Source: Chloracidobacterium sp. N
GTDB lineage: Bacteria; Acidobacteriota; Blastocatellia; Chloracidobacteriales; Chloracidobacteriaceae
Direction: 5' to 3'
Assembly (NCBI RefSeq): GCF_018304765.1
Contig: NZ_CP072643.1
Location: 248,001 to 312,000 of the forward strand
DNA length: 64,000 nt
Part shown: positions 1 to 64,000 of the stretch, piece by piece
How the letters are laid out: each line of letters opens with the position of its first letter
Position numbering within the stretch: position 1 is the first letter of the stretch
Program-made: the position numbers and the translations under genes
Notes under the pieces: generated by a model
The model's input: the letters and a program-made list of their open reading frames with translations, nothing else
What the model was told of the DNA's origin: nothing
Database searches by the model: none

Positions 1-2
1 AT

Positions 3-638
3 CTGTTCTTTGCCTTTCAGTTGACGACGCTGGCCGAAGCCCGGGCGCTCAAACAGGGGGTGAAGCCGGAGGCCGCCGGGGCGTGGGCGGAAGCCGCCAA
101 ATACGCCACCAAAGCCCGCAAACTCATCGTCGAGGACAACCGGAGCGAAGCGATGCTCTACGACTCCAAGACGACCACCTGGGACAAGGTCAAGCCGGGG
201 TTTGTGGCCTACCTTCACCGGATTGAAGCCCTGGCGCACTTCGCTGCCAGGCAGAACGACCAGGCGGAAAAATCGCTGCTGGCAGTCATTGAAACCAAGT
301 GCGACGCCTATCCCGATGTCTATTTCCTGCTCGGCCAAATCCACAACGCGCGGTATGACGACAAGGCCAACGCCTTCAACAAGCTCTCGGCCGAAGCACA
401 AAGTGGTGAACAAGGACAGAAGCTGCTGCAGGAAGCCAGGGAAGAATCCAAAAAGGCGGCTGAGTTCTTCGCCCGCGGCATTCTCGTGGCTGAGGCTTCC
501 CCAAACAAGGAGGCCTACAAGGCAGTCGTCGCCAACGCCCGCAAGGAAATGGAAGAGTCTTACGAAATTTGGAATGACGGCAAGAAGGACGGACTGGACG
601 AGTTCATGGCCGGCTTCAAATCCACCTGCCAGCCGTGA
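3..638 (+). CDS. C-terminal part of a helical-repeat (TPR-like) protein, cut by the window edge
   Basis: The reading frame is open from base 3 and has no stop before the TTG at 21, so the gene very probably begins upstream of the window and only its last 205 or more residues are visible. The visible part is alanine- and lysine-rich and almost wholly helical in character, with a segment (AEKSLLAVIE, then YPDVYFLLGQIHNAR) that resembles a tetratricopeptide helix pair. There is no membrane segment in this part. A role in protein-protein contact is an inference from the repeat-like make-up; I do not recognise a specific family. The stop codon lies inside the first unit of a 19-bp tandem duplication. 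Confidence 0.6.
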   Translation: MFFAFQLTTLAEARALKQGVKPEAAGAWAEAAKYATKARKLIVEDNRSEAMLYDSKTTTWDKVKPGFVAYLHRIEALAHFAARQNDQAEKSLLAVIETKCDAYPDVYFLLGQIHNARYDDKANAFNKLSAEAQSGEQGQKLLQEAREESKKAAEFFARGILVAEASPNKEAYKAVVANARKEMEESYEIWNDGKKDGLDEFMAGFKSTCQP

Positions 639-669
639 AGGCTCCAGCCTGCCGTGAAGGCTCCAGCCT
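632..669. repeat. 19-bp perfect tandem duplication over a stop codon
   Basis: Bases 632-650 (GCCGTGAAGGCTCCAGCCT) are repeated exactly at 651-669. The first copy contains the TGA that ends the upstream gene. This looks like a simple slippage duplication. Confidence 0.85.
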
Positions 670-736
670 GAACGCCCTGACAGGCCCCATTCAGCGACGG
701 TCCTCCCTGCGTGTCCTCTGAACCCGTATCCGCCGC

Positions 737-844
737 ATGCCAAAACGTGGATACCAGACCTTTGAACACCTCATGGCCCAGCCTGAAACCCGGCTGGGCC
801 ACCGGTTTGCATGCCGTGAACGGCTTGCCGAGGCGCTGTCCCAC
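737..844 (+). pseudogene. Duplicated 5' fragment of rnc (about 36 codons)
   Basis: These 108 bases match 1688-1795, the first 36 codons of rnc, with about four mismatches, and both begin at the same ATG (MPKRG...). After 844 the similarity stops and the frame runs into unrelated sequence (RFPPHIAEASRF...). It is therefore a truncated copy of the RNase III start and not a functional gene. With the real rnc start it flanks the MNT/HEPN pair, so that pair sits between direct repeats. The rest of the roughly 350-bp gap (640-986) shows no gene; the Shine-Dalgarno of the next gene lies at its right edge. Confidence 0.8.
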
Positions 845-986
845 GGCGTCACGCCTTGGCGTTTTCCCCCACACATAGCAGAAGCTTCGCGGTTTCCGGT
901 GGCGCTGTTATCAATTCCATCTGTGGTAAGAACCAGGTTACTTGTGGAGTCGGGGTATGTCTCTGACTGTGCGGGAGGAAAGTCGG

Positions 987-1292
987 ATGATGAGGCACTT
1001 GGCTGTCTCCCGTGAGCGCATTGCAGAATTCTGCCGCCAGCGGGGTATCCGGCAACTGGCGTTTTTTGGCTCGGTCCTGCGGGAAGACTTCAGACCGGAC
1101 AGCGACATTGATGTGTTGGTCGAGTTCGAGCCTGACCGGGTTCCAACCCTCTTCGACATTGTGGGAATGGAGCAGGAATTATCAGCCATGTTGGGAGGAC
1201 GCCGGGTTGATCTGCGTACTCCGGAAGACCTGAGTCCCTATTTTCGGAACCAGGTTCTCAGGGAAGCTGCGTTGCAATATGCAACCGAATGA
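987..1292 (+). CDS. mntA: MNT-type minimal nucleotidyltransferase (antitoxin of a HEPN/MNT module)
   Basis: A protein of 101 residues with the nucleotidyltransferase core GSVLRxDF...SDID (Gly28-Ser29, Asp40 and Asp42) and a third acidic position in RRVDL. This is the fold of MNT-domain proteins, which in characterised pairs (MntA of Shewanella) add AMP to the partner HEPN ribonuclease and silence it. An ATG at 942 is in frame, but the start at 987 is chosen because GGGAGG at 973-978 is well spaced for it. The end overlaps the HEPN gene by 14 bases, which suggests translational coupling. Its location between duplicated rnc ends suggests that it arrived as a mobile unit. Confidence 0.85.
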
Positions 1293-1635
1293 CCTGATCC
1301 GGCTTCGCCACAGGCTGGACGCCGCTCACGAAGCGCTGCGCTTTGTTCACGGAAAGCAGCGTATTGACCTCGACAGCGATCGTCAGCTTGTCTGGGCGCT
1401 GGTCAAGGCCATTGAAATCATTGGCGAGGCAGCGTATCAGATGGCTCCCACGGTAAGAGCCGAAATACCTGACCTGCCGTGGAACGGCATCATCGGTATG
1501 CGACATCGCCTTGTGCATGCCTATTTCGACATCAACCTGGATATCCTCTGGAAAACGGTGCAGCAGGGACTCCCACCCCTTGTGGCCGGGATCGAGAAGT
1601 ATCTTTCAACCGTGGACACCGGAAGCAACCGTTGA
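1279..1635 (+). CDS. hepT: HepT-like HEPN-domain ribonuclease toxin (DUF86)
   Basis: A small helical protein of 118 residues with the HEPN catalytic signature R-x4-H-x-Y (Arg75, His80, Tyr82 in RHRLVHAY), as in HepT of Shewanella and other DUF86 proteins. Known members are tRNA-targeting or mRNA-targeting RNases neutralised by the neighbouring MNT protein. The catalytic residues are intact, so the toxin is probably active. The order here is antitoxin first, toxin second, with a 14-base overlap. Both genes have the base composition of their surroundings, so any transfer would be old or from a similar genome. Confidence 0.88.
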
Positions 1636-1687
1636 ACGCCCGCATCCTGTCCAACCTTCGCTGACACCCAACCCCATCATCCACCTC

Positions 1688-2416
1688 ATGCCAAAACGTG
1701 GCCACCAGACCTTTGAACACCTCATGGCCCAGCTTGAAACCCGGCTGGGCCACCGGTTTGCATGCCGTGAACGGCTTGCCGAGGCGCTGACCCACCGCTC
1801 CTACGCCCTGGAGCACCCACCCACCCCCCACAACGAACGCCTCGAATTCCTTGGCGATGCCGTACTGGGGTTCATCATCTGTGCGTGGCTCGTCGAGCGG
1901 TTCCCTGCCGCCAGCGAAGGTGATCTGGCCAAGGCCAAGGGGCACCTCGTGGCTTCCGCCCAACTGGCCCAGGCCGCCGAGCGCATCGGGTTGGGTGAAG
2001 CCCTCCGCCTCGGCCGCAATGAGGAGCAACAGGGCGGACGCCACAAGACGACGCTTCTGGAAAATGCCTTCGAGGCCGTCGTGGCAGCCCTTTATCTCGA
2101 TGGCGGCATCACTGCCGCCACCGCCGCCGTACGGCGTATTTTCGCCGCTGAGGTCGCGGCGCTCGACTTTGCCCACATTGCCGCACTCGACGCCAAGACG
2201 GCGCTTCAGGACTGGCTCCGTCTGCACCGGCGCCCGCTTCCCTGCTACGAAACCATTGCCGTCGAAGGGCAGTCCCACCAGCCGACGTTTCACGTCGTCG
2301 TCACCATCGAAGGGCAACGGCTGGGCGAAGGGCGCGGGCCAAGCCGCAAAGCCGCCGAGCAGGCAGCCGCCGCCCTGGCGCTTCAGCAGTTGAAAGCCGA
2401 GGTCGAAACGTCATGA
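1688..2416 (+). CDS. rnc: Ribonuclease III
   Basis: Double-strand-specific endoribonuclease of 242 residues that processes rRNA precursors and structured mRNAs. The signature NERLEFLGDAVL is at residues 49-60. The second acidic cluster is at about 125-140 (ENAFEAVVAALYLDGG), where Asn126 appears to fall where E. coli has Asp114 while the essential Glu129 is kept. A C-terminal double-stranded-RNA-binding domain covers about 165-238. An open frame extends upstream to 1511 through the HEPN gene, but the ATG at 1688 gives the normal length and is the same ATG seen in the duplicated fragment at 737. The stop overlaps the next start (ATGA), so rnc is coupled to the AsmA-like gene. Confidence 0.95.
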   Translation: MPKRGHQTFEHLMAQLETRLGHRFACRERLAEALTHRSYALEHPPTPHNERLEFLGDAVLGFIICAWLVERFPAASEGDLAKAKGHLVASAQLAQAAERIGLGEALRLGRNEEQQGGRHKTTLLENAFEAVVAALYLDGGITAATAAVRRIFAAEVAALDFAHIAALDAKTALQDWLRLHRRPLPCYETIAVEGQSHQPTFHVVVTIEGQRLGEGRGPSRKAAEQAAAALALQQLKAEVETS

Positions 2417-3813
2417 CCGCTGCCAGAGGAAACGCCCACGCTCCGTCCCGGCGGCGCCGATGGCCGCTTTTGCTGGGAGCCGTAGCCGCGGCCGCAGCGG
2501 GACTGCTGTTGCTGCTTTTTGTCGCGCCCCGTCTCATCCCGTCCGGGTGGCTCATTCCCCGACTGGAGCAGCTTCTGAGCCGGGCGCTCGGCACGCCAGT
2601 TCAGGTGGCCAGCGCCCAGGCCACCTCATTTCTGCCGCTGACGATTGTCGTCGAAAATGTCACCCTGGGGCAGCAGCGCCCGGACGCCCGTCTGACGGGC
2701 ACCATCCGGCAGGGCGAGTTTGGCATCGGCTGGCTCAACCTGTTCCGCCGCCGCCCGACCTTTACCCACCTGCACCTGGTCGAAGCGGACTTGCAGCTTC
2801 CAACCAGCACGGCTGCCGGGCCGTCCGGCCAGTGGCGGCCGTCCCCTGCGCCAGCCGCACCCCATCCAGCCGCCCCCCATCTGGCCGCGCCCCATCTGGC
2901 CGCAAGCCTGTCTGCGCCGTCACACCGGGTTTTCCATCACCTGGGACTGACGCTGCGCCTTGCCGCTGACGACACGCCGACTGACACCAATGCAGAGCTG
3001 TTCACCATCGAGCAGTTGACTGTTCAGAACAGCCGCCTGTCGTGGCCCGACACGCCCTTCCGGTTCGAGCGCCTGAACACCGAAGGACGTGTGCAGGGAC
3101 GCGAGGTGACGCTGCGCCAGACCACAGCCGACTGGCTCAACGGGACACTCGAAGCCAGCGCCGTACGCCTGACCTTTGCCCCGGAACGGCTGGGCTTTGC
3201 CATCACCGGCCGCCTGACCGACATTGCAACCGAAACACTGGCTTCCCCCCCGGAAACGGCAGCCGTGACCGGTCAGGGGACGTTCCGGCTCGACATCGCG
3301 GGACAGTACCGCTACGAGACACGAAACTTCGAGGGACTGTCCGGCTCCGGCGATGGCGATCTGCGTGACGGACACTTCCCCCGCTTCCGGCCGGGAGCCA
3401 TTGGACGTACGCTTGCGCCCACCGCGCTGCCCATGCGTCTGGGCAACTTCGACCTGGGCCCTGTGCAGGAACGCCTGCTGGGAACGGACTCCGGGCTGCC
3501 CTCAACCAGCGAAGGGCTGTCCTTCCGTGAACTCGTCTTCCGCTTTGCCCTGGAAGGCACCACGGTCAGGCTCGACGGACTCACCTGCACCCTCGCGGAA
3601 GACCGCCAGATTTTTGGACAGGGTGCGATTTCCCTGGCCGAGCGCCCGGCGCAGATTAACTTCGACCTGCGCTTCCCGCTGAACTTCGTTACGGGACGCA
3701 GCGCCAGCCGGCTCCCCTTCTTTGGAACATTGAGTGAGCGGCAGATGATTCCGGTCCGTGTCACCGGTACGTTCGAGCGGCCGGTCGTCGAAATCATCAG
3801 CCTTTCCCTGTAG
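2413..3813 (+). CDS. AsmA-like envelope protein
   Basis: A protein of 466 residues with a basic N-terminus followed by one membrane segment (about 18-38, Ala/Leu-rich), then IPRLEQLLSRALGTPVQVASA and TIVVENVTLG, the pattern of AsmA/DUF3971 family proteins. These are anchored in the inner membrane and are thought to bridge the periplasm and move or organise lipids; the exact job here is unknown. A low-complexity linker of Ala-Pro-His repeats occurs at about residues 145-165. The C-terminal part (DLRFPLNFVTG...FFGTLSERQMIPVRVTGTFERPVVEI) is the beta-rich region typical of the family. It overlaps rnc by four bases and is followed after 9 bp by the methyltransferase gene, so these probably form one transcript. 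Confidence 0.75.
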   Translation: MTAARGNAHAPSRRRRWPLLLGAVAAAAAGLLLLLFVAPRLIPSGWLIPRLEQLLSRALGTPVQVASAQATSFLPLTIVVENVTLGQQRPDARLTGTIRQGEFGIGWLNLFRRRPTFTHLHLVEADLQLPTSTAAGPSGQWRPSPAPAAPHPAAPHLAAPHLAASLSAPSHRVFHHLGLTLRLAADDTPTDTNAELFTIEQLTVQNSRLSWPDTPFRFERLNTEGRVQGREVTLRQTTADWLNGTLEASAVRLTFAPERLGFAITGRLTDIATETLASPPETAAVTGQGTFRLDIAGQYRYETRNFEGLSGSGDGDLRDGHFPRFRPGAIGRTLAPTALPMRLGNFDLGPVQERLLGTDSGLPSTSEGLSFRELVFRFALEGTTVRLDGLTCTLAEDRQIFGQGAISLAERPAQINFDLRFPLNFVTGRSASRLPFFGTLSERQMIPVRVTGTFERPVVEIISLSL

Positions 3814-3822
3814 CCGGAGTCC

Positions 3823-4446
3823 ATGCGTCATCCCCTGCACCTGCCACCTGATGCCTTCCGACGCTGGGACGAAACGCCGGACGCCCGGTTCTACAGCCTG
3901 CCGCGCTTCGTCACCCACATTGACGCCGGAGCCATCGCTGCTGTCACGCAGCTTTACCGTGAGTATTTTCCTTCCGGCGGCGACATCCTCGATGTCTGTT
4001 CAAGCTGGGTCAGCCACCTGCCGGAAGAAGTAACCTATCGCCAGGTCACCGGCATTGGGATGAATGCCGCCGAGCTGGCCGCCAATCCCCGGCTGACGGC
4101 TTGGTTCGTTCACGATCTGAATACCAACCCGGTCCTGCCCCTCGCCGACGCCAGTTTCGATGCCGCCGGTCTGTGCGTTTCCATTGACTATCTCACCGAT
4201 CCGGTGGCCGTACTGCGCGACATCGGGCGGGTCCTGCGTCCGGGCGGGCCGCTGGTCGTCACCTTTTCCAACCGCTGTTTTCCCACCAAGGCGATTGCCA
4301 TCTGGCTGATGCTCGACGATGCCGGGCGCTGTCGGCTGGTCGAGAATTTCTTTCAGGCGGCTGGCGTCTGGGACAACATTCACACCCTTGACCGCAGCCC
4401 CGGCACTGGTGATCCCCTCTATGCTGTCATCGGGAGGCGGCGATGA
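3823..4446 (+). CDS. Class I SAM-dependent methyltransferase
   Basis: A protein of 207 residues with a Rossmann-type methyltransferase core. ILDVCSSWVSHLP (about 55-67) stands where motif I (usually DxGxGxG) is expected, and is degenerate. DASFDAAGLCVSIDYLTDP fits motif II/IV, and LRPGGPLVVTFSNRCFPTKA fits the post-motif region. The family methylates small molecules or lipids; the substrate cannot be read from the sequence. Proteins of this type with the FSNRCFPTKAI segment form a recognisable group of small methyltransferases. The ATG that follows overlaps its TGA, coupling it to the epimerase gene. Confidence 0.8.
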   Translation: MRHPLHLPPDAFRRWDETPDARFYSLPRFVTHIDAGAIAAVTQLYREYFPSGGDILDVCSSWVSHLPEEVTYRQVTGIGMNAAELAANPRLTAWFVHDLNTNPVLPLADASFDAAGLCVSIDYLTDPVAVLRDIGRVLRPGGPLVVTFSNRCFPTKAIAIWLMLDDAGRCRLVENFFQAAGVWDNIHTLDRSPGTGDPLYAVIGRRR

Positions 4447-5384
4447 GCATCCGCTGTCTCGTCACCGGCGGCGCCGGCTTCATCGGCAGCCATCTGGTCG
4501 AACGGCTCGTCCGGGACGGCCATCGCGTCCGGGTCGTGGACAACCTCATCACCGGCTTTCGGCACAATCTGGCGGCTGTCGCGGCCGAGGTTGAGTTCAT
4601 CGAAGGCGCGCTGGAAGACCCGGCAACGGCGCAGCAGGCTGTAGCCGGCGTGGAAGTCATTTTCCACGAGGCAGCGCTGCCCAGTGTGCCCCGCTCCGTC
4701 CAGGACCCGTTCACCTCCCAACGCTGCGGCGAAGTCGCCACCCTGACGCTGCTCGCTGCCGCAGCCCGGGCCGGCAGCGTCAGGCGCGTCATTTACGCCT
4801 CTTCATCGAGCATCTACGGCGACACACCAACTCTTCCCAAGGTGGAGACCATGCCGCCACGGCCGCTGAGTCCCTACGCGGCAACCAAGCTGGCCGGAGA
4901 AGGCTACATGGCCGCCTACGCGGCTTTGAGCGGCATGGATACGCTGTGCCTGCGGTACTTCAATGTCTTTGGGCCGCGCCAGGACCCAAACAATCAGTAT
5001 GCCGGCGTCATCGCCCGGTTTGTGCAGGTCATGGCGCGCGGTGAACCGCCTACGATTTACGGCGACGGGACAGCCACGCGGGACTTCACCCCGATTGCCA
5101 ACGTTGTGCAGGCCAACCTGCTGGCTATGAACGCTCCGGGGCGCTTCCAAGGCGAAGTGTTCAACATCGCCTGCGGACGGCAGATTTCCCTTCAGAGGCT
5201 TGTGCAGCAGCTCAATGCGCTGTTTGGGACCGACCTTAACCCTATCCACGCTGCACCACGGCCCGGCGACATCGCCCACTCCTGCGCCGACATCACCAAA
5301 GCCAGTCGTCTTCTTGGGTATTCACCCCGGGTGGACTTTGAAACCGGGCTGCGCGAACTGGTTTACCAGACACCCCGCCTTTAG
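4443..5384 (+). CDS. NAD-dependent sugar-nucleotide epimerase (extended SDR, WbpP/GalE-like)
   Basis: A protein of 313 residues with the full extended-SDR set: TGGAGFIGSHL at about 8-18 for NAD binding, ASSSSIYGD with the catalytic Ser region at about 119-127, the YAATK catalytic Tyr-x3-Lys at about 142-146, and RYFNVFGPRQDP typical of UDP-hexose/UDP-HexNAc 4-epimerases. It probably interconverts UDP-sugars for surface polysaccharides. It could instead be a dTDP- or UDP-glucuronate-type enzyme, since substrate choice cannot be told from these motifs. It overlaps the methyltransferase by four bases, and a gap of about 105 bp follows. Confidence 0.88.
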   Translation: MSIRCLVTGGAGFIGSHLVERLVRDGHRVRVVDNLITGFRHNLAAVAAEVEFIEGALEDPATAQQAVAGVEVIFHEAALPSVPRSVQDPFTSQRCGEVATLTLLAAAARAGSVRRVIYASSSSIYGDTPTLPKVETMPPRPLSPYAATKLAGEGYMAAYAALSGMDTLCLRYFNVFGPRQDPNNQYAGVIARFVQVMARGEPPTIYGDGTATRDFTPIANVVQANLLAMNAPGRFQGEVFNIACGRQISLQRLVQQLNALFGTDLNPIHAAPRPGDIAHSCADITKASRLLGYSPRVDFETGLRELVYQTPRL

Positions 5385-5490
5385 CTGCCCAGTTCGCGGC
5401 CAGCCACAGACGGCGCGACCTCTTGCCTGACTGCGTATAAAATCGTATTTTTCCTGAACACAAAACACACCCGTACTCTGGAGCACGCTC

Positions 5491-5868
5491 ATGAAAGTTG
5501 CCTACGTCTTTGCCACCGACATGGCCAGCACCTTCAAACTGGCGACGATGATCCTGCCGCAGCTCGAAGACGGAGAACACGGCGCACAGGTCGTCGGAAT
5601 GATGTTTTTTGATGACAACTTGTTCTGCCTCCGGCAGGGTGACCCTGTGGGTGAGCGGCTGGCGCGCCTCGCCAAGGAACAGGGCATCCTGCTGATGGTG
5701 TGTGACCAGTGCGCGGTGCGCCGCAACCTGGCTGAAGGCAACTTCGAGCAGTGCGGCAAGGGACAGGTCAAAGCCAAGGGGCTGGTTGAAGGCGTCGTAG
5801 CCGGGTGTTTTCCGCAGCTCTATGCGGCTTTGGCCGGAAATCCACCCGACTACGTCATCACGCTGTAA
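5491..5868 (+). CDS. DsrE/DsrF-like sulfur-relay family protein
   Basis: A small protein of 125 residues with the DsrE/F fold pattern: an opening beta strand (MKVAYVFATD), MMFFDDNLFCLRQGD in the middle, then LLMVCDQCAVRRNLA with a CxxC pair (about residues 71-74), and a C-terminal GCFPQLYAALAG. In characterised members a conserved cysteine carries persulfide sulfur. It stands alone, with an upstream gap that is richer in A+T and contains TATAAAA at about 5434-5440, which may be a promoter element. No sulfur-oxidation genes are seen nearby, so the pathway is unknown. Confidence 0.75.
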   Translation: MKVAYVFATDMASTFKLATMILPQLEDGEHGAQVVGMMFFDDNLFCLRQGDPVGERLARLAKEQGILLMVCDQCAVRRNLAEGNFEQCGKGQVKAKGLVEGVVAGCFPQLYAALAGNPPDYVITL

Positions 5869-5923
5869 GCCCGGACCCCACCCCATCAACGGCCGATGTG
5901 GCTGAGACTGTGGTGTGGAAGGT

Positions 5924-7096
5924 TCACACGGTGTCTTCCAGAAGGTCGGCGGCCGTGAGTTCCGTCGCCGGACGTTCGTGCTCAAAGGCCAGCAGTCCCA
6001 GTTGTGCGTAGTGCGGACGAATGCGGTCGCTGAGCAGCCCAATCCGTTTGAGATTGGGAATGATGCGGCGAAACATCGTCCGCCGGAACATGGCCATCAT
6101 GTCCGAGTGGAGCACCAGCCGGTTCCACTGCGCACGGCGCAGGCGATGGGCAAAGTGCTCATCGTAGATTTCGTGCAGAAGGAACCGGTTGCGCAGCAGC
6201 ACGGCCATTTCAAACGCCCAGTCTTCACGGTCCCGGCGCTCACGTTCACTGACCTCCCGAAGGTAGAACTCGCCCAGCGCCAGCACCCCGAAGTGGACGT
6301 GGCGGGCTTCATCCGTGATGACCATTTTGAGCATGTCGCGTAGCAGCGGCTCGCCCGACAACTGGCGCAACGTGGTGAAAGCCCCCAGGGCCAGCCCCTC
6401 GATCATGATTTGCATCCCCAGGAACTTCACGTCCCAGCGCGAATCCGTCATCAGGGCGTCAATGACGACGTAGAGGTTGTCGTTGATGTCGTAGAGCTTT
6501 TCCAGCTTCGTCGTCAGATAGGTGTGAAACGCCTCGACGTGACGGCTTTCATCCATCACCTGCGTGCCGCCGTAGAGCTTGGCATCGAGCCACGGCACGG
6601 CCGTGGTGGTCAGCGCCGCCGCGTAGAGCGCCCCCTGTTCGCCGTGCAGAAACTGGCTGAGCAGCCAGCTTGTCAGCGCGTGGAGCTGCACCTGGCGCTC
6701 ATGTTCGGTCAGCTTTGACCAGAGCGGAAGCCAGTAGGCCGGGTGAAACTTCTCCGGCAGCAGCACCGTGTCGGGATGAAACGGATCGACAGGACGCTTC
6801 CAGTCCAGATCGGTGGTGGCATTCCACTGGGCGGTTTTGGCAGCTTCGGTCAGGCGACGAATTTCGGGCTGATTGCGTTCGTAACGCCAGTCGAAGTTGG
6901 CCGGATACCCCACCGGCAACGCCGTGGTGTCTTCCCGTTTGCCGCGTTTTTGAATCAGACCACGGTAGGCCGGGCCGAGCAGCCCCGCCAGTACCCGAAC
7001 ATTGCCATTGGCCGTAGCCTGGTACAGTAAAGCGCCCTGTTGCATGAGCGCATCCAGCTCAGACAGGACGGCCTCGCGCGTAGGCAGACGCAACAT
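5924..7096 (-). CDS. Ferritin-like diiron protein (R2/oxygenase-like)
   Basis: A protein of 390 residues with two Glu...ExxH sets that form a carboxylate-bridged diiron centre: HGEQGAL followed by DESRHVEAF, and MIEGLALGAF followed by DEARHVHFG. This is the four-helix arrangement of ribonucleotide-reductase R2-like oxidases and AurF/CmlI-type oxygenases; the substrate is not known. An open frame reaches 7321, but that would run into the TrpD-family gene. The ATG at 7096 has AGGGAGG about 11 bases upstream and starts the conserved part. It lies about 90 bp downstream of the TrpD-family gene on the same strand and may be cotranscribed with it. Confidence 0.78.
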   Translation of the reverse strand: MLRLPTREAVLSELDALMQQGALLYQATANGNVRVLAGLLGPAYRGLIQKRGKREDTTALPVGYPANFDWRYERNQPEIRRLTEAAKTAQWNATTDLDWKRPVDPFHPDTVLLPEKFHPAYWLPLWSKLTEHERQVQLHALTSWLLSQFLHGEQGALYAAALTTTAVPWLDAKLYGGTQVMDESRHVEAFHTYLTTKLEKLYDINDNLYVVIDALMTDSRWDVKFLGMQIMIEGLALGAFTTLRQLSGEPLLRDMLKMVITDEARHVHFGVLALGEFYLREVSERERRDREDWAFEMAVLLRNRFLLHEIYDEHFAHRLRRAQWNRLVLHSDMMAMFRRTMFRRIIPNLKRIGLLSDRIRPHYAQLGLLAFEHERPATELTAADLLEDTV

Positions 7097-7187
7097 AAGC
7101 GACGTGCCTCCCTTGTGACGGACGGTCGTGACGGGGGCCATCACAGGCGGGAAGGTTACGGCCCCACGCCCACAAGAGCAAACGCTT

Positions 7188-8153
7188 TCACCTGTGCACG
7201 TGCGCCAAAAAGGTTGCCACCTGGCGCTGAACCTCTCCGCCGGCGAGAAGTTCGGCCGCGCAGGCGGCACCGTCAGCCAGCGTTTCCGTCCGTCCGGCGG
7301 CCACAAACCCAAGACCGGCATTGAGCCGTACGCTGTGGTAATCGGCCGAAACGGTATCCCGTCCCGTCACGATGTCCCGGAACTGCCGCAGATTGGCCTC
7401 TGGTGTGTAGGGCTGAGCTTCCACATCGCACGGCAGGTCGGGCGGTGTCCAGGGTCGCTTGTCAATCCGCCAAGGTGTTACCTCATACATGACGGAAGTC
7501 CCGACCGGCGTCAGTTCGTCCCGGTTTTCGTGGCCGCGCACCACGACCGCCCGGTGTGTTCGTGGGTCGGTCGCTAGCCACTGGGCAATGAACGCCTGCA
7601 TGCGTGGGTGCGACACCCCCATGACGCGCCGGCCGGGATGCAGGGGATGCAGCAGCGGGCCGATGTAGTTGAAAAGGGTCGGACGCCCGAACCGCCGCCG
7701 CGCCGCCGCCACAGCCTTGAGCGCCGGGTAACACTGAGGTGCGTAGAGAAACGCCAGGTTGGTGGCAGCGAGCAGGCGCGGAAGCCGCTCCGGCGGATAC
7801 TCGACCGGGACGCCGAGCTGTTCGAGCAGGTCAAAGCTCCCGCTCGTACTGGTGGCAGCGCGGTTGCCGAACTTGACCACGCGCACGCCCCCGGCCGCCA
7901 AGACGAAAGCCACCGTGGTTGAGACATTGAAGTGCGGCCGACCGCTGCCGCCCGTGCCGCAGCAGTCAAAGACCGGCTCAGCCAGCTCCGGCAGTGGGCA
8001 GGCCGTGGCGCGGACGGCTGCAATGAGCGTGGTGAATTGCTCGAACGTTGCGGTATCGGGCGTCAACGATGCCAGCAGCGCATCGGTTTCCGCTTCACTC
8101 AGGCGGCCGGCAAGCAGCGCGGCCAGATGGTTGGCCAGGGTCTCATCCATCAT
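7188..8153 (-). CDS. trpD: Anthranilate phosphoribosyltransferase family protein (TrpD-like)
   Basis: A protein of 321 residues of the glycosyltransferase family 3. It shows CGTGGSG (PRPP-binding GTGG loop), FNVSTTVAFVLAAGGV, the KxGNR signature (KFGNRAATSTSGSFDLLE, where typical TrpD has KHGNR), FNYIGPLLHPLHP, and a DE pair in RDELTP for Mg binding. TrpD transfers phosphoribose to anthranilate in tryptophan synthesis. The altered KFGNR and the lack of other trp genes leave room for a TrpD2-type paralogue. In-frame ATGs exist at 8240, 8153 and 8150; the later pair is chosen because the N-terminal domain (DETLANHLAALLAG) starts there. Confidence 0.85.
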   Translation of the reverse strand: MMDETLANHLAALLAGRLSEAETDALLASLTPDTATFEQFTTLIAAVRATACPLPELAEPVFDCCGTGGSGRPHFNVSTTVAFVLAAGGVRVVKFGNRAATSTSGSFDLLEQLGVPVEYPPERLPRLLAATNLAFLYAPQCYPALKAVAAARRRFGRPTLFNYIGPLLHPLHPGRRVMGVSHPRMQAFIAQWLATDPRTHRAVVVRGHENRDELTPVGTSVMYEVTPWRIDKRPWTPPDLPCDVEAQPYTPEANLRQFRDIVTGRDTVSADYHSVRLNAGLGFVAAGRTETLADGAACAAELLAGGEVQRQVATFLAHVHR

Positions 8154-8318
8154 CTTCTGTTGAATCCAGACGGCCCGGCGGTCCGGCATCGGGCTGGCAA
8201 CTGGAGACAGGCAAACGGCGAAGCATCTGACACAAAACAATTTTTTTCGGGTGCTCGGTGGTCACACGTTATTCGTGGGATCACCCCTCGTACACTACCC
8301 GCTGTGACACTGACCAGT
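8154..8318. promoter_or_regulatory. Divergent intergenic region upstream of the WYL regulator
   Basis: This 165-bp gap separates the minus-strand TrpD-family gene from the plus-strand WYL regulator. It contains a T-run (about 8241-8247) and an inverted pair GTCACA (8261-8266) with TGTGAC (8303-8308) spaced about 36 bp apart, which could be an operator for the regulator. I cannot assign a firm -35/-10. Confidence 0.3.
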
Positions 8319-9305
8319 ATGAACTCCAAACAACGCACACACCTTCGCCAACTCGAACGTCTGACATGGATTCACCGTGAAATCCAGGCGGGCCGGTTTC
8401 CGAATACCAGGCGTATTGCCGAACACTTCGGTATTTCACGCAAGACAGCACAGGAAACCATAGATTTTATGCGCGACCGCTTCCAGTTGCCACTGAAGTA
8501 CTGCGCGCAGCAGCGGGGATTTCACTACACCGAGCCGGTTCATTCGCTGCCGTGGATGACGCTGACGGAAGGCGAAATTGCAGCGATTCTCATGGCCGAG
8601 CGGCTGGCCCAGGCCTACGGCGGACAGGCCGCCGCTGGCATCACCGAGGCGCTCACCAAGGTCATACAGACGCTGACCGAAACGGTCTCCGTGGACCTGA
8701 ACCACCTGATGACCCTGCAATCCGTTGAGCCATTGCCGACCAGCCCCGTTGATCAAACGTATCTCGCACTGTTTGCCAAGGCCATTGAGCAACGTCGCGC
8801 GGTACGGATGACCTATTTCACCCAGTCTTCGGGTGAGACCAAAACGCGCACGGTCAATCCTCTGCGCCTGCACAGCGCCAAAGCTGAGTGGTATGTCATC
8901 GCCTTCGACCACCTGCGTCAAAAAGTGCTCGACTTTCACCTGGGACGTGTCCGTGCGGCCGAACTGCTTGATGAAACCTTCGAGCCGCCGACCGGCTTTG
9001 ACATCGAAACCTATCTGAACCGTGGCTTCGGGATGATTCGTGGAGAAGATCAGACCTACGAAGTCGTCGTGGAGTTTGACGCCTATCAGGCGCGCTGGAT
9101 TCGTCAGCAAAGCAAGGTTCACAAAACGGCGCACTACACCGACCTGCCCGATGGCGGATTGCGGGTGACGATGCAGGTCGGGGCGCTGGAAGGCGTCCGG
9201 CAGTGGGTTTTGCAGTATGGCGCACGGGTGCGCGTCATTGCCCCGGAGCAGCTTCGCACCATGCTGCGTACGGAAGCCGAAGCTCTTTTGAAACTGTATG
9301 CCTGA
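8319..9305 (+). CDS. WYL-domain transcriptional regulator, adjacent to the CRISPR-cas operon
   Basis: A protein of 328 residues. The N-terminus is a winged helix-turn-helix of the DeoR-like type (TRRIAEHFGISRKTAQETIDFMRDR, about residues 28-52). The middle and C-terminal parts form a WYL domain (TVNPLRLHSAKAEWYVIAFDHL, about 170-192) followed by the WCX extension (YEVVVEFDAYQARWIRQ). WYL regulators are common beside phage-defence loci and some control cas genes by binding nucleic-acid ligands. A longer frame exists from 7932 but would cover the TrpD-family gene; the ATG at 8319 starts the HTH. A 71-bp gap to cas6 leaves room for a cas promoter. Control of the downstream operon is an inference from position. 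Confidence 0.85.
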   Translation: MNSKQRTHLRQLERLTWIHREIQAGRFPNTRRIAEHFGISRKTAQETIDFMRDRFQLPLKYCAQQRGFHYTEPVHSLPWMTLTEGEIAAILMAERLAQAYGGQAAAGITEALTKVIQTLTETVSVDLNHLMTLQSVEPLPTSPVDQTYLALFAKAIEQRRAVRMTYFTQSSGETKTRTVNPLRLHSAKAEWYVIAFDHLRQKVLDFHLGRVRAAELLDETFEPPTGFDIETYLNRGFGMIRGEDQTYEVVVEFDAYQARWIRQQSKVHKTAHYTDLPDGGLRVTMQVGALEGVRQWVLQYGARVRVIAPEQLRTMLRTEAEALLKLYA

Positions 9306-9376
9306 GTTCAGGTCAGACAGGTTTTCTGTCCCGGCCTGGAGGTGATGCCTCTGAACCATTGTCCAAGGAGTACGTC

Positions 9377-9976
9377 ATGACCGACAGCCCCATCGTTGAA
9401 ATGCGTTTTTACCTGTCCGGCGAACGCCTGCCGGTGGATCACGGCTACCTGCTCTATGCCGCCCTGTCCCATCTTCTGCCGTGGCTTCACGATGATACCG
9501 CCGTCCGGATGGCACCCATCCGGGGACTCTATGCCAACGGCAACAACCTGCTGCTCCAGGACTGGAGTCGGCTGGTGATACGTACCCCGGCCGACCGACT
9601 CGCCGGTTTTCTGGCGTTGGCCGGGCGGACGCTCGACGTGGGCGGCTGCCGTCTGCGCCTCGGTGTGCCCAGCATCCACACACTCCGGCCGGCATCCACG
9701 CTCTATGCCCATCTGGTGACGACCAGAAATGGGCAGGATGAAGCCCGCTTTGATGTCGAAATTGCTCGGCAGCTTGCGGTACTCGGCATCAACGGACAGG
9801 TTGCACGTGGCGCCCGCCGTACGTTCACGGTTCACGGACGGCATCTCGTCGGCTATGCCCTGTCCATTTCGGGTCTTGACCCGGAGGCTTCGGTGACGTT
9901 GCAGGCGGCCGGCCTCGGCGGTCGCCGCAAGATGGGCTGTGGCTTTTTTGTTCCGCGAAAGGAGGGACAGCCGTGA
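9377..9976 (+). CDS. cas6: CRISPR-associated endoribonuclease Cas6 (Cmx6 type)
   Basis: A protein of 199 residues that cuts the CRISPR transcript within each repeat to release crRNAs. The C-terminus has the glycine-rich loop typical of Cas6 (AAGLGGRRKMGCGFFVP, about 177-193), and a ferredoxin-like start is seen (IVEMRFYLSGERLPVDHGYLLYAALSHLL), where His21 is a candidate catalytic residue. The order and length match the Cmx6 form found with Myxococcus-type (Myxan) systems. The ATG at 9377 is preceded by AAGGAG at 9365-9370. Its TGA overlaps the GTG of cas3, so the two are translationally coupled. The repeats it should cleave carry a GCC-GAAA-GGC hairpin. Confidence 0.85.
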   Translation: MTDSPIVEMRFYLSGERLPVDHGYLLYAALSHLLPWLHDDTAVRMAPIRGLYANGNNLLLQDWSRLVIRTPADRLAGFLALAGRTLDVGGCRLRLGVPSIHTLRPASTLYAHLVTTRNGQDEARFDVEIARQLAVLGINGQVARGARRTFTVHGRHLVGYALSISGLDPEASVTLQAAGLGGRRKMGCGFFVPRKEGQP

Positions 9977-12441
9977 GCACCGCACTTCCCAGGTACCTAC
10001 TGGCAAAGTCGTACCCACAAACGAAGTTTCCGCAGCAACCGCCGGACTACGCCCTGCTCCTTCAGCACAACCGCGATGTGGCGCAAGCCTGCACGGCGCT
10101 GGTGGAAGTCATTGGCCGACTTGTCCTGGAGCGCGCCGGACTTACCGAAACCGACATTGAAGCCTTCAAAAAGGCCATGGCTGCCGTGGGTTGGTTTGAA
10201 GACCTTGGCAAAGCCAACAGCCATTTTCAGGCAATGGTGACGAAAGCGCCGCAACTCATCCAGCTCCTGCGCCACGAGACCCTTTCCGGTCTGCTGCTCT
10301 GGCAAAACAAAGCACTGCGCGAATGTCTCGAACCGGCTCTGGGTGACTGGTTTGTGCTTGCCCTCTGGGCGGCCATGGGCCATCACCGCAAGTTTGATTG
10401 CGACACCCAGGCTTCCGCAGCGCCCGCACTGACAGTCTGGCTGAATCATCCCGACTTCCAGCAGATGCTCATTGAGCTTGGCCAGAGCCTGGGGACGCAA
10501 ACGCTTCCCCCAACGTTCTCCGCACCGCTCATCATTGCTCCGGACAACCGCAACCCAAATGCGGTTTCAGCACGGCGCGCCCTGCAGGACCTGAAAGAAG
10601 ATTTTGATGGCCTCCGGGAGCAGCTTGCCCCGGAATGGTCAAAGCGCCTGGCGGTGATGAAGGCGCTTGGCATTGCAGCGGATGTGGCCGCCAGCGCCGT
10701 CGCCGCCCAGGGACAAAGCGCTGCCAATTACTCGCTGGATACTTTTGTCCGCCAAACCTTGGGACAGGTCGGACTCAAGGCAGCGGATTTTGATCAGCTC
10801 ATCGGCGAATGGGCGTGGAAGGCCACCGGGCAGCCGCGCCCTTCCGACGCACCCCAACTTCCGCCCGGCTTTGCTTTTCGTCCCTTTCAGTGCGAGGTGG
10901 CCGCTTCGGAACGTTTTGTCACACTGGCCTGCGCCGGCTGTGGTTCCGGCAAGAGTCTGGCGGCCTACCTGTGGGCGCAGGCGTGGCAACGGCGCACCGG
11001 GCAAACCAACTTCCGGCTCTTTTTCTGCCTGCCGACCACTGGGACGACGACCGAGCACTTCAAGGACTACGCCCTCGAAGCGGGACTTTCGGCCGCGCTG
11101 ACCCACTCACGTTCGACCGTTGACCTGAAAGCTCTGGCGGAAACGGCCGACCAGGAATCCGATGTGGACGCCAGCAACGCCGAGCGTGCCGCCCAGCGCG
11201 CCCTCGACGACCTGCGGGACAAAATCGAGGCGTTGTCCCTGTGGGACACCCCGCTGGTCGTCACCACGGCCGACACCGTGCTTGGACTGATGGCCAACGC
11301 CCGCCGGTCACTCTATGCCTTCCCGGCCATTGCCCTGAGTGCGATTGTCTTTGATGAAATCCATGCCTTTGATGACCGGCTGTTTGGGCATCTGCTGGCG
11401 TTCCTGCGGTTCTTTCCACGGCAGCCGGTGTTGCTGATGACGGCCTCCCTGCCCCAGCACCGGCTGGCGGCGCTGCAAAAGGTTCGCCCGGATTTGCAGA
11501 TCGTTGCCGGCCCGGCGGAATACGAACAGCTTCCCCGCTATAAACTCCGTTATCCCAGCAGCCCGGAAGAAGTCTGGCAGGCCGTCGCCGACTGTATCGC
11601 GCAGGGCGGCAAGGTGCTCTGGGTGCGGAACCGCGTCGAATGGGCCAACGAAACCTACGCGGACTGCCGGAAGCGTTTTCCACAGGTCGAGGTCAACGTC
11701 TATCACTCGCGGTTTCGCTACAAGGACCGCAGCCGGCTGCACCACTACGTCATCGGGAAGTTCAAGGGTAAAGATGCCCAGATTCTGGTCACAACCCAGG
11801 TGGCCGAAATGTCCCTTGACCTGTCGGCTGATCTGCTCATCACCGACATTGCCTCCGTCCCGGCGCTCATCCAGCGCATGGGGCGGGCCAACCGCCGGTC
11901 AACGCCACAGCATCCCCAGCCTCCCAGGCCCGTCCTCGTCTGCCCTCTTCCGCCGCAAGCAAACGAAAGGGATAACCCGGCGCTGCCTTATGAAGCAGAA
12001 GATATTGCCACTGCCGAAGGTTGGCTTGCACATCTGCTGGCCCTTGAGAAACCCCTGAGTCAGCGCGACTTGGCTGACGCCTTTGGAAGCCTCTCACCGG
12101 GAAAAGACTTCGATGTTGAGCAGGCCTGGAAAGCGGCGTGTTTTGTTTCGGGGGGGTGGGAAACCCGTCCCGGCATGACGCGCAGCGAAGGCTACACGGT
12201 CAACGTCATCCTCGAAGCTGACTGGAAAGCGTACGGCCAGTCGGAGCCAGGCCGCGACTGGCTCATCGAGCACGAGGTTGCCATCCCGTTTCGGCCCGAA
12301 GTTCTGCGGTGGGGAACGGTGGGAAGCCGTCGCCTCGCGCCGGCCGAACGGGTGGCGTACGACTTCAACCCAGAGACAAAGAAAGGAACCGGAGCAAGAT
12401 GGGTCAGCGCACAACCGGCTACCAACTGCCAAATCCTCTAG
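9973..12441 (+). CDS. cas3: CRISPR-associated helicase-nuclease Cas3
   Basis: A protein of 822 residues, the DNA-degrading effector recruited by Cascade. The N-terminal HD-nuclease part has His32, the DLGKAN motif, RHE (His101) and GHH (His137-His138). The usual His-Asp of the HD motif reads Glu76-Asp77 (FEDLGKAN). The superfamily 2 helicase follows: Walker A CAGCGSGKS (about 318-326), DEIHAFD (about 461-467), motif III TASLP, and motif VI QRMGRANRR (about 633-641). The start is a GTG overlapping the cas6 stop, with GGAGGG just upstream. The end overlaps cas8 by 43 bases. The family assignment is secure; the Glu in place of His in the metal site is unusual. Confidence 0.93.
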   Translation: MSTALPRYLLAKSYPQTKFPQQPPDYALLLQHNRDVAQACTALVEVIGRLVLERAGLTETDIEAFKKAMAAVGWFEDLGKANSHFQAMVTKAPQLIQLLRHETLSGLLLWQNKALRECLEPALGDWFVLALWAAMGHHRKFDCDTQASAAPALTVWLNHPDFQQMLIELGQSLGTQTLPPTFSAPLIIAPDNRNPNAVSARRALQDLKEDFDGLREQLAPEWSKRLAVMKALGIAADVAASAVAAQGQSAANYSLDTFVRQTLGQVGLKAADFDQLIGEWAWKATGQPRPSDAPQLPPGFAFRPFQCEVAASERFVTLACAGCGSGKSLAAYLWAQAWQRRTGQTNFRLFFCLPTTGTTTEHFKDYALEAGLSAALTHSRSTVDLKALAETADQESDVDASNAERAAQRALDDLRDKIEALSLWDTPLVVTTADTVLGLMANARRSLYAFPAIALSAIVFDEIHAFDDRLFGHLLAFLRFFPRQPVLLMTASLPQHRLAALQKVRPDLQIVAGPAEYEQLPRYKLRYPSSPEEVWQAVADCIAQGGKVLWVRNRVEWANETYADCRKRFPQVEVNVYHSRFRYKDRSRLHHYVIGKFKGKDAQILVTTQVAEMSLDLSADLLITDIASVPALIQRMGRANRRSTPQHPQPPRPVLVCPLPPQANERDNPALPYEAEDIATAEGWLAHLLALEKPLSQRDLADAFGSLSPGKDFDVEQAWKAACFVSGGWETRPGMTRSEGYTVNVILEADWKAYGQSEPGRDWLIEHEVAIPFRPEVLRWGTVGSRRLAPAERVAYDFNPETKKGTGARWVSAQPATNCQIL

Positions 12442-13970
12442 TCTATGAACTCGGAAACCCGAACTTCACGGTCTATCACCGGGCGGCACTGGGCGGTCTG
12501 GCCGCGACCATAGAAGCCTGGAAGAAGAATCCCCGCCTGAAGCCGGAAGGGATCGCGGCCGAAGTTGATGCGGGCAAAGTCGAAATCTGGTGGGACAAGG
12601 AGTTGTCCGACCGGCAGTTCATTCGCCGCCTGCTGGAAGCTTCATTCCGGCTGACACCGGACAGACTCATTGACCTGCCCGGACATGGCATCGAGACCGA
12701 CCGGGATGGCCTGCGGCTGGCCATCCATACGGGACTGTGCGGGACTTTCCTGCAACACAACAAGATGCGCCCAGGTGAAAAAACACCCCGGACACTGAAG
12801 GTGCAAGTGGAAGGTGAAGAACAGGAGTATCTGCTTACCTACAAGGCAGTTAACTCCTATGCCCACCAGAAAGCTCAGGGAACAGGTCTTTTGGGCGACG
12901 ACGATCAAGCCCCCTTGCCACCTGTGGCCTTGATTCCCCAGTCGGTTGTGCCGGGGGCGATGACGGGCGCCAGTGAGCTTGAAGGTCCCCCCGAAGAAGT
13001 GCTGCTTCTGCTTTACCTGATGGTCGGTTCAGCAGTCTTTCTGCTGCGCTCGTACCGCCACGAAAGCAGGGCGCAGTATTGTCTTGTCATTCCCGATGTC
13101 AAAAACCTGAAAAGTTTCGCCCGCAACCTGCGCCAGATAGCGGCCCGCGGTGCCAACTTTCTGACGAATGGTTATCCCGGCCGCATCGCCGGAGGCGCCG
13201 AGGAAGCAGCGCTGCGCTTCCTTCTTGCCCTTGAAGCCGGCAATCTCACGGAGGAATTCGGGCGCAGTGTGTCCGGCTGCCTGGCCGTGGCGATGGGCAA
13301 AGTGGCTTGGGACAGAAACCAGATCAACCGCAGCCTTGTCGTGCGGTTGGGCGCCGAGTACCCCGAAATCGAGGTCTTCCGCGCAGCGCTTCAGCATTTC
13401 GGTAAGGGGCGGCTGTTGACCTCGGCCAGGGGCGAAGCCTTTCCTGCTTCGCCCAACCCGCTGCCGGAACTCATTGCCGCCAACCTTGCCGCAGAACGGC
13501 ACTGGTGCGCTGACTTCATCCAGCGTTGCCAGGAAAAAAAGGATTTTGAACAACTCACTTTCCAAAAAGGAGGACTGGCCGCCATGACCAAGGCCATCAA
13601 AGACGAGGACGACCAGGCCATCATCGCCATCTTTCACGAAGCCTGGCGGATGACCATGGGCGCCCTCAGCGAACGCGCGCAACGGGAAGGCAGTGACTTC
13701 ACCGCCCTTGTCGAGCGCGAGCGCGAACGTACCCGCAACGCCATCCTGCGGGCCAAGACCGCTGAAGCCCTTGCCGGATGGTTTCTCCGCTTCTGCGCCG
13801 ATGCCACCAAAGGTGCGGCGCTGGCTGGCATGAAGCGCAACGCAGCGCGCGTGCGCGAATTCATCTTCAACCCCCGCAACTTCGAGCGATTCCAAAACCT
13901 GCTTCTATTTGCCCTCGTCAGCTATATGGGCAGGGAAGACAACCTTAGTGAAGGAGGCATTGACGCATGA
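12399..13970 (+). CDS. cas8a1: Cas8a1/Cmx1 (DevT-like) large subunit of Cascade
   Basis: A protein of 523 residues in the position of the large subunit, between cas3 and cas7. It begins GYQLPNPLVYELGNPNFTVYHRAALGGLAATIEAW, typical of the Cmx1/Cst1-like Cas8a1 group found in Myxan systems and called DevT in Myxococcus xanthus. Cas8 subunits recognise the PAM and help open target DNA. A basic helical C-terminus (about 440-520) follows a beta-rich middle. An in-frame ATG at 12309 lies deep within cas3; the ATG at 12399 has GGAG at 12391 and starts the conserved part. The stop overlaps the cas7 start (ATGA), so production of the subunits is coupled. Confidence 0.85.
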   Translation: MGQRTTGYQLPNPLVYELGNPNFTVYHRAALGGLAATIEAWKKNPRLKPEGIAAEVDAGKVEIWWDKELSDRQFIRRLLEASFRLTPDRLIDLPGHGIETDRDGLRLAIHTGLCGTFLQHNKMRPGEKTPRTLKVQVEGEEQEYLLTYKAVNSYAHQKAQGTGLLGDDDQAPLPPVALIPQSVVPGAMTGASELEGPPEEVLLLLYLMVGSAVFLLRSYRHESRAQYCLVIPDVKNLKSFARNLRQIAARGANFLTNGYPGRIAGGAEEAALRFLLALEAGNLTEEFGRSVSGCLAVAMGKVAWDRNQINRSLVVRLGAEYPEIEVFRAALQHFGKGRLLTSARGEAFPASPNPLPELIAANLAAERHWCADFIQRCQEKKDFEQLTFQKGGLAAMTKAIKDEDDQAIIAIFHEAWRMTMGALSERAQREGSDFTALVERERERTRNAILRAKTAEALAGWFLRFCADATKGAALAGMKRNAARVREFIFNPRNFERFQNLLLFALVSYMGREDNLSEGGIDA

Positions 13971-14920
13971 CGACCCACTACCTGTACGCCACGATTCTCA
14001 CCGGCGAGGCTGTTGCTGCCAACAATCGCGGTGACAACCTCGGCAACACCACAACCCTCCAGAAGGTGTTTCATCAGGATGATGTGCACACCAGCATTTC
14101 GGCCGAAGCCATCCGCTTTGCACTGCGCCACCACTTTCAGCTCGCCGGGCTTCCTGTCAACCGGCGCTATGACGGCGACAGGCTGATCTATGCCGACGAA
14201 AAGCGGACGTACTGGGGCAGCCGAACGCCCTTCATTGACGACGATCTGATGGGCTTTATGGATGCTGCCGCCGCCCAGGCTGAACGTGATGATGAAGAAG
14301 CCGAGCCGGGATCAACAGCAAAGTCCGGCAAGAAGAAAAAAGGGACGGTAACGAAGCGCACCAGCCCACTGGCCGTCGGGCGTGCGGTGTCGCTGCGCCC
14401 ATACCGGGGTGAGCTGTCCTTCAACTGCGTCAGTGGGGTGAAGGAAAAGGGCAAGCTGTCGCTCTACAACGCCGAGATGCACACGACGGAGTACCAGTAC
14501 AGCATTGCCCTCAACCTCAATGATGTCCTTGACAAGCAGAACATTGGCCACCTCATTGACGCGCTCATCGAACCGCCTCCGGTCGCCGGCAACCACGCGC
14601 GGTTTTACTATGACTTTTCGCCGGCCTCGATTGTTTTTCGCGTCACCTCTACCCATGCTTCCAGAATCCAGAACTGCTTTGAGCACGATGAAGAAGGGCG
14701 CACATACACCGTCGCCCGGCTCATCCGGCGCGTCGCAAGCGGGGACATCCCGGCAGAAGAACTCATCATCGGGGGCGAGTTGTCACATACCGATGAGGGG
14801 AAAAAGCTGAAGGAACTGGGCGTGACGGTACTCGATGGCATCCGCAAGGCGGCGGATGAGGCCCGGCGGCGCATCGCCCGACGGGACAAAGCCTTTGCCG
14901 TTCTTGCCGAAGGGAGGTGA
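13967..14920 (+). CDS. cas7: Cas7 backbone subunit (DevR family)
   Basis: A protein of 317 residues forming the crRNA-binding backbone of Cascade. The start (YLYATILTGEAVAANNRGDNLGNTTTLQKV...) and the HTSISAEAIRFALRHHF segment are those of the DevR/Cst2 group. A lysine-rich linker with acidic flanks (about residues 104-131, ERDDEEAEPG then KSGKKKKGTVTK) probably forms an exposed loop on the thumb or palm. GELSFNCVSG and MHTTEYQYSIAL in the centre are conserved in the family. It overlaps cas8 by four bases and is followed after 6 bp by cas5. In M. xanthus the homologous gene is devR, named for its effect on development; nothing here shows such a role. Confidence 0.9.
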   Translation: MTTHYLYATILTGEAVAANNRGDNLGNTTTLQKVFHQDDVHTSISAEAIRFALRHHFQLAGLPVNRRYDGDRLIYADEKRTYWGSRTPFIDDDLMGFMDAAAAQAERDDEEAEPGSTAKSGKKKKGTVTKRTSPLAVGRAVSLRPYRGELSFNCVSGVKEKGKLSLYNAEMHTTEYQYSIALNLNDVLDKQNIGHLIDALIEPPPVAGNHARFYYDFSPASIVFRVTSTHASRIQNCFEHDEEGRTYTVARLIRRVASGDIPAEELIIGGELSHTDEGKKLKELGVTVLDGIRKAADEARRRIARRDKAFAVLAEGR

Positions 14921-14926
14921 GCGCCC

Positions 14927-15601
14927 ATGCTCACACTTCACGTTGAAGTGCCCTATGGAAGCTTTCGCAAGTCCTACGCACGGTCGCTGGCCGAAACCTA
15001 TCCGCTGCCGCCGCCGGCCACGGTGTACGGCATGTTGCTGTCGCTTGTGGGCGAAGGTTTCCGTCGTCGGCATGCGGGCGTCCGTCTGTCCCTGGCCTTC
15101 AGTGGAAGTTACCGCGACGGAAGCCGGCGTCATTCGCCTTTTCCCCGTGTAGCCCAGACGTTGCGCAAGCTGAGCCGTTACAAGTACGGCGAAGCATCAA
15201 AACAGTCTAAACAGGGGAATAGACCGGACTACATTGAAACCCTGTGCGACATCGCGTTTCTGTGCTGGGTGGACTCGGCGCAGGAAACCAACCCGGAGCC
15301 AAGGCTTGAAATGCGTCTGCGGGAAGCCCTGGAAACACCGGAGACGATCACCCGCTACGGCGTTCTGAGCCTTGGACTCAGCGATGATGCCGTCAACGAC
15401 ATCTGCCTTGTCCAAGAGCCAACCGGGGACTGGCACCGGCTGAAGCCAAGCCAGGAAGGATCGCTGGAGTTGCCGGTGTGGGTTGATCACGTCGGATCGC
15501 GTCATACCCGATGGCAACGCTACGAACTGGAGCGTGAGCCTGTCACTCCAACCGAGCCGCCTCTGGAAGCGTACTGGACGGTCATCCGGCCGCCTGCGTA
15601 A
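14927..15601 (+). CDS. cas5: Cas5 subunit (DevS family)
   Basis: A protein of 224 residues that caps the 5' handle of the crRNA in Cascade. The N-terminus has the Cas5 pattern: a beta strand (MLTLHVEVPYGSFRKSYARSLAETYPLPPPATVYGMLLSLVGE) in which PPPATVYGML is the hallmark segment. It ends with VDHVGSRHTRWQRYELE and a short tail. GGGAGG lies about 10 bases before the ATG. Its close spacing behind cas7 and the shared composition place it in the same operon. It corresponds to DevS of Myxococcus xanthus. Confidence 0.88.
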   Translation: MLTLHVEVPYGSFRKSYARSLAETYPLPPPATVYGMLLSLVGEGFRRRHAGVRLSLAFSGSYRDGSRRHSPFPRVAQTLRKLSRYKYGEASKQSKQGNRPDYIETLCDIAFLCWVDSAQETNPEPRLEMRLREALETPETITRYGVLSLGLSDDAVNDICLVQEPTGDWHRLKPSQEGSLELPVWVDHVGSRHTRWQRYELEREPVTPTEPPLEAYWTVIRPPA

Positions 15602-15669
15602 ACGCGGAAGCAAACACATCTGTGATGCCGCAAGGCGCTGAAAACCGGCTTACGACCTGGGAGGACAGT

Positions 15670-17361
15670 ATGGGAACACCGGATGATGTCGTGCCACTGA
15701 CGCGCGTCATGGCACTGCATGCACTGGCCTATTGTGAGCGTCTTTTCTACCTGGAAGAAGTCGAGGAGATTCGTCTTGCCAATGAGCGCGTCTATGAGGG
15801 CCGCCGTGTCCACCTGCAGGACATCAGTGAAGGGATTGAAACCCTGACCTACGAAATGGAAAGCGAGCGGTGGGGCATTCGCGGCAAGGTGGATGCCGTG
15901 CGCTACCGGGATGGGTCACTCGTTGCCTACGAGCACAAGAAGGGGAAATCCAACCGGCGCGCGGCCTGGCCGTCAGATCGGCTTCAGGTCATTGCCTATT
16001 GCGCCCTGCTGGAGGAAGCCACCGGGAAGACCATTCTGGAAGGACGCATCCGGTATCACGCCGACAATGTGACAGTCCGCGTCCCGTTTGATGACGCGGC
16101 CCGCCGGGAGCTTCGCGCGGCGGTTGCGCGTGCCGCCGAACTCCGCCAACACCTCGAACGTCCGCCGGTCACATCTGATGCGCGGCTGTGCCGCCACTGT
16201 GCCTTGGCACCGATATGCCTGCCGGAAGAGGATCGGCTGGCCGTCATGACGGTGAACGCCGTCCCTGATGAAGTCGAACCAGAAGATGCCAAGGTAAGAC
16301 GCCTGTTTCCTGAACGGGATGAGCGGCGCATCCTGCATATCACCGAACCGGGTACGCGCGTTGAACGCTCCGCCGAAGAGCTGGTTGTTGAGATTCCCGG
16401 ACGGGTTCCCGTCAGGTTTCCCGGCAAAGACGTTGGCGCGGTCATCCTGCATGGGGCGGTACAGATAACGACCCAGGCGATTCACTACTGCGCCGCCAAT
16501 GACGTTGCCATCCACTGGTTGACCGGAGGCGGGAATGTCGTCGGCAGTTTTCGTGGCGGGACACCCGGCGTACAGCGGCGGCACCGGCAGTATGCAGCCA
16601 TGTCTGACCCGGATTTTTGCCTTGGACTGGCCCGGCGTCTGGCCATGGCAAAGGTCGAGAACCAGATACGTTATGTCCTGCGGGCGACGCGACCTACGGC
16701 AACTGAAGCTGGACGCGAGCCGGAACTGGAACAACACCTGACACAGATGCGCCATGCCCTGGCGCAGATTTCCAGAGCGACAGAACCGGATGAGATTCGG
16801 GGCTATGAAGGATCGGCCGGGCAGGCCTACTTTGCGGCTTTTGCATCGCTCATCCGCACTTCCCCTGGTGAACGGGGCAGCCCGGCAGGTTTTGAGTTTG
16901 TGGGACGCAATCGGCGTCCGCCACGCGACCGGGTCAATGCGCTGCTGAGCTTTTTCTATGCCCTTGTTTACAAGGATTGCCTGGCAGCCTTGATCGCCGT
17001 CGGGCTGGAACCCTCGTTTGGCTTTTTGCACACGCCCCGGAGTGCCGCGCATCCACTGGCGCTCGACCTGATGGAGCTGTTTCGCGTACCGCTGGCGGAT
17101 ATGCCGGTTGTTGCGTCAATCAACCGCAAACAGTGGGACGCCACGGAAGACTTCGTTGTTACGCCACACAAGGTTTGGCTTTCGCTGGAAGGAAAGCGCA
17201 AAGCCATTGCCTTGTATGAGGAACGGAAGCAGGAAAGCTGGCAGCATCCGGTCTTGCGTTACTCGCTTTCGTACCAGCGCACGATTGAACTTGAAGCCCG
17301 TCTGCTTGAAAAGGAGTGGACTGGGGCGCCGGGCTTGTTTGCCAGAATGCGGTTGCGCTGA
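15670..17361 (+). CDS. cas4-cas1: Cas4-Cas1 fusion, CRISPR adaptation nuclease/integrase
   Basis: A protein of 563 residues joining two adaptation enzymes. The N-terminal Cas4 (about 1-190) has the first iron-sulfur cysteine in LAYCERLFYLEE, RecB-like GKVDAV and AYEHKKGK (catalytic Asp, Glu, Lys), and the cysteine cluster CRHCALAPICLPEED. Cas4 trims prespacers and checks the PAM. The C-terminal Cas1 (from about 230) has the metal-binding Glu in GYEGSAGQAYF, His in FLHTPRSAAHP and Asp/Glu in LDLMELFR, for spacer integration. The ATG at 15670 is preferred over that at 15622 because GGGAGGA is six to eight bases upstream. All the catalytic residues I looked for are present. A run of nine G separates it from cas2. 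Confidence 0.93.
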   Translation: MGTPDDVVPLTRVMALHALAYCERLFYLEEVEEIRLANERVYEGRRVHLQDISEGIETLTYEMESERWGIRGKVDAVRYRDGSLVAYEHKKGKSNRRAAWPSDRLQVIAYCALLEEATGKTILEGRIRYHADNVTVRVPFDDAARRELRAAVARAAELRQHLERPPVTSDARLCRHCALAPICLPEEDRLAVMTVNAVPDEVEPEDAKVRRLFPERDERRILHITEPGTRVERSAEELVVEIPGRVPVRFPGKDVGAVILHGAVQITTQAIHYCAANDVAIHWLTGGGNVVGSFRGGTPGVQRRHRQYAAMSDPDFCLGLARRLAMAKVENQIRYVLRATRPTATEAGREPELEQHLTQMRHALAQISRATEPDEIRGYEGSAGQAYFAAFASLIRTSPGERGSPAGFEFVGRNRRPPRDRVNALLSFFYALVYKDCLAALIAVGLEPSFGFLHTPRSAAHPLALDLMELFRVPLADMPVVASINRKQWDATEDFVVTPHKVWLSLEGKRKAIALYEERKQESWQHPVLRYSLSYQRTIELEARLLEKEWTGAPGLFARMRLR

Positions 17362-17388
17362 GACCGCCTCAAGGGGGGGGGCAGAGTT

Positions 17389-17679
17389 ATGGGAGAAAGG
17401 CGGTGGTATCTCGTCAGCTATGACGTACGCGATCCAAAGCGGTGGCGCAAAGTTTATGAGCGCGTCAAGGGGAATGCGGAAAGGGTACAATTTTCCGTCT
17501 TCCGCATGTATTGCACCAAAACTGACCTTGAGCAGTTGCGTTTTGATTTGGCAAAGCTGATGACGAGTGAAGATGATTTACTGGTCATTCATTTGTGTCC
17601 CGGCTGCGCAAGGCGTGTGGTTGACACCTCAACCAAAACTTCCTGGGATGAAGAACGCAAGCGGATTGAAATCCTGTAG
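17389..17679 (+). CDS. cas2: CRISPR-associated protein Cas2
   Basis: A protein of 96 residues that forms the core of the Cas1-Cas2 integration complex. The ferredoxin-fold pattern is clear: YLVSYDVRDPKRWRKVYERVKGNAERVQFSVFRMY, with the conserved Asp12 after the first strand and the Phe/Arg pattern of the second. DDLLVIHLCPGCARRVV near the end is a Cas2 strand with an unusual CxxC pair. It lies 27 bp after the Cas4-Cas1 gene and directly precedes the leader and array, the usual order for an active adaptation module. Confidence 0.93.
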   Translation: MGERRWYLVSYDVRDPKRWRKVYERVKGNAERVQFSVFRMYCTKTDLEQLRFDLAKLMTSEDDLLVIHLCPGCARRVVDTSTKTSWDEERKRIEIL

Positions 17680-17925
17680 GCGGGCGGATTCACGCATGTC
17701 GGTGTGGACAGGATGCTTTGCCGGTGAGTGTCTGGTAAGTCCTTTGAAGCGAACGCTTTTCCTGCCTGAATGTGGGGAAGACTTGCTTGAATGGGCCAGC
17801 GTGCTTTATTTTGCAGGAGTTACGGGCATTACCCGGCAGACGGGAGGCGGCTTGCCGCCTTTCCGGTTCAGGTGCTTGAGCAAGAAGCAGTTTTATGTGG
17901 CCAGTGCTTACCGTTTGGGGGCGCT
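17680..17925 (+). promoter_or_regulatory. CRISPR leader
   Basis: About 245 bp between cas2 and the first repeat with no convincing gene; an open frame at 17567-17941 crosses it but is a shadow. It contains a perfect hairpin AGGCGG-CTTG-CCGCCT (17845-17860) that could be a pause, a cas2 terminator or a protein-binding site. Leaders carry the array promoter and the integration signals. The degenerate repeat at the far end of the array supports this side being the leader side. Confidence 0.65.
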
Positions 17926-20900
17926 GTGCAAAAATCTTTGATGCCGAAAGGCGTTGATCACCTCACGGCGTGTGCGGCGTTGATTGATCGGCTGGGTGCA
18001 AAAATCTTTGATGCCGAAAGGCGTTGATCACCGGTCATTGAGACTATCGTTAACACAGGCGCGCGGTGCAAAAATCTTTGATGCCGAAAGGCGTTGATCA
18101 CGCTGGCGTTCCGTTGGGCTGTTCGGGAACGCTTCAGTGCAAAAATCTTTGATGCCGAAAGGCGTTGATCACTACGCCTGGCGTGGGTCTTTGCTGTTCC
18201 GCTTCTCGTGCAAAAATCTTTGATGCCGAAAGGCGTTGATCACGTGTCAACACCTAATCGCAGAAAAGTTACAGTGGAGTGCAAAAATCTTTGATGCCGA
18301 AAGGCGTTGATCACTTTCGACAGTGTACTTCCCACTAGACAGCCGGACAAGTGCAAAAATCTTTGATGCCGAAAGGCGTTGATCACTGCATAAGTTTCAC
18401 ACTGCCTGCCACGCTGCTGGGGTGCAAAAATCTTTGATGCCGAAAGGCGTTGATCACTTGGTAGTCCCGGAGTTGGAGAGGGGGGGTGTGTGGTGCAAAA
18501 ATCTTTGATGCCGAAAGGCGTTGATCACGCGAAAACTGGTCTCCGCGCGCGCGCCAGAAGTCGGTGCAAAAATCTTTGATGCCGAAAGGCGTTGATCACA
18601 TTACCGATCCACCGGCAATCTTTTCCCCGCCGCTGTGCAAAAATCTTTGATGCCGAAAGGCGTTGATCACAAGGTACGGGCTTACGTTCCAACCCTGGAG
18701 TACACGTGCAAAAATCTTTGATGCCGAAAGGCGTTGATCACACCGCGCCGGTTTTCCCATTCGAGCCGAACTGGGCGGTGCAAAAATCTTTGATGCCGAA
18801 AGGCGTTGATCACCGCGCGTGTGCGTGTGCGTGCGCGAGGCGCGTCCCGGGTGCAAAAATCTTTGATGCCGAAAGGCGTTGATCACTATGACGCACCCAA
18901 CCCCTCGGCTTCCACCTGATGTGCAAAAATCTTTGATGCCGAAAGGCGTTGATCACTGATTTCGGCGTTGCTGCGCCCCAAAACCAACGACCGTGCAAAA
19001 ATCTTTGATGCCGAAAGGCGTTGATCACTGGACGGCACGACGATTCTGGTCAATCCCGGCACTGGTGCAAAAATCTTTGATGCCGAAAGGCGTTGATCAC
19101 CTGGTCAGCCGTATCCGCGAGCTTGTAGGCTGCGCTAGTGCAAAAATCTTTGATGCCGAAAGGCGTTGATCACAGCGCGTATGAAAACGGCATGAGCGCG
19201 AGCGAAAGAGTGCAAAAATCTTTGATGCCGAAAGGCGTTGATCACTACACGCCCTACGCGCGAGCCGAGTTTGTTCGGGCGGTGCAAAAATCTTTGATGC
19301 CGAAAGGCGTTGATCACTCGTCCCATTGTTCGGGCGTTAGTTTTGGTACTCTGTGCAAAAATCTTTGATGCCGAAAGGCGTTGATCACAGCGCGCCTGTC
19401 TTCGCCTTCGAGCCGAACTGGGCAAAGTGCAAAAATCTTTGATGCCGAAAGGCGTTGATCACGACTGCTTGCGCCACAGCAGTTCGGCGGCTCGTGGTGT
19501 GCAAAAATCTTTGATGCCGAAAGGCGTTGATCACTTACGTCCCCCGCGTCAATTTCAGCCAAGTTACGGTGCAAAAATCTTTGATGCCGAAAGGCGTTGA
19601 TCACCACGCGGCTTCAATGCCGCGCTGCTGGAGTTCTTCGGTGCAAAAATCTTTGATGCCGAAAGGCGTTGATCACCTTCTGACGAGTTGGCGAAGAAAC
19701 GAACCGTCGAAGTGTGCAAAAATCTTTGATGCCGAAAGGCGTTGATCACCTCGCGCGCCAACAACGGCTGCACCACCGCCCATAAAGTGCAAAAATCTTT
19801 GATGCCGAAAGGCGTTGATCACGTCAACGGGACGTATTACCGCACGCGCTTCGGCAGTGCAAAAATCTTTGATGCCGAAAGGCGTTGATCACGCGGTTTT
19901 TTCCCGACAGCGCCGGCGGCAAAGAACGAATGTGCAAAAATCTTTGATGCCGAAAGGCGTTGATCACCGCGCGCGGATTTCGTCCGGCGTCATTTTTTCC
20001 AACGGTGCAAAAATCTTTGATGCCGAAAGGCGTTGATCACTTGCACGTCCCGGCTTGGTGGTAATTGCCGGGGCGAGTGCAAAAATCTTTGATGCCGAAA
20101 GGCGTTGATCACACCGAGTTTTTTGACACGCCCGCTGGGCTTTATACGGGTGCAAAAATCTTTGATGCCGAAAGGCGTTGATCACGCAGAAACGGCGAGT
20201 GCGCAATAAAAGGCGCGTCGTGCAAAAATCTTTGATGCCGAAAGGCGTTGATCACAGCGCAAGGTACGCCGATTCATTCTTGGAAAGATTGTGCAAAAAT
20301 CTTTGATGCCGAAAGGCGTTGATCACCTCCCGCCGTCCACTCCCGTCTGTCCCGATTGCCGGTGCAAAAATCTTTGATGCCGAAAGGCGTTGATCACAAA
20401 TGACTGATGCGCAGCATAAAGAACTTGTGGAGGTGCAAAAATCTTTGATGCCGAAAGGCGTTGATCACCCGGGCTTCCAATTGCCCCAAGAAATCCGCGC
20501 GATTCGTGCAAAAATCTTTGATGCCGAAAGGCGTTGATCACTGTCACGCCGTACTGTGCGACGAACCGGCGAACTGGTGCAAAAATCTTTGATGCCGAAA
20601 GGCGTTGATCACACGCGCCGGAGGAGATTGTTCAAGTAGCTTCCGGGTGCAAAAATCTTTGATGCCGAAAGGCGTTGATCACTGATACGTCGCCGCCGTC
20701 TTCGTAGCTGCCGTAAGAGTGCAAAAATCTTTGATGCCGAAAGGCGTTGATCACTAGAGCTGTACTTGCGCCCAGTGGTCGGGGCGCGCAGTGCAAAAAT
20801 CTTTGATGCCGAAAGGCGTTGATCACCGCCGGTTGCGTCTGACAGCAACGCGGCAGGCGGGTGCAAAAATCTTTGATGCCGAAAGGCGTTGATCACGATG

Positions 20901-23900
20901 ACGCCTGAAAAGTTTGAGGAAGAATTCCCGGAGTGCAAAAATCTTTGATGCCGAAAGGCGTTGATCACCTGAACGTGCCGCAGGGAAACTTCACGGCGCG
21001 CAGTGCAAAAATCTTTGATGCCGAAAGGCGTTGATCACGTCAGCTTGGCGTTCAATATCGGTCTCGGCGCGTTTGTGCAAAAATCTTTGATGCCGAAAGG
21101 CGTTGATCACACGCGCCGGAGGAAATCGTGCAGATAGCCACAGGGTGCAAAAATCTTTGATGCCGAAAGGCGTTGATCACTCTGGGCTGGGATGCTTGGG
21201 GACGCCAGTGGAAGGTGCAAAAATCTTTGATGCCGAAAGGCGTTGATCACAATCGCGTGGACGGGCTACTTGCGCCACAGCAGTTTGGCGGTGCAAAAAT
21301 CTTTGATGCCGAAAGGCGTTGATCACTTCCGCAGACAGAGAATATCCAGCCGGACGGTGATAAGTGCAAAAATCTTTGATGCCGAAAGGCGTTGATCACC
21401 CGACGGCGCGCCAGTGCTTGCGCCGGTGGCTGACGTGCAAAAATCTTTGATGCCGAAAGGCGTTGATCACTTACGCCGTGTGGGGCTGGCGACCACGCAA
21501 GCCTCGTGCAAAAATCTTTGATGCCGAAAGGCGTTGATCACCTGGGACAAACCGCGTGGACGGGCTGCTCGCGCCGCAGTGCAAAAATCTTTGATGCCGA
21601 AAGGCGTTGATCACAAGGCGGTCTCCCGCCGGTCATCCCAGCTCCAGTCGTGCAAAAATCTTTGATGCCGAAAGGCGTTGATCACGTCACACCCGGACGG
21701 CGAAACGGGGGCAGGTTATCACCGGTGCAAAAATCTTTGATGCCGAAAGGCGTTGATCACTAAACTCGAATTTCGTTTTCCATTTTTCCAGCTACCGGTG
21801 CAAAAATCTTTGATGCCGAAAGGCGTTGATCACGAATCGCAAGGCGTTGTGGTGACTGTCTATCGCGAAGTGTGCAAAAATCTTTGATGCCGAAAGGCGT
21901 TGATCACCTGGGCTGGCGGCGTCCTTGTTGTTGCGCAAAGCAGTGCAAAAATCTTTGATGCCGAAAGGCGTTGATCACAGCGCGATACGTGACTTCCCAA
22001 CGCGCCCGAAACGGTGCAAAAATCTTTGATGCCGAAAGGCGTTGATCACTACTTATAGTCGGAATAAGTCTGGTAGTACTCAGCCGTGCAAAAATCTTTG
22101 ATGCCGAAAGGCGTTGATCACTCAACGACAGCCTGCGCCCCTGAGCGCGTGTCGTCAAAGTGCAAAAATCTTTGATGCCGAAAGGCGTTGATCACTGGCC
22201 GCTGGATTCAGGGTTGCCGGCGTGGGAATGTGCAAAAATCTTTGATGCCGAAAGGCGTTGATCACACGCGCCAGAGGAAATCGTGCAAGTAGCTTCCGGG
22301 TGCAAAAATCTTTGATGCCGAAAGGCGTTGATCACCTCACCCACGTCAAGGAACTCATTGAACAGAACCTTGTGCAAAAATCTTTGATGCCGAAAGGCGT
22401 TGATCACTGAAATTATCTACCGCCGAGCCTGCCGAAATCCTAGCGTGCAAAAATCTTTGATGCCGAAAGGCGTTGATCACCGCGGCTGATGCCCTCTATC
22501 GCTGTTAAGCTGTCGTGCAAAAATCTTTGATGCCGAAAGGCGTTGATCACTACACGTCAGCGCTGTCGGGCGAAATCCCGCGCTGGTGCAAAAATCTTTG
22601 ATGCCGAAAGGCGTTGATCACTAAAGCAGGTTTGGTTTTTAGTTTTTTCCAGCTACGTGCAAAAATCTTTGATGCCGAAAGGCGTTGATCACACACCCTC
22701 CAGTACAAACTCAACGTCAGGTCAATGTGCAAAAATCTTTGATGCCGAAAGGCGTTGATCACCGCCAGCGCGCGTCGAAAGCGGCTTGCGCGTTACGGTG
22801 CAAAAATCTTTGATGCCGAAAGGCGTTGATCACTTCTCCATAGGGACATTTTCCAGCCACTTGGCGGGTGCAAAAATCTTTGATGCCGAAAGGCGTTGAT
22901 CACTTGACACCTTGCTTGCTGTGCGCAACGCCGTGGAGGTGCAAAAATCTTTGATGCCGAAAGGCGTTGATCACATCACGCAGGCGCAAAAGGCGCACAT
23001 CTACGAAAGTGCAAAAATCTTTGATGCCGAAAGGCGTTGATCACCGGCGTAGCGACAGCGCCATATCGCCCCAAAATAGGTGCAAAAATCTTTGATGCCG
23101 AAAGGCGTTGATCACAAGTTTCTTTTTCCTTTCCCAGCCCGGCACGGTCGTGCAAAAATCTTTGATGCCGAAAGGCGTTGATCACCTTGTACAATTCTTT
23201 ATTGACGAGGAAGAAGTCGAAGTCGTGCAAAAATCTTTGATGCCGAAAGGCGTTGATCACCTGGGCTGCCGGAAGGTGACAATGCCGTGACGGAGCGGTG
23301 CAAAAATCTTTGATGCCGAAAGGCGTTGATCACTTGCTTCCTACGAGTCCTGGCGTGCCGCCGCCGCCGGTGCAAAAATCTTTGATGCCGAAAGGCGTTG
23401 ATCACTAACCCTGGTGTGGGGAAAACAGCGGGTCAGGGTGTGCAAAAATCTTTGATGCCGAAAGGCGTTGATCACGTTTCCTCCTCCTTTTTTTCTTTTT
23501 TTCCTGTCCGGTGCAAAAATCTTTGATGCCGAAAGGCGTTGATCACTGAGAAACAGCCAGCGGGCCGTCGGGTGCGCTGCGTGCAAAAATCTTTGATGCC
23601 GAAAGGCGTTGATCACCCGCGTCAAACGAGCGCGTAGGGTTTACGGTGGATCTGGTGCAAAAATCTTTGATGCCGAAAGGCGTTGATCACCCGCCGGTGG
23701 AAGCCATCCAGCGGTGGATCGTGCTGGTGCAAAAATCTTTGATGCCGAAAGGCGTTGATCACTTGACCAACGCCAACGTCCTTACCACAGGATTTGAGTG
23801 CAAAAATCTTTGATGCCGAAAGGCGTTGATCACACAGAATCCTTGTATTGCTTGGTGCGGTCAATAAAGTGCAAAAATCTTTGATGCCGAAAGGCGTTGA

Positions 23901-26900
23901 TCACGCGCATTTTGGGCGGCAAGCCTGTAGGCTGATATTGTGCAAAAATCTTTGATGCCGAAAGGCGTTGATCACTTCTGCAATCCCTAAGACGCGCTTG
24001 GCTTCAGTGGTGCAAAAATCTTTGATGCCGAAAGGCGTTGATCACGGTGAACTATCTGCCGCCGCACACCGGGCGCATCAGGTGCAAAAATCTTTGATGC
24101 CGAAAGGCGTTGATCACCACAATATCTTGTGGCGGCGGCTGATCCAACGCTGAGTGCAAAAATCTTTGATGCCGAAAGGCGTTGATCACCGCGAACTCGC
24201 CAAGCAACTCCAGACGGGCGAGATTGTGCAAAAATCTTTGATGCCGAAAGGCGTTGATCACACCGAGCTTCTTGACGCGCCCGCCGGGCTTTACACTGGT
24301 GCAAAAATCTTTGATGCCGAAAGGCGTTGATCACCGCGGGTCGTCCGCCTCGGTGTCGCTCACCGGGCGGTGCAAAAATCTTTGATGCCGAAAGGCGTTG
24401 ATCACTAAAGCTGCACCTGCGCCCAGTGGTCGGGGCGCGCGGTGCAAAAATCTTTGATGCCGAAAGGCGTTGATCACCCGAATTGCGCTTGCCGCGGCGG
24501 CACGCTGCGCCTGTATTGTGCAAAAATCTTTGATGCCGAAAGGCGTTGATCACGCACGCGCTGGGCTTGCTTGGGGGCAGCAGGGGAGTGTGCAAAAATC
24601 TTTGATGCCGAAAGGCGTTGATCACAGACCGCCGGAACCGGATTTTGTTCGAGCTTGGCGGGTGCAAAAATCTTTGATGCCGAAAGGCGTTGATCACCCT
24701 GCCGGTGGCGCTAAAATCGCTTATAGGGCTTTGTGCAAAAATCTTTGATGCCGAAAGGCGTTGATCACTAAAACCGGTTTGATTTTTGGTTTTTTCCAGC
24801 TACGTGCAAAAATCTTTGATGCCGAAAGGCGTTGATCACGGATTGACGCAAGCGCAAAAGGCGCATATCTACGAAAGTGCAAAAATCTTTGATGCCGAAA
24901 GGCGTTGATCACGCCAAGCTCTTTTCGCCCTACGCTGGCGCTGTACAGTGCAAAAATCTTTGATGCCGAAAGGCGTTGATCACTTTTTCCCCAGGCTTTC
25001 TTCCTCACTGGTTCTGCAGTGCAAAAATCTTTGATGCCGAAAGGCGTTGATCACATTACGTCGGCGCGGTGGCGCAAAACCCAGTACGGGGTGCAAAAAT
25101 CTTTGATGCCGAAAGGCGTTGATCACCGCGTCCAGCAGGACTTGCCAGTTGTTTGGTGGAGTGTGCAAAAATCTTTGATGCCGAAAGGCGTTGATCACTA
25201 CTGGACAGACAGGTAGTGTCCTGTGCCGCTTTTGTGCAAAAATCTTTGATGCCGAAAGGCGTTGATCACCCCGACCTGACTTTTCTTTGGGGCGGGCAGC
25301 CGTTTGTGCAAAAATCTTTGATGCCGAAAGGCGTTGATCACTTTACGCTGAAGGGCGCGGTGTTGCGCGATGAGAACGTGCAAAAATCTTTGATGCCGAA
25401 AGGCGTTGATCACATATTGGTCTCGGTTTCAATCGAGCACGAGCGCGCGGTGCAAAAATCTTTGATGCCGAAAGGCGTTGATCACGACAGCGCTGGAAGT
25501 GAAATCGCCGGATGGAAGGCTGTGCAAAAATCTTTGATGCCGAAAGGCGTTGATCACCCGATATGATCCTGCGTCACGTTGACGCGGTGTTGTGTGCAAA
25601 AATCTTTGATGCCGAAAGGCGTTGATCACGGGCGGGGCTAGAACGGCAACTCGTCAACCCACCAGTGCAAAAATCTTTGATGCCGAAAGGCGTTGATCAC
25701 AGGCTTGACGCGCTTACGTGTCAGGTACGGATGGTCGTGCAAAAATCTTTGATGCCGAAAGGCGTTGATCACGCAACCCTGGAAACAATCGAAAGCAAGA
25801 GTAGCGGTGCAAAAATCTTTGATGCCGAAAGGCGTTGATCACCTCGCACTGTGCTGTTACTTTTTCTGGCAGAATAGGTGCAAAAATCTTTGATGCCGAA
25901 AGGCGTTGATCACGTTAATCACGATTCTCTCACCCGCCGCGCCCATCGTGCAAAAATCTTTGATGCCGAAAGGCGTTGATCACACTTTCCCGTTGAGGAC
26001 GATGGCGAAGAAGACACGGTGCAAAAATCTTTGATGCCGAAAGGCGTTGATCACCCGCTGCCTAGCCCCTCTTGGAAGGCCCTAGACAGGTGCAAAAATC
26101 TTTGATGCCGAAAGGCGTTGATCACCGCCTTCAACTCCGTCCGGGAGCAAGTGGGCAAGCTGTGCAAAAATCTTTGATGCCGAAAGGCGTTGATCACACC
26201 ACCTGATGGGCGCGGCGGGAGAAAGAATCGTCGTGCAAAAATCTTTGATGCCGAAAGGCGTTGATCACATCCGGACACTGGTGAATCACGCCTGAAGCTG
26301 CGCACAGGTGCAAAAATCTTTGATGCCGAAAGGCGTTGATCACTGGGACTTCGGGCGTAATCCGCGCCCGGCCATCTGCAGTGCAAAAATCTTTGATGCC
26401 GAAAGGCGTTGATCACTGTTAAGATGCCGGCAGGCTCGGTGGCAAAAAGGTGGTGCAAAAATCTTTGATGCCGAAAGGCGTTGATCACAACTTGCGGCGT
26501 TGCGCTATTCTTATCAGCGGGGTAGGTGCAAAAATCTTTGATGCCGAAAGGCGTTGATCACCAGAGCAACGCTATCTTCGCGCCCTTCATCAAAGGTGCA
26601 AAAATCTTTGATGCCGAAAGGCGTTGATCACGAACACTTTGCGCATCTGCGTCTGTTGACGCGCGCGTGCAAAAATCTTTGATGCCGAAAGGCGTTGATC
26701 ACAAAACGACAGCCTACGTACCGGTTTCCACCTATACGTGCAAAAATCTTTGATGCCGAAAGGCGTTGATCACCTGACGGCGTGTGCCGCGTTGATTGAC
26801 AGGTTAGGTGCAAAAATCTTTGATGCCGAAAGGCGTTGATCACAGTTGCGGGTTACAATTGAAGGGGATTTTACCGCTTGTGCAAAAATCTTTGATGCCG

Positions 26901-27713
26901 AAAGGCGTTGATCACACCATTCGCCCGTCGTCAAATGGCAGAGCAACGCTATCGTGCAAAAATCTTTGATGCCGAAAGGCGTTGATCACCCGTCGATTGT
27001 GCCGCCGCTGATTAATTCGAGGCGGTGCAAAAATCTTTGATGCCGAAAGGCGTTGATCACACAAAGCGTGAATAGAAAACGTCCGAGCCGACAATGTGCA
27101 AAAATCTTTGATGCCGAAAGGCGTTGATCACTTCAGCCAGAACCCAGTAGGATTCCGCTCGCAGGTTGTGTGCAAAAATCTTTGATGCCGAAAGGCGTTG
27201 ATCACGTAAAAACATCCGACAGCACTGATGACGTGACGGAAGTGCAAAAATCTTTGATGCCGAAAGGCGTTGATCACTGACACGTCGGTCAAATGGGGGC
27301 TGGCAATGGGAGTCCGTGCAAAAATCTTTGATGCCGAAAGGCGTTGATCACATGCCCTCCTGGAAATCCGTGCCCGGCTTGGCTACGCGTGCAAAAATCT
27401 TTGATGCCGAAAGGCGTTGATCACATTTCGTCCATTACGGCAGCACCAGTGCGTCAATCAGGTGCAAAAATCTTTGATGCCGAAAGGCGTTGATCACCGA
27501 AAATACCGCTTCGCAGACGATACGAAGCTCCTCGTGCAAAAATCTTTGATGCCGAAAGGCGTTGATCACAGGCACAGCCCCGAAGTGGAAAACTCGAAGG
27601 CTTTTTGTGCAAAAATCTTTGATGCCGAAAGGCGTTGATCACGATTGTCGGCGGAACGCCGACCGGCGCATGGTCTGGTGCAAAAATCTTTGATGCCGAA
27701 AGGCGTTGATCAC
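17926..27713 (+). CRISPR. CRISPR array, 137 full repeats of 36 bp
   Basis: I counted 137 copies of a 36-bp repeat that starts GTGCAAAAATC and ends GTTGATCAC, the first at 17926-17961 and the last at 27678-27713. I saw no variation among them. The 136 spacers between them are 34 to 40 bases, mostly 34-37. The repeat centre can fold as ATGCC-GAAA-GGCGT (five pairs with one G-U, GNRA-type GAAA loop). Cas6 cutting at the 3' base of this stem would leave an eight-base 5' handle TTGATCAC. Several spacers are related to each other. Many apparent ORFs across the array (a recurring INAFRHQRF or VQKSLMPKGVDH motif) are only translations of the repeat. Confidence 0.99.
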
Positions 27714-27742
27714 TTAAGACCGGCGAATGGCGAATGGTAGAT

Positions 27743-27778
27743 GTATGAAACTCTCTGATGCTGAGAAATGTTGATCAC
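27743..27778 (+). repeat. Degenerate terminal CRISPR repeat
   Basis: This 36-base stretch aligns with the CRISPR repeat without gaps and matches at 26 of 36 positions; it keeps the 3' end GTTGATCAC except for changes before it. It follows a shorter interval of 29 bases (27714-27742). Degeneracy at the distal end is normal for the oldest repeat and marks this as the trailer end. Confidence 0.85.
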
Positions 27779-27787
27779 CCACAAGGC

Positions 27788-27833
27788 GTTGTCAGGCAAA
27801 AGCAATCTTGAGAGATTGCTTTTGCCTGACAAC
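27788..27833. terminator. Perfect 21-bp hairpin just beyond the CRISPR array
   Basis: Bases 27788-27808 and 27813-27833 are exact reverse complements, with the loop TGAG. The stem begins GTTGTCAGGC. A stem this long with an A/T-rich centre could terminate the array transcript from one side and face transcription from the other. It could equally be the remains of a small inverted-repeat element, since no T-run follows. Confidence 0.6.
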
Positions 27834-27921
27834 ACCACATCGCCAAACAAATTGACCGACCAGCAGTTCCCCTCCCCTGTCCCTAACCGGCGAAACCCGG
27901 CGGGCCAGGCAATCCACCAGT

Positions 27922-28029
27922 ACCGCAGCGTGCTGGACAGGACAAGAACAACCGGTAGTTCCAACGGCGGTTCGGGCGGCTTTCGGCAGGAAACCGCAGC
28001 GTGCTGGACAGGACAAGAACAACCGGTAG
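27922..28029. repeat. Two 37-bp direct repeats separated by 34 bp
   Basis: An identical 37-base sequence starting ACCGCAGCGTGC and ending AACAACCGGTAG occurs at 27922-27958 and 27993-28029, with 34 unique bases between. The sequence is unrelated to the main CRISPR repeat, yet the unit length and 71-base period equal those of the array. It may be a one-spacer mini-array or a chance duplication in the region before the propeller gene. No gene is visible between 27779 and 28089. Confidence 0.8.
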
Positions 28030-28089
28030 ATTATTCAATGCCACCATCACACGCCCCGCCACCCCGGCCCTCATCGCACCACCCAACGT

Positions 28090-30695
28090 ATGCCCCGCTG
28101 GCTGTTCTGCCTCATCATCCTGCTGTGCAACACCCCCGGAGCCTACGCCCTCGACCCAAACAAAGTCCTGACGCAATACGTCCGCCAGGTCTGGTTCGCC
28201 AATGACGGACTCCCCCTCAACGCCATCTTCACCATCACGCAAACCCGCGACGGCTACATCTGGGTCGGCACCCACGAAGGTCTGGCACGTTTCGACGGCA
28301 TCCACTTCACCACCTTCAATCGCCAGAACACTCCCATCCTCAACAACAACCGCATCACCGTCCTGTGCGAAGCCCCGTCCGGCACCCTCTGGATCGGCAC
28401 CGGAGGTGACCGCTTCTTCAGCAGTGGCGGCGTCCGTGGCGGCGGACTGTTCCGGTATGACCAGGGACGCTGGCAACGCTTCGGAATGGATGACGGTCTT
28501 CCCGATGACATCATCAATGCCCTCACCATAGACCCATCCGGGACGCTCTGGGCCGGCACCATGAACGGACTGGTGGCGTTCGACGGGCAGCGATTTACCC
28601 ACTACACCGCCGGACTGCCCAGTACCAAAATCGGCGCCCTGCGCTTTGACCGCCAGGGCATACTCTGGATCGGCACGACCAGCGGACTGGCCCGCTTCCA
28701 GCAGGGACGGATCGAAACCACAGAACTGACCGACCACAGTATCCAGGCGCTGTACGAAGACCAGGCCGGATGCCTCTGGATTGGCACCCAGACCGGACTG
28801 CTCTACCGCCCCCCATCATCCACCCGCTGCATCCCCACCAAAGTCACCAGCCCGGTAACGGACATCTGCGAAGACCCCGACGGCAACCTCTGGGTAAGCA
28901 CCTACACCCAGGGACTGATCCGCTGCCGTGGCGAAACCATTGACGTGTTCACACCGCCCCCCCATCCCGGAACGGACACTGTGACCTTCGGCGTCCACGA
29001 AATGTCCCTCTGTCTCCTGACCGGACGCGAAGGCGAACTCTGGGTGGGAACGGGACGCGGGTTGTACTGCTTCCACGACGGGGCCGTGACCCCTCTGGGC
29101 GAACCCGAAGGACTTTTGGGAACCTATACCTACCCCATCCTGCAGGACCGGGCGGGAGTGATCTGGGTCGGCACGAGCGAAGGCGGGCTGTCACGTATCG
29201 AACAGGGCAAAGTGACGGCTACCTGGGGCCAGCGTCCGGGAAAGTCGGGCCGGCCGGGGCTGCCGGGTGACGACGTCCTGGCGCTGTGTGAAGACCATAC
29301 CGGCGCGCTGTGGCTCGGCTCCTCCACCGGACTGACCCGCAAGGAAGGCAACCGTTTCACCACCTACCGACCAGCCAACGGACTGAGCGGACTCCCCGTG
29401 CGCGTCATCCACGAGGAACCCGACGGCAGCCTGCTGATTGGCGCCGGCACGACACTCTGCCGCTTTGCCGGAGGCAAGTTCACCCGGATGGGAACAAACG
29501 AAGGCTACCCCGTTCCCGACGCCCAGGTACTGTTCATCGGACGTGACCGGGATGGCAACCTGTGGATCGGCACCAATCGCGGGCTGGTCTGCCAGCGGCA
29601 GGGACGCTTCACCCTTTACGGTGTGGCGGACGGACTGCCCAACCCCAACGTCAAATACCTCTACCACGACTCACAGGGCATTCTCTGGTTTGGCACGGCC
29701 GGCGGACTGGTTCACTTCGCCAACCACCGGTTCACCGCCATCACGACCCGGCAGGGACTGTTCGACGACAACATTCACGTCATTCTGGTGGACGATCAGG
29801 ATCGCTTCTGGATGTCCAGCAATCTGGGAATTTTCACCGTCCCACGGGCTGAAATCATTGCCTGCGCCGAAAAACGGCAACCCCGCGTCACATGTCGCGT
29901 GTTTGGCCCGTCCGACGGCATGCGCGACCAGGAAGGCAACGGCAGCCGCCAGCCCGCCGGCTGCCGGGCCGCCGATGGAAGCCTGTGGTTTCCCACGACC
30001 AACGGGATCGCCATCCTCAACCCAGTCACACTGCCTTACAACGCTTCGCCGCCACCCGTGACCATCGAACGGCTGCTGGCCGATGGGCAATCCTTGGAAA
30101 ACCTGTCTCCGGTGCTGCCCGTGCACACCCAAACCGTTGAAATCCATACATGGGTCTCAGTTTTATCCTGCCCAAGCAGGTGACCTTTGCCTATCAGCTC
30201 AGCGGTCTCAGTCAGGACTGGCAAGCCGCCGGCTCACGGCGGACGGCTTATTTCAGCGGTCTGCCCCCCGGCACGTACACCTTCCGCATGCGCGCTTTCA
30301 ACCGCGACGGTGTGGCCAGCGCGAATGTGGCTGAAGTCAGGTTTTCCATTCCCGCGCCCTGGTACCGTACCCGCCTCGCCTATGCCGGCTACCTCCTGCT
30401 GGCGCTCAGTCTCATTGCCGGAGGCGTTCGGTGGCGGCTCGCGGCGCTGCGCCGGCTGGCCCTCCGCCTCGAACAGACCGTGGCGGCGCGTACGGCTGAA
30501 ATTTACCAACAACAGGAAGCACTACGCGGCCAGCGCGATGAAATCGAACGCAAAAACGCCGAGATGCTTGAGAGCATCCGCTACGCCGAGCGCATCCAAC
30601 GGGCGCTGCTGCCACGTGCCGGACAACTCACCACAACACTCACCGATGCCTTCGTGGTGTATCTGCCGCGCGATATTGTCTCGGGAGACTTTTAC
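28090..30695 (+). pseudogene. Two-component-regulator-propeller / SpoIIE phosphatase sensor, 5' part (frameshift and IS insertion)
   Basis: The gene starts with a signal peptide (MPRWLFCLIILLCNTPGAYA). About 14 propeller repeats with the LWIGT-type motif (GYIWVGT, LWIGT, LWAGT, LWLGS and so on) then form the periplasmic sensor. At about 30147 the frame breaks: the Y_Y_Y domain reads VEIH, then continues one frame over as GLSFILPKQVTFAYQLSGLSQDW. One missing base explains it. The second frame gives a membrane segment (RLAYAGYLLLALSLIAGGV), a coiled coil, and the start of a PP2C/SpoIIE phosphatase domain (RIQRALLP...DIVSGDFY), which is cut at 30695 by an insertion element. Intact relatives would be about 1080 residues and act in signalling by dephosphorylating anti-sigma antagonists. 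Confidence 0.85.
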
Positions 30696-30784
30696 CGAAA
30701 AAACGCCGTAAAGCCCTGCACTTTAGGGCAGGGATATAAGGCGCACGCTGTTTTATCAAGCCAAACCTGTGATAAAATAGCAGT

Positions 30785-32047
30785 ATGAGAGTAATGGAAG
30801 CCAAGCTACTCAACGGGACAGCAGAGCAGTATCAGGCTCTGGATGAAGCCATCCGTACCGCACAGTTTGTCAGAAACAAATGTGTGCGGTACTGGATGGA
30901 CAACAAGAGTGTAAACAAAGCTGTTCTCTATGCCCACTGCAAAGACCTGGCCAAAGAGTTTGACTTTGCCAGGAAGTTAAACTCAGCGGCAAGGCAGGCA
31001 AGTGCAGAACGGGCTTGGGCTTCCATTTCCCGGTTCCATACCAACTGCAGAAACAAGGCGGTCAAGAAAGGGTATCCCAAGTTCAGGAAGCATTGCCGTT
31101 CTGTGGAATACAAGGTATCTGGCTGGAAGCTGTCAGGAGATGGAATGTCTATCACCTTCACTGATGGCTTCAATGCTGGTGCTTTTGCTCTGTACTGCAA
31201 TGGTGAGGCAAGACACCATATCCTGAACTCCAAAATCAATCGGGTGCGGGTGATACGCAGGGCAGATGGGTACTATGCTCAGTTCTGCCTGGATGTGGAG
31301 CGCAAAGAGCAGGGAGCATACACAGGCAATGTTATTGGCATTGACTTGGGCGTAAAGGCTTTCCACACCGACCAGAACGGCAACCCTGTAGAGTATCCTA
31401 AGTTTTTGAGGCGTAGTGAAAGAAGGTTAAAGCAACACCAGCGCAGATTAAGTCGGAAGTTCAAGAAGAGGGCAAAATCTCAATCCAAGAACTACCACAA
31501 GCAAAGAAAGCGACTGGGCAAAGTGCATCTGAAAGTCCAACGCCAGCGTAAAGACTGGGCAATTAAGCAGGCACGGTGCGTGGTGGCATCTCACGATGTC
31601 GTGGCGTATGAAGACTTGCAGGTGAAGAACCTGGTCAAAAATCATCATCTTGCCAAATCCATTCATGATGCTGGCTGGTCTCAATTCACTGCGTGGCTGG
31701 ACTACTACGGCAAGGTTTGGGACAAGGCAGTCGTCAGCGTACCGCCGCAGTACACCACACAGGACTGTAGTAACTGTGGGCATAGGGTAGTAAAAACCCT
31801 ATCCACCAGAACCCATAGTTGTCCTAAATGTGGATTTGAATCAGACAGAGACCAGAATGCGGCTTTGAACATCCTCAAGAAGGGACTAAGCATCTTGGGA
31901 ATGGAGTGGCAAAACAGTACCTTTGGGCAAAAGGGAACTGCCTCGAAAGAGGGAACGCTTGGGGAGAGATGCACCGCTGCTTTAGAGGGGCAACCTGATG
32001 AAGTAAGTGCGCTCGCAGAACCAAGAACAAGAATCCCCTGCCTTTAG
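30785..32047 (+). CDS. tnpB: TnpB, RNA-guided nuclease of an IS200/IS605-type element
   Basis: A protein of 420 residues. The split RuvC site is intact: Asp in VIGIDLGVKAFH (about 190), Glu in VAYEDLQVKNL (about 277) and Asp in DRDQNAALNIL (about 355). Between the last two is a zinc finger CSNCG...CPKCG. An arginine/lysine-rich helical region (RRSERRLKQHQRRLSRKFKKR) follows the first motif. TnpB proteins cut DNA guided by an RNA made from the element's right end and help the element persist at its site. An in-frame ATG at 30794 is a possible alternative start. The C-terminal 20 or so residues are coded by the right-end hairpin region. Confidence 0.93.
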   Translation: MRVMEAKLLNGTAEQYQALDEAIRTAQFVRNKCVRYWMDNKSVNKAVLYAHCKDLAKEFDFARKLNSAARQASAERAWASISRFHTNCRNKAVKKGYPKFRKHCRSVEYKVSGWKLSGDGMSITFTDGFNAGAFALYCNGEARHHILNSKINRVRVIRRADGYYAQFCLDVERKEQGAYTGNVIGIDLGVKAFHTDQNGNPVEYPKFLRRSERRLKQHQRRLSRKFKKRAKSQSKNYHKQRKRLGKVHLKVQRQRKDWAIKQARCVVASHDVVAYEDLQVKNLVKNHHLAKSIHDAGWSQFTAWLDYYGKVWDKAVVSVPPQYTTQDCSNCGHRVVKTLSTRTHSCPKCGFESDRDQNAALNILKKGLSILGMEWQNSTFGQKGTASKEGTLGERCTAALEGQPDEVSALAEPRTRIPCL

Positions 32048-32064
32048 GCAGGGGAGTATGTCAA
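31920..32064 (+). ncRNA. Predicted omega RNA (reRNA) scaffold of the first TnpB element
   Basis: In characterised TnpB systems the 3' end of tnpB and the right end of the element encode the scaffold, and the guide is the first bases of flanking DNA. Here the 8-bp TTTA-loop hairpin ends ten bases before the element boundary at 32064, so the guide would begin at 32065 (TGGTTGCGTAACCTCGACGC). The 5' limit is a guess. Confidence 0.4.
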
Positions 32065-32703
32065 TGGTTGCGTAACCTCGACGCCGATACGGTGCTTCTG
32101 GCCGTCGGCGACTGCACCGGGCACGGCGTACCGGGCGCGCTGATGTCCATGATCGGCATCACACTGCTCGATCGACTCATTCAGGAAGGTGTGACTGAAC
32201 CGGCTCTCATTCTGGAACAGCTCCACCTTGGCATTCGCCGCGCCCTGCAGCAGGACGGTGACACCAAAACCGCCCAGGACGGCATGGACATCGGACTGTG
32301 CCGCATCGAACGCGCGACTGGCCGGCTCTGCTTTTCCGGCGCGGCCCTTCGCGCTTACCTCATGACGCCGGCCGGTGAACTCACCACCATCAAAGGCGAT
32401 ACGAAATCCATCGGCGGACGCCAACGCGAGGCATACCGGACCTTCACCCACCACGAGGTTGACTACGCTGACGGAACCATGCTGTACCTGCTGACCGATG
32501 GTTTCACCGACCAGAAAAACCCCACCGGTGAACGCTATGGTTCGCGCCGAACCGGGCAGAAGCTACAGCAAATAGCCAGCCTGCCAGCCGCCAGGCAGGC
32601 CGAAGCCCTCTCACGGGAAATCCATCTCTTTCGCGGCACAGAAGCCCAACTCGATGACATTGCCATTGTTGGTGTCCGCCTCACGGTGAAACATGGCGAG
32701 TAG
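32065..32703 (+). pseudogene. SpoIIE/PP2C phosphatase domain, 3' part of the broken propeller sensor
   Basis: This part resumes the interrupted gene in frame (WLRNLDADTVLLAVGDCTGHGVPGALMSMIG), with the PP2C-type motifs GDCTGHGVPGA and a late LYLLTDGFTDQ and QLDDIAIVGV that bind the metal ions. The stop TAG is part of the first heptamer of the repeat tract that follows. An internal TTG at 32068 could in principle start a separate 211-residue protein, but no Shine-Dalgarno sequence is evident. The phosphatase domain itself shows no damage other than the insertion. Confidence 0.85.
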
Positions 32704-32758
32704 CGAGTGGCGAGTAGCGAGTGGCGAGTGGCGAATAGCGAATGGGGAATGGAAAATG
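32696..32758 (+). repeat. Nine tandem heptamers, GCGARTR type
   Basis: Units read GCGAGTA, GCGAGTG, GCGAGTA, GCGAGTG, GCGAGTG, GCGAATA, GCGAATG, GGGAATG and GAAAATG. The tract starts within the last codons of the phosphatase domain. It is inverted relative to the tract at 32855. Confidence 0.9.
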
Positions 32759-32854
32759 GAGACTGAGAAATGGAAAGTGAAAAAAGGATAGAAACATACG
32801 AACGAACCAGCCAGCTCTCCGTTATCTGCTCGCATCGTTCCTTTCCCCATCAGC

Positions 32855-32910
32855 TATTCGCTATTCCCTATTCGCTATTCGCCACCCCCCACTCGCCACT
32901 CGCTACTTAC
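32855..32910 (-). repeat. Eight heptamers in inverted orientation, interrupted by the second IS
   Basis: Units on the plus strand read TATTCGC, TATTCCC, TATTCGC, TATTCGC, CACCCCC, CACTCGC, CACTCGC and TACTTAC. They are the reverse complement of the tract at 32696, so the two could pair as a long imperfect hairpin with a loop of about 95 bases. The tract resumes in phase at 34220 beyond the insertion element. Confidence 0.85.
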
Positions 32911-33026
32911 AGACCCTCCGCCAGAAAGCCTGCGACTTTAGTCGCAGGATGAATGGCGGGCGCGCTTTGTGCGCCACCCCTCTCCATGATCTTGCATGGG
33001 CTTGCAAGATACATTATAATCTCAAC

Positions 33027-34178
33027 ATGGCAACACTCACCAAGACCCTCAAGCTGCCGTTTCTGCGCCTCAACAAGGCCAAGGCGCAGGAGTTTGCGCG
33101 GCTGGAGTGCCTCAACACCGAGGTTGCCAATCAAATCCTTGCCATGCCGAAGGCCGAGCGCAGAGAGCTCACCACCAGCTCCTTTACTCATGTCGAAATC
33201 GCCAGCGGCTGGATCAACCAAACCATTCGTAATGCTAACGCCAGGACAAAGGCCAAGCACTTTCGGCGTCTGCCGCTTGAGACAAACAACCAGAACTGGA
33301 CGCTCCACCGTGTCGGGGACACGTTCAGCGTGTCCTTCGGACTGTTGCGGGGAACCAGGAAGCGCATCCCGATTGAAGTGCATGTCGCCTCTCATCGGGA
33401 ACTCCTGGAGGCGATACTGAACGGTTCGGCCAAGCCCGGCAATATCAAGCTGTTTTGTTCTCGTCGCGGGATCTGGTATGTGCTCATCTCCGTGTCGATG
33501 GAAGTTCCCGATGCGGAGCCACGAGACCGCTGGATCGGCGTGGATCGCGGACAGAACGTGCCCGTAGTGGCGGCAACGCCCGATGGCCCGGTTGTGTTCT
33601 GGAAAGCCCGGCAAATCCGGCATGTGCGCCGGGTGTTTGCCAGGCGCAGACAGATGCTGCAGGCCACGGGCAAGCACCGCGCGGTCAGGAAGCTGGAGAA
33701 CAAGGAGCGGCGCATCGTCACGCATATGAACCACGTGATGAGCAAGCAACTGGTTGCCCTGGCCAAGCGCTGCAAAGCAGGAATCCGCTTTGAGGACCTC
33801 TCGGGCATTCGGGCTTCTGCCCGGCAGCGAAAAGACACCAGGTCGGATGCGGGGCAGAACCGGGACTATTGGCCGTTCTATCAGTTGGAGACGTTTGTGC
33901 GCTACAAGGCCCTGGCTGCTGGCGTGGCGGTGGATGCGGTACCTCCGCACTACACCAGCCAGACCTGCCATCGGTGCGGGGCGATCAACAAACGTCAAAA
34001 ACATGCCTACGTCTGCACACGGTGCGGATACAAGGCGCACGCCGATGCCAATGCTGCGATGAATGTCCGGGATTGGTATGGGCTGTGCTGCCCGCTGGTT
34101 CTTCATGCTCCAGCGGGCGGGCTGCATGAACCAGCCCTGAACTGGGTACGCGAAACGGCCGCGCAAGCGGCCGCGTAG
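33027..34178 (+). CDS. tnpB: TnpB, RNA-guided nuclease, second and divergent type
   Basis: A protein of 383 residues with an intact RuvC site: Asp in WIGVDRGQNVPVVAA (about 173), Glu in GIRFEDLSGIR (about 258) and Asp in HADANAAMNVRDWYG (about 340). A zinc finger CHRCG...CTRCG lies before the last motif. The N-terminus (MATLTKTLKLPFLRLNKAKAQEF) is the beta-barrel start seen in TnpB and related Cas12 ancestors. An open frame begins at 32949, but the ATG at 33027 starts the conserved part. Its 3' end contains the hairpin CGGCCGC-GCAA-GCGGCCG (34156-34173), probably part of the guide-RNA scaffold. Several residues differ from the first TnpB throughout, so the two belong to distinct subgroups. 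Confidence 0.92.
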   Translation: MATLTKTLKLPFLRLNKAKAQEFARLECLNTEVANQILAMPKAERRELTTSSFTHVEIASGWINQTIRNANARTKAKHFRRLPLETNNQNWTLHRVGDTFSVSFGLLRGTRKRIPIEVHVASHRELLEAILNGSAKPGNIKLFCSRRGIWYVLISVSMEVPDAEPRDRWIGVDRGQNVPVVAATPDGPVVFWKARQIRHVRRVFARRRQMLQATGKHRAVRKLENKERRIVTHMNHVMSKQLVALAKRCKAGIRFEDLSGIRASARQRKDTRSDAGQNRDYWPFYQLETFVRYKALAAGVAVDAVPPHYTSQTCHRCGAINKRQKHAYVCTRCGYKAHADANAAMNVRDWYGLCCPLVLHAPAGGLHEPALNWVRETAAQAAA

Positions 34179-34219
34179 CAAGAACCAGAATCCTCCGGCT
34201 TCAGCCGGGGGAGGTTCAA
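34100..34219 (+). ncRNA. Predicted omega RNA (reRNA) scaffold of the second TnpB element
   Basis: Two stable stems (34156-34173 with a GCAA loop, 34195-34208 with a TTCA loop) end just before the element border. By analogy with known TnpB systems the guide would be read from 34220 onward, i.e. from heptamer repeats. The 5' limit is uncertain. Confidence 0.4.
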
Positions 34220-34275
34220 CACTCACTACTCGCCACTCGCCACTCGCCACTCGCTACTCTCCACTCGCCACTCGC
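34220..34275 (-). repeat. Heptamer tract, continuation beyond the second IS
   Basis: Eight units on the plus strand: CACTCAC, TACTCGC, three CACTCGC, TACTCTC, then two CACTCGC. It is in phase with the tract ending at 32910 and ends at the stop of the anti-sigma-like gene. Confidence 0.85.
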
Positions 34276-34280
34276 CCCCC

Positions 34281-35501
34281 TCACTCACGCTCCCGGATCG
34301 TCACCTGCAACGTTTCCCCTTCCGTCGCCACGGACACCCGCGCCCGTAGCCGGACGGCACAAGCGGAGACCTGCCCGGCCGGCACGGTCACGGCCACCTG
34401 TTCACCATCGAGCCGTACACTGCCGCCAAACTCACGCGCCACAGTCGCCACCTGAGTCAGCGCCGCGCGCCGGTTCGCCACCACCAGGCGTAAGGTCAAC
34501 GCCGTGACTGGGGCGGCTGCTCCCTGAGCATCGGCGGCCGAGCCCGGCTTTGCCCTTGGGGCTTCCTTCGTTTCATCGCGGGCCCTGTCGGTGGCTCCAG
34601 CACCGGACGCCCGCCCGGCCACAGACGGCGCAGCACCCGCCTCCGGCAGCGGAGCTGCGGCCAACGGACGGGCTTCCCGCCGTTCCGCCGACATCGCTTC
34701 TGCCTTGTGCGCCGTTTCATCTCCGGCTGATGGCGCAGCCGCCACGGATGACTGTCCAGCCATCTGTTCCGGCGGTGTTGTCGGCAACGCCGGCGCGCGT
34801 AAAGCTCCCGCCCGTTGCCGGTCTTCCGCCGTCCCGGACGAACCGGCTGAGGGCCCCGAACGCTTTGATTTCCCCTCCGGCGACGCCGCTTCCAGCACCG
34901 ATGCCGCCGGGTCTTTTTTCTGTGGTGCAGCACCAACCGGTGCGGCTTCGGCAGGCAGTACCGGACGGGCGGCATCCTCCGGCCGGGCCGTTGCCGCACC
35001 TGGCTGTGCTGGCAGTTCAGAAGTTGGTGGCGCTGAAGTTTCAGATGCCTTTGACTGTGCCAGTTCATCCGGCGCCGACGGGCTGAGAACCCACCACCAC
35101 AAACCGCCTCCAACCAGCAACAGCACACTTGCCGCGGCCCCAAACACCCAGACCGGCGAACGAACATTCCATTGCCAGGGCATCCACCCGGACAGCCACC
35201 CGGCAAATCTTCCGGTTGACCGGTCAGGCTTGGCCGCCGGCAACGACGCCGCAGGACGCCAGCCGGCACGGGCCAGAATTTCCCCCGCCGACGGCCACCC
35301 GCTTGGCTCCGGCACGTCCCAGTGCGTTCCCTCCAACCACTTGCGCGCCGTTCGCAGCTCTTCCAGCATTTCCCGCGCCGCCGCGGAACGCGCCAGCAGG
35401 TCGGCAACTTCCCGGTGGCGCGCCGGCGGCAGCTTGCCGTCGAGGTAATCCTCAAAGTCGCCATACAGCGGATTGTCGAGTTCCTCGGACGCAGATGACA
35501 T
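34281..35501 (-). CDS. Anti-sigma-factor-like membrane protein with long Ala/Pro linker
   Basis: A protein of 406 residues. The N-terminal 80 residues (FEDYLDGKLPPARHREVADLLARSAAAREMLEELRTARKWLE) resemble the helical anti-sigma domain of membrane-bound regulators, without the zinc His-x3-Cys-x2-Cys motif. One membrane segment follows (VWVFGAAASVLLLVGGGLWWWVL, about 114-136), then a long low-complexity Ala/Pro/Glu linker, and a small beta-rich C-terminal domain (LTLRLVVANRRAALTQVATVAREFGGSVRL). The ATG at 35501 has GAAGGA upstream; an earlier ATG at 35558 lacks such a site. No sigma factor gene is adjacent, and the next gene is divergent, so the partner is unknown. The 195-bp gap to 35697 should hold both promoters. 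Confidence 0.65.
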   Translation of the reverse strand: MSSASEELDNPLYGDFEDYLDGKLPPARHREVADLLARSAAAREMLEELRTARKWLEGTHWDVPEPSGWPSAGEILARAGWRPAASLPAAKPDRSTGRFAGWLSGWMPWQWNVRSPVWVFGAAASVLLLVGGGLWWWVLSPSAPDELAQSKASETSAPPTSELPAQPGAATARPEDAARPVLPAEAAPVGAAPQKKDPAASVLEAASPEGKSKRSGPSAGSSGTAEDRQRAGALRAPALPTTPPEQMAGQSSVAAAPSAGDETAHKAEAMSAERREARPLAAAPLPEAGAAPSVAGRASGAGATDRARDETKEAPRAKPGSAADAQGAAAPVTALTLRLVVANRRAALTQVATVAREFGGSVRLDGEQVAVTVPAGQVSACAVRLRARVSVATEGETLQVTIRERE

Positions 35502-35696
35502 AGCCAGTCCTTCAGTTGTGGGTACGGTTGGCAAGCTGGTAGTCGCTGCCGACAGCAAAAGGTTCCGGCTGGCAGGTTATACGGCACTCAAAAATTTCAG
35601 TGTGACAACCCAGGCATGTTACAAAGCACGAACAACCGCCGTTCATTCAGCCAGTGGTGAACAACCTTTTCATCAGCCGTAGCCTTTTATACCACG

Positions 35697-36851
35697 ATGT
35701 CTGAACTCGATGTGCTTCTGCTGGCGCTGCGCCGTTTCACCTCCCGGACCCCGTGCCGTCTGGCACTTGCCACCGTGGTGAGCGTTACCGGCTCGTTCTA
35801 CCGGCGGCCCGGGGCGCGCATGCTCATCGCTGAAACAGGCGAGACGGTTGGCAACATCAGTGGCGGCTGCCTTGAACCGGACCTCATCGAGCGGGCGCAG
35901 GCGATTCTGGCCAGCGGCAAAGCGCAACTGGTAAGCTATGACCTGCACGATGTCGCTACGGATACGACGTGGGGGCCGGCGCTGGGTTGTGAAGGTGAAA
36001 CCCTCATCTACATCGAGCCTTTCCATGCCCACCAGCCCGATCACCCCCTTGACCTGCTGGCGCTGATCCGCACCACGGGCGAAGATGCCGCCCTGGCGCA
36101 TATTTTCCAGGCCGAAGGCCGATTTGCCGGCCGCGTCGGCTTTCGGCTGCTGCACACGGCCAACACCCCCGAAGCCGACGGTGCACCGGTTGAACAGGCG
36201 GACTGGCTCCGACAACTCCACCTCGAACTGCGTACCTGCCTGGCTGAACGCCGCTCACGGCAGATGACCTACACCACCGCGCAGGGCAGTCTCAGAGCCT
36301 TTGTCGAATTCCTGCCCGCGCCGCTCCAACTGACCATTCTGGGCGCTGGCGATGATGCACTTCCCTTGGCACAACTCGCCGACCGGCTCGGCTGGTATGT
36401 CACTGTGGCCGACTGGCGTCCCGCGCTGGCCACGCCGGAACGCTTCCCCACCGCCCGGCAGGTACTCGTGGTGCCCACGGTCAATGACCTCCCGCTGCGG
36501 GCGCAGGATCATGTCGTCGTCATGACCCATCACTACCCCAGCGACAAAGCCATCGTACGCCGTTTGGCCGCCGTCCAACCGCGCTACGTCGGCCTGCTGG
36601 GTCCCCGGCGGCGCACCGAACGCATGCTGGCCGAACTGGCGGACGAAGGCTGTCCGGTCGCGCCAGAAATTGTTGAAGCCTGGCACTTTCCGGTTGGTCT
36701 CGACCTCGGCGCGGAAACGCCTGTGGAAGTGGCGGTCTCCATCGTGGCTGAAATTCTGGCCGTTGCCAACCGGTGCAATGGCCAGTTCCTCCGCCACCGG
36801 CAGGCGCCAATTCACACGCCCCTGCCGGACTCCTCTTCCCTGTTGCCATGA
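35697..36851 (+). CDS. XdhC/CoxI family molybdoenzyme maturation protein
   Basis: A protein of 384 residues in two domains. The N-terminal XdhC_CoxI part has GSFYRRPGARMLIAETGETVGNISGGCLEPDL (about 31-63), whose GGC segment carries the conserved Cys. The C-terminal Rossmann part has LTILGAGDDALPLAQLADRLGWYVTVADWRP and THHYPSDKAIVRRL, then YVGLLGPRRRTERML. XdhC proteins bind molybdenum cofactor and insert its sulfurated form into xanthine-dehydrogenase-type enzymes. The stop overlaps the MocA-like gene (ATGA), a common pairing. The target enzyme is not in the window. Confidence 0.9.
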   Translation: MSELDVLLLALRRFTSRTPCRLALATVVSVTGSFYRRPGARMLIAETGETVGNISGGCLEPDLIERAQAILASGKAQLVSYDLHDVATDTTWGPALGCEGETLIYIEPFHAHQPDHPLDLLALIRTTGEDAALAHIFQAEGRFAGRVGFRLLHTANTPEADGAPVEQADWLRQLHLELRTCLAERRSRQMTYTTAQGSLRAFVEFLPAPLQLTILGAGDDALPLAQLADRLGWYVTVADWRPALATPERFPTARQVLVVPTVNDLPLRAQDHVVVMTHHYPSDKAIVRRLAAVQPRYVGLLGPRRRTERMLAELADEGCPVAPEIVEAWHFPVGLDLGAETPVEVAVSIVAEILAVANRCNGQFLRHRQAPIHTPLPDSSSLLP

Positions 36852-37474
36852 GCGCCGTGCCCGGACGGTTTCCCAGTGCCGCCATCCTGCTGGCCGGTGG
36901 CGCGGCGCGGCGGATGGGCGGACACCCCAAGCTTCTGCTGTCCATTGACGGCGAATCCCTCCTGCAACGGGCCATCCGTCTGGCGCGCGCGGTTCAAGCT
37001 GCGCCCATCCTCGTTGTGCTTGGCGGCCATGCCGAAAGCTACCGCGCCCACCTCGCCGACGCCGACGGCGCCCCCGATGTCGAACTCATTGACAACCCAC
37101 AGTGGGCGGAAGGGCTGGGCGCTTCGTTGCGCTGTGGCATCGCAGCACTTCCCCCGAACCGGCCGCCGGAAGCCACCTTCTTCGTCCTCGCCCCGGACCA
37201 ACCGCTGGTGTCGGTCACACAGCTTCACCGGCTTCAGGACGCTCTCCGCGACCATCCCGAAGCCACGGCGGCCGCCTGCGACTATGCCGGGACGCCCGGC
37301 GTGCCGGTACTCTTCCGGTACGTCTGGCGTCACCGGCTGCTTGGAGCACACGGCGACATCGGCGCCCGACGCTACCTGCGGGAATACCGCCACGAGGTGA
37401 CGACGTTGCCCTTTCCCAAAGGCGCATGCGACATTGACACCGAAGAGGACTACATCGCCTTTCTGCGTCGGTAA
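36848..37474 (+). CDS. MocA-like molybdenum cofactor cytidylyltransferase
   Basis: A protein of 208 residues with the nucleotidyltransferase signature LAGGAARRMGGHPKLLLSIDGESLL (about 14-38), a middle APDQPLVS (divalent-cation binding Asp) and a late CDIDTEEDY, as in the MobA/MocA/NTP_transf_3 family. MocA adds CMP to molybdopterin for xanthine-dehydrogenase-type enzymes. The pairing with XdhC favours MocA over MobA. The ATG at 36848 overlaps the XdhC stop; earlier in-frame ATGs lie inside XdhC. Confidence 0.88.
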   Translation: MSAVPGRFPSAAILLAGGAARRMGGHPKLLLSIDGESLLQRAIRLARAVQAAPILVVLGGHAESYRAHLADADGAPDVELIDNPQWAEGLGASLRCGIAALPPNRPPEATFFVLAPDQPLVSVTQLHRLQDALRDHPEATAAACDYAGTPGVPVLFRYVWRHRLLGAHGDIGARRYLREYRHEVTTLPFPKGACDIDTEEDYIAFLRR

Positions 37475-37496
37475 CGTCTGTTTTGCGTAATGTCAC

Positions 37497-39248
37497 ATGT
37501 CCCAGCCTGCTGCCAACGTGCCGCCCTTACGCCCCGGTCAGGTCATCGGCGACTACCGCCTCGATGCCCCGCTGCCAGCCGATGTGGGCGATGCCGCCTG
37601 GTGCGGACAGGGCCTTTCAGATCAGGCTGTCGTCCGGCTTGACGTGTTCCAGGACACACCGGCGACGAGTCCGTTGACCCGCCTGGCGTTCGAGCTGGCC
37701 AAGCTACCCCCGCACCCCAACCTGCTTCCGGTGCTGGATGTCGTGACCATGGACGCGCTGATGTTCGTCGTCAGCCCCTACCTGCCCGTGTCGCTGGCCG
37801 AACGTCCACGTCCGCTCACGCCGGAAGAAGCTGTCCACACCATCCGGCAGCTTCTGGCGGCGCTTCAGGTGTTGCACGAACACGGGCAGGTACACGGACG
37901 ACTTGCCCCGGATTACGTGGCGCTCGATGGCGAACAGGTGCGCCTGCGGGGCTACGGCTTCAGCCATGTCCGCCCGCGTCCGGCAGACAACCTGCCGTAC
38001 GTCTCTCCCCATGCGCTCGACGCGCTGCCGACGCCCCAGGACGACATCTGGGCGGCTGGCATACTGCTGTTCGAGCTGCTGAGCGGAGACTTGCCGTTTC
38101 CGCACCAGAACCGCGCCGACCTGCTGCTGGCCATTCGGACGCTCTATCCCGACCCGCTTCCACACAGCCTTCCGGCGCGGCTGCGGCATATCGTCGCCCA
38201 TGCGCTCGAACGCGACCGCCGCCGGCAGTACGCCACCGCGCAGCAGATGGCCGAAGAACTGGCCGCCTGCGCCGAAGAGCTGTCCCGGGAAACCACGGCG
38301 CGCACGTCGTCACCGTCCCTCCGTCCGTTTGCGATGGCAGCCACCGCCGCCCCGCCCGGACGCCACACGGGCCGCCTGGCGCTACTGGTTATCGGACTCA
38401 TCAGTTTTCTGATGCTGGCCGGCATCTGGCTGACGATTCGGTATTTTGAAGGCAAAGACATGTGGCGAATGCTGCCGAACGAGACGATTGTGGCCCCGGC
38501 AGGCGGCGAATTTGCGACGATTTCAGAAGCCATCCGGTCAGCCCGGACAGGTACGCGCATCCTCATTCGTCCCGGCGTGTACCGCGAAACCGTCGTCCTG
38601 ACGAAAAACATCGAACTCGTCGCCGATGGTCCGGCTGGCAGCGTCATTATTGCTTCACATGATGCGCCCTGCCTGCGCCAGAGCCTTGGCTCACAAGTCG
38701 TACGCGGGTTGACCATGCGGAGCCAGAACGCCCCGGCCGTTCAACTCGACGGGGGCGCACTCACCATCGAGGACAGTCAGATGACGGCTGTGGCGGGCGA
38801 GGGTGTTGCCGTGAAAGGGATGGAGACGCGGCTTGTTTTGCGCCGCAGCCGCCTGCACGACGGTCCGGGCCATGGTCTTGCCGCCACCGATGGCGCCCGG
38901 CTGGAACTCGTTGAATGTGACATTATCGGACACGGCGGAGATGGCATCCGGCTTACCGGGCAGGCCCAGCTCCGGGCCTATGACAGCCGCATTGCAGACA
39001 ACCGGCAGGCGGGCGTCCGGGCGCTGGAGCGCGCTGCCGCCCGGCTCGAACGGTGCACGCTGGAGCGTAACGGCAAGGCAACGGACGGCAATGTGACCCT
39101 GGGGCAATTACCGGGAGCGCAGGCTTCCAAGCCGGCATTGAAAGAGGGACTTCCAGCCCGCAGGCAGCATTGCGCTTCACACGTGTTCCCGGCAAACTGG
39201 CGACATTCCACTCCACACACAGGTTTGGTGCACCATGGCCCTGAATGA
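37497..39248 (+). CDS. Membrane-anchored pseudokinase with a C-terminal right-handed beta-helix domain
   Basis: A protein of 583 residues. Residues about 16-265 follow the Ser/Thr-kinase plan, but the active-site residues are changed: VVRLDVF in place of the lysine strand, [12 protein letters not shown] in place of HRDxKPxN, and RGYGFSH in place of DFG. An ordinary catalytic kinase is therefore unlikely. The APE region (YVSPHAL) and the [20 protein letters not shown] helix are well kept. A membrane segment ([21 protein letters not shown], about 292-312) leads to a parallel beta-helix ([34 protein letters not shown]), as in periplasmic-copper-binding/CASH proteins. The role may be sensing a carbohydrate outside the membrane. 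It overlaps the SDR gene by 14 bases, and its last 25 residues look unrelated to the fold. Confidence 0.8.
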
Positions 39249-40014
39249 CATCTCACTTGCCGGCAAGGTTGCCATCGTCACCGGCGGCGGCCGCGGTATC
39301 GGTAAATCCATCACGAAGCATTTTGTCGCGGCTGGCGCCAATGTCGTCATTGCCAGCCGCAAGCTGGAAGTGCTTCAGGCGACAGCCGCCGAGCTGTCCG
39401 ACATGCCCGGACGCATCCACTGCGTCGGCTGCCATGTCGGACGCAAGGAAGACATCGAAAACCTCGTGGCCGAAACAGAAAGGGTTTTCGGCCCGGTGGA
39501 TATTCTCGTCAACAACAGCGTGACGAACATTGGCCAAGGGCCGTCGCTCGATGTGACCGACGAAATGCTCGACAAAATGGTGGATGTCAACGTGAAGTCT
39601 GTGCTGCGGCTCATCCGGCTGACCGTGCCCAAGATGATCGAGCGCGGCACCGGCGGCTCCATCATCAACGTCGTGTCCATTTCCGGCATTCAGCCGCAGT
39701 ATCAGGGACTGCTGTACAGCTTCACCAAAGCCGGACTTATCATGATGACGCGCAACTGGGCGCAGGAATTCAGCCCCCACGGCGTTCGGGTCAACGCGCT
39801 GGCACCGGGTCTTGTTCGCACCGACTTCAGCGAGTTCTATTGGAAGAACGAAGACCTGATGCGCCGCCTCAAAGCCACCCAGCCCATTCCACGCATTGGC
39901 GAACCGGATGACATCGGCTTTGCCGCGCTGTTTCTGGCCTCCGACAAGGCATCCTACATGACCGGCCAGGTGTTAACCGTGGACGGTGGGGCGCTCATCC
40001 AGCGGGTACTGTGA
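39235..40014 (+). CDS. Short-chain dehydrogenase/reductase (FabG-like)
   Basis: A protein of 259 residues with a classical SDR set: TGGGRGIG (residues 16-23) for NAD(P), NNS in the third strand where NNAG is usual, Ser in [10 protein letters not shown], the catalytic YSFTK (Tyr-x3-Lys) and the family C-terminus [15 protein letters not shown]. The reaction cannot be given; relatives reduce 3-oxoacyl groups, sugars or steroids. The ATG lies within the end of the pseudokinase gene. It is followed without a gap (TGA then ATG) by galactokinase, so the two genes are probably cotranscribed, though no shared pathway is obvious. Confidence 0.88.
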
Positions 40015-41160
40015 ATGGCAACCCCGGCGGAAACCTTCCGGCAGCAGTTTGGCGTCGGCGGCCGGTGTTTTTCAGCTCCCGGACGGGTCAACCTCATCGG
40101 CGAACACGTGGATTACAACGCGGGCATCGTACTGCCGATGGCAATCGGGTTGCGCCTGTGGGTCTGGGCCAGTCCCCGTTCTGACCGGCAACTGCACGTC
40201 ATCGCCCACGACCTGGGGGAAACAGACGTTCTTGACCTTGATGCCCCCGGCCGGCGTACCAGCACGTGGCGCGATTACCTTGCCGGAACGGCCTTTCACC
40301 TCGAAGCTGCCGGTTTTCGCCTGACCGGCGCGAACCTGCTCATCACAAGCGACATCCCGACCGGGGTGGGACTGTCTTCCTCGGCCGCGTTGGAAGTCGC
40401 CGTCGGCTTTGCCCTGCTCACTCTGGCCGGACACACAGTTGACCGTCTGGCACTCGCCCGCGCCGGACAGGCGGCCGAGCACGATTTCGTCGGAACGCGC
40501 TGCGGATTGATGGATCAGTTCGTGGTGGCGCACGGGCGCGCCGGGCATGCCGTCTGGCTGGACTGCCGTTCGCTGGCTTTTGACTTCATTCCGCTCGACA
40601 CGAACCAGTGCGCCGTGGTGGTGGCCGACAGCGGCGTGAAGCACCAGTTGGCGGCTTCGGAATACAACACACGCCGGCAGGAATGCGAAGCTGCACTCAG
40701 TGTTCTCCAGCGCCTGTTTCCCGACCGGACAACATTGCGGGATGTCACCGAAGCCGAACTGGCGCAGGCGGCCGGGATGCTTTCGGATTCACTCTTGCAA
40801 CGGGTGCGGCATGTCGTGACCGAGATCGGCCGGGTCACGGCATTTGCCCAGGCGCTGCGCGCCAGCGACTGGACCCAGGCCGGGGCGTTGCTGACGGCTT
40901 CCCACCGGTCACTTTCGGAAGACTATGCCGTGAGTTGCCCGGAACTCGATGCGCTGGTGGCGGCCGCCCGGCAGGTTCCCGGCTGTTACGGTGCGCGGCT
41001 GACCGGCGGCGGGTTTGGTGGCTGTACGGTCAACCTCGTCGCGCCGGAAGCCCTGGATGCCTTTTTGCGTGAAGTCCCACGGGCCTATGCCCAACACACC
41101 GGCGGCACGGCCCGGATGTGGGTCGTCCAACCGGCCGCTGGCGTCGGCGAAATGGACTGA
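40015..41160 (+). CDS. galK: Galactokinase
   Basis: A GHMP kinase of 381 residues that phosphorylates galactose at C1 in the Leloir pathway. The galactokinase signature GRVNLIGEHVDYN is near the start (about 23-35), the ATP loop is PTGVGLSSSAAL (about 115-126), and the last motif is GARLTGGGFGGCTVNL (about 324-339). The catalytic Asp is in GTRCGLMDQF. The length is normal for the family. It starts directly after the SDR stop. A likely terminator follows. The epimerase at 4443 could belong to the same sugar pathway, but it is far away. Confidence 0.93.
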   Translation: MATPAETFRQQFGVGGRCFSAPGRVNLIGEHVDYNAGIVLPMAIGLRLWVWASPRSDRQLHVIAHDLGETDVLDLDAPGRRTSTWRDYLAGTAFHLEAAGFRLTGANLLITSDIPTGVGLSSSAALEVAVGFALLTLAGHTVDRLALARAGQAAEHDFVGTRCGLMDQFVVAHGRAGHAVWLDCRSLAFDFIPLDTNQCAVVVADSGVKHQLAASEYNTRRQECEAALSVLQRLFPDRTTLRDVTEAELAQAAGMLSDSLLQRVRHVVTEIGRVTAFAQALRASDWTQAGALLTASHRSLSEDYAVSCPELDALVAAARQVPGCYGARLTGGGFGGCTVNLVAPEALDAFLREVPRAYAQHTGGTARMWVVQPAAGVGEMD

Positions 41161-41164
41161 CCGG

Positions 41165-41200
41165 ACAGCCTTGGTCGGGAAAAGACAGGCTGTTTGTTTA
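41165..41200 (+). terminator. Probable rho-independent terminator after galK
   Basis: An inverted pair ACAGCCT (41165-41171) and AGGCTGT (41187-41193) is followed by TTGTTTA. The loop of about 15 bases is longer than ideal, but the site lies just after the galK stop. Confidence 0.5.
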
Positions 41201-41286
41201 GCCACGTCAATTGTTCGTCTTCCACGATAACTTACCTCATCCTGCGGGGACACCAACCCACACCCTTCTGGAGTACAAAGCTGTCC

Positions 41287-42571
41287 ATGCTTGGTGTTCG
41301 GATGCACGTATGGTGTGTCACCGTTCTGGCCCTGCTGTGGCTGACCGTTGGCGCTTCGGCCCAGACGCCCAACCCGATGGCGATCACCGTCGAACAGGCC
41401 GTCGCCGAAGCCCTGCAACGCAACCTCAGCATTCTGGCTGAACGCTACGAAATTCCACGGGCGGAAGCTGAAGTCATCGCGGCCCGGCTGCGTCCCAATC
41501 CGGTGCTGAGCCTGGGCGGGGACCACCTCGACGTTCTCGGCACGGGTTACGACAACACCAACAATGCCGGTCCGCCCGAATATGCCGCGCGCGTGGACTG
41601 GCCGCTGGAACGGCCGAGCAAGCGCCGCGCCCGGATCGCCGTCGCCGAGCAGGCCCGCGCGGCAGCCGAACTTCGCCTCCAGGACGCGCTGCGCCAGCTT
41701 GCGCTCGAAGTCCAGCAGGCGTTTGTCGAACTTCAGGCCGCCAAAGAAAGCCTGCAACTGGCGCGCGCCAACCAGCAGACCTTTGAAGAACTCGTCGCCA
41801 TCAATGCCGCCCGGGTGCGGGCCGGCGATCTGGCCCCGATTGAACTGGTACGGACGCGCGTTTCCGCCATCCAGCTCAACCAGGCGGTCATTCAGGCGGA
41901 AACCCCGCTGGCGCGTGGCGCAAAACCGGCTTCAGGCCCTGATGGGGCGGGCCGAGGCGCTGGATACCTTCGAGGCCGTCGGGGACATGCGCCGGGATGA
42001 CCTTCCGCCGGGGCTTTCCCCGCTGCTGTCCCGCGCGCTTGATCTGCGTCCCGACCTGCGTGCGCTGCGCGCCGAGCAGGCGCGGACGCTGGCCGATCTC
42101 AAACTCCAGATTGCCCAGGGCAAAATCGAGTACACCGTCGGCGTGGAATACCGCCGCCAGCAGGGTCTGGCCGGAACGGGCAACTCGCTGGGACTGTTCC
42201 TGTCCCTGCCGCTGACCATCTATGACCGCAATCAGGGCGGGATTGCCCGGGCGCAGGCCGAAATCCGCCAGTCCGAACTGCGCATTGCGGCCCTCGAACG
42301 GGAAATTCGCGCCCAACTTGAAGCCACGTATGCCCAGTGCCGGGCCGCCAACACCGTCCTGCTGAGCTTCGAGAGCGGCCTGCTCGAACAGGCCCGCGAT
42401 GTTCTCAACGTGACCGAATACGCCTACCGCCGGGGTGAAGCCAGTTTCGTTGAATTTCTGGACGCCCAGCGGACCTACAACGAAACGATGCAGGGCTACA
42501 TTGATGCCCGCGCCGAATATGCGCGGCTGCGTTTTACGCTGGACAACCTGACCGCTCAGGGAACGCCATGA
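41287..42571 (+). pseudogene. CzcC/TolC-family outer-membrane efflux protein with a frameshift
   Basis: The first part (41287 to about 41915) has a signal peptide (HVWCVTVLALLWLTVGASAQ) and the TolC-like start MAITVEQAVAEALQRNLSILAE. At about 41915 the frame shifts by one and the homology resumes as AQNRLQALMGRAEALDTFEAVGD, running to 42571 with AEYARLRFTLDNLTAQ, the usual end. A single extra base in CTGGCGCGTGGCGCAAAAC would explain it. The pieces together give a normal protein of about 428 residues. It would form the outer-membrane channel of the heavy-metal pump coded downstream. A sequencing error is as likely as a true mutation. Its stop overlaps the next start (ATGA). Confidence 0.85.
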
Positions 42572-43743
42572 GAGATGTCTTGAAAACCCACGCCGGTCGA
42601 CTGGCCTTAGCCGGCTTTGTCATGAGTCTGGCCATCGGGTGCCAGAAACCGACGGAAGCGCCGGTCAATCCGGCCCGGAAAGACGACTGGAAACAGGAAA
42701 TCCGGGTCGAACCCGTGACCGTCGAACGTGTGCCGCGCGATGAAGTCGTCGCGCCCGGCAAGGTCGAACTCGATCCCAACCGCATTGCGCGCATCATGCT
42801 GCCACTGCCCGGACGCATTACGGAAGTGCGTGTCCGGGTAGGCGATGCTGTCCGGGCCGGCCAACCGCTGGTGACGCTGGAAAGCCCGGACGTGGCAGAA
42901 GCCATCGGGGCGCTGCGGCAGGCCGAAGCCAACCTCGTACAGGCCCGGGCTGGTCTGGCGCAGGCCGAAGCGGCGCTGGCCAAAGCCGAGCAGGATGCCG
43001 AACGCGCCAAAGACCTCTACGAACACCGGGCCATTGCCCAGAAGGAAGTTCTGGCGGCGGACAACGTTGTGGTGCAGTCCCGCGCAGCGGTTGAGCAGGC
43101 CCGCGCCGTCGTGGCGCAGGCCGAAGCCGGCCGGGAACAGGTGCGCCGGCGGCTCGAAACCCTTGGGCTGGATGACAGCGGACGCGAACAGCGCATTACC
43201 GTCCGCGCCCCGCTCAACGGCAAGGTCCTTGAACTCGCCGTGGTTCCCGGCGAGTACCGCACCGATACGTCCGTGTCGCTGATGACCGTCGCGGACCTGA
43301 GCCGGCTGGTCGTCACGGCCAACGTCCCGGAAGCCAACCTCTACCTTGTGGAGGTGGGTGAAAACGTCGAAGTCGAACTGACGGCTTTTCCCAACGAACG
43401 TTTCACCGGGCGGGTCATCCGCATTGCCGACACGATTGATCCGCAGACCCGGACGGCGCGGGTCATTGTGGAACTCACTTCCGGCGTACAGCGGCTGCGC
43501 CCGGACATGTTCGCCCGTCTCCGCCTCTCTGACGCCCCGACGCCGCTGCCGGTGATTCCGAAAGCGGCGGTTGTTGAACGGGAAGGCGTCACCGGGGTCT
43601 TTGTTGAACGGGAAGCGGGCAGGTTTGACTGGCGTCCCGTGCGGGTGGGCGTGGCGCTTGGCGAGCGGGTCGCCGTGCTCGAAGGTCTCCGGCCGGAAGA
43701 ACGGGTGGTGGTCGGGGGAACGATGCTGCTGTACCGCAATTGA
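42568..43743 (+). CDS. CzcB-like membrane fusion protein of a heavy-metal RND pump
   Basis: A protein of 391 residues with a lipoprotein signal ending in LAIGC (Cys25), then LPLPGRITEVRVRVGDAVRAGQPLVTLESPD of the lipoyl-like domain, a long coiled-coil hairpin (EAIGALRQAEANLVQARAGLAQAEAAL...), the second lipoyl half (RAPLNGKVLELAVVPGEY), a beta-barrel with NERFTGRVIRIADTIDPQTRTARV, and the membrane-proximal domain. TIDPQTRT is a typical HlyD/CzcB segment. It links the inner-membrane pump to the outer-membrane channel. It overlaps CzcC by four bases, and CzcA follows after 13 bases. Confidence 0.9.
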   Translation: MRDVLKTHAGRLALAGFVMSLAIGCQKPTEAPVNPARKDDWKQEIRVEPVTVERVPRDEVVAPGKVELDPNRIARIMLPLPGRITEVRVRVGDAVRAGQPLVTLESPDVAEAIGALRQAEANLVQARAGLAQAEAALAKAEQDAERAKDLYEHRAIAQKEVLAADNVVVQSRAAVEQARAVVAQAEAGREQVRRRLETLGLDDSGREQRITVRAPLNGKVLELAVVPGEYRTDTSVSLMTVADLSRLVVTANVPEANLYLVEVGENVEVELTAFPNERFTGRVIRIADTIDPQTRTARVIVELTSGVQRLRPDMFARLRLSDAPTPLPVIPKAAVVEREGVTGVFVEREAGRFDWRPVRVGVALGERVAVLEGLRPEERVVVGGTMLLYRN

Positions 43744-43756
43744 AGCGAGGGCAACC

Positions 43757-46700
43757 ATGATTGAACTTCCAAATCTGGCGCTGCGCTACCGCGCCGCTGT
43801 CCTGGCCGCAGCCCTGCTGCTCATCGGCGCCGGCGTCTGGGCGTTTCAGAACCTCAAGGTCGAGGCATACCCGGACATTTCCGATACGGGTGTCGTCGTC
43901 ATCACCCAGTTTCCCGGCAATGCCGCTGAAGAAGTCGAGCAGCAGGTCACCATTCCCATCGAACGCGCCCTGAACAACACGCCCAAGGTCATCGGCCGCC
44001 GTTCCCGGACGATCTTCGGGTTGTCCGTCGTCGAGCTGACCTTTGACGACGGCGTGGATGATTACTTCGCCCGGCAGCTTGTGCTCGAACGGCTGCGGGA
44101 GGCCGAACTGCCGGAAGGCGTACAGCCGGGACTGGGGCCGCTGACGTCGGGCATTGGCGAAATGTACCGCTACCGGCTTGACGGCGACGGCATCCCGGAA
44201 ATGAAGCTGCGCGAGCTTCAGGACTGGGTGGTGCTGCCGCGCCTGCTCCAGGTGCCGGGCGTGGCGGATGTGGCCACCTTTGGCGGGCTGGTCAAGACCT
44301 ACCGCGTGGAACTCGACCCGCTGAAGCTGGAAAAATTCGCCCTCACGGCCAGGCAGGTGGCCGACGCCATCAGCGCCAACAACCGCAATGCCGGCGGTGG
44401 CATCGTGGACAATCAGCAGCAGAGCCTGGTCGTGCGCGGCGTCGGGCTGGTTCGCTCCCGGCAGGACATCGAACGCATCGTCATCGGGGCCTTTGACGGC
44501 GTTCCCCTGTTTGTCCGCGATGTGGCCCAGGTGAGCGTGGCCCCGGCACTGCAAACCGGCATTTTTGGCTACGACGACGTATCCGGCGGCGTCGAGGGCA
44601 TTGTGCTGTTGCGCCGGTGGGAAAATCCAAGCGACACACTGGCCGCGCTCAAGGAAGCCACTGCCGAACTCAACACCCAGCTTGCCCCGCAGGGTGTCCG
44701 CCTCGTGACCGTCTATGACCGGGGGGAACTGGTTTCCAACACCCTGCGCACCGTCTCGCGGACACTCATCGAAGGGCTTATCGTCGTTACGCTCGTGCTG
44801 TTTTTCTTCCTGGGCGACGTGCGGGCGGCGCTGCTGACGGCTATCACCATCCCGCTGTCGCTGCTGTTTGCCTTTGTCTGTCTGAAGCTGGCCGGCATTC
44901 CTGCCAATCTGTTGAGTCTGGGGGCGCTCGATTTCGGCATCATCGTGGACGGCACGCTGGTCATGGTGGAGCACATCGTGCACCGGCTGGCGGATGACCG
45001 GCATTCCCGGCGAAGTGTGTTTGAAACCGTCCGGCGGGCGGCACTCGACATCGAGCGGCCGGTGTTTTTCTCCATGGTCATTCTGATTTCCGCCTACCTG
45101 CCGCTGTTCACCATGGAGCGGGTCGAGTACCGGTTGTTTGGCCCTATGGCGTTTACCGTGTGCAGTGCGCTGCTTGGGTCACTCGTGCTGTCCCTGACGC
45201 TGACGCCGGTGCTGGCCAGCTACTGGCTGACGCGCAGTGTGCGGACGTGGGAAAACCCGGTTGTCCGGTGGCTGCGGCAGGGCTATGCCGCCGCGCTGGA
45301 AGTCACCCTGGCGCGCCCCTGGCTCACCGTGGGGGCTGCCGGCGCCATCGTGCTGGTTGGACTTGGCATCGGGCTGCGCCTTGGGACGGAGTTCCTGCCG
45401 CAGCTTGATGAAGGCGTCATCTGGATTCGCGCCAACCTGCCGCCCGGCATTTCCCTGACGGAATCGGCCCGCACGGCCAATCGCATCCGCGCGCTGATTC
45501 GGGAATTTCCAGAGGTTTCCGGCGTCATCTCCCAGAGCGGACGCAATGACGACGGCACCGACCCGTTCGGCCCCAACCGCAACGAGCTGCTGGTCAACCT
45601 GCACCCTTACGAAAGCTGGACGACCGGACGCACCAAGGCCCAACTCGTGGCGGAAATGTCGCGTCGGCTGGAAGCCGGCATTCCCGGAGCGACCTTCAAC
45701 TTCACCCAGCCCATCATTGACACCTCGACCGAAATGGCCACCGGATCGAGTGCCGACCTGGCCATTATTCTGCGCGGCCCCGATCTGAAGCAGTTGCGGG
45801 AGCTGGCCAAACAGACCCTGACCATTGTCCGGCAGATTCCGGGCGCGGCTGACAGCTCCATTGAACAGGAAGCCGACCAGCCGCAACTGCGGCTGCGCGT
45901 CAACCGGGAAGAAGTGGCGCGCTATGGGATCAACGTGGCTGACGTACAGGACCTCATCGAGCTGGCCATCGGCGGCCGTCCGGTGGGCGTGGTGTTTGAG
46001 GGCGAGCGGCGGTTTGACATCGTCGTCCGCTACACGCCGGAAGCCCGCGCCAGTGCGGCCACGATTGGCAAGCTTCTGGTGCCGACGGCCGATGGCGGGC
46101 GCATTCCCCTGTCGCAGCTTGCTGAAATTGCCGTTGTGGAAGGGGCCAGCATCATTGCCCGGCGTGAAAACCAGCGCCAGGTGACGGTGCGCACCAACAT
46201 CCGGGGACGCGACCAGGGCGGCTTTGTCCGCGAAGCCCAGCAGGCTGTAGCCGCCCAGGTCAACCTGCCTGAAGGCTACGCCGTCGAGTGGGGCGGACAG
46301 TTCGAGAACCTCACCCGCGCGCGGGCGCGGCTGACCATCGTGCTGCCGGTGACGCTGGCCATCATTTTCGGGCTGCTGTTTCTGACGTTCGGCCGGGCGC
46401 GGGATGCCTGCATCGTGCTCGCCAGCGTTCCCTTTGCGCTCGTCGGCGGGCTGGTGGCCCTGTGGCTGCGCAATATCAACCTGAGCGTTTCGGCCGCCGT
46501 TGGTTTCATTTCCCTGTTTGGCGTCGCGGTGATGAGCGGCGTGCTCATCGTGTCGGAAATCAACCGCCTGCGTGAAGTTGAGGGGCTGTCCGTACGGGAC
46601 GCCATTTTCACCGGCGCCTGTCAGCAGATGCGGCCGGTGCTGATGATGCTCATCGTGGCGCTGCTGGGGATGATTCCGGCAGCGCGCGCCGTCGGAATCG

Positions 46701-46852
46701 GCTCGGATGTCCAGCGTCCGCTGGCGACCGTCGTCGTGGGCGGTCTCTTTTCGGCCCTGATTCTGACGCTGCTGGCCCTGCCCAGCCTGTATGCCGTTCT
46801 CGTCGCCGAGGAGAAGCCGCCACTTCCCGAAACCACAGTGCCGCCCGCCTGA
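43757..46852 (+). CDS. czcA: CzcA/CusA-family heavy-metal RND transporter
   Basis: A protein of 1031 residues with the RND layout: about 12 membrane helices and two large periplasmic loops. EAYPDISDTGVVVITQFPGNAAEEVEQQVTIPIERALNNTP near the start and GPLTSGIGEMYRYRL are typical of heavy-metal (HME) RND proteins. The fourth helix reads LGALDFGIIVDGTLVMVEHI, which carries the D...D...E residues seen in CzcA-type proton relay. It probably exports Co/Zn/Cd or Cu/Ag cations; the metal cannot be told with certainty. An open frame extends upstream to 43571 inside CzcB; the ATG at 43757 gives the normal N-terminus. Confidence 0.93.
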   Translation: MIELPNLALRYRAAVLAAALLLIGAGVWAFQNLKVEAYPDISDTGVVVITQFPGNAAEEVEQQVTIPIERALNNTPKVIGRRSRTIFGLSVVELTFDDGVDDYFARQLVLERLREAELPEGVQPGLGPLTSGIGEMYRYRLDGDGIPEMKLRELQDWVVLPRLLQVPGVADVATFGGLVKTYRVELDPLKLEKFALTARQVADAISANNRNAGGGIVDNQQQSLVVRGVGLVRSRQDIERIVIGAFDGVPLFVRDVAQVSVAPALQTGIFGYDDVSGGVEGIVLLRRWENPSDTLAALKEATAELNTQLAPQGVRLVTVYDRGELVSNTLRTVSRTLIEGLIVVTLVLFFFLGDVRAALLTAITIPLSLLFAFVCLKLAGIPANLLSLGALDFGIIVDGTLVMVEHIVHRLADDRHSRRSVFETVRRAALDIERPVFFSMVILISAYLPLFTMERVEYRLFGPMAFTVCSALLGSLVLSLTLTPVLASYWLTRSVRTWENPVVRWLRQGYAAALEVTLARPWLTVGAAGAIVLVGLGIGLRLGTEFLPQLDEGVIWIRANLPPGISLTESARTANRIRALIREFPEVSGVISQSGRNDDGTDPFGPNRNELLVNLHPYESWTTGRTKAQLVAEMSRRLEAGIPGATFNFTQPIIDTSTEMATGSSADLAIILRGPDLKQLRELAKQTLTIVRQIPGAADSSIEQEADQPQLRLRVNREEVARYGINVADVQDLIELAIGGRPVGVVFEGERRFDIVVRYTPEARASAATIGKLLVPTADGGRIPLSQLAEIAVVEGASIIARRENQRQVTVRTNIRGRDQGGFVREAQQAVAAQVNLPEGYAVEWGGQFENLTRARARLTIVLPVTLAIIFGLLFLTFGRARDACIVLASVPFALVGGLVALWLRNINLSVSAAVGFISLFGVAVMSGVLIVSEINRLREVEGLSVRDAIFTGACQQMRPVLMMLIVALLGMIPAARAVGIGSDVQRPLATVVVGGLFSALILTLLALPSLYAVLVAEEKPPLPETTVPPA

Positions 46853-46856
46853 TGTC

Positions 46857-46895
46857 CGGCAAGCGCCGCTGGAGCGGCAACCCGCCGTCTTGCCG
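46857..46895. terminator. Nested inverted repeats between convergent genes
   Basis: An outer pair CGGCAAG (46857-46863) and CTTGCCG (46889-46895) encloses GCCGCT-GG-AGCGGC (46865-46878). It lies between the end of CzcA and the end of the CBS gene and could serve as a two-way terminator. There is no T-run. Confidence 0.4.
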
Positions 46896-46896
46896 C

Positions 46897-47415
46897 CTAG
46901 GCCTTGGGCAGAGCGTGCTGGCAGAGGTACTTGAAAATGCCCTTCGAGGAGAGGAAACCGATGGGCTTGTCCTCGTCGTCCACAATCGGCACGTGGCGGT
47001 ACTTGTGCATCGCCATGAGATTGAGCGTCTTGGCCAGGGTATCGCCATGCCGCACAACGCCGGGGTTGGGCGTCATGATGGTATCCACCGGCGTGGCGTC
47101 CAGCTCGGTGATGCGATTGGCGACCTTGTAGAGCATGTCGCGCTCGGTCACGATGCCGACCAGCTTCCCGCCACGGACGATCATCGCGCAGCCAAACCGC
47201 TTTTCCTGCATGGCGCGCAGGGTGGCCCCAATCGAAGTGCCCACCTCAACTGTGATGGCCGGATAGGGAAAGAGGCGGTCAATGGTGTCTTCGGCCAGGG
47301 GCTGCTGAATCGGAAGCCCCGGCTCATCCATCTCCACGGCGGTGAGGTCAGAACCACAGGCCTCACAGGTTTCTGCACCAGGCAGGTTTTCAAAGCCACA
47401 AGCCGGACACTTCAT
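46897..47415 (-). CDS. Zinc-ribbon and CBS-pair protein
   Basis: A protein of 172 residues. The first 23 residues form a zinc ribbon CPACGFEN...CEACGSDL, followed by two CBS domains (TVEVGTSIGATLRAMQEKRFGCAMIVRGGKLVGIVTERDML, then MTPNPGVVRHGDTLAKTLNLMAMHKYRHVPIVDDEDKPIGFLSSKGIFKYL). CBS pairs bind adenine nucleotides and act as energy or redox sensors. A longer open frame starts at 47502, but the ATG at 47415 has GGAGGAAAGG just upstream. The downstream neighbour on this strand is the convergent czcA; upstream is the TolC gene after 115 bp, so it may be the last gene of the efflux transcript or stand alone. Confidence 0.85.
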   Translation of the reverse strand: MKCPACGFENLPGAETCEACGSDLTAVEMDEPGLPIQQPLAEDTIDRLFPYPAITVEVGTSIGATLRAMQEKRFGCAMIVRGGKLVGIVTERDMLYKVANRITELDATPVDTIMTPNPGVVRHGDTLAKTLNLMAMHKYRHVPIVDDEDKPIGFLSSKGIFKYLCQHALPKA

Positions 47416-47529
47416 GACGGCCTTTCCTCCACGGCAGGAATGGCACGCACCGAACAGACCAGGTTGGCAACGTGCAGGAGACAGCAGACTAACACGGCGC
47501 ACGGTGTGGCGTCACCCTCTGAAATGGCC

Positions 47530-48936
47530 TCACCACTGAAACTGCTCAATCGTGCCCAGGGCCAAAGCCCAGTTGACGCGCGTCATGACGTGCTGTGCCA
47601 GCGCCTGAATCCGTGCCGTGCGGGCCTGACTGAGCGCCGACTGCGCCCGGATGACCTCCAGGTTGTCGGCCACACCGGCGGCAAAGCGTTCTTCGGCAAG
47701 TTCGACTTCACGCTGCGCCAGTGTCACAGCCTGCTCGGCTGCGGCAACCTGCTCCGCTGCGGCCGACAGCAGGACCACGGCCAGCCGTACCTCCTGCTCG
47801 ACCTGCCGCTGGACATCGGCAACCTCCAACTCACGCTGGCGGGCCCGGCTCTTTTCGGCCACCAGCCGGCCAAACGAAGCGCCGCCGTTGAACACCGGAA
47901 CGTTGACCCGCACCCCGAACGTGCGCGTCGGCAGGGCAAAGCGGTTTGGGCGCACGCCGTTCAGGCCATAGTCAGCGAAAACTTCAACCGAGGGGAGATG
48001 TTCGGCCGCCACGGCCGCCTGTTCCCGGCTGGCCGCTTCGTACTGAAGCCGGGCCAGGACGACTTCAAGCCGCTGCTGCAGCGCGGCCGACTGTGCGGCG
48101 GCCACGTCCGGCGTGGATACGGGGACGAACCGCAGCTCGCCGGTCAGGGTCAGTTCGGCGTCGGCCGGTACGGCCATGAGCCGCCGCAACCGCGCCTGGG
48201 ACTGCTCCAGCTCAACCTGCGCCTGCGCCCGGCGGGCGTCTTCCTCAGCCAGGCGGACGCCGGCCCGAACGACATCGAGCTGGGTGGCCAGTCCGGCCGC
48301 GCGCTGTTCCTGCGCCAGATGCACCAGGGCGCGCGCCGTCACGATTTCACGCTCGGCGGCGCTGACCAGCGATTGTGCGCGCAGCACATCCAGATAGGCC
48401 AGCAGGACTTCGCCGGTGATCTGTTGCCGCACGAGCTGCGCTTCCACTTCAGCGGCCTGGCGGGCCGTCTGCGTGGCGCGATGGCGCTGCACGGCCGACC
48501 AGTCAAACAACTGCTGCGTAAGCTGCAAGCGGGCGTCAAACGTGTCAAAGACGATGATGGAACTGATGCCCGGCAGGAAACCGCCCAATCCCTGTGCGGC
48601 CAGGTTGATGGCGGAATTGGCGCGTGTCACCACGCCACTGAGGTTGGGCAGCAGCGCCGCACGGGCTTCGAGGGCGCGTCCCCTGGCTTCCTCCCGGCGC
48701 TCGGCGGCAAGGCGCACCGAAGTTTCGCCGGCCAGCGCCATTTCCACGGCGCGCGCCGGGGACAGTGGACGTGGGGCGTGACCGCCAGCCGGCGGATACA
48801 CGACGCCCGGCACCGGCAGACGGCGTACCGGCGGCAGGTGCTGCGCCGGGGCGCTGTTGCCGGACAGGGCCACCCCAATGATGACAGGCAGCCAGACGTG
48901 TCGGGACAGGAACATGGCCGTTTCTTGCCTCCACAT
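47530..48936 (-). CDS. TolC-family outer-membrane efflux protein
   Basis: A protein of 468 residues with a signal peptide (FLSRHVWLPVIIGVALSGNSAPAQ) and two outer-membrane-efflux repeats: LSPARAVEMALAGETSVRLAAERREEARGRALEARAALLPNLSG, and a second with a long alpha-helical stretch AEQVAAAEQAVTLAQREVELAEERFAAGVADNLEVIRAQSAL, in which GVADNLEVI is the classic TolC hinge. It forms the channel of the efflux system. The ATG at 48936 has GAGGAGG five bases before it; the ATG at 48915 is a possible alternative. It is 10 bp downstream of the RND gene on the same strand. Confidence 0.9.
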   Translation of the reverse strand: MWRQETAMFLSRHVWLPVIIGVALSGNSAPAQHLPPVRRLPVPGVVYPPAGGHAPRPLSPARAVEMALAGETSVRLAAERREEARGRALEARAALLPNLSGVVTRANSAINLAAQGLGGFLPGISSIIVFDTFDARLQLTQQLFDWSAVQRHRATQTARQAAEVEAQLVRQQITGEVLLAYLDVLRAQSLVSAAEREIVTARALVHLAQEQRAAGLATQLDVVRAGVRLAEEDARRAQAQVELEQSQARLRRLMAVPADAELTLTGELRFVPVSTPDVAAAQSAALQQRLEVVLARLQYEAASREQAAVAAEHLPSVEVFADYGLNGVRPNRFALPTRTFGVRVNVPVFNGGASFGRLVAEKSRARQRELEVADVQRQVEQEVRLAVVLLSAAAEQVAAAEQAVTLAQREVELAEERFAAGVADNLEVIRAQSALSQARTARIQALAQHVMTRVNWALALGTIEQFQW

Positions 48937-48946
48937 GTTTACCTCC

Positions 48947-51900
48947 TCAGTCGTGGGCAGCCGATTTCACGGACGGCTCACTGCCCAGGCTTCGGCGTGG
49001 CCGGAACCAGCGGCGGCGGGCGAGCCAGGCCGCCAGATCGTCAAACAGGGCATAGAAGGCCGGCACGGCCAGCAGCGTCAGCAGCAGACACAGCGATTGG
49101 CCGCCAATGACGAGAACGGAAATCGAACGGTTGCTGCTTGCGCCGGGCCCACGTGAAAGCGCCAGCGGGAACATGCCGGCGACAAAGGCCAGCGTGGTCA
49201 TCAGGATGGGGCGCAGCCGGTCACAGTTCGCCTGAATGATGGCCGCATCGCGCGCCCAGCCGGCCCGCCGCAGGCCGTTCATGTGGTCAATCTGCAGGAT
49301 GGCGTTCTTTTTGACGACGGCAAACAGCACGAGGACCCCCAGCCCGACAAAGAGATTGACGTTCTGCCCAACAGCCAGCAGGGAGACGAGGCCAAACGGG
49401 AGCGCCAGCGGGAGCGTCAGCAGAATGGTCACGGGATGGATGAACGACTCGAACTGGGCGGCCAGAACGACATACATCAGGACGAAAGTCAGCCCGAAAG
49501 CGATGGCAAAGTAGTAGGCGGATTCCGCCATGTCTTTGGCATCCCCGGCAAAGACCCGCTCGTAGCCGGAGGCAAGTTCCAACGCCTGGAAGGCGGCATC
49601 AATCTGTTCGGTGGCCGCCGAAAGTGAATACCCCGCGGCGACATTCGCCAGAACGGTGACATAGCGCTGGCGGTTGAGGCGCTCGATGGCCACCGGCCCC
49701 GTCCCTTCGACAAGGCGCACCAGGCCGGACAGTGGCACGGGCGCACCCTTGGCCGTCGGCACGGCAATTGCCCCCAGACGTTCCGGCAGGCTGCGAAAGG
49801 CATCCGTTGCGCGCAGCCGGATGCGCGGCCGGTCAGCGGCCGCTCCGGCGTCGGCCGCCAGCGTACCGGCTTCCACCCCGGCCACCAGCAGGTTGAGCGT
49901 GGTGGCCACGTCTTCGACGGCGACGCCGAGATCAGCCGCCCGCGCCCGGTCAACAACCAGGCGCAGTTCCGGCGCGCCCAGCACGAGCGTCGAGTTGACA
50001 TCCACCACCCCCGGCATCCGGCGCATGGCTTCCATGAGACGTTCGGCGTACAGCGCCAGCGGCTCCAGTTCGGGGCCGCGCAACACATACTGGATCGTCG
50101 CGTTTTCATAGCCCCCGCCGGCAAAGGGCGTAATCGGCTGCACACTGGTACGCACCTGTGCGGCATAGGGCCGCAGACGTTCGCGTGCCTGTCCGATGAG
50201 TTCCACCTGCGAGGCGGTGCGTTCCGCCAGAGGTCTCAGCTTGACGTAGATGTAGCCACGGGAAGCCACGGGTGGATCGCCGCTTCCGGCGGTCGTCAGG
50301 GTGTGGGCGACGCCGGGCAGGGTACGCAGATCGGCCGCGATGCGCTCAACCAGCAGGCTCATGGCAGCGAGGGACGTTCCTTCCGGGGCGCGGAGCGTCA
50401 CCTCGAACTCCGATTCGTCATCCTGGGGGATGAAGTCCTTGCCGATGACGATAAACAGCGGAACAACGGAAGCCGCCACCCCCAGGCACGTCAGGGCCAC
50501 CCATCCGCGCCGACGAACTGACCAGGCCACCAGCGGCCCGTAATAGCGTGCCGTCCAACCGGCGGCAGCGGGCCGGTCCCGGTGCGAAACCGCCATGCGG
50601 GCGCACAGCATGGGCGTCAGCGTGAAGGAAACGAACATGGAAATGGCGACGGCGGCCGCGGCCGTGATGCCAAACGGCGCGAGGAAGCGTCCGACGATGC
50701 CGCCCATAAAGGCCGTCGGCAGGAAGACGGCCAGCAGCGACAGGGTTGTGGCCAACACGGCCAGTCCGATTTCCCGCGTCGCCGCGACTGCGGCTTCAAA
50801 CGGCGGCAGGCCTTTTTCGCGGATGAACCGCTCGATGTTTTCGAGCACGATGATGGCATCGTCAATGACAACGCCCACCATGAGCGTCAGCGCCAGCAGG
50901 GTGATGGTGTCCAGCGTGTAGCCAAACGTGGCCATGACGCCAAACGCGCCAATGATGGACGTTGGGATGGCAAGGGCGGCAATGAGGGTCAGCCCCAGGC
51001 GCCGGAGAAACACCAGCACCACAAGACATGCCAACAGGCTCCCTTCAAGCAGGTGGGTTTTGACATCGTTGACAGCGGCTTCGATGAAGATGGACTTGTC
51101 GCCGACTTCGGTCACGGTGACTTCCGGGGGCAGACTGGCACGGATTTCGGTCAGCCTGGCCTTGACGGCGGCAGCCAGCGCCACAGCATTGCCACCGGCC
51201 CGTTTGGAGACCTGCACGATGACGGCCGAACGTCCGTCCAGCGCCGTGATGGTACGGGGCAGCGGCGTGGTTTCCTCGACGTGGGCGACCTCCTCCAGGC
51301 AGACGGGATAGGTCTGGCGGTAGGCCAGCGGCAACCGGCGCAGGGTGGCCGCATCCGGGACTTTGCCTGGGGCGCGCAGGGCCGTTTCGCGCGCGCCCTG
51401 CTCCAGCGTCCCGGCCGGGGCGTCACGGTTCTGGCGTTCGATGGCGGCAACGGCGTCGAGTGGCGTCAGGTCGTAAGCGCGCAGACGCAGCGGATCAAGT
51501 GTGACACGCACTTCGGGCTGCACCCCACCGAGCAGCGCCACCCGCCCGACGCCATCGAGGGTTTCCAGTTGTTCCTTGATCTGGCGTCGTGCTAGACGTG
51601 TCGTTTCAACCAGCGGATAGGGAGCGGACACGGCCAGCCGGATGACCGGCGAGGCATTGGTTTCAAATTTCTGAACCGTAGGCGGTTCAATGGTTTTGGG
51701 CAGTTCGGGGATGACAAGGTTGACCTTGTCGCGGACTTCCTGGGCCGCCACGTCGAAGTCCTTGTTGAGTGAAAACTGGATATTGACCTGCGAGATGCCT
51801 TCAACTGAAGTGGAGCGGATTTCTTTGACGCCGCTGATGGCATTGACGGCCGACTCGACTTTTTCCGTGATGTCGCGCTCGATTTCGACGGCCGGTGCGC

Positions 51901-52060
51901 CGGGATTGGTGACGACGACGGTGACAACCGGAAAATCAACATTGGGAAATCTGTCCACGCCAAGTGCTCCGTAGCCAACCAGCCCAAAGACGGCAATGGC
52001 CACGATGAGCATGGTTGTGAAAACCGGACGCCGGATACAGACTTCAGCCAGCCACTGCAT
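48947..52060 (-). CDS. HAE1-type RND efflux pump (AcrB-like)
   Basis: A protein of 1037 residues starting CIRRPVFTTMLIVAIAVFGLVGYGALGVDRFPNVDFPVVTVVV, the usual N-terminal helix and periplasmic start. The fourth helix has VGVVIDDAIIVLENIERF with the paired Asp residues of drug-exporting (HAE1) pumps. TALDGRSAVIVQVSKRAGGNAV and FIPQDDESEFEVTLRAPEGTSL are in the porter loops, and the last helices are standard. It should expel hydrophobic compounds by proton antiport with the fusion protein coded at 53959 and TolC at 47530. An oppositely oriented AT-rich gene lies directly in front of its start codon, separating it from its fusion-protein gene. Confidence 0.93.
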   Translation of the reverse strand: MQWLAEVCIRRPVFTTMLIVAIAVFGLVGYGALGVDRFPNVDFPVVTVVVTNPGAPAVEIERDITEKVESAVNAISGVKEIRSTSVEGISQVNIQFSLNKDFDVAAQEVRDKVNLVIPELPKTIEPPTVQKFETNASPVIRLAVSAPYPLVETTRLARRQIKEQLETLDGVGRVALLGGVQPEVRVTLDPLRLRAYDLTPLDAVAAIERQNRDAPAGTLEQGARETALRAPGKVPDAATLRRLPLAYRQTYPVCLEEVAHVEETTPLPRTITALDGRSAVIVQVSKRAGGNAVALAAAVKARLTEIRASLPPEVTVTEVGDKSIFIEAAVNDVKTHLLEGSLLACLVVLVFLRRLGLTLIAALAIPTSIIGAFGVMATFGYTLDTITLLALTLMVGVVIDDAIIVLENIERFIREKGLPPFEAAVAATREIGLAVLATTLSLLAVFLPTAFMGGIVGRFLAPFGITAAAAVAISMFVSFTLTPMLCARMAVSHRDRPAAAGWTARYYGPLVAWSVRRRGWVALTCLGVAASVVPLFIVIGKDFIPQDDESEFEVTLRAPEGTSLAAMSLLVERIAADLRTLPGVAHTLTTAGSGDPPVASRGYIYVKLRPLAERTASQVELIGQARERLRPYAAQVRTSVQPITPFAGGGYENATIQYVLRGPELEPLALYAERLMEAMRRMPGVVDVNSTLVLGAPELRLVVDRARAADLGVAVEDVATTLNLLVAGVEAGTLAADAGAAADRPRIRLRATDAFRSLPERLGAIAVPTAKGAPVPLSGLVRLVEGTGPVAIERLNRQRYVTVLANVAAGYSLSAATEQIDAAFQALELASGYERVFAGDAKDMAESAYYFAIAFGLTFVLMYVVLAAQFESFIHPVTILLTLPLALPFGLVSLLAVGQNVNLFVGLGVLVLFAVVKKNAILQIDHMNGLRRAGWARDAAIIQANCDRLRPILMTTLAFVAGMFPLALSRGPGASSNRSISVLVIGGQSLCLLLTLLAVPAFYALFDDLAAWLARRRWFRPRRSLGSEPSVKSAAHD

Positions 52061-52113
52061 AGCCTTGTACCAATTGATTTATTTGTTGAACTACAGGATT
52101 AGAGTAAATCAAA

Positions 52114-53955
52114 ATGATTATCTGCTTTCTGACTTGGATTTTTTTATCTTTGATTGGTTCATTAATCTTTATATCTTTTTTTTCATTCCTCATTGAAAAA
52201 AAAGATATATCATATATGCTTGTCAATTATTTTTTTATAGCTATATTTGCGGGGTCTTTAATTCTAGCCAACTTTTTGCTTATAATTTCTTTCATAACCC
52301 CTCTAAGATTAAATTGCCTTTTGGGAATTATACTGATTTTTATCATAAGAATATTCTGTATTTTTGATACAGAATACTTGAGAGAGACACTAAAAATCTT
52401 TCTCGTCAAAATTCACATTTTGGCAATTTCTTCTGTAATTACATTTTTCTTTATAAATATACCTTACGAAAGCACTGTTGATATGCTTATCTATCACATC
52501 CAACTCTCGAGATATTTACATGACTATGGTTTAGTGAAGGGTCTTGCATTAATTTCAGCACAACTTGGACATCAATCAATATGGTTTGCCCTGCCAGCCC
52601 CACTTGAAGATATTCTCAACGTTTATTCAAGTTTGATAGTTGGTGCTTTTTCTTACTTCCTATCAATCTGTCAACTTCTACAAAGTCTTTATAACATTAA
52701 GGAAGGAAAGAAAGAGGAAGTTTTCTTAGCTTCATACCTTCTCTTTTGTCTAACATCACTAAGTATCATGGTACAACCAACTTCAGTTGAAATGGCAATT
52801 AGCTTTTTACTTGGAACATCCATTTTCTTCTGCATAAAAACAATTACAAAGCCACATAGCTACAATGAATACAAAGAAAATAAAAGCTATCTTACTTTTT
52901 TTTGGATAACATTAGTACTATCGTCAAGTTCCCTTGGACTAAAATTAACTTCAATTCCCATTTTTCTAATTGGTGTATTTTTATTCATACATAATCTTAA
53001 GTTTTCTAAGATTCAAAATTTTGCCAATCAATCTATCAAATTTTCTATGCTTTTTATATTCTTTTTCTTGCCCAAAACTTTTGCACTAATCTTAGCTTCT
53101 GGTTGTCCTTTTTATCCATCAAGTTTTCTTCATGTCAAAGTACCTTGGTTTGTAGGAGAAGAATTTTCAAGAACACTTGTAAGACATATCTCTGCCTATG
53201 CCAAATTTGGCACACTTGATTACCCGGAGCATGTGTCTAACTGGTTTTCTCTGTGGTCCAGCAGGTATGAGGGGAAATCAGTTGTATTTTTTATGTATTT
53301 CTTTATCTTTTTGCTACCGTGTACTTTGTTTTTTCTGAGATATAAAATTTTAGAGCATTATAAATTACACATAGCTGCTAAACTCCCCCTGCTTTTGGGT
53401 ATAATATATACATTTTCACTAGCTCCAAGTGCCAGGTTCATTCTGCCATATATAATTGGAATAGCTGCACTGCATGTTTTTTTTATTTCTCTTGAGAATA
53501 TAAATATTTCCTTATTTGCTATGATACTTTCATTATCTGCTGCAGAGTCCCTCTACAGCGGAATAAAAAGTACAGCAGCTAATTTTGTATTATTATTCCT
53601 TGTAGCAGTTTACTATTTTATAAATGGCAAATATCTAACCACCCTTCTAAAATTTGTGTCTCTGAAAAACTTCCTACTAAACTCTTCATACTACATAACA
53701 CTTAGTCTATATTCATTCACAGAGAATCCACTTATTCTGCCTGACAAATCATCTTTGGTAAGAAACTTTAAGAAGATCGAAATCAACTCAATTAACTTCT
53801 TCTGTCCAACAAGTCACCCTACTTGTGGCTACTCACCACTACCCTGCTACCAAGGAAAACTTTGGTTTGAGATGCCACTTGAAGAAGTTGAATTGATTGA
53901 TAAAGAAAAAGGTATTGCCGGTGGCTTCAAAAGAAAAAACTACAGCCCGGAGTAG
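52114..53955 (+). CDS. AT-rich multi-pass membrane protein, possible GT-C-type or LIC_10190-like
   Basis: A protein of 613 residues with about 10 to 13 hydrophobic helices (for example FLSLIGSLIFISFFSFLI and PLRLNCLLGIILIFIIRIFCIF), and a loop (PYESTVDMLIYHIQLSRYLHDYGLVKGLALISAQLGHQSIWFAL) that recalls a family of bacterial membrane proteins with D...YH...R near the first loop, as in GT-C glycosyltransferases and LIC_10190-like proteins. This resemblance is from memory and not certain. Codons are A/T-rich throughout, very unlike the G+C-rich genes on both sides. It is opposite in strand to the efflux operon, its stop is three bases from the end of the fusion-protein gene, and its start is 53 bp from the RND start. 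Recent horizontal transfer is likely. Confidence 0.7.
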   Translation: MIICFLTWIFLSLIGSLIFISFFSFLIEKKDISYMLVNYFFIAIFAGSLILANFLLIISFITPLRLNCLLGIILIFIIRIFCIFDTEYLRETLKIFLVKIHILAISSVITFFFINIPYESTVDMLIYHIQLSRYLHDYGLVKGLALISAQLGHQSIWFALPAPLEDILNVYSSLIVGAFSYFLSICQLLQSLYNIKEGKKEEVFLASYLLFCLTSLSIMVQPTSVEMAISFLLGTSIFFCIKTITKPHSYNEYKENKSYLTFFWITLVLSSSSLGLKLTSIPIFLIGVFLFIHNLKFSKIQNFANQSIKFSMLFIFFFLPKTFALILASGCPFYPSSFLHVKVPWFVGEEFSRTLVRHISAYAKFGTLDYPEHVSNWFSLWSSRYEGKSVVFFMYFFIFLLPCTLFFLRYKILEHYKLHIAAKLPLLLGIIYTFSLAPSARFILPYIIGIAALHVFFISLENINISLFAMILSLSAAESLYSGIKSTAANFVLLFLVAVYYFINGKYLTTLLKFVSLKNFLLNSSYYITLSLYSFTENPLILPDKSSLVRNFKKIEINSINFFCPTSHPTCGYSPLPCYQGKLWFEMPLEEVELIDKEKGIAGGFKRKNYSPE

Positions 53956-53958
53956 CCT

Positions 53959-55293
53959 TCATCTATCTGTACTGGAAACAGCTTTCCCGTCCTCCAGCTT
54001 CTCCAGACCGGTCACAACGACACGCTCACCGGCTTCCAGACCGGACCGGATTTCGACTTCCTCCCCAATGCCTTCCCCCACCTGAACCACTCGCAGCCGC
54101 GCCCGATCCCCCTCAACGACATACGCCACCTGCGCGCCCAGACCCGGATGCCACCGGACAGCCGCGCGCGGGGCCATCACCCACGGCGTACGCTCCGGCA
54201 GCAGCAGCCGCGCCGTGACGAACATCCCCGGACGCAACCGCTGCTCCCTATTCGACACGATGACCTCAACGCGCAGACGGCGCGCATCAGCCTCCACCAG
54301 CGGGCGAATCGTCGTGACCTCGCCACGAATGACCCAGTCGGGATAGGCGTCGGTTGTGGCCTCGACCGCCTGCCCGCGCCGGACCCGCCCGGCTTCCCCG
54401 GCTGGTACCTGAAGCTCCAGCTTCAACCGTTCCAGTACCACCAACTCCATCAGGGGCTTCTCCGGCGTGACATACTCGCCCACATTGGCAAACCGCTCGG
54501 CCACATACCCGGCAAAAGGCGCCCGTACGGTGGTGTCTTCCACGGCTTTCTGCGCCAGTGCCACGGCCGCCCGCGCTTCGGCAATGCGCGCCTGTGCCGC
54601 CCGTAAACCGGCATATTCGGCCCGCAACCCGTCCAGGGTGGCCGCGTAGCGGCGGCGCGCCGCCTGAACCTGCGCCTGCGCGGCTTCCAGCCGGGTGCGG
54701 GCTTCGTCGAGCACCGCGCGGGTGATGTTGTCATGGCGGGCCAGCCGCTCGTAGCGTTCCAGGGTGGCCCCGGCCAGCCGCGCCTCGGCTTCCGCTGCGG
54801 TCAATGCCGCCTGGGCCGCCTCGGCCTCTGGCGTCTGACGTGGGTCAAACACCTCGCCGGAGAGTCCCAGCCGGGCCCGGAGCTGGGCTTCGGCCGCCTC
54901 AGCCTGTGCCAGAGCCGCTTCGGCCTGTGCCAGCCGCTGCCGCGCTTCGCGGTCATCGAGTCGCGCCAGCACCTGCCCTTCCCGTACCACCGCGCCCACA
55001 TCCACCGGGATGTCCACCACCTTCCCCATTGCCGCCGAAGCCACTGCCGACTGCCGCCACGGGACAACGTTTCCCGTCGCCAGGATGGACTGCGGGCGCA
55101 TCCGCACCTGCACGCGCGCCACCGTCACGGGCGTTGGCACTTCCGTTGCGGCCGATGCCTGGTTTTGGGCTGGACGCTGACACCCACCCCCCAGAACCAA
55201 CGCCACCAGACACAGCCCGCCTACAACCCAGGCCGCTATGCCATTGTCACCGCATCGGCACACTGAAAGCCGCTCCCCTTCCCTGCGCCCCAT
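53959..55293 (-). CDS. Membrane fusion protein of the RND efflux system (HlyD/AcrA family)
   Basis: A protein of 444 residues. A lipoprotein-like signal (AAWVVGGLCLVALVLGGGCQRPAQ, with Cys at the end of the lipobox) is followed by RPQSILATGNVVPWRQSAVASAAMGKVVDIPVDVGAVVREGQVLARLDD, the biotinyl-lipoyl domain. A coiled-coil hairpin, VRAPFAGYVAERFANVGEYVTPEKPLMELVVL and a beta-barrel (GEVTTIRPLVEADARRLRVEV) follow. The ATG at 55293 comes directly after the TetR stop; an earlier ATG at 55338 lies within tetR. It should form a complex with the RND pump coded at 52060, but the AT-rich gene separates the two. Confidence 0.9.
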   Translation of the reverse strand: MGRREGERLSVCRCGDNGIAAWVVGGLCLVALVLGGGCQRPAQNQASAATEVPTPVTVARVQVRMRPQSILATGNVVPWRQSAVASAAMGKVVDIPVDVGAVVREGQVLARLDDREARQRLAQAEAALAQAEAAEAQLRARLGLSGEVFDPRQTPEAEAAQAALTAAEAEARLAGATLERYERLARHDNITRAVLDEARTRLEAAQAQVQAARRRYAATLDGLRAEYAGLRAAQARIAEARAAVALAQKAVEDTTVRAPFAGYVAERFANVGEYVTPEKPLMELVVLERLKLELQVPAGEAGRVRRGQAVEATTDAYPDWVIRGEVTTIRPLVEADARRLRVEVIVSNREQRLRPGMFVTARLLLPERTPWVMAPRAAVRWHPGLGAQVAYVVEGDRARLRVVQVGEGIGEEVEIRSGLEAGERVVVTGLEKLEDGKAVSSTDR

Positions 55294-55294
55294 G

Positions 55295-55921
55295 TCACGC
55301 CCCTGCCATTTCCGTACCGGTGCGGCCGGGTGCTGCACTCCAGGCCAGGATCAGGTCACACACCTGCTGCCGTTGGCGGCCGACGGGCGGCGCCAGGCCA
55401 AAGCCTTCGGCAAAGTAGATGCCATCGGCGGCAAACCGGACAGCCGTGGCCGTCACTTCATCCACACCATCGGACACCAGCAGCCGATGCCAGCGGTCAT
55501 AGGCCGTTTGAATCAGTCCCAGCAGTTCGGGGTTGACGGCCAGCGCCGCCAGAAAACTCGCCAGATCGCCCTGTCCCAGACCCAAGGTCAACGACTCGTT
55601 CGGATCGACTTCGGCAAAGGAAGCCCGTACGTAAGCCCGCAGCCAGCGCCCCGGCTTTTCCGGCTCTGGATCACGGGCATACTCCCGCGCCATGGCGCGA
55701 TCCCATTCGGCAACAAACGTCTCAATCAGCGCCCGGATGAGCGCCTCCTTGGTTGGGAAGTGGTACAGCAGTCCCCCCTTGCTGACGCCGGCCGCACGTG
55801 CAACGGCGTCAAGGGTCAACCGGGGCAACCCCTCCCCGGCAACAACCCGCACCGTCGCGCGGAGCAGTTCATCCCGTGTCACCTGGGCTGGAGTTGCGGA
55901 TTTGGTTGAAGGACGACGCAT
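55295..55921 (-). CDS. TetR-family repressor of the efflux operon
   Basis: A protein of 208 residues. The N-terminal helix-turn-helix reads LTLDAVARAAGVSKGGLLYHFPTKEALIRALIETF (about 30-64), the classic TetR pattern with GLLYHF in the recognition helix, and a helical ligand-binding domain follows. It is the first gene of the operon and is coupled to the fusion-protein gene (TGA, one base, ATG). The promoter in front carries a near-perfect palindrome that is probably its operator, so autorepression is likely. The inducer is probably a substrate of the pump. Confidence 0.92.
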   Translation of the reverse strand: MRRPSTKSATPAQVTRDELLRATVRVVAGEGLPRLTLDAVARAAGVSKGGLLYHFPTKEALIRALIETFVAEWDRAMAREYARDPEPEKPGRWLRAYVRASFAEVDPNESLTLGLGQGDLASFLAALAVNPELLGLIQTAYDRWHRLLVSDGVDEVTATAVRFAADGIYFAEGFGLAPPVGRQRQQVCDLILAWSAAPGRTGTEMAGA

Positions 55922-55928
55922 GGCGCGT

Positions 55929-55957
55929 ACTGTACCGTCCAGACGGTACAGTGTCAA
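55929..55957 (-). promoter_or_regulatory. Promoter with embedded TetR operator
   Basis: On the minus strand, TTGACA (55957-55952) and TACAGT (55934-55929) are separated by exactly 17 bases, a good sigma-70-type promoter. A palindrome at 55929-55952 has 11-bp arms (ACTGTACCGTC and its complement) around a CA centre and overlaps both elements. A start of transcription about seven bases after the -10 would fall at or next to the tetR ATG (55921), so the mRNA may be nearly leaderless. Confidence 0.8.
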
Positions 55958-56013
55958 CCCGGACAACCACTGGCACAACCCCTGGTTGCAGTTGCGCCTG
56001 TGAAAACCCGCTT

Positions 56014-57297
56014 TTACCGGGAACGTGGCGTCGAAGTCGGGGTAATCCGTGCCAGCGCCAGCTCGGCCGTCTCCCGGACGCTGAAATGCTCGTCCTCGAT
56101 GGCCGCCCGCTCCAGCGTGGGACGCACATCGGCTTCGCCGACGCCCACAAGCAGCCCCAGACCCCGCGCCGCCGCTGCCCGTACACGCCATTCCTTGTCG
56201 TGGGTCGCTTCAACCAGCGGCACGACGGCCTTTGGATGGCGCGTTGCCGCCAGCGCGTGAACGTAGCGCCAGCGCATCGGCAGGGCTGTGTTTTTGAGGT
56301 TGGACGTGAGCATGTCGAGCGACTGCATCTCCACCCGGACCGGCGAGACCGCCGGCATCGTGTCCGGCGGTGGCAGCGAACGAATCGTCCTTTCGCGGAC
56401 AATAGTGAAGCCTTTGAGACTATGCCGGGCGGCAGCGCGCACCAGGGCATTTTCGTCCCGCACGGCCAGACGTTCGAGAATGCGCTGGGCCTGCTGATAC
56501 GGCTCGATGCGCCGCATCTCCATCGTGCCCAACATGGCAATGGCCTGAAAGCGCAGGTTGGGATGCTCTTCTTCCGTCGAGGCCACCAGATTTTCCACCA
56601 GCCGGGCTTCTTCGTCCGGGATGTAACCGAAGCTCGCCAGCGCCAGCATGGCCTCAACCCGGATGCCCATTTCCTTGGCCTTGCGCATCTCGATGAGCAA
56701 GGGCGAGACCGCCCGTTCGTCCACGACGCGGGGTGCGCTGTCGCAAAGCCGCAGATGTGCGCGCCAGACTTCACGGTTGCGCGCCGCCAACAGGGTTTCC
56801 AGCGCCTCCTCACGCCCCAGCCGGACCATCTCTGAAGCCGTCCAGGCGCGAATCGTCCAGTCTTCGTCATCGAGCAGGCGGACGATTTCCGGCAGCGCTG
56901 CAAAATCCCTGAGGCTTACCAGCGCCGAAACCGTCAACCCGCGCACTTCCGTCGAGTCGTCGTGCAGGCGCTCCCGCAGCAGTTCACTGGCCCGTGGATC
57001 ATCGAGTTTGCCCAGCGTATCCACCACGACGGCACGGACTTCCGGCTCCGGGTCCGACAGCCGCCGCAGCAGCGCATCCACGGCCTCCCTGGCTTCCGCT
57101 CCGGTGCGCTCGGACAACTCACCGGCCGCCCGCACCCGGCGTATCGGGCGGGCGTGGTCCAGATTCTCCAGAATCTCGCGCAGAGGGCGCCGGCGCGGTC
57201 GCGCCGCCCGTCGGTAGAGCCACCGCACCGTCAGGACGATAGCCGCCGCCGTGCAAAACGAAGCAAACAGAACCCAGAGGACGGGGAGACCTTTCAT
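56014..57297 (-). CDS. Membrane-anchored HEAT-repeat protein
   Basis: A protein of 427 residues with one N-terminal membrane segment (LPVLWVLFASFCTAAAIVLTVRWLYRR, about 4-30) and then HEAT/PBS-lyase-type repeats such as SDPEPEVRAVVVDTLGKLDDPRASELLRERLHDDSTEVRGLTVSALVSLRD and DKEWRVRAAAARGLGLLVGVGEADVRPTLERAAIEDEHFSVRETAELALARI. Such proteins serve as scaffolds; a partner is not evident. The start at 57297 has a GGAAAAG-like site. Its stop is about 90 bp from the tetR start on the same strand, with the tetR promoter between, so the two are separate units. Confidence 0.8.
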   Translation of the reverse strand: MKGLPVLWVLFASFCTAAAIVLTVRWLYRRAARPRRRPLREILENLDHARPIRRVRAAGELSERTGAEAREAVDALLRRLSDPEPEVRAVVVDTLGKLDDPRASELLRERLHDDSTEVRGLTVSALVSLRDFAALPEIVRLLDDEDWTIRAWTASEMVRLGREEALETLLAARNREVWRAHLRLCDSAPRVVDERAVSPLLIEMRKAKEMGIRVEAMLALASFGYIPDEEARLVENLVASTEEEHPNLRFQAIAMLGTMEMRRIEPYQQAQRILERLAVRDENALVRAAARHSLKGFTIVRERTIRSLPPPDTMPAVSPVRVEMQSLDMLTSNLKNTALPMRWRYVHALAATRHPKAVVPLVEATHDKEWRVRAAAARGLGLLVGVGEADVRPTLERAAIEDEHFSVRETAELALARITPTSTPRSR

Positions 57298-57381
57298 GAT
57301 GCGCTTTTCCTCGCCAGCGATGATGCCAGAGCGACCTGCCTGTGGTCGTGGAAGTGTCTCTAATCTACGATAAAATCGCTG

Positions 57382-57453
57382 TCATTCACAGTGGCCGCGG
57401 CAACATCCACATGTTCCTGTGCCTTCCTGCGCCCCGCCGGGATGTGTCGCCAT
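57382..57453 (-). CDS. Possible cysteine-rich microprotein (23 residues)
   Basis: The frame codes MATHPGG...GTGTCGCCRGHCE, with a CxCCxxxC cluster that could bind metal. AGGTC lies six bases before the ATG, and the DNA upstream is AT-rich and contains a 13-bp tandem repeat (57464-57489, GAATTTTGATTTG twice). The gap between the HEAT-repeat gene and the FGE-like gene holds nothing else that I recognise. The evidence is weak: a short frame and a plausible ribosome site only. Confidence 0.2.
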   Translation of the reverse strand: MATHPGGAQEGTGTCGCCRGHCE

Positions 57454-57565
57454 GGCTTGACCTGAATTTTGATTTGGAATTTTGATTTGGCTTACGGCCA
57501 GAACAACCTCCGCCGCCTCTGGCGACTCTGGCATGATGATGACCTGACATATCCGCAGACCAGCC

Positions 57566-58927
<1,362 letters not shown>

Positions 58928-58936
58928 CGCACTGGC

Positions 58937-59203
58937 TTACCCACTGTCAGTTCCTCCCCGGCCGGCTTTGGGCGCATCTCCGCGAACATCCAGGTGAATG
59001 CGCTTGTGGCGTCCCGTTACGCCGTGCTGGATGGTGATTGCGGACTTGGGACAGTGGAAATGCTCGGCCAGCAACGCAATCAGCTCGGCATTCGCCCGGC
59101 CTTCGTGGGGCGGCGACATGACATAGGCGCGCCAGGTCCCATCAGACAGGCGTTCCAGCCGCCGCTGGCGCGCGTTGGGCTTGACGGTAACTTGCAGTAT
59201 CAT
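58937..59203 (-). CDS. DUF167 (YggU-like) small protein
   Basis: A protein of 88 residues matching the DUF167 family: LQVTVKPNARQ at the start, WRAYVMSPPHEGRANAELIALLAEHF in the centre and VTGRHKRIHLDVRGD. PPxxGxANxxL is the signature segment. The function is unknown; relatives are found across bacteria and eukaryotes. Its start at 59203 lies 106 bp from the divergent aat gene. Confidence 0.9.
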   Translation of the reverse strand: MILQVTVKPNARQRRLERLSDGTWRAYVMSPPHEGRANAELIALLAEHFHCPKSAITIQHGVTGRHKRIHLDVRGDAPKAGRGGTDSG

Positions 59204-59309
59204 CGTTGAACTCCAGCGTCCATTGGCGTCAGTATCAGAATGCCTCTGTCAACCGGACGCCACATATCAGTTATGATTCCCTACCCACGACACAGGTCAG
59301 AAACGCCTC

Positions 59310-60008
59310 ATGCCCATTCTGGAGTTTCCACCGGTTGAAGAAGCCGATGAACATGGACTGCTGGCGGTGGGTGGCGACCTCCATGTGTCCTCCCTGCTGC
59401 TGGCCTACAGCAACGGCATTTTCCCCTGGCCACACGAAGGCTACCCGATGCTCTGGTTTGCGCCGGCAGAACGGGCCATTCTGGATTTTGACGACTTTCA
59501 CATCCCCTCCCGCCTGGCGCGTTACCTGAAGAAGGTCAACTATACCTTCCACATCAACACGGACTTCGCAGCGGTCATCCACGCCTGCCGCACCAGCGTG
59601 CGCAAGCGTCAGCAGGGAACATGGATTACGCCGGAAATCGAAGCCGCCTACACGGCGCTCCACGAAGCCGGCCATGCGCACAGCTTTGAGGCGCGCACCC
59701 CGGATGGAGAACTTGTTGGCGGTATGTATGGCGTCATGATCGGGCGGGCCTTTTCCGGTGAGAGTATGTTCTTCCGCGCACCGCATGCGTCAAAGTTCGT
59801 CATTGTGGAAACCGTCGCCTACTTCCGCCAGCACGGAATGACCTGGTTTGACATCGAAGTGATGACCCCGCACATGGCGCTGTTTGGTGCAAAGGAAGTT
59901 CCACGGGCAACCTTCATGCGGCGGCTCAAACAGTCCATTGCCGAGCCGTCCATCCCGTTGCCGCCACCCAGACGGCGACGCATACCCCATTCAGTCCTGT
60001 TTTCCTGA
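59310..60008 (+). CDS. aat: Leucyl/phenylalanyl-tRNA-protein transferase
   Basis: A protein of 232 residues that adds Leu or Phe to proteins with N-terminal Lys or Arg, making them substrates for ClpS/ClpAP. The signature GLLAVGGDLHVSSLLLAYSNGIFPWP is at about 16-41, and QGTWITPEIEAAYTALHEAGHAHSFE and GGMYGVMIGRAFSGESMFFR follow. It acts in the cytoplasm. The start ATG at 59310 gives the family N-terminus. Its downstream gap to the VWFA gene is about 180 bp without a clear feature, other than short inverted repeats. Confidence 0.95.
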   Translation: MPILEFPPVEEADEHGLLAVGGDLHVSSLLLAYSNGIFPWPHEGYPMLWFAPAERAILDFDDFHIPSRLARYLKKVNYTFHINTDFAAVIHACRTSVRKRQQGTWITPEIEAAYTALHEAGHAHSFEARTPDGELVGGMYGVMIGRAFSGESMFFRAPHASKFVIVETVAYFRQHGMTWFDIEVMTPHMALFGAKEVPRATFMRRLKQSIAEPSIPLPPPRRRRIPHSVLFS

Positions 60009-60189
60009 GCCATCCACCACCACGGCTTCCGGCTTTCCCGGCACAATAAGTGTCACTTCCGGAAGGCGGCCGGAGTTGGTGATCTTTACAACTTGCAAAA
60101 ACTGTAAACCCTGCGCCATACCTTTATGAAAAGGGGACAGGCTTCCATTGCCATGTCCATACCGGATGGTTTTTCGTGGAGGAAGTGGC

Positions 60190-62445
60190 GTGCTGAAAGC
60201 GTCTGGACTGAAATCCGTGCTGTTGACTGCACTTATCACTGGATGGCTTCCCCTGGCGATTCTTGCCCAGAAACCGCCAGCCCCACCGGCCGCCCCCGGC
60301 ACGCCCCCGGCGGATGCCCCCAAGGCAGCGGGGCAGGAACCGGCGCCAGGTCAGGGAGAAGACGAAGAAGACGTTATTACTCTTGGCACGGAGCTGCTTC
60401 AGCTCTACGTCAGTGTCACTGACAAACAGGGCCGCCCGGTCAACAATCTCAAGCGGGAACACTTTGTGCTTCGGGAGGATGGTAAGCCACAGGACATCGC
60501 CTTTTTTTCGGCGGTCGCCAATGGCGTGCTTGCTGATGACCCGGAGGCCAGCACTGAACCGGAAAACCGGTTGCGCCCGCCGGCCGTAACACCGGAAGGG
60601 CGCTACTTTGCGCTCGTTGTGGATGATCTCCACATTGCGCCGGGCAACTTTTTGCCGTTGCGCAACGCCCTGCTCAACTTTGTCGAAAAAAACATCGTGG
60701 AAGGTGATCACCTGCTTGTGTTGTCCACGAGCGGAACCTTGGGCTTTCTCCAGCAGATGACCGACGACAGGCGCATCATGCGGCTCGCCATCGAGCGGCT
60801 GACGCCACGCAATGAGGCCGTTGACCAGGGCAGCTTCGGCTTTGGATTCACCATGACGGACTACGAGGCGTTTCTGGTTGAGCGCAATGACCGTCAGACC
60901 ATTGACTTTCTGACGCAACTGTACATCCGCTCTTCTCCGGGCACCCCGCCAAACCAGGCTGAAACCATCGTGCGCGCTTCGGCGCGCAGCATTGCCCAGC
61001 GGACGGAATACCTGACGACCAGCACCCTTGAGACCATCCGCGCGGCAGCGTTGGCGCTCGGCAACTATCCGGGGCGAAAAACGCTTCTCCTCGCCACGGA
61101 TGGCTTTATCAACGACGAATTCAACCGCAACGGACGCTTTCGCATCCAGCGGGTACTTGACGCCGCAACCCGTGCTGGTGTTACGGTGTACTCCATCCAC
61201 AGCGCCGGTCTGGAAGTCGCGGCGGGCTTTGACGCCAGCCAACCCGGTCGCTTTGATCCGACCGGAATTGGGCTGAGTCTTGCCTCGCAGGCACAACAGG
61301 CCCGCCAGGATGCTTTCCGGGAACTGGCCGCAGCTACCGGTGGGCTGACCTTTGTCAACACGAATGATCTGTCCGGCGCTTTCAGCAAGGCGGTGGCCGA
61401 TGCCTCCACCTACTACGCGCTCGCCTACTACCCGGACAAAAAGCCGGATGGCCGCTTTCACAAAATCGAAGTCAAACTCAACCTCCCTGGAAGCTTCACC
61501 ATCCGCACGCAGCAGGGCTTTTTCTCGCCAAGCGAAAAGTCCATCCAGAAAGCCGCCGGGAAAAAGAAAAAGCAGGACGCCAAGCTCAGCCCTGAAGCCC
61601 TGGCGGCGCGTGAAGTCAAAGCGGCGCTCGGCGCGCCGGTGCCACCGCGCGACATCCCTCTGCGGCTGGCCTCGACCTTCGTTTCCAACGATCTCGAAAC
61701 GAGCTTCTCCCTGGCGTTTCCCCTGAAAGACATTGCCTTCCGGGATGTCAAGGGGCGGAAGTCCAATACCCTGACGATGGGCTTTGTCGTTTTTGACCTC
61801 AACGGCAAGGCGCTGATGGCGCAGGAAGACACTATTGCGTTGAACATCCTGCCGGAGCGGTTGGCGCTGGCGCAGGCCGGGTGGGGATCGCAGACCAAGT
61901 CGCTCAAACTCGCGCCCGGGATGTACAACGTCCGCGCCGCCATCTATGACCCCATCACGGAGCACCGGGGCGCTGTCAACCGGTGGATTGAGATTCCGAA
62001 TGTGTCAAAGGCCGGGATGATGCTTTCCGACATCATCTTTCTGCAGGTTGCCCAACCGACGGCAACCGAGCCGGGCGACTCCCAGCCGGTGGCGGGACAG
62101 GCCCTGCCCCCCAATCTGGCACCCATCAATCAGGCGGTGCGCCGCTATCCGGCCGGGGCGCAACTCGTGTTCGTCGTCACGGCCCACAACGTGCCCAAGG
62201 GAAAACCAACGGCCGGAAAGTCCAATCTGGCCTTTCAGACCCAGATTTTCCGTGACAAGGAAGCCGTTTATGTCAGTCCTCTGCAACGTACACAGTCTCC
62301 GCCCAACGCGGACGGCACCCTGACCTATGCCGGACAGGTCTCCCTTGAAGGGCTGGCCGCTGGTCAATACCGGCTGAAACTGGTAGCGTACGAGGAAACA
62401 ACCAAAAAAACAGCAGTCCAGTCGCAAGACTTCACTATTCACTGA
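60190..62445 (+). CDS. Secreted VWFA-domain protein of the acidobacterial type
   Basis: A protein of 751 residues. A signal peptide (LKASGLKSVLLTALITGWLPLAILAQ) and a Pro/Ala linker lead to ELLQLYVSVTDKQGRPVNNLKREHFVLREDGKPQDIAFF, a segment diagnostic of the VWFA-related domain common in Acidobacteriota. The VWFA fold follows: FALVVDDLHIAPGN replaces the usual DxSxS with D-D, then LLLATDGFINDEF and TVYSIHSAGL, and LAYYPDKKPDGRFHKIEVKLN closes it. A C-terminal beta-rich region runs to the end. The GTG at 60190 is chosen over TTG 60148 and ATG 60166 because GGAGGA (60178-60183) is six bases upstream. Its function is unknown; such proteins are abundant in this phylum. Confidence 0.88.
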   Translation: MLKASGLKSVLLTALITGWLPLAILAQKPPAPPAAPGTPPADAPKAAGQEPAPGQGEDEEDVITLGTELLQLYVSVTDKQGRPVNNLKREHFVLREDGKPQDIAFFSAVANGVLADDPEASTEPENRLRPPAVTPEGRYFALVVDDLHIAPGNFLPLRNALLNFVEKNIVEGDHLLVLSTSGTLGFLQQMTDDRRIMRLAIERLTPRNEAVDQGSFGFGFTMTDYEAFLVERNDRQTIDFLTQLYIRSSPGTPPNQAETIVRASARSIAQRTEYLTTSTLETIRAAALALGNYPGRKTLLLATDGFINDEFNRNGRFRIQRVLDAATRAGVTVYSIHSAGLEVAAGFDASQPGRFDPTGIGLSLASQAQQARQDAFRELAAATGGLTFVNTNDLSGAFSKAVADASTYYALAYYPDKKPDGRFHKIEVKLNLPGSFTIRTQQGFFSPSEKSIQKAAGKKKKQDAKLSPEALAAREVKAALGAPVPPRDIPLRLASTFVSNDLETSFSLAFPLKDIAFRDVKGRKSNTLTMGFVVFDLNGKALMAQEDTIALNILPERLALAQAGWGSQTKSLKLAPGMYNVRAAIYDPITEHRGAVNRWIEIPNVSKAGMMLSDIIFLQVAQPTATEPGDSQPVAGQALPPNLAPINQAVRRYPAGAQLVFVVTAHNVPKGKPTAGKSNLAFQTQIFRDKEAVYVSPLQRTQSPPNADGTLTYAGQVSLEGLAAGQYRLKLVAYEETTKKTAVQSQDFTIH

Positions 62446-62568
62446 GTCGTGGGGGCCGACCGGCTGTGGAGGCCGGCTGTGTCAGGGCAGGGCCTGCGGC
62501 ACATCCACCGGCTGCGCCGCAGGCGTGCGGTTTTCATCGTTTCCCATTCACGAAAGGAGCCTGTATCC

Positions 62569-63495
62569 ATGGGCAAAGTATTCCGGCCATCACTTGCCGT
62601 GCTGTTCACCTGGGCCGTGATCCCGGGGCTGCCGTGGGTGATCACGGCGCAGACGGCAAAGAAAGAGAAACCTCCGGCAGCCGCGTCATCGGCTCCGGCG
62701 GATCCCCTCGTCAACCTGGAACAGCCAAGGACCTCGATACCACCCGAAATGCTTTCGGCTCCGCCTTCCGGGGTTCGCGTCATCCTCAGTCAATTCGCGC
62801 TGGCCCTGGACACACTCCCGCCAACCGAACAGCTTCCGATGTTTTTGGCCGCCCCCAGTCCCTTTCGCTACTGGACGTTTTCCCTCCTCGATCCGAATGT
62901 CCGGCGTCGGTTGCTTGAACTCATGGAAGCCGAGGCCATTCGCCGGTGGCCGGCTCAGGAAAAGGTCATCAGGAGCTTTCTCACCAAGACTCAGGCCGCC
63001 TACGACCGCCAGCGGATGCCGGAAGACACCCCTGAACAGTTCAAACTGAAAAACGAAGTCGGGTTGCGCTACCTTGCCGAACTTTCGCCAGAAGAGAGAG
63101 CCATTGGCCGTCAGATGCACACCTATTTCTTTGGGCCCAGCATTCTTCTCCGCTATCAGGGAAGAGTGTGGATTCGGCCGGAGGCGGTGCCGCAAATCGA
63201 AGCCTTTCTGAAACGTGTTCCCGCACTGCGCGAATACAAAACGGACGAACTCTTTGTCGTATTTTCCGGGAAAACTTCCTCGCCCGTGTTCTTTCAGGAC
63301 TACGAAACCGATGGTCTTTTCGTGGGTGTGCGTGGGCCAACCTGCAACTGCGCCCTGGATGTGGATTGTGTTCCGGGAACTATCTGCCAGACGACCAAGC
63401 CGCCCTATCCGACTGACTTTGGCACTACCTGTCACATGTTTGGCGTACGGCTTCCCTGTTCCGGCTTTTGCACACCGGGGAAGCCGCGCCGCTGA
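62569..63495 (+). CDS. Secreted protein of unknown function with C-terminal cysteine cluster
   Basis: A protein of 308 residues. A signal peptide (FRPSLAVLFTWAVIPGLPWVITAQ) is followed by a helical middle part and a C-terminal segment of about 45 residues with seven Cys (CNCALDVDC, GTICQ, TTCHMF, LPCSGFC). The ATG at 62569 has AAAGGAG 10 bases before it. It follows the VWFA gene by 123 bp on the same strand. I do not recognise the family. The cysteine pattern could be a small disulfide domain or, less likely, a peptide precursor. Confidence 0.7.
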   Translation: MGKVFRPSLAVLFTWAVIPGLPWVITAQTAKKEKPPAAASSAPADPLVNLEQPRTSIPPEMLSAPPSGVRVILSQFALALDTLPPTEQLPMFLAAPSPFRYWTFSLLDPNVRRRLLELMEAEAIRRWPAQEKVIRSFLTKTQAAYDRQRMPEDTPEQFKLKNEVGLRYLAELSPEERAIGRQMHTYFFGPSILLRYQGRVWIRPEAVPQIEAFLKRVPALREYKTDELFVVFSGKTSSPVFFQDYETDGLFVGVRGPTCNCALDVDCVPGTICQTTKPPYPTDFGTTCHMFGVRLPCSGFCTPGKPRR

Positions 63496-63630
63496 TATAC
63501 CCGGAAGGATGCGCCCGGAAGGACGGCTGGATTACGATGACGCCTTGGATCAGCCACGCTTATTCAGCAGCGGCGAAGGGCTGACGATATTCATCGGGTC
63601 TGAGAAAACGACAGGAAGCAAACCTGATGA

Positions 63631-63840
63631 GCCAGGGTTTGCAACCCCAAGGAAATCTCCACGGCAAAGCTGCCACCCGACACGCGCTTGTACCTGACGC
63701 CGCTCCGCCTGCCCTTCGCGGCGCGCGGAGCTTCAGTCCGTTGGTTGTACGCTCAGATCGCTACCGATGGCAGCGAGATCGGTGCGTATCGCTCGTCCTG
63801 CGTAACCGGTAAGGTCTGTGCCAGACCTGATTTCATCTAA
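63631..63840 (+). pseudogene. Possible gene remnant (69 codons without a clear start)
   Basis: One frame without stops reads VCNPKEISTAKLPPDTRLYLTPLRLPFAARG... and ends ARPDFI at TAA 63838-63840. It looks like the end of a real protein, but there is no start codon with a ribosome site, and upstream the open frame lies in another register (DYDDALDQPRLFSSGEGLTIFIGSE at about 63533-63600). It may be a frameshifted small gene. The assignment is weak. Confidence 0.25.
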
Positions 63841-64000
63841 ATTGCGCGGGAGACTCCGCCCTTCAGGGCGGAGAGGGATAGCGCGGCTCCTGTTCCCGCT
63901 TCTTCTTTCACGAAAGCTGTCCGGCTCCACGCATACCCATAACCGTCGGCACGTTGCATCAAGGCACAGAACCGGTGATGGATCCCTTGCACCAGACCGT
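63837..64000 (-). CDS. Partial open frame at the right edge with an IS-end-like hairpin
   Basis: On the minus strand a frame open from the window edge reads GLVQGIHHRFCALMQRADGYGYAW and ends SRAI at TAG (63837-63839). It contains the hairpin CTCCGCCC-TTCA-GGGCGGAG (63854-63873), very like the right-end hairpins of the two tnpB elements in this window. It may be the 3' end of a third IS200/IS605-type element, but no TnpB motif is visible, so the call is tentative. Confidence 0.25.
   Translation of the reverse strand, partial: GLVQGIHHRFCALMQRADGYGYAWSRTAFVKEEAGTGAALSLSALKGGVSRAI

Follow-up and report, generated by a model that had tools for sequence, protein, structure and literature searches.

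An AT-rich gene inside an RND efflux operon of Chloracidobacterium as a probable fixed-site hypervariable locus with recombining alleles

An AT-rich gene in the middle of an efflux operon of Chloracidobacterium is best explained, with a probability that we put at roughly 0.7, as a single-gene, fixed-site hypervariable locus, in which one ancient insertion was followed by the swapping of divergent alleles through homologous recombination and whose product would be a surface-glycan enzyme. The gene has probably been present at its site since before the sampled operon-keeping species split, and its sequence appears to have been swapped wholesale since then for very different versions, even between two near-identical genomes, which would fit a locus of surface variation. 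The window analysed here is a 64-kb stretch of the second chromosome (C2) of a two-contig genome of the genus, which we call G000; its features are listed in Table 1.

Results

The gene and its site

The gene is an intact open reading frame of 613 codons with a GC content of 32.4% and a GC3 of 29%, and it is the sole stretch clearly below 45% GC across the 64 kb; the neighbouring pump genes have 60–70% GC. A sequence-only reading of the window had described it as a gene of deviant composition for a multi-pass membrane protein, placed exactly between the genes for the membrane fusion protein (MFP) and the RND pump, and this description holds. Open reading frame coordinates also confirm the orientation and spacing given there: the gene is head-to-head and divergent with RND, 53 bp away, and tail-to-tail and convergent with MFP, 3 bp from its own stop codon. 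The operon runs TetR-MFP-RND-TolC on the minus strand, and the plus-strand gene separates RND and TolC from the TetR-side promoter, as had been noted. That reading had seen no marks of mobile elements, and we agree: no direct or inverted repeats flanking the gene were found, no mobile gene (recombinase) lies in the replaced tract or beside the gene, and the locus does not classify as a mobile-element insertion. Inside the 5' part of the gene, at 52170–52209, a perfect 16-nt inverted repeat with an 8-nt spacer is accompanied by T8 and A8 runs in coding sequence; it may be a site of slippage, or have arisen by chance where GC is low.

Table 1. Features of the operon and of the replaced tract (window coordinates)
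Feature	Position	Strand	Remarks
TolC-type outer membrane factor (OEP)	47530..48936	-	Pfam
RND pump gene (ACR_tran)	48947..52060	-	Pfam
RND 5' end, probable hitch-hiking flank	51895..52060	.	G000 versus G001: 19 differences over 166 bp
Replaced tract, without close DNA identity between G000 and G001	52061..53893	.	sharp ends: RND start codon; some 60 bp short of the gene's stop codon
Intergenic region between RND and the AT-rich gene	52061..52113	.	divergent, 53 bp; length and sequence differ in every relative
Hypervariable AT-rich gene	52114..53955	+	613-aa multi-pass membrane protein, LIC_10190 family (NF047510), GT-C-like predicted fold
Common 3' end of the gene (..DKEKGIAGGFKRKNYSPE)	53894..53955	+	DNA all but identical between G000 and G001
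Membrane fusion protein, MFP (HlyD_D23)	53959..55338	-	Pfam
TetR-family regulator	55295..56003	-	Pfam; start codon uncertain, open frame reaches 56191

Occupation of the same site in congeners

Six congeners were searched, one genome per species, and five of them keep the operon. An intact homologous AT-rich gene occupies the same place in the same orientation in three (G001, G002 and G006), and G003 has a homologue at the same site, split over two contig ends. In G005 the MFP–RND gap of about 170 bp contains the first 31 codons of the gene together with its KGIAGGFK tail, which rules out reading it as an uninterrupted operon; since both gene ends are there, the gene was lost by internal deletion. 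The sixth congener, G004, is uninformative as an empty site, as it lacks the operon altogether, with the former neighbours of the operon now separated by 25 kb. With a homologue in four congeners and a deletion scar in one, the gene is older than the species divergence; flank proteins at the occupied sites are down to about 60% identical among congeners. MFP and RND are contiguous in other RND operons from this genus and order (for example G010 C16, G012 C366 and G000 C2:154396-158722), and because related operons are contiguous both in and outside the genus, a single ancestral insertion is the simplest history.

Gene and pump have been lost independently of each other. G006 has had TolC and about two thirds of RND deleted and has kept an intact gene of 610 codons; a frameshifted RND remnant lies there beside the intact gene, MFP and TetR (C4:16001-36000; L013 about 10,960–12,000). 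As G006 kept the gene without the pump and G005 the pump without the gene, the two are separately dispensable.

Replacement of the allele between G000 and G001

The DNA flanking the gene is 98% identical between G000 and G001 on the left and 94% on the right, and the mean over the 400 kb of the second chromosome that served as a control comparison is 94.5%. The proteins encoded by the two AT-rich genes are 37.6% identical, no closer than other pairs (G002–G003 excepted). At fourfold sites the genomes are identical at 25 of 83 positions (30%) in the gene, versus 650 of 688 and 298 of 303 in the RND and MFP genes, respectively (94–98% in both pump genes), and G002 and G003 display a milder form of the same discordance (0.38 in the gene and 0.71 in RND). 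Because selection acting on the protein is unable to saturate synonymous sites, the two gene copies parted long before the G000 and G001 genomes did; the gene was replaced in one of the two lineages after their split, so that the present allele in one of them is a recent arrival.

The gene is discordant with conserved flanks and the breakpoints are defined, as in a locus swapped by recombination. Next to the replaced tract, divergence between G000 and G001 is 11% over the first 166 bp of RND and about 1% over the next kilobase; neither version of this 5' tract is nearer to the other species. At the other end, a KGxAGG motif in the 3' end of the gene is retained by all alleles. This pattern of tracts points to recombination from a Chloracidobacterium donor with the same operon, not far from the G000/G001 pair.

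A paralogue of the gene on chromosome 1 served as a control: its DNA is 97.8% identical in G000 and G001, with 0.0033 changes per site between its two copies in the tree versus 1.4 for the alleles. Within the 400 kb compared, the AT-rich gene is the only long gene replaced by a full-length divergent homologue; the remaining replaced segments carry different sets of genes in the two genomes. Two further places in the comparison deserve mention. A 156-aa open reading frame of 43% GC (G000 C2:386016-386483; L122) shares about 50% identity with its counterpart at the corresponding place in G001 and is possibly a second, smaller swapped gene, and the region at about 20,000–25,000 of the window (G000 C2:268,000-273,000) has low-identity, rearranged matches between the two genomes and is apparently repetitive.

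Ancestry and composition of the alleles

The five alleles form one clade with support of 100/100, which is star-like inside and sits on a long branch, with paralogues and cyanobacterial relatives outside; mutual protein identity is mostly 36–40%. Neither a GTDB genome scan nor 396 Acidobacteriota genomes revealed a member of this clade from outside the genus. A phage origin was rejected, as a search of viral contigs gave no relative. Because none of these three sources yielded a clade member, the allele pool is probably the genus itself, unsampled lineages included.

Alleles at the RND locus have 32–45% GC and a GC3 of 29–50%, and paralogues in the same genomes have a GC3 of at least 67%. The genus has 61% GC, and every allele stays AT-rich although long residence should have raised its GC. 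Polysaccharide genes elsewhere are typically low in GC. An intrinsically low GC of the protein family was ruled out, since Chloracidobacterium paralogues (60–70% GC) and cyanobacterial relatives carry host GC. The one exception to host-like GC among these relatives is a copy of 37% GC in G005 (C1 about 1,010,670; L019:10669-12405), located on the plus strand amid minus-strand glycosyltransferase and ABC-exporter genes. This second site repeats the layout of the RND locus, with an AT-rich gene in opposed orientation.

Predicted fold and function of the product

The product of the AT-rich gene is a member of the LIC_10190 family (NF047510), scoring 105.4 bits with a cut-off of 100 over model positions 2–423 of 424 (NCBIfam), and all five alleles match this family at E <1e-3. 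No Pfam domain matched the protein, and no literature on LIC10190 was found in the collection searched. An AlphaFold2 model of the 613-aa protein, built with 25 relatives, reached a pTM of 0.84, with residues 464–542 poorly modelled. The best 45 VIA-align rows are all GT-C-type proteins or complexes containing one (Z 10.5 to 5.3), a Z of about 10 being middling for a helical protein, and the fold match spans about 350 residues. These matches include ArnT, ALG12, EmbB, Pmt4, oligosaccharyltransferases, the GPI transamidase PIG-U and a C-mannosyltransferase, which we take to be members of the GT-C class. Foldseek likewise placed EmbB and ArnT on top, weakly (E >0.03) and with nothing at E ≤0.001, and a sequence search of solved structures gave no credible match and no detectable similarity to any solved GT-C protein. 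Because the Foldseek E-values are weak, we grade the GT-C fold as probable rather than proven.

In GT-C enzymes, catalytic acids lie in the loop after the first helix, which is the first extracytoplasmic loop. In the model, a nearly invariant Asp123 (at least 90% of 26 proteins) and an invariant His128 are found in the loop after helix 100–114, the first helix of the matched module. The first aligned residues pair 94 with ArnT 26 and 99 with ArnT 31, and by extrapolation, not from the superposition itself, Asp123 would correspond to about residue 55 of ArnT if no gap intervenes.

LIC_10190 relatives in cyanobacteria, and the AT-rich one in G005, adjoin genes for GT2 and GT4 glycosyltransferases, a Wzx-like flippase, a GDP-mannose-dehydratase-like enzyme and an ABC exporter pair. 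From the predicted fold and these polysaccharide-gene neighbours we infer that the product builds or decorates a surface glycan, and surface-glycan variation would be its likeliest role.

Transcription of the interrupted operon

The sequence-only reading had suggested that the pump might have changed from inducible to constitutive, for which we found no evidence: the window has no minus-strand promoter-like site above threshold, the 52061–52113 gap included, and no terminator between MFP and RND. Promoter and terminator scans were at about chance level in G000 and G001. Three of the four promoter-like sites in G001 and five of the seven in G002 lie on the minus strand, the totals being at the level of shuffles in G001 and about 2 sd above it in G002. 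Read-through across the antisense of the AT-rich gene would be the simplest possibility for the transcription of RND and TolC, and is a candidate for it.

Discussion

We propose that a gene for a GT-C-type membrane glycosyltransferase, AT-rich in composition, entered the MFP/RND junction once, before the operon-keeping sampled species diverged. Lineages would then have traded very divergent alleles through homologous recombination within conserved flanking sequence, namely the 5' end of RND on one side and the gene's own 3' end together with MFP on the other, which would leave close relatives with unrelated-looking versions of one gene. The enzyme may use a lipid-linked donor to add a sugar to a surface glycan, and the swapping of alleles may be favoured by selection for a varied cell surface, phage attack being one possible pressure. 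A more elaborate version, which strikes us as rather unlikely, is a trans-species system: several ancient alleles would be kept in the genus by balancing selection, probably through phage pressure, and swapped as a unit, with the opposed orientation making pump expression and surface modification mutually exclusive.

The sequence-only reading had taken the gene for a foreign insertion, and a base composition far from that of the host, together with the contiguous MFP and RND genes of other RND operons such as the three named above, is what one would expect if a foreign AT-rich gene had been inserted once, and recently, into an intact operon of the G000 lineage. Part of that view survives, as the allele in either G000 or G001 is recent. 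A one-off recent insertion, on the other hand, is largely refuted and very improbable, given a homologue or relic at the site in five of five operon-bearing congeners, the monophyly of the alleles and the lack of flanking repeats. An uninterrupted form of the operon, which that reading had expected in relatives, was found in none of these five, and the same arrangement and composition in relatives, which it had named as speaking against a recent arrival, is largely what they display. The search for AT-rich donors that it had proposed led to cyanobacterial proteins as the best outside relatives, with about 25% identity and host-like GC, and a recent foreign donor was rejected on these grounds. 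Several independent insertions at an MFP–RND hotspot, each from a different AT-rich donor, could account for the spread of allele GC from 32 to 45%, the identities of mostly 36–40% and the lack of amelioration to host GC. We nevertheless consider them unlikely, as the alleles form a clade that excludes all known relatives, have an identical orientation in every genome and a common C-terminal tail, are near-identical between G000 and G001 over the final 60 bp, and come with no integration signature.

Exchange itself could be dispensed with if the gene evolved extremely fast in place, through positive selection or local hypermutation, and the place, orientation and ancestor common to all alleles would follow directly. 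We regard this as distinctly improbable, however, because fourfold sites have reached saturation within the gene but are 94–98% identical just outside it, for which protein-level selection is insufficient, and because the change spans the whole gene, synonymous sites and indels included. Still harder to sustain is the idea that the gene works as part of the pump, as an accessory subunit or regulator, and is retained for that reason: its position within the operon is conserved in five species, but the loss of TolC and two thirds of RND beside an intact gene in G006, the opposite loss in G005, and a fold and family that point to glycan synthesis leave it hardly any likelihood.

If the hypervariable-locus explanation is true, surface type in this genus of phototrophs from hot springs can be told from a single cassette. 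Isolates of Chloracidobacterium from one spring exist (PMC8245765), and with these, allele exchange, phage selection and persistent AT-richness in GC-rich hosts would become directly testable. The locus also cautions against taking every AT-rich gene of a GC-rich genome for a recent arrival, for here the site is old and the allele new.

Comparison with known systems

All five RND-locus alleles match the model of the LIC_10190 family (NF047510), but their proteins constitute a long-branched clade of their own, about 25% identical to cyanobacterial members, and their genes are AT-rich and hypervariable whereas nearly all other members seen carry host GC. With the GT-C glycosyltransferases (ArnT, PMT, ALG, Emb) the protein would share a predicted multi-pass fold, and its conserved Asp123 and His128 lie in a loop that may correspond to the one with catalytic acids in those enzymes; it differs from them in having no detectable sequence similarity, and its sugar-transfer activity is a prediction. 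O-antigen and capsule loci vary surface polysaccharides by recombination between conserved flanks. They resemble the RND locus in that the genes swapped among relatives are divergent and AT-rich and encode membrane enzymes for making polysaccharides, while the flanks are conserved, the surface role of the RND-locus gene being the predicted part of this likeness. Unlike them, the RND locus comprises one gene, placed antisense inside an unrelated efflux operon and with no polysaccharide cluster around it. In the noncontiguous operon, or excludon, an opposing gene lies inside an apparent single operon (PMC7154746), and the RND locus similarly has an opposed gene within an apparent operon and, in this window, no terminator between the two halves; it differs in that co-transcription of the halves is hypothetical here.
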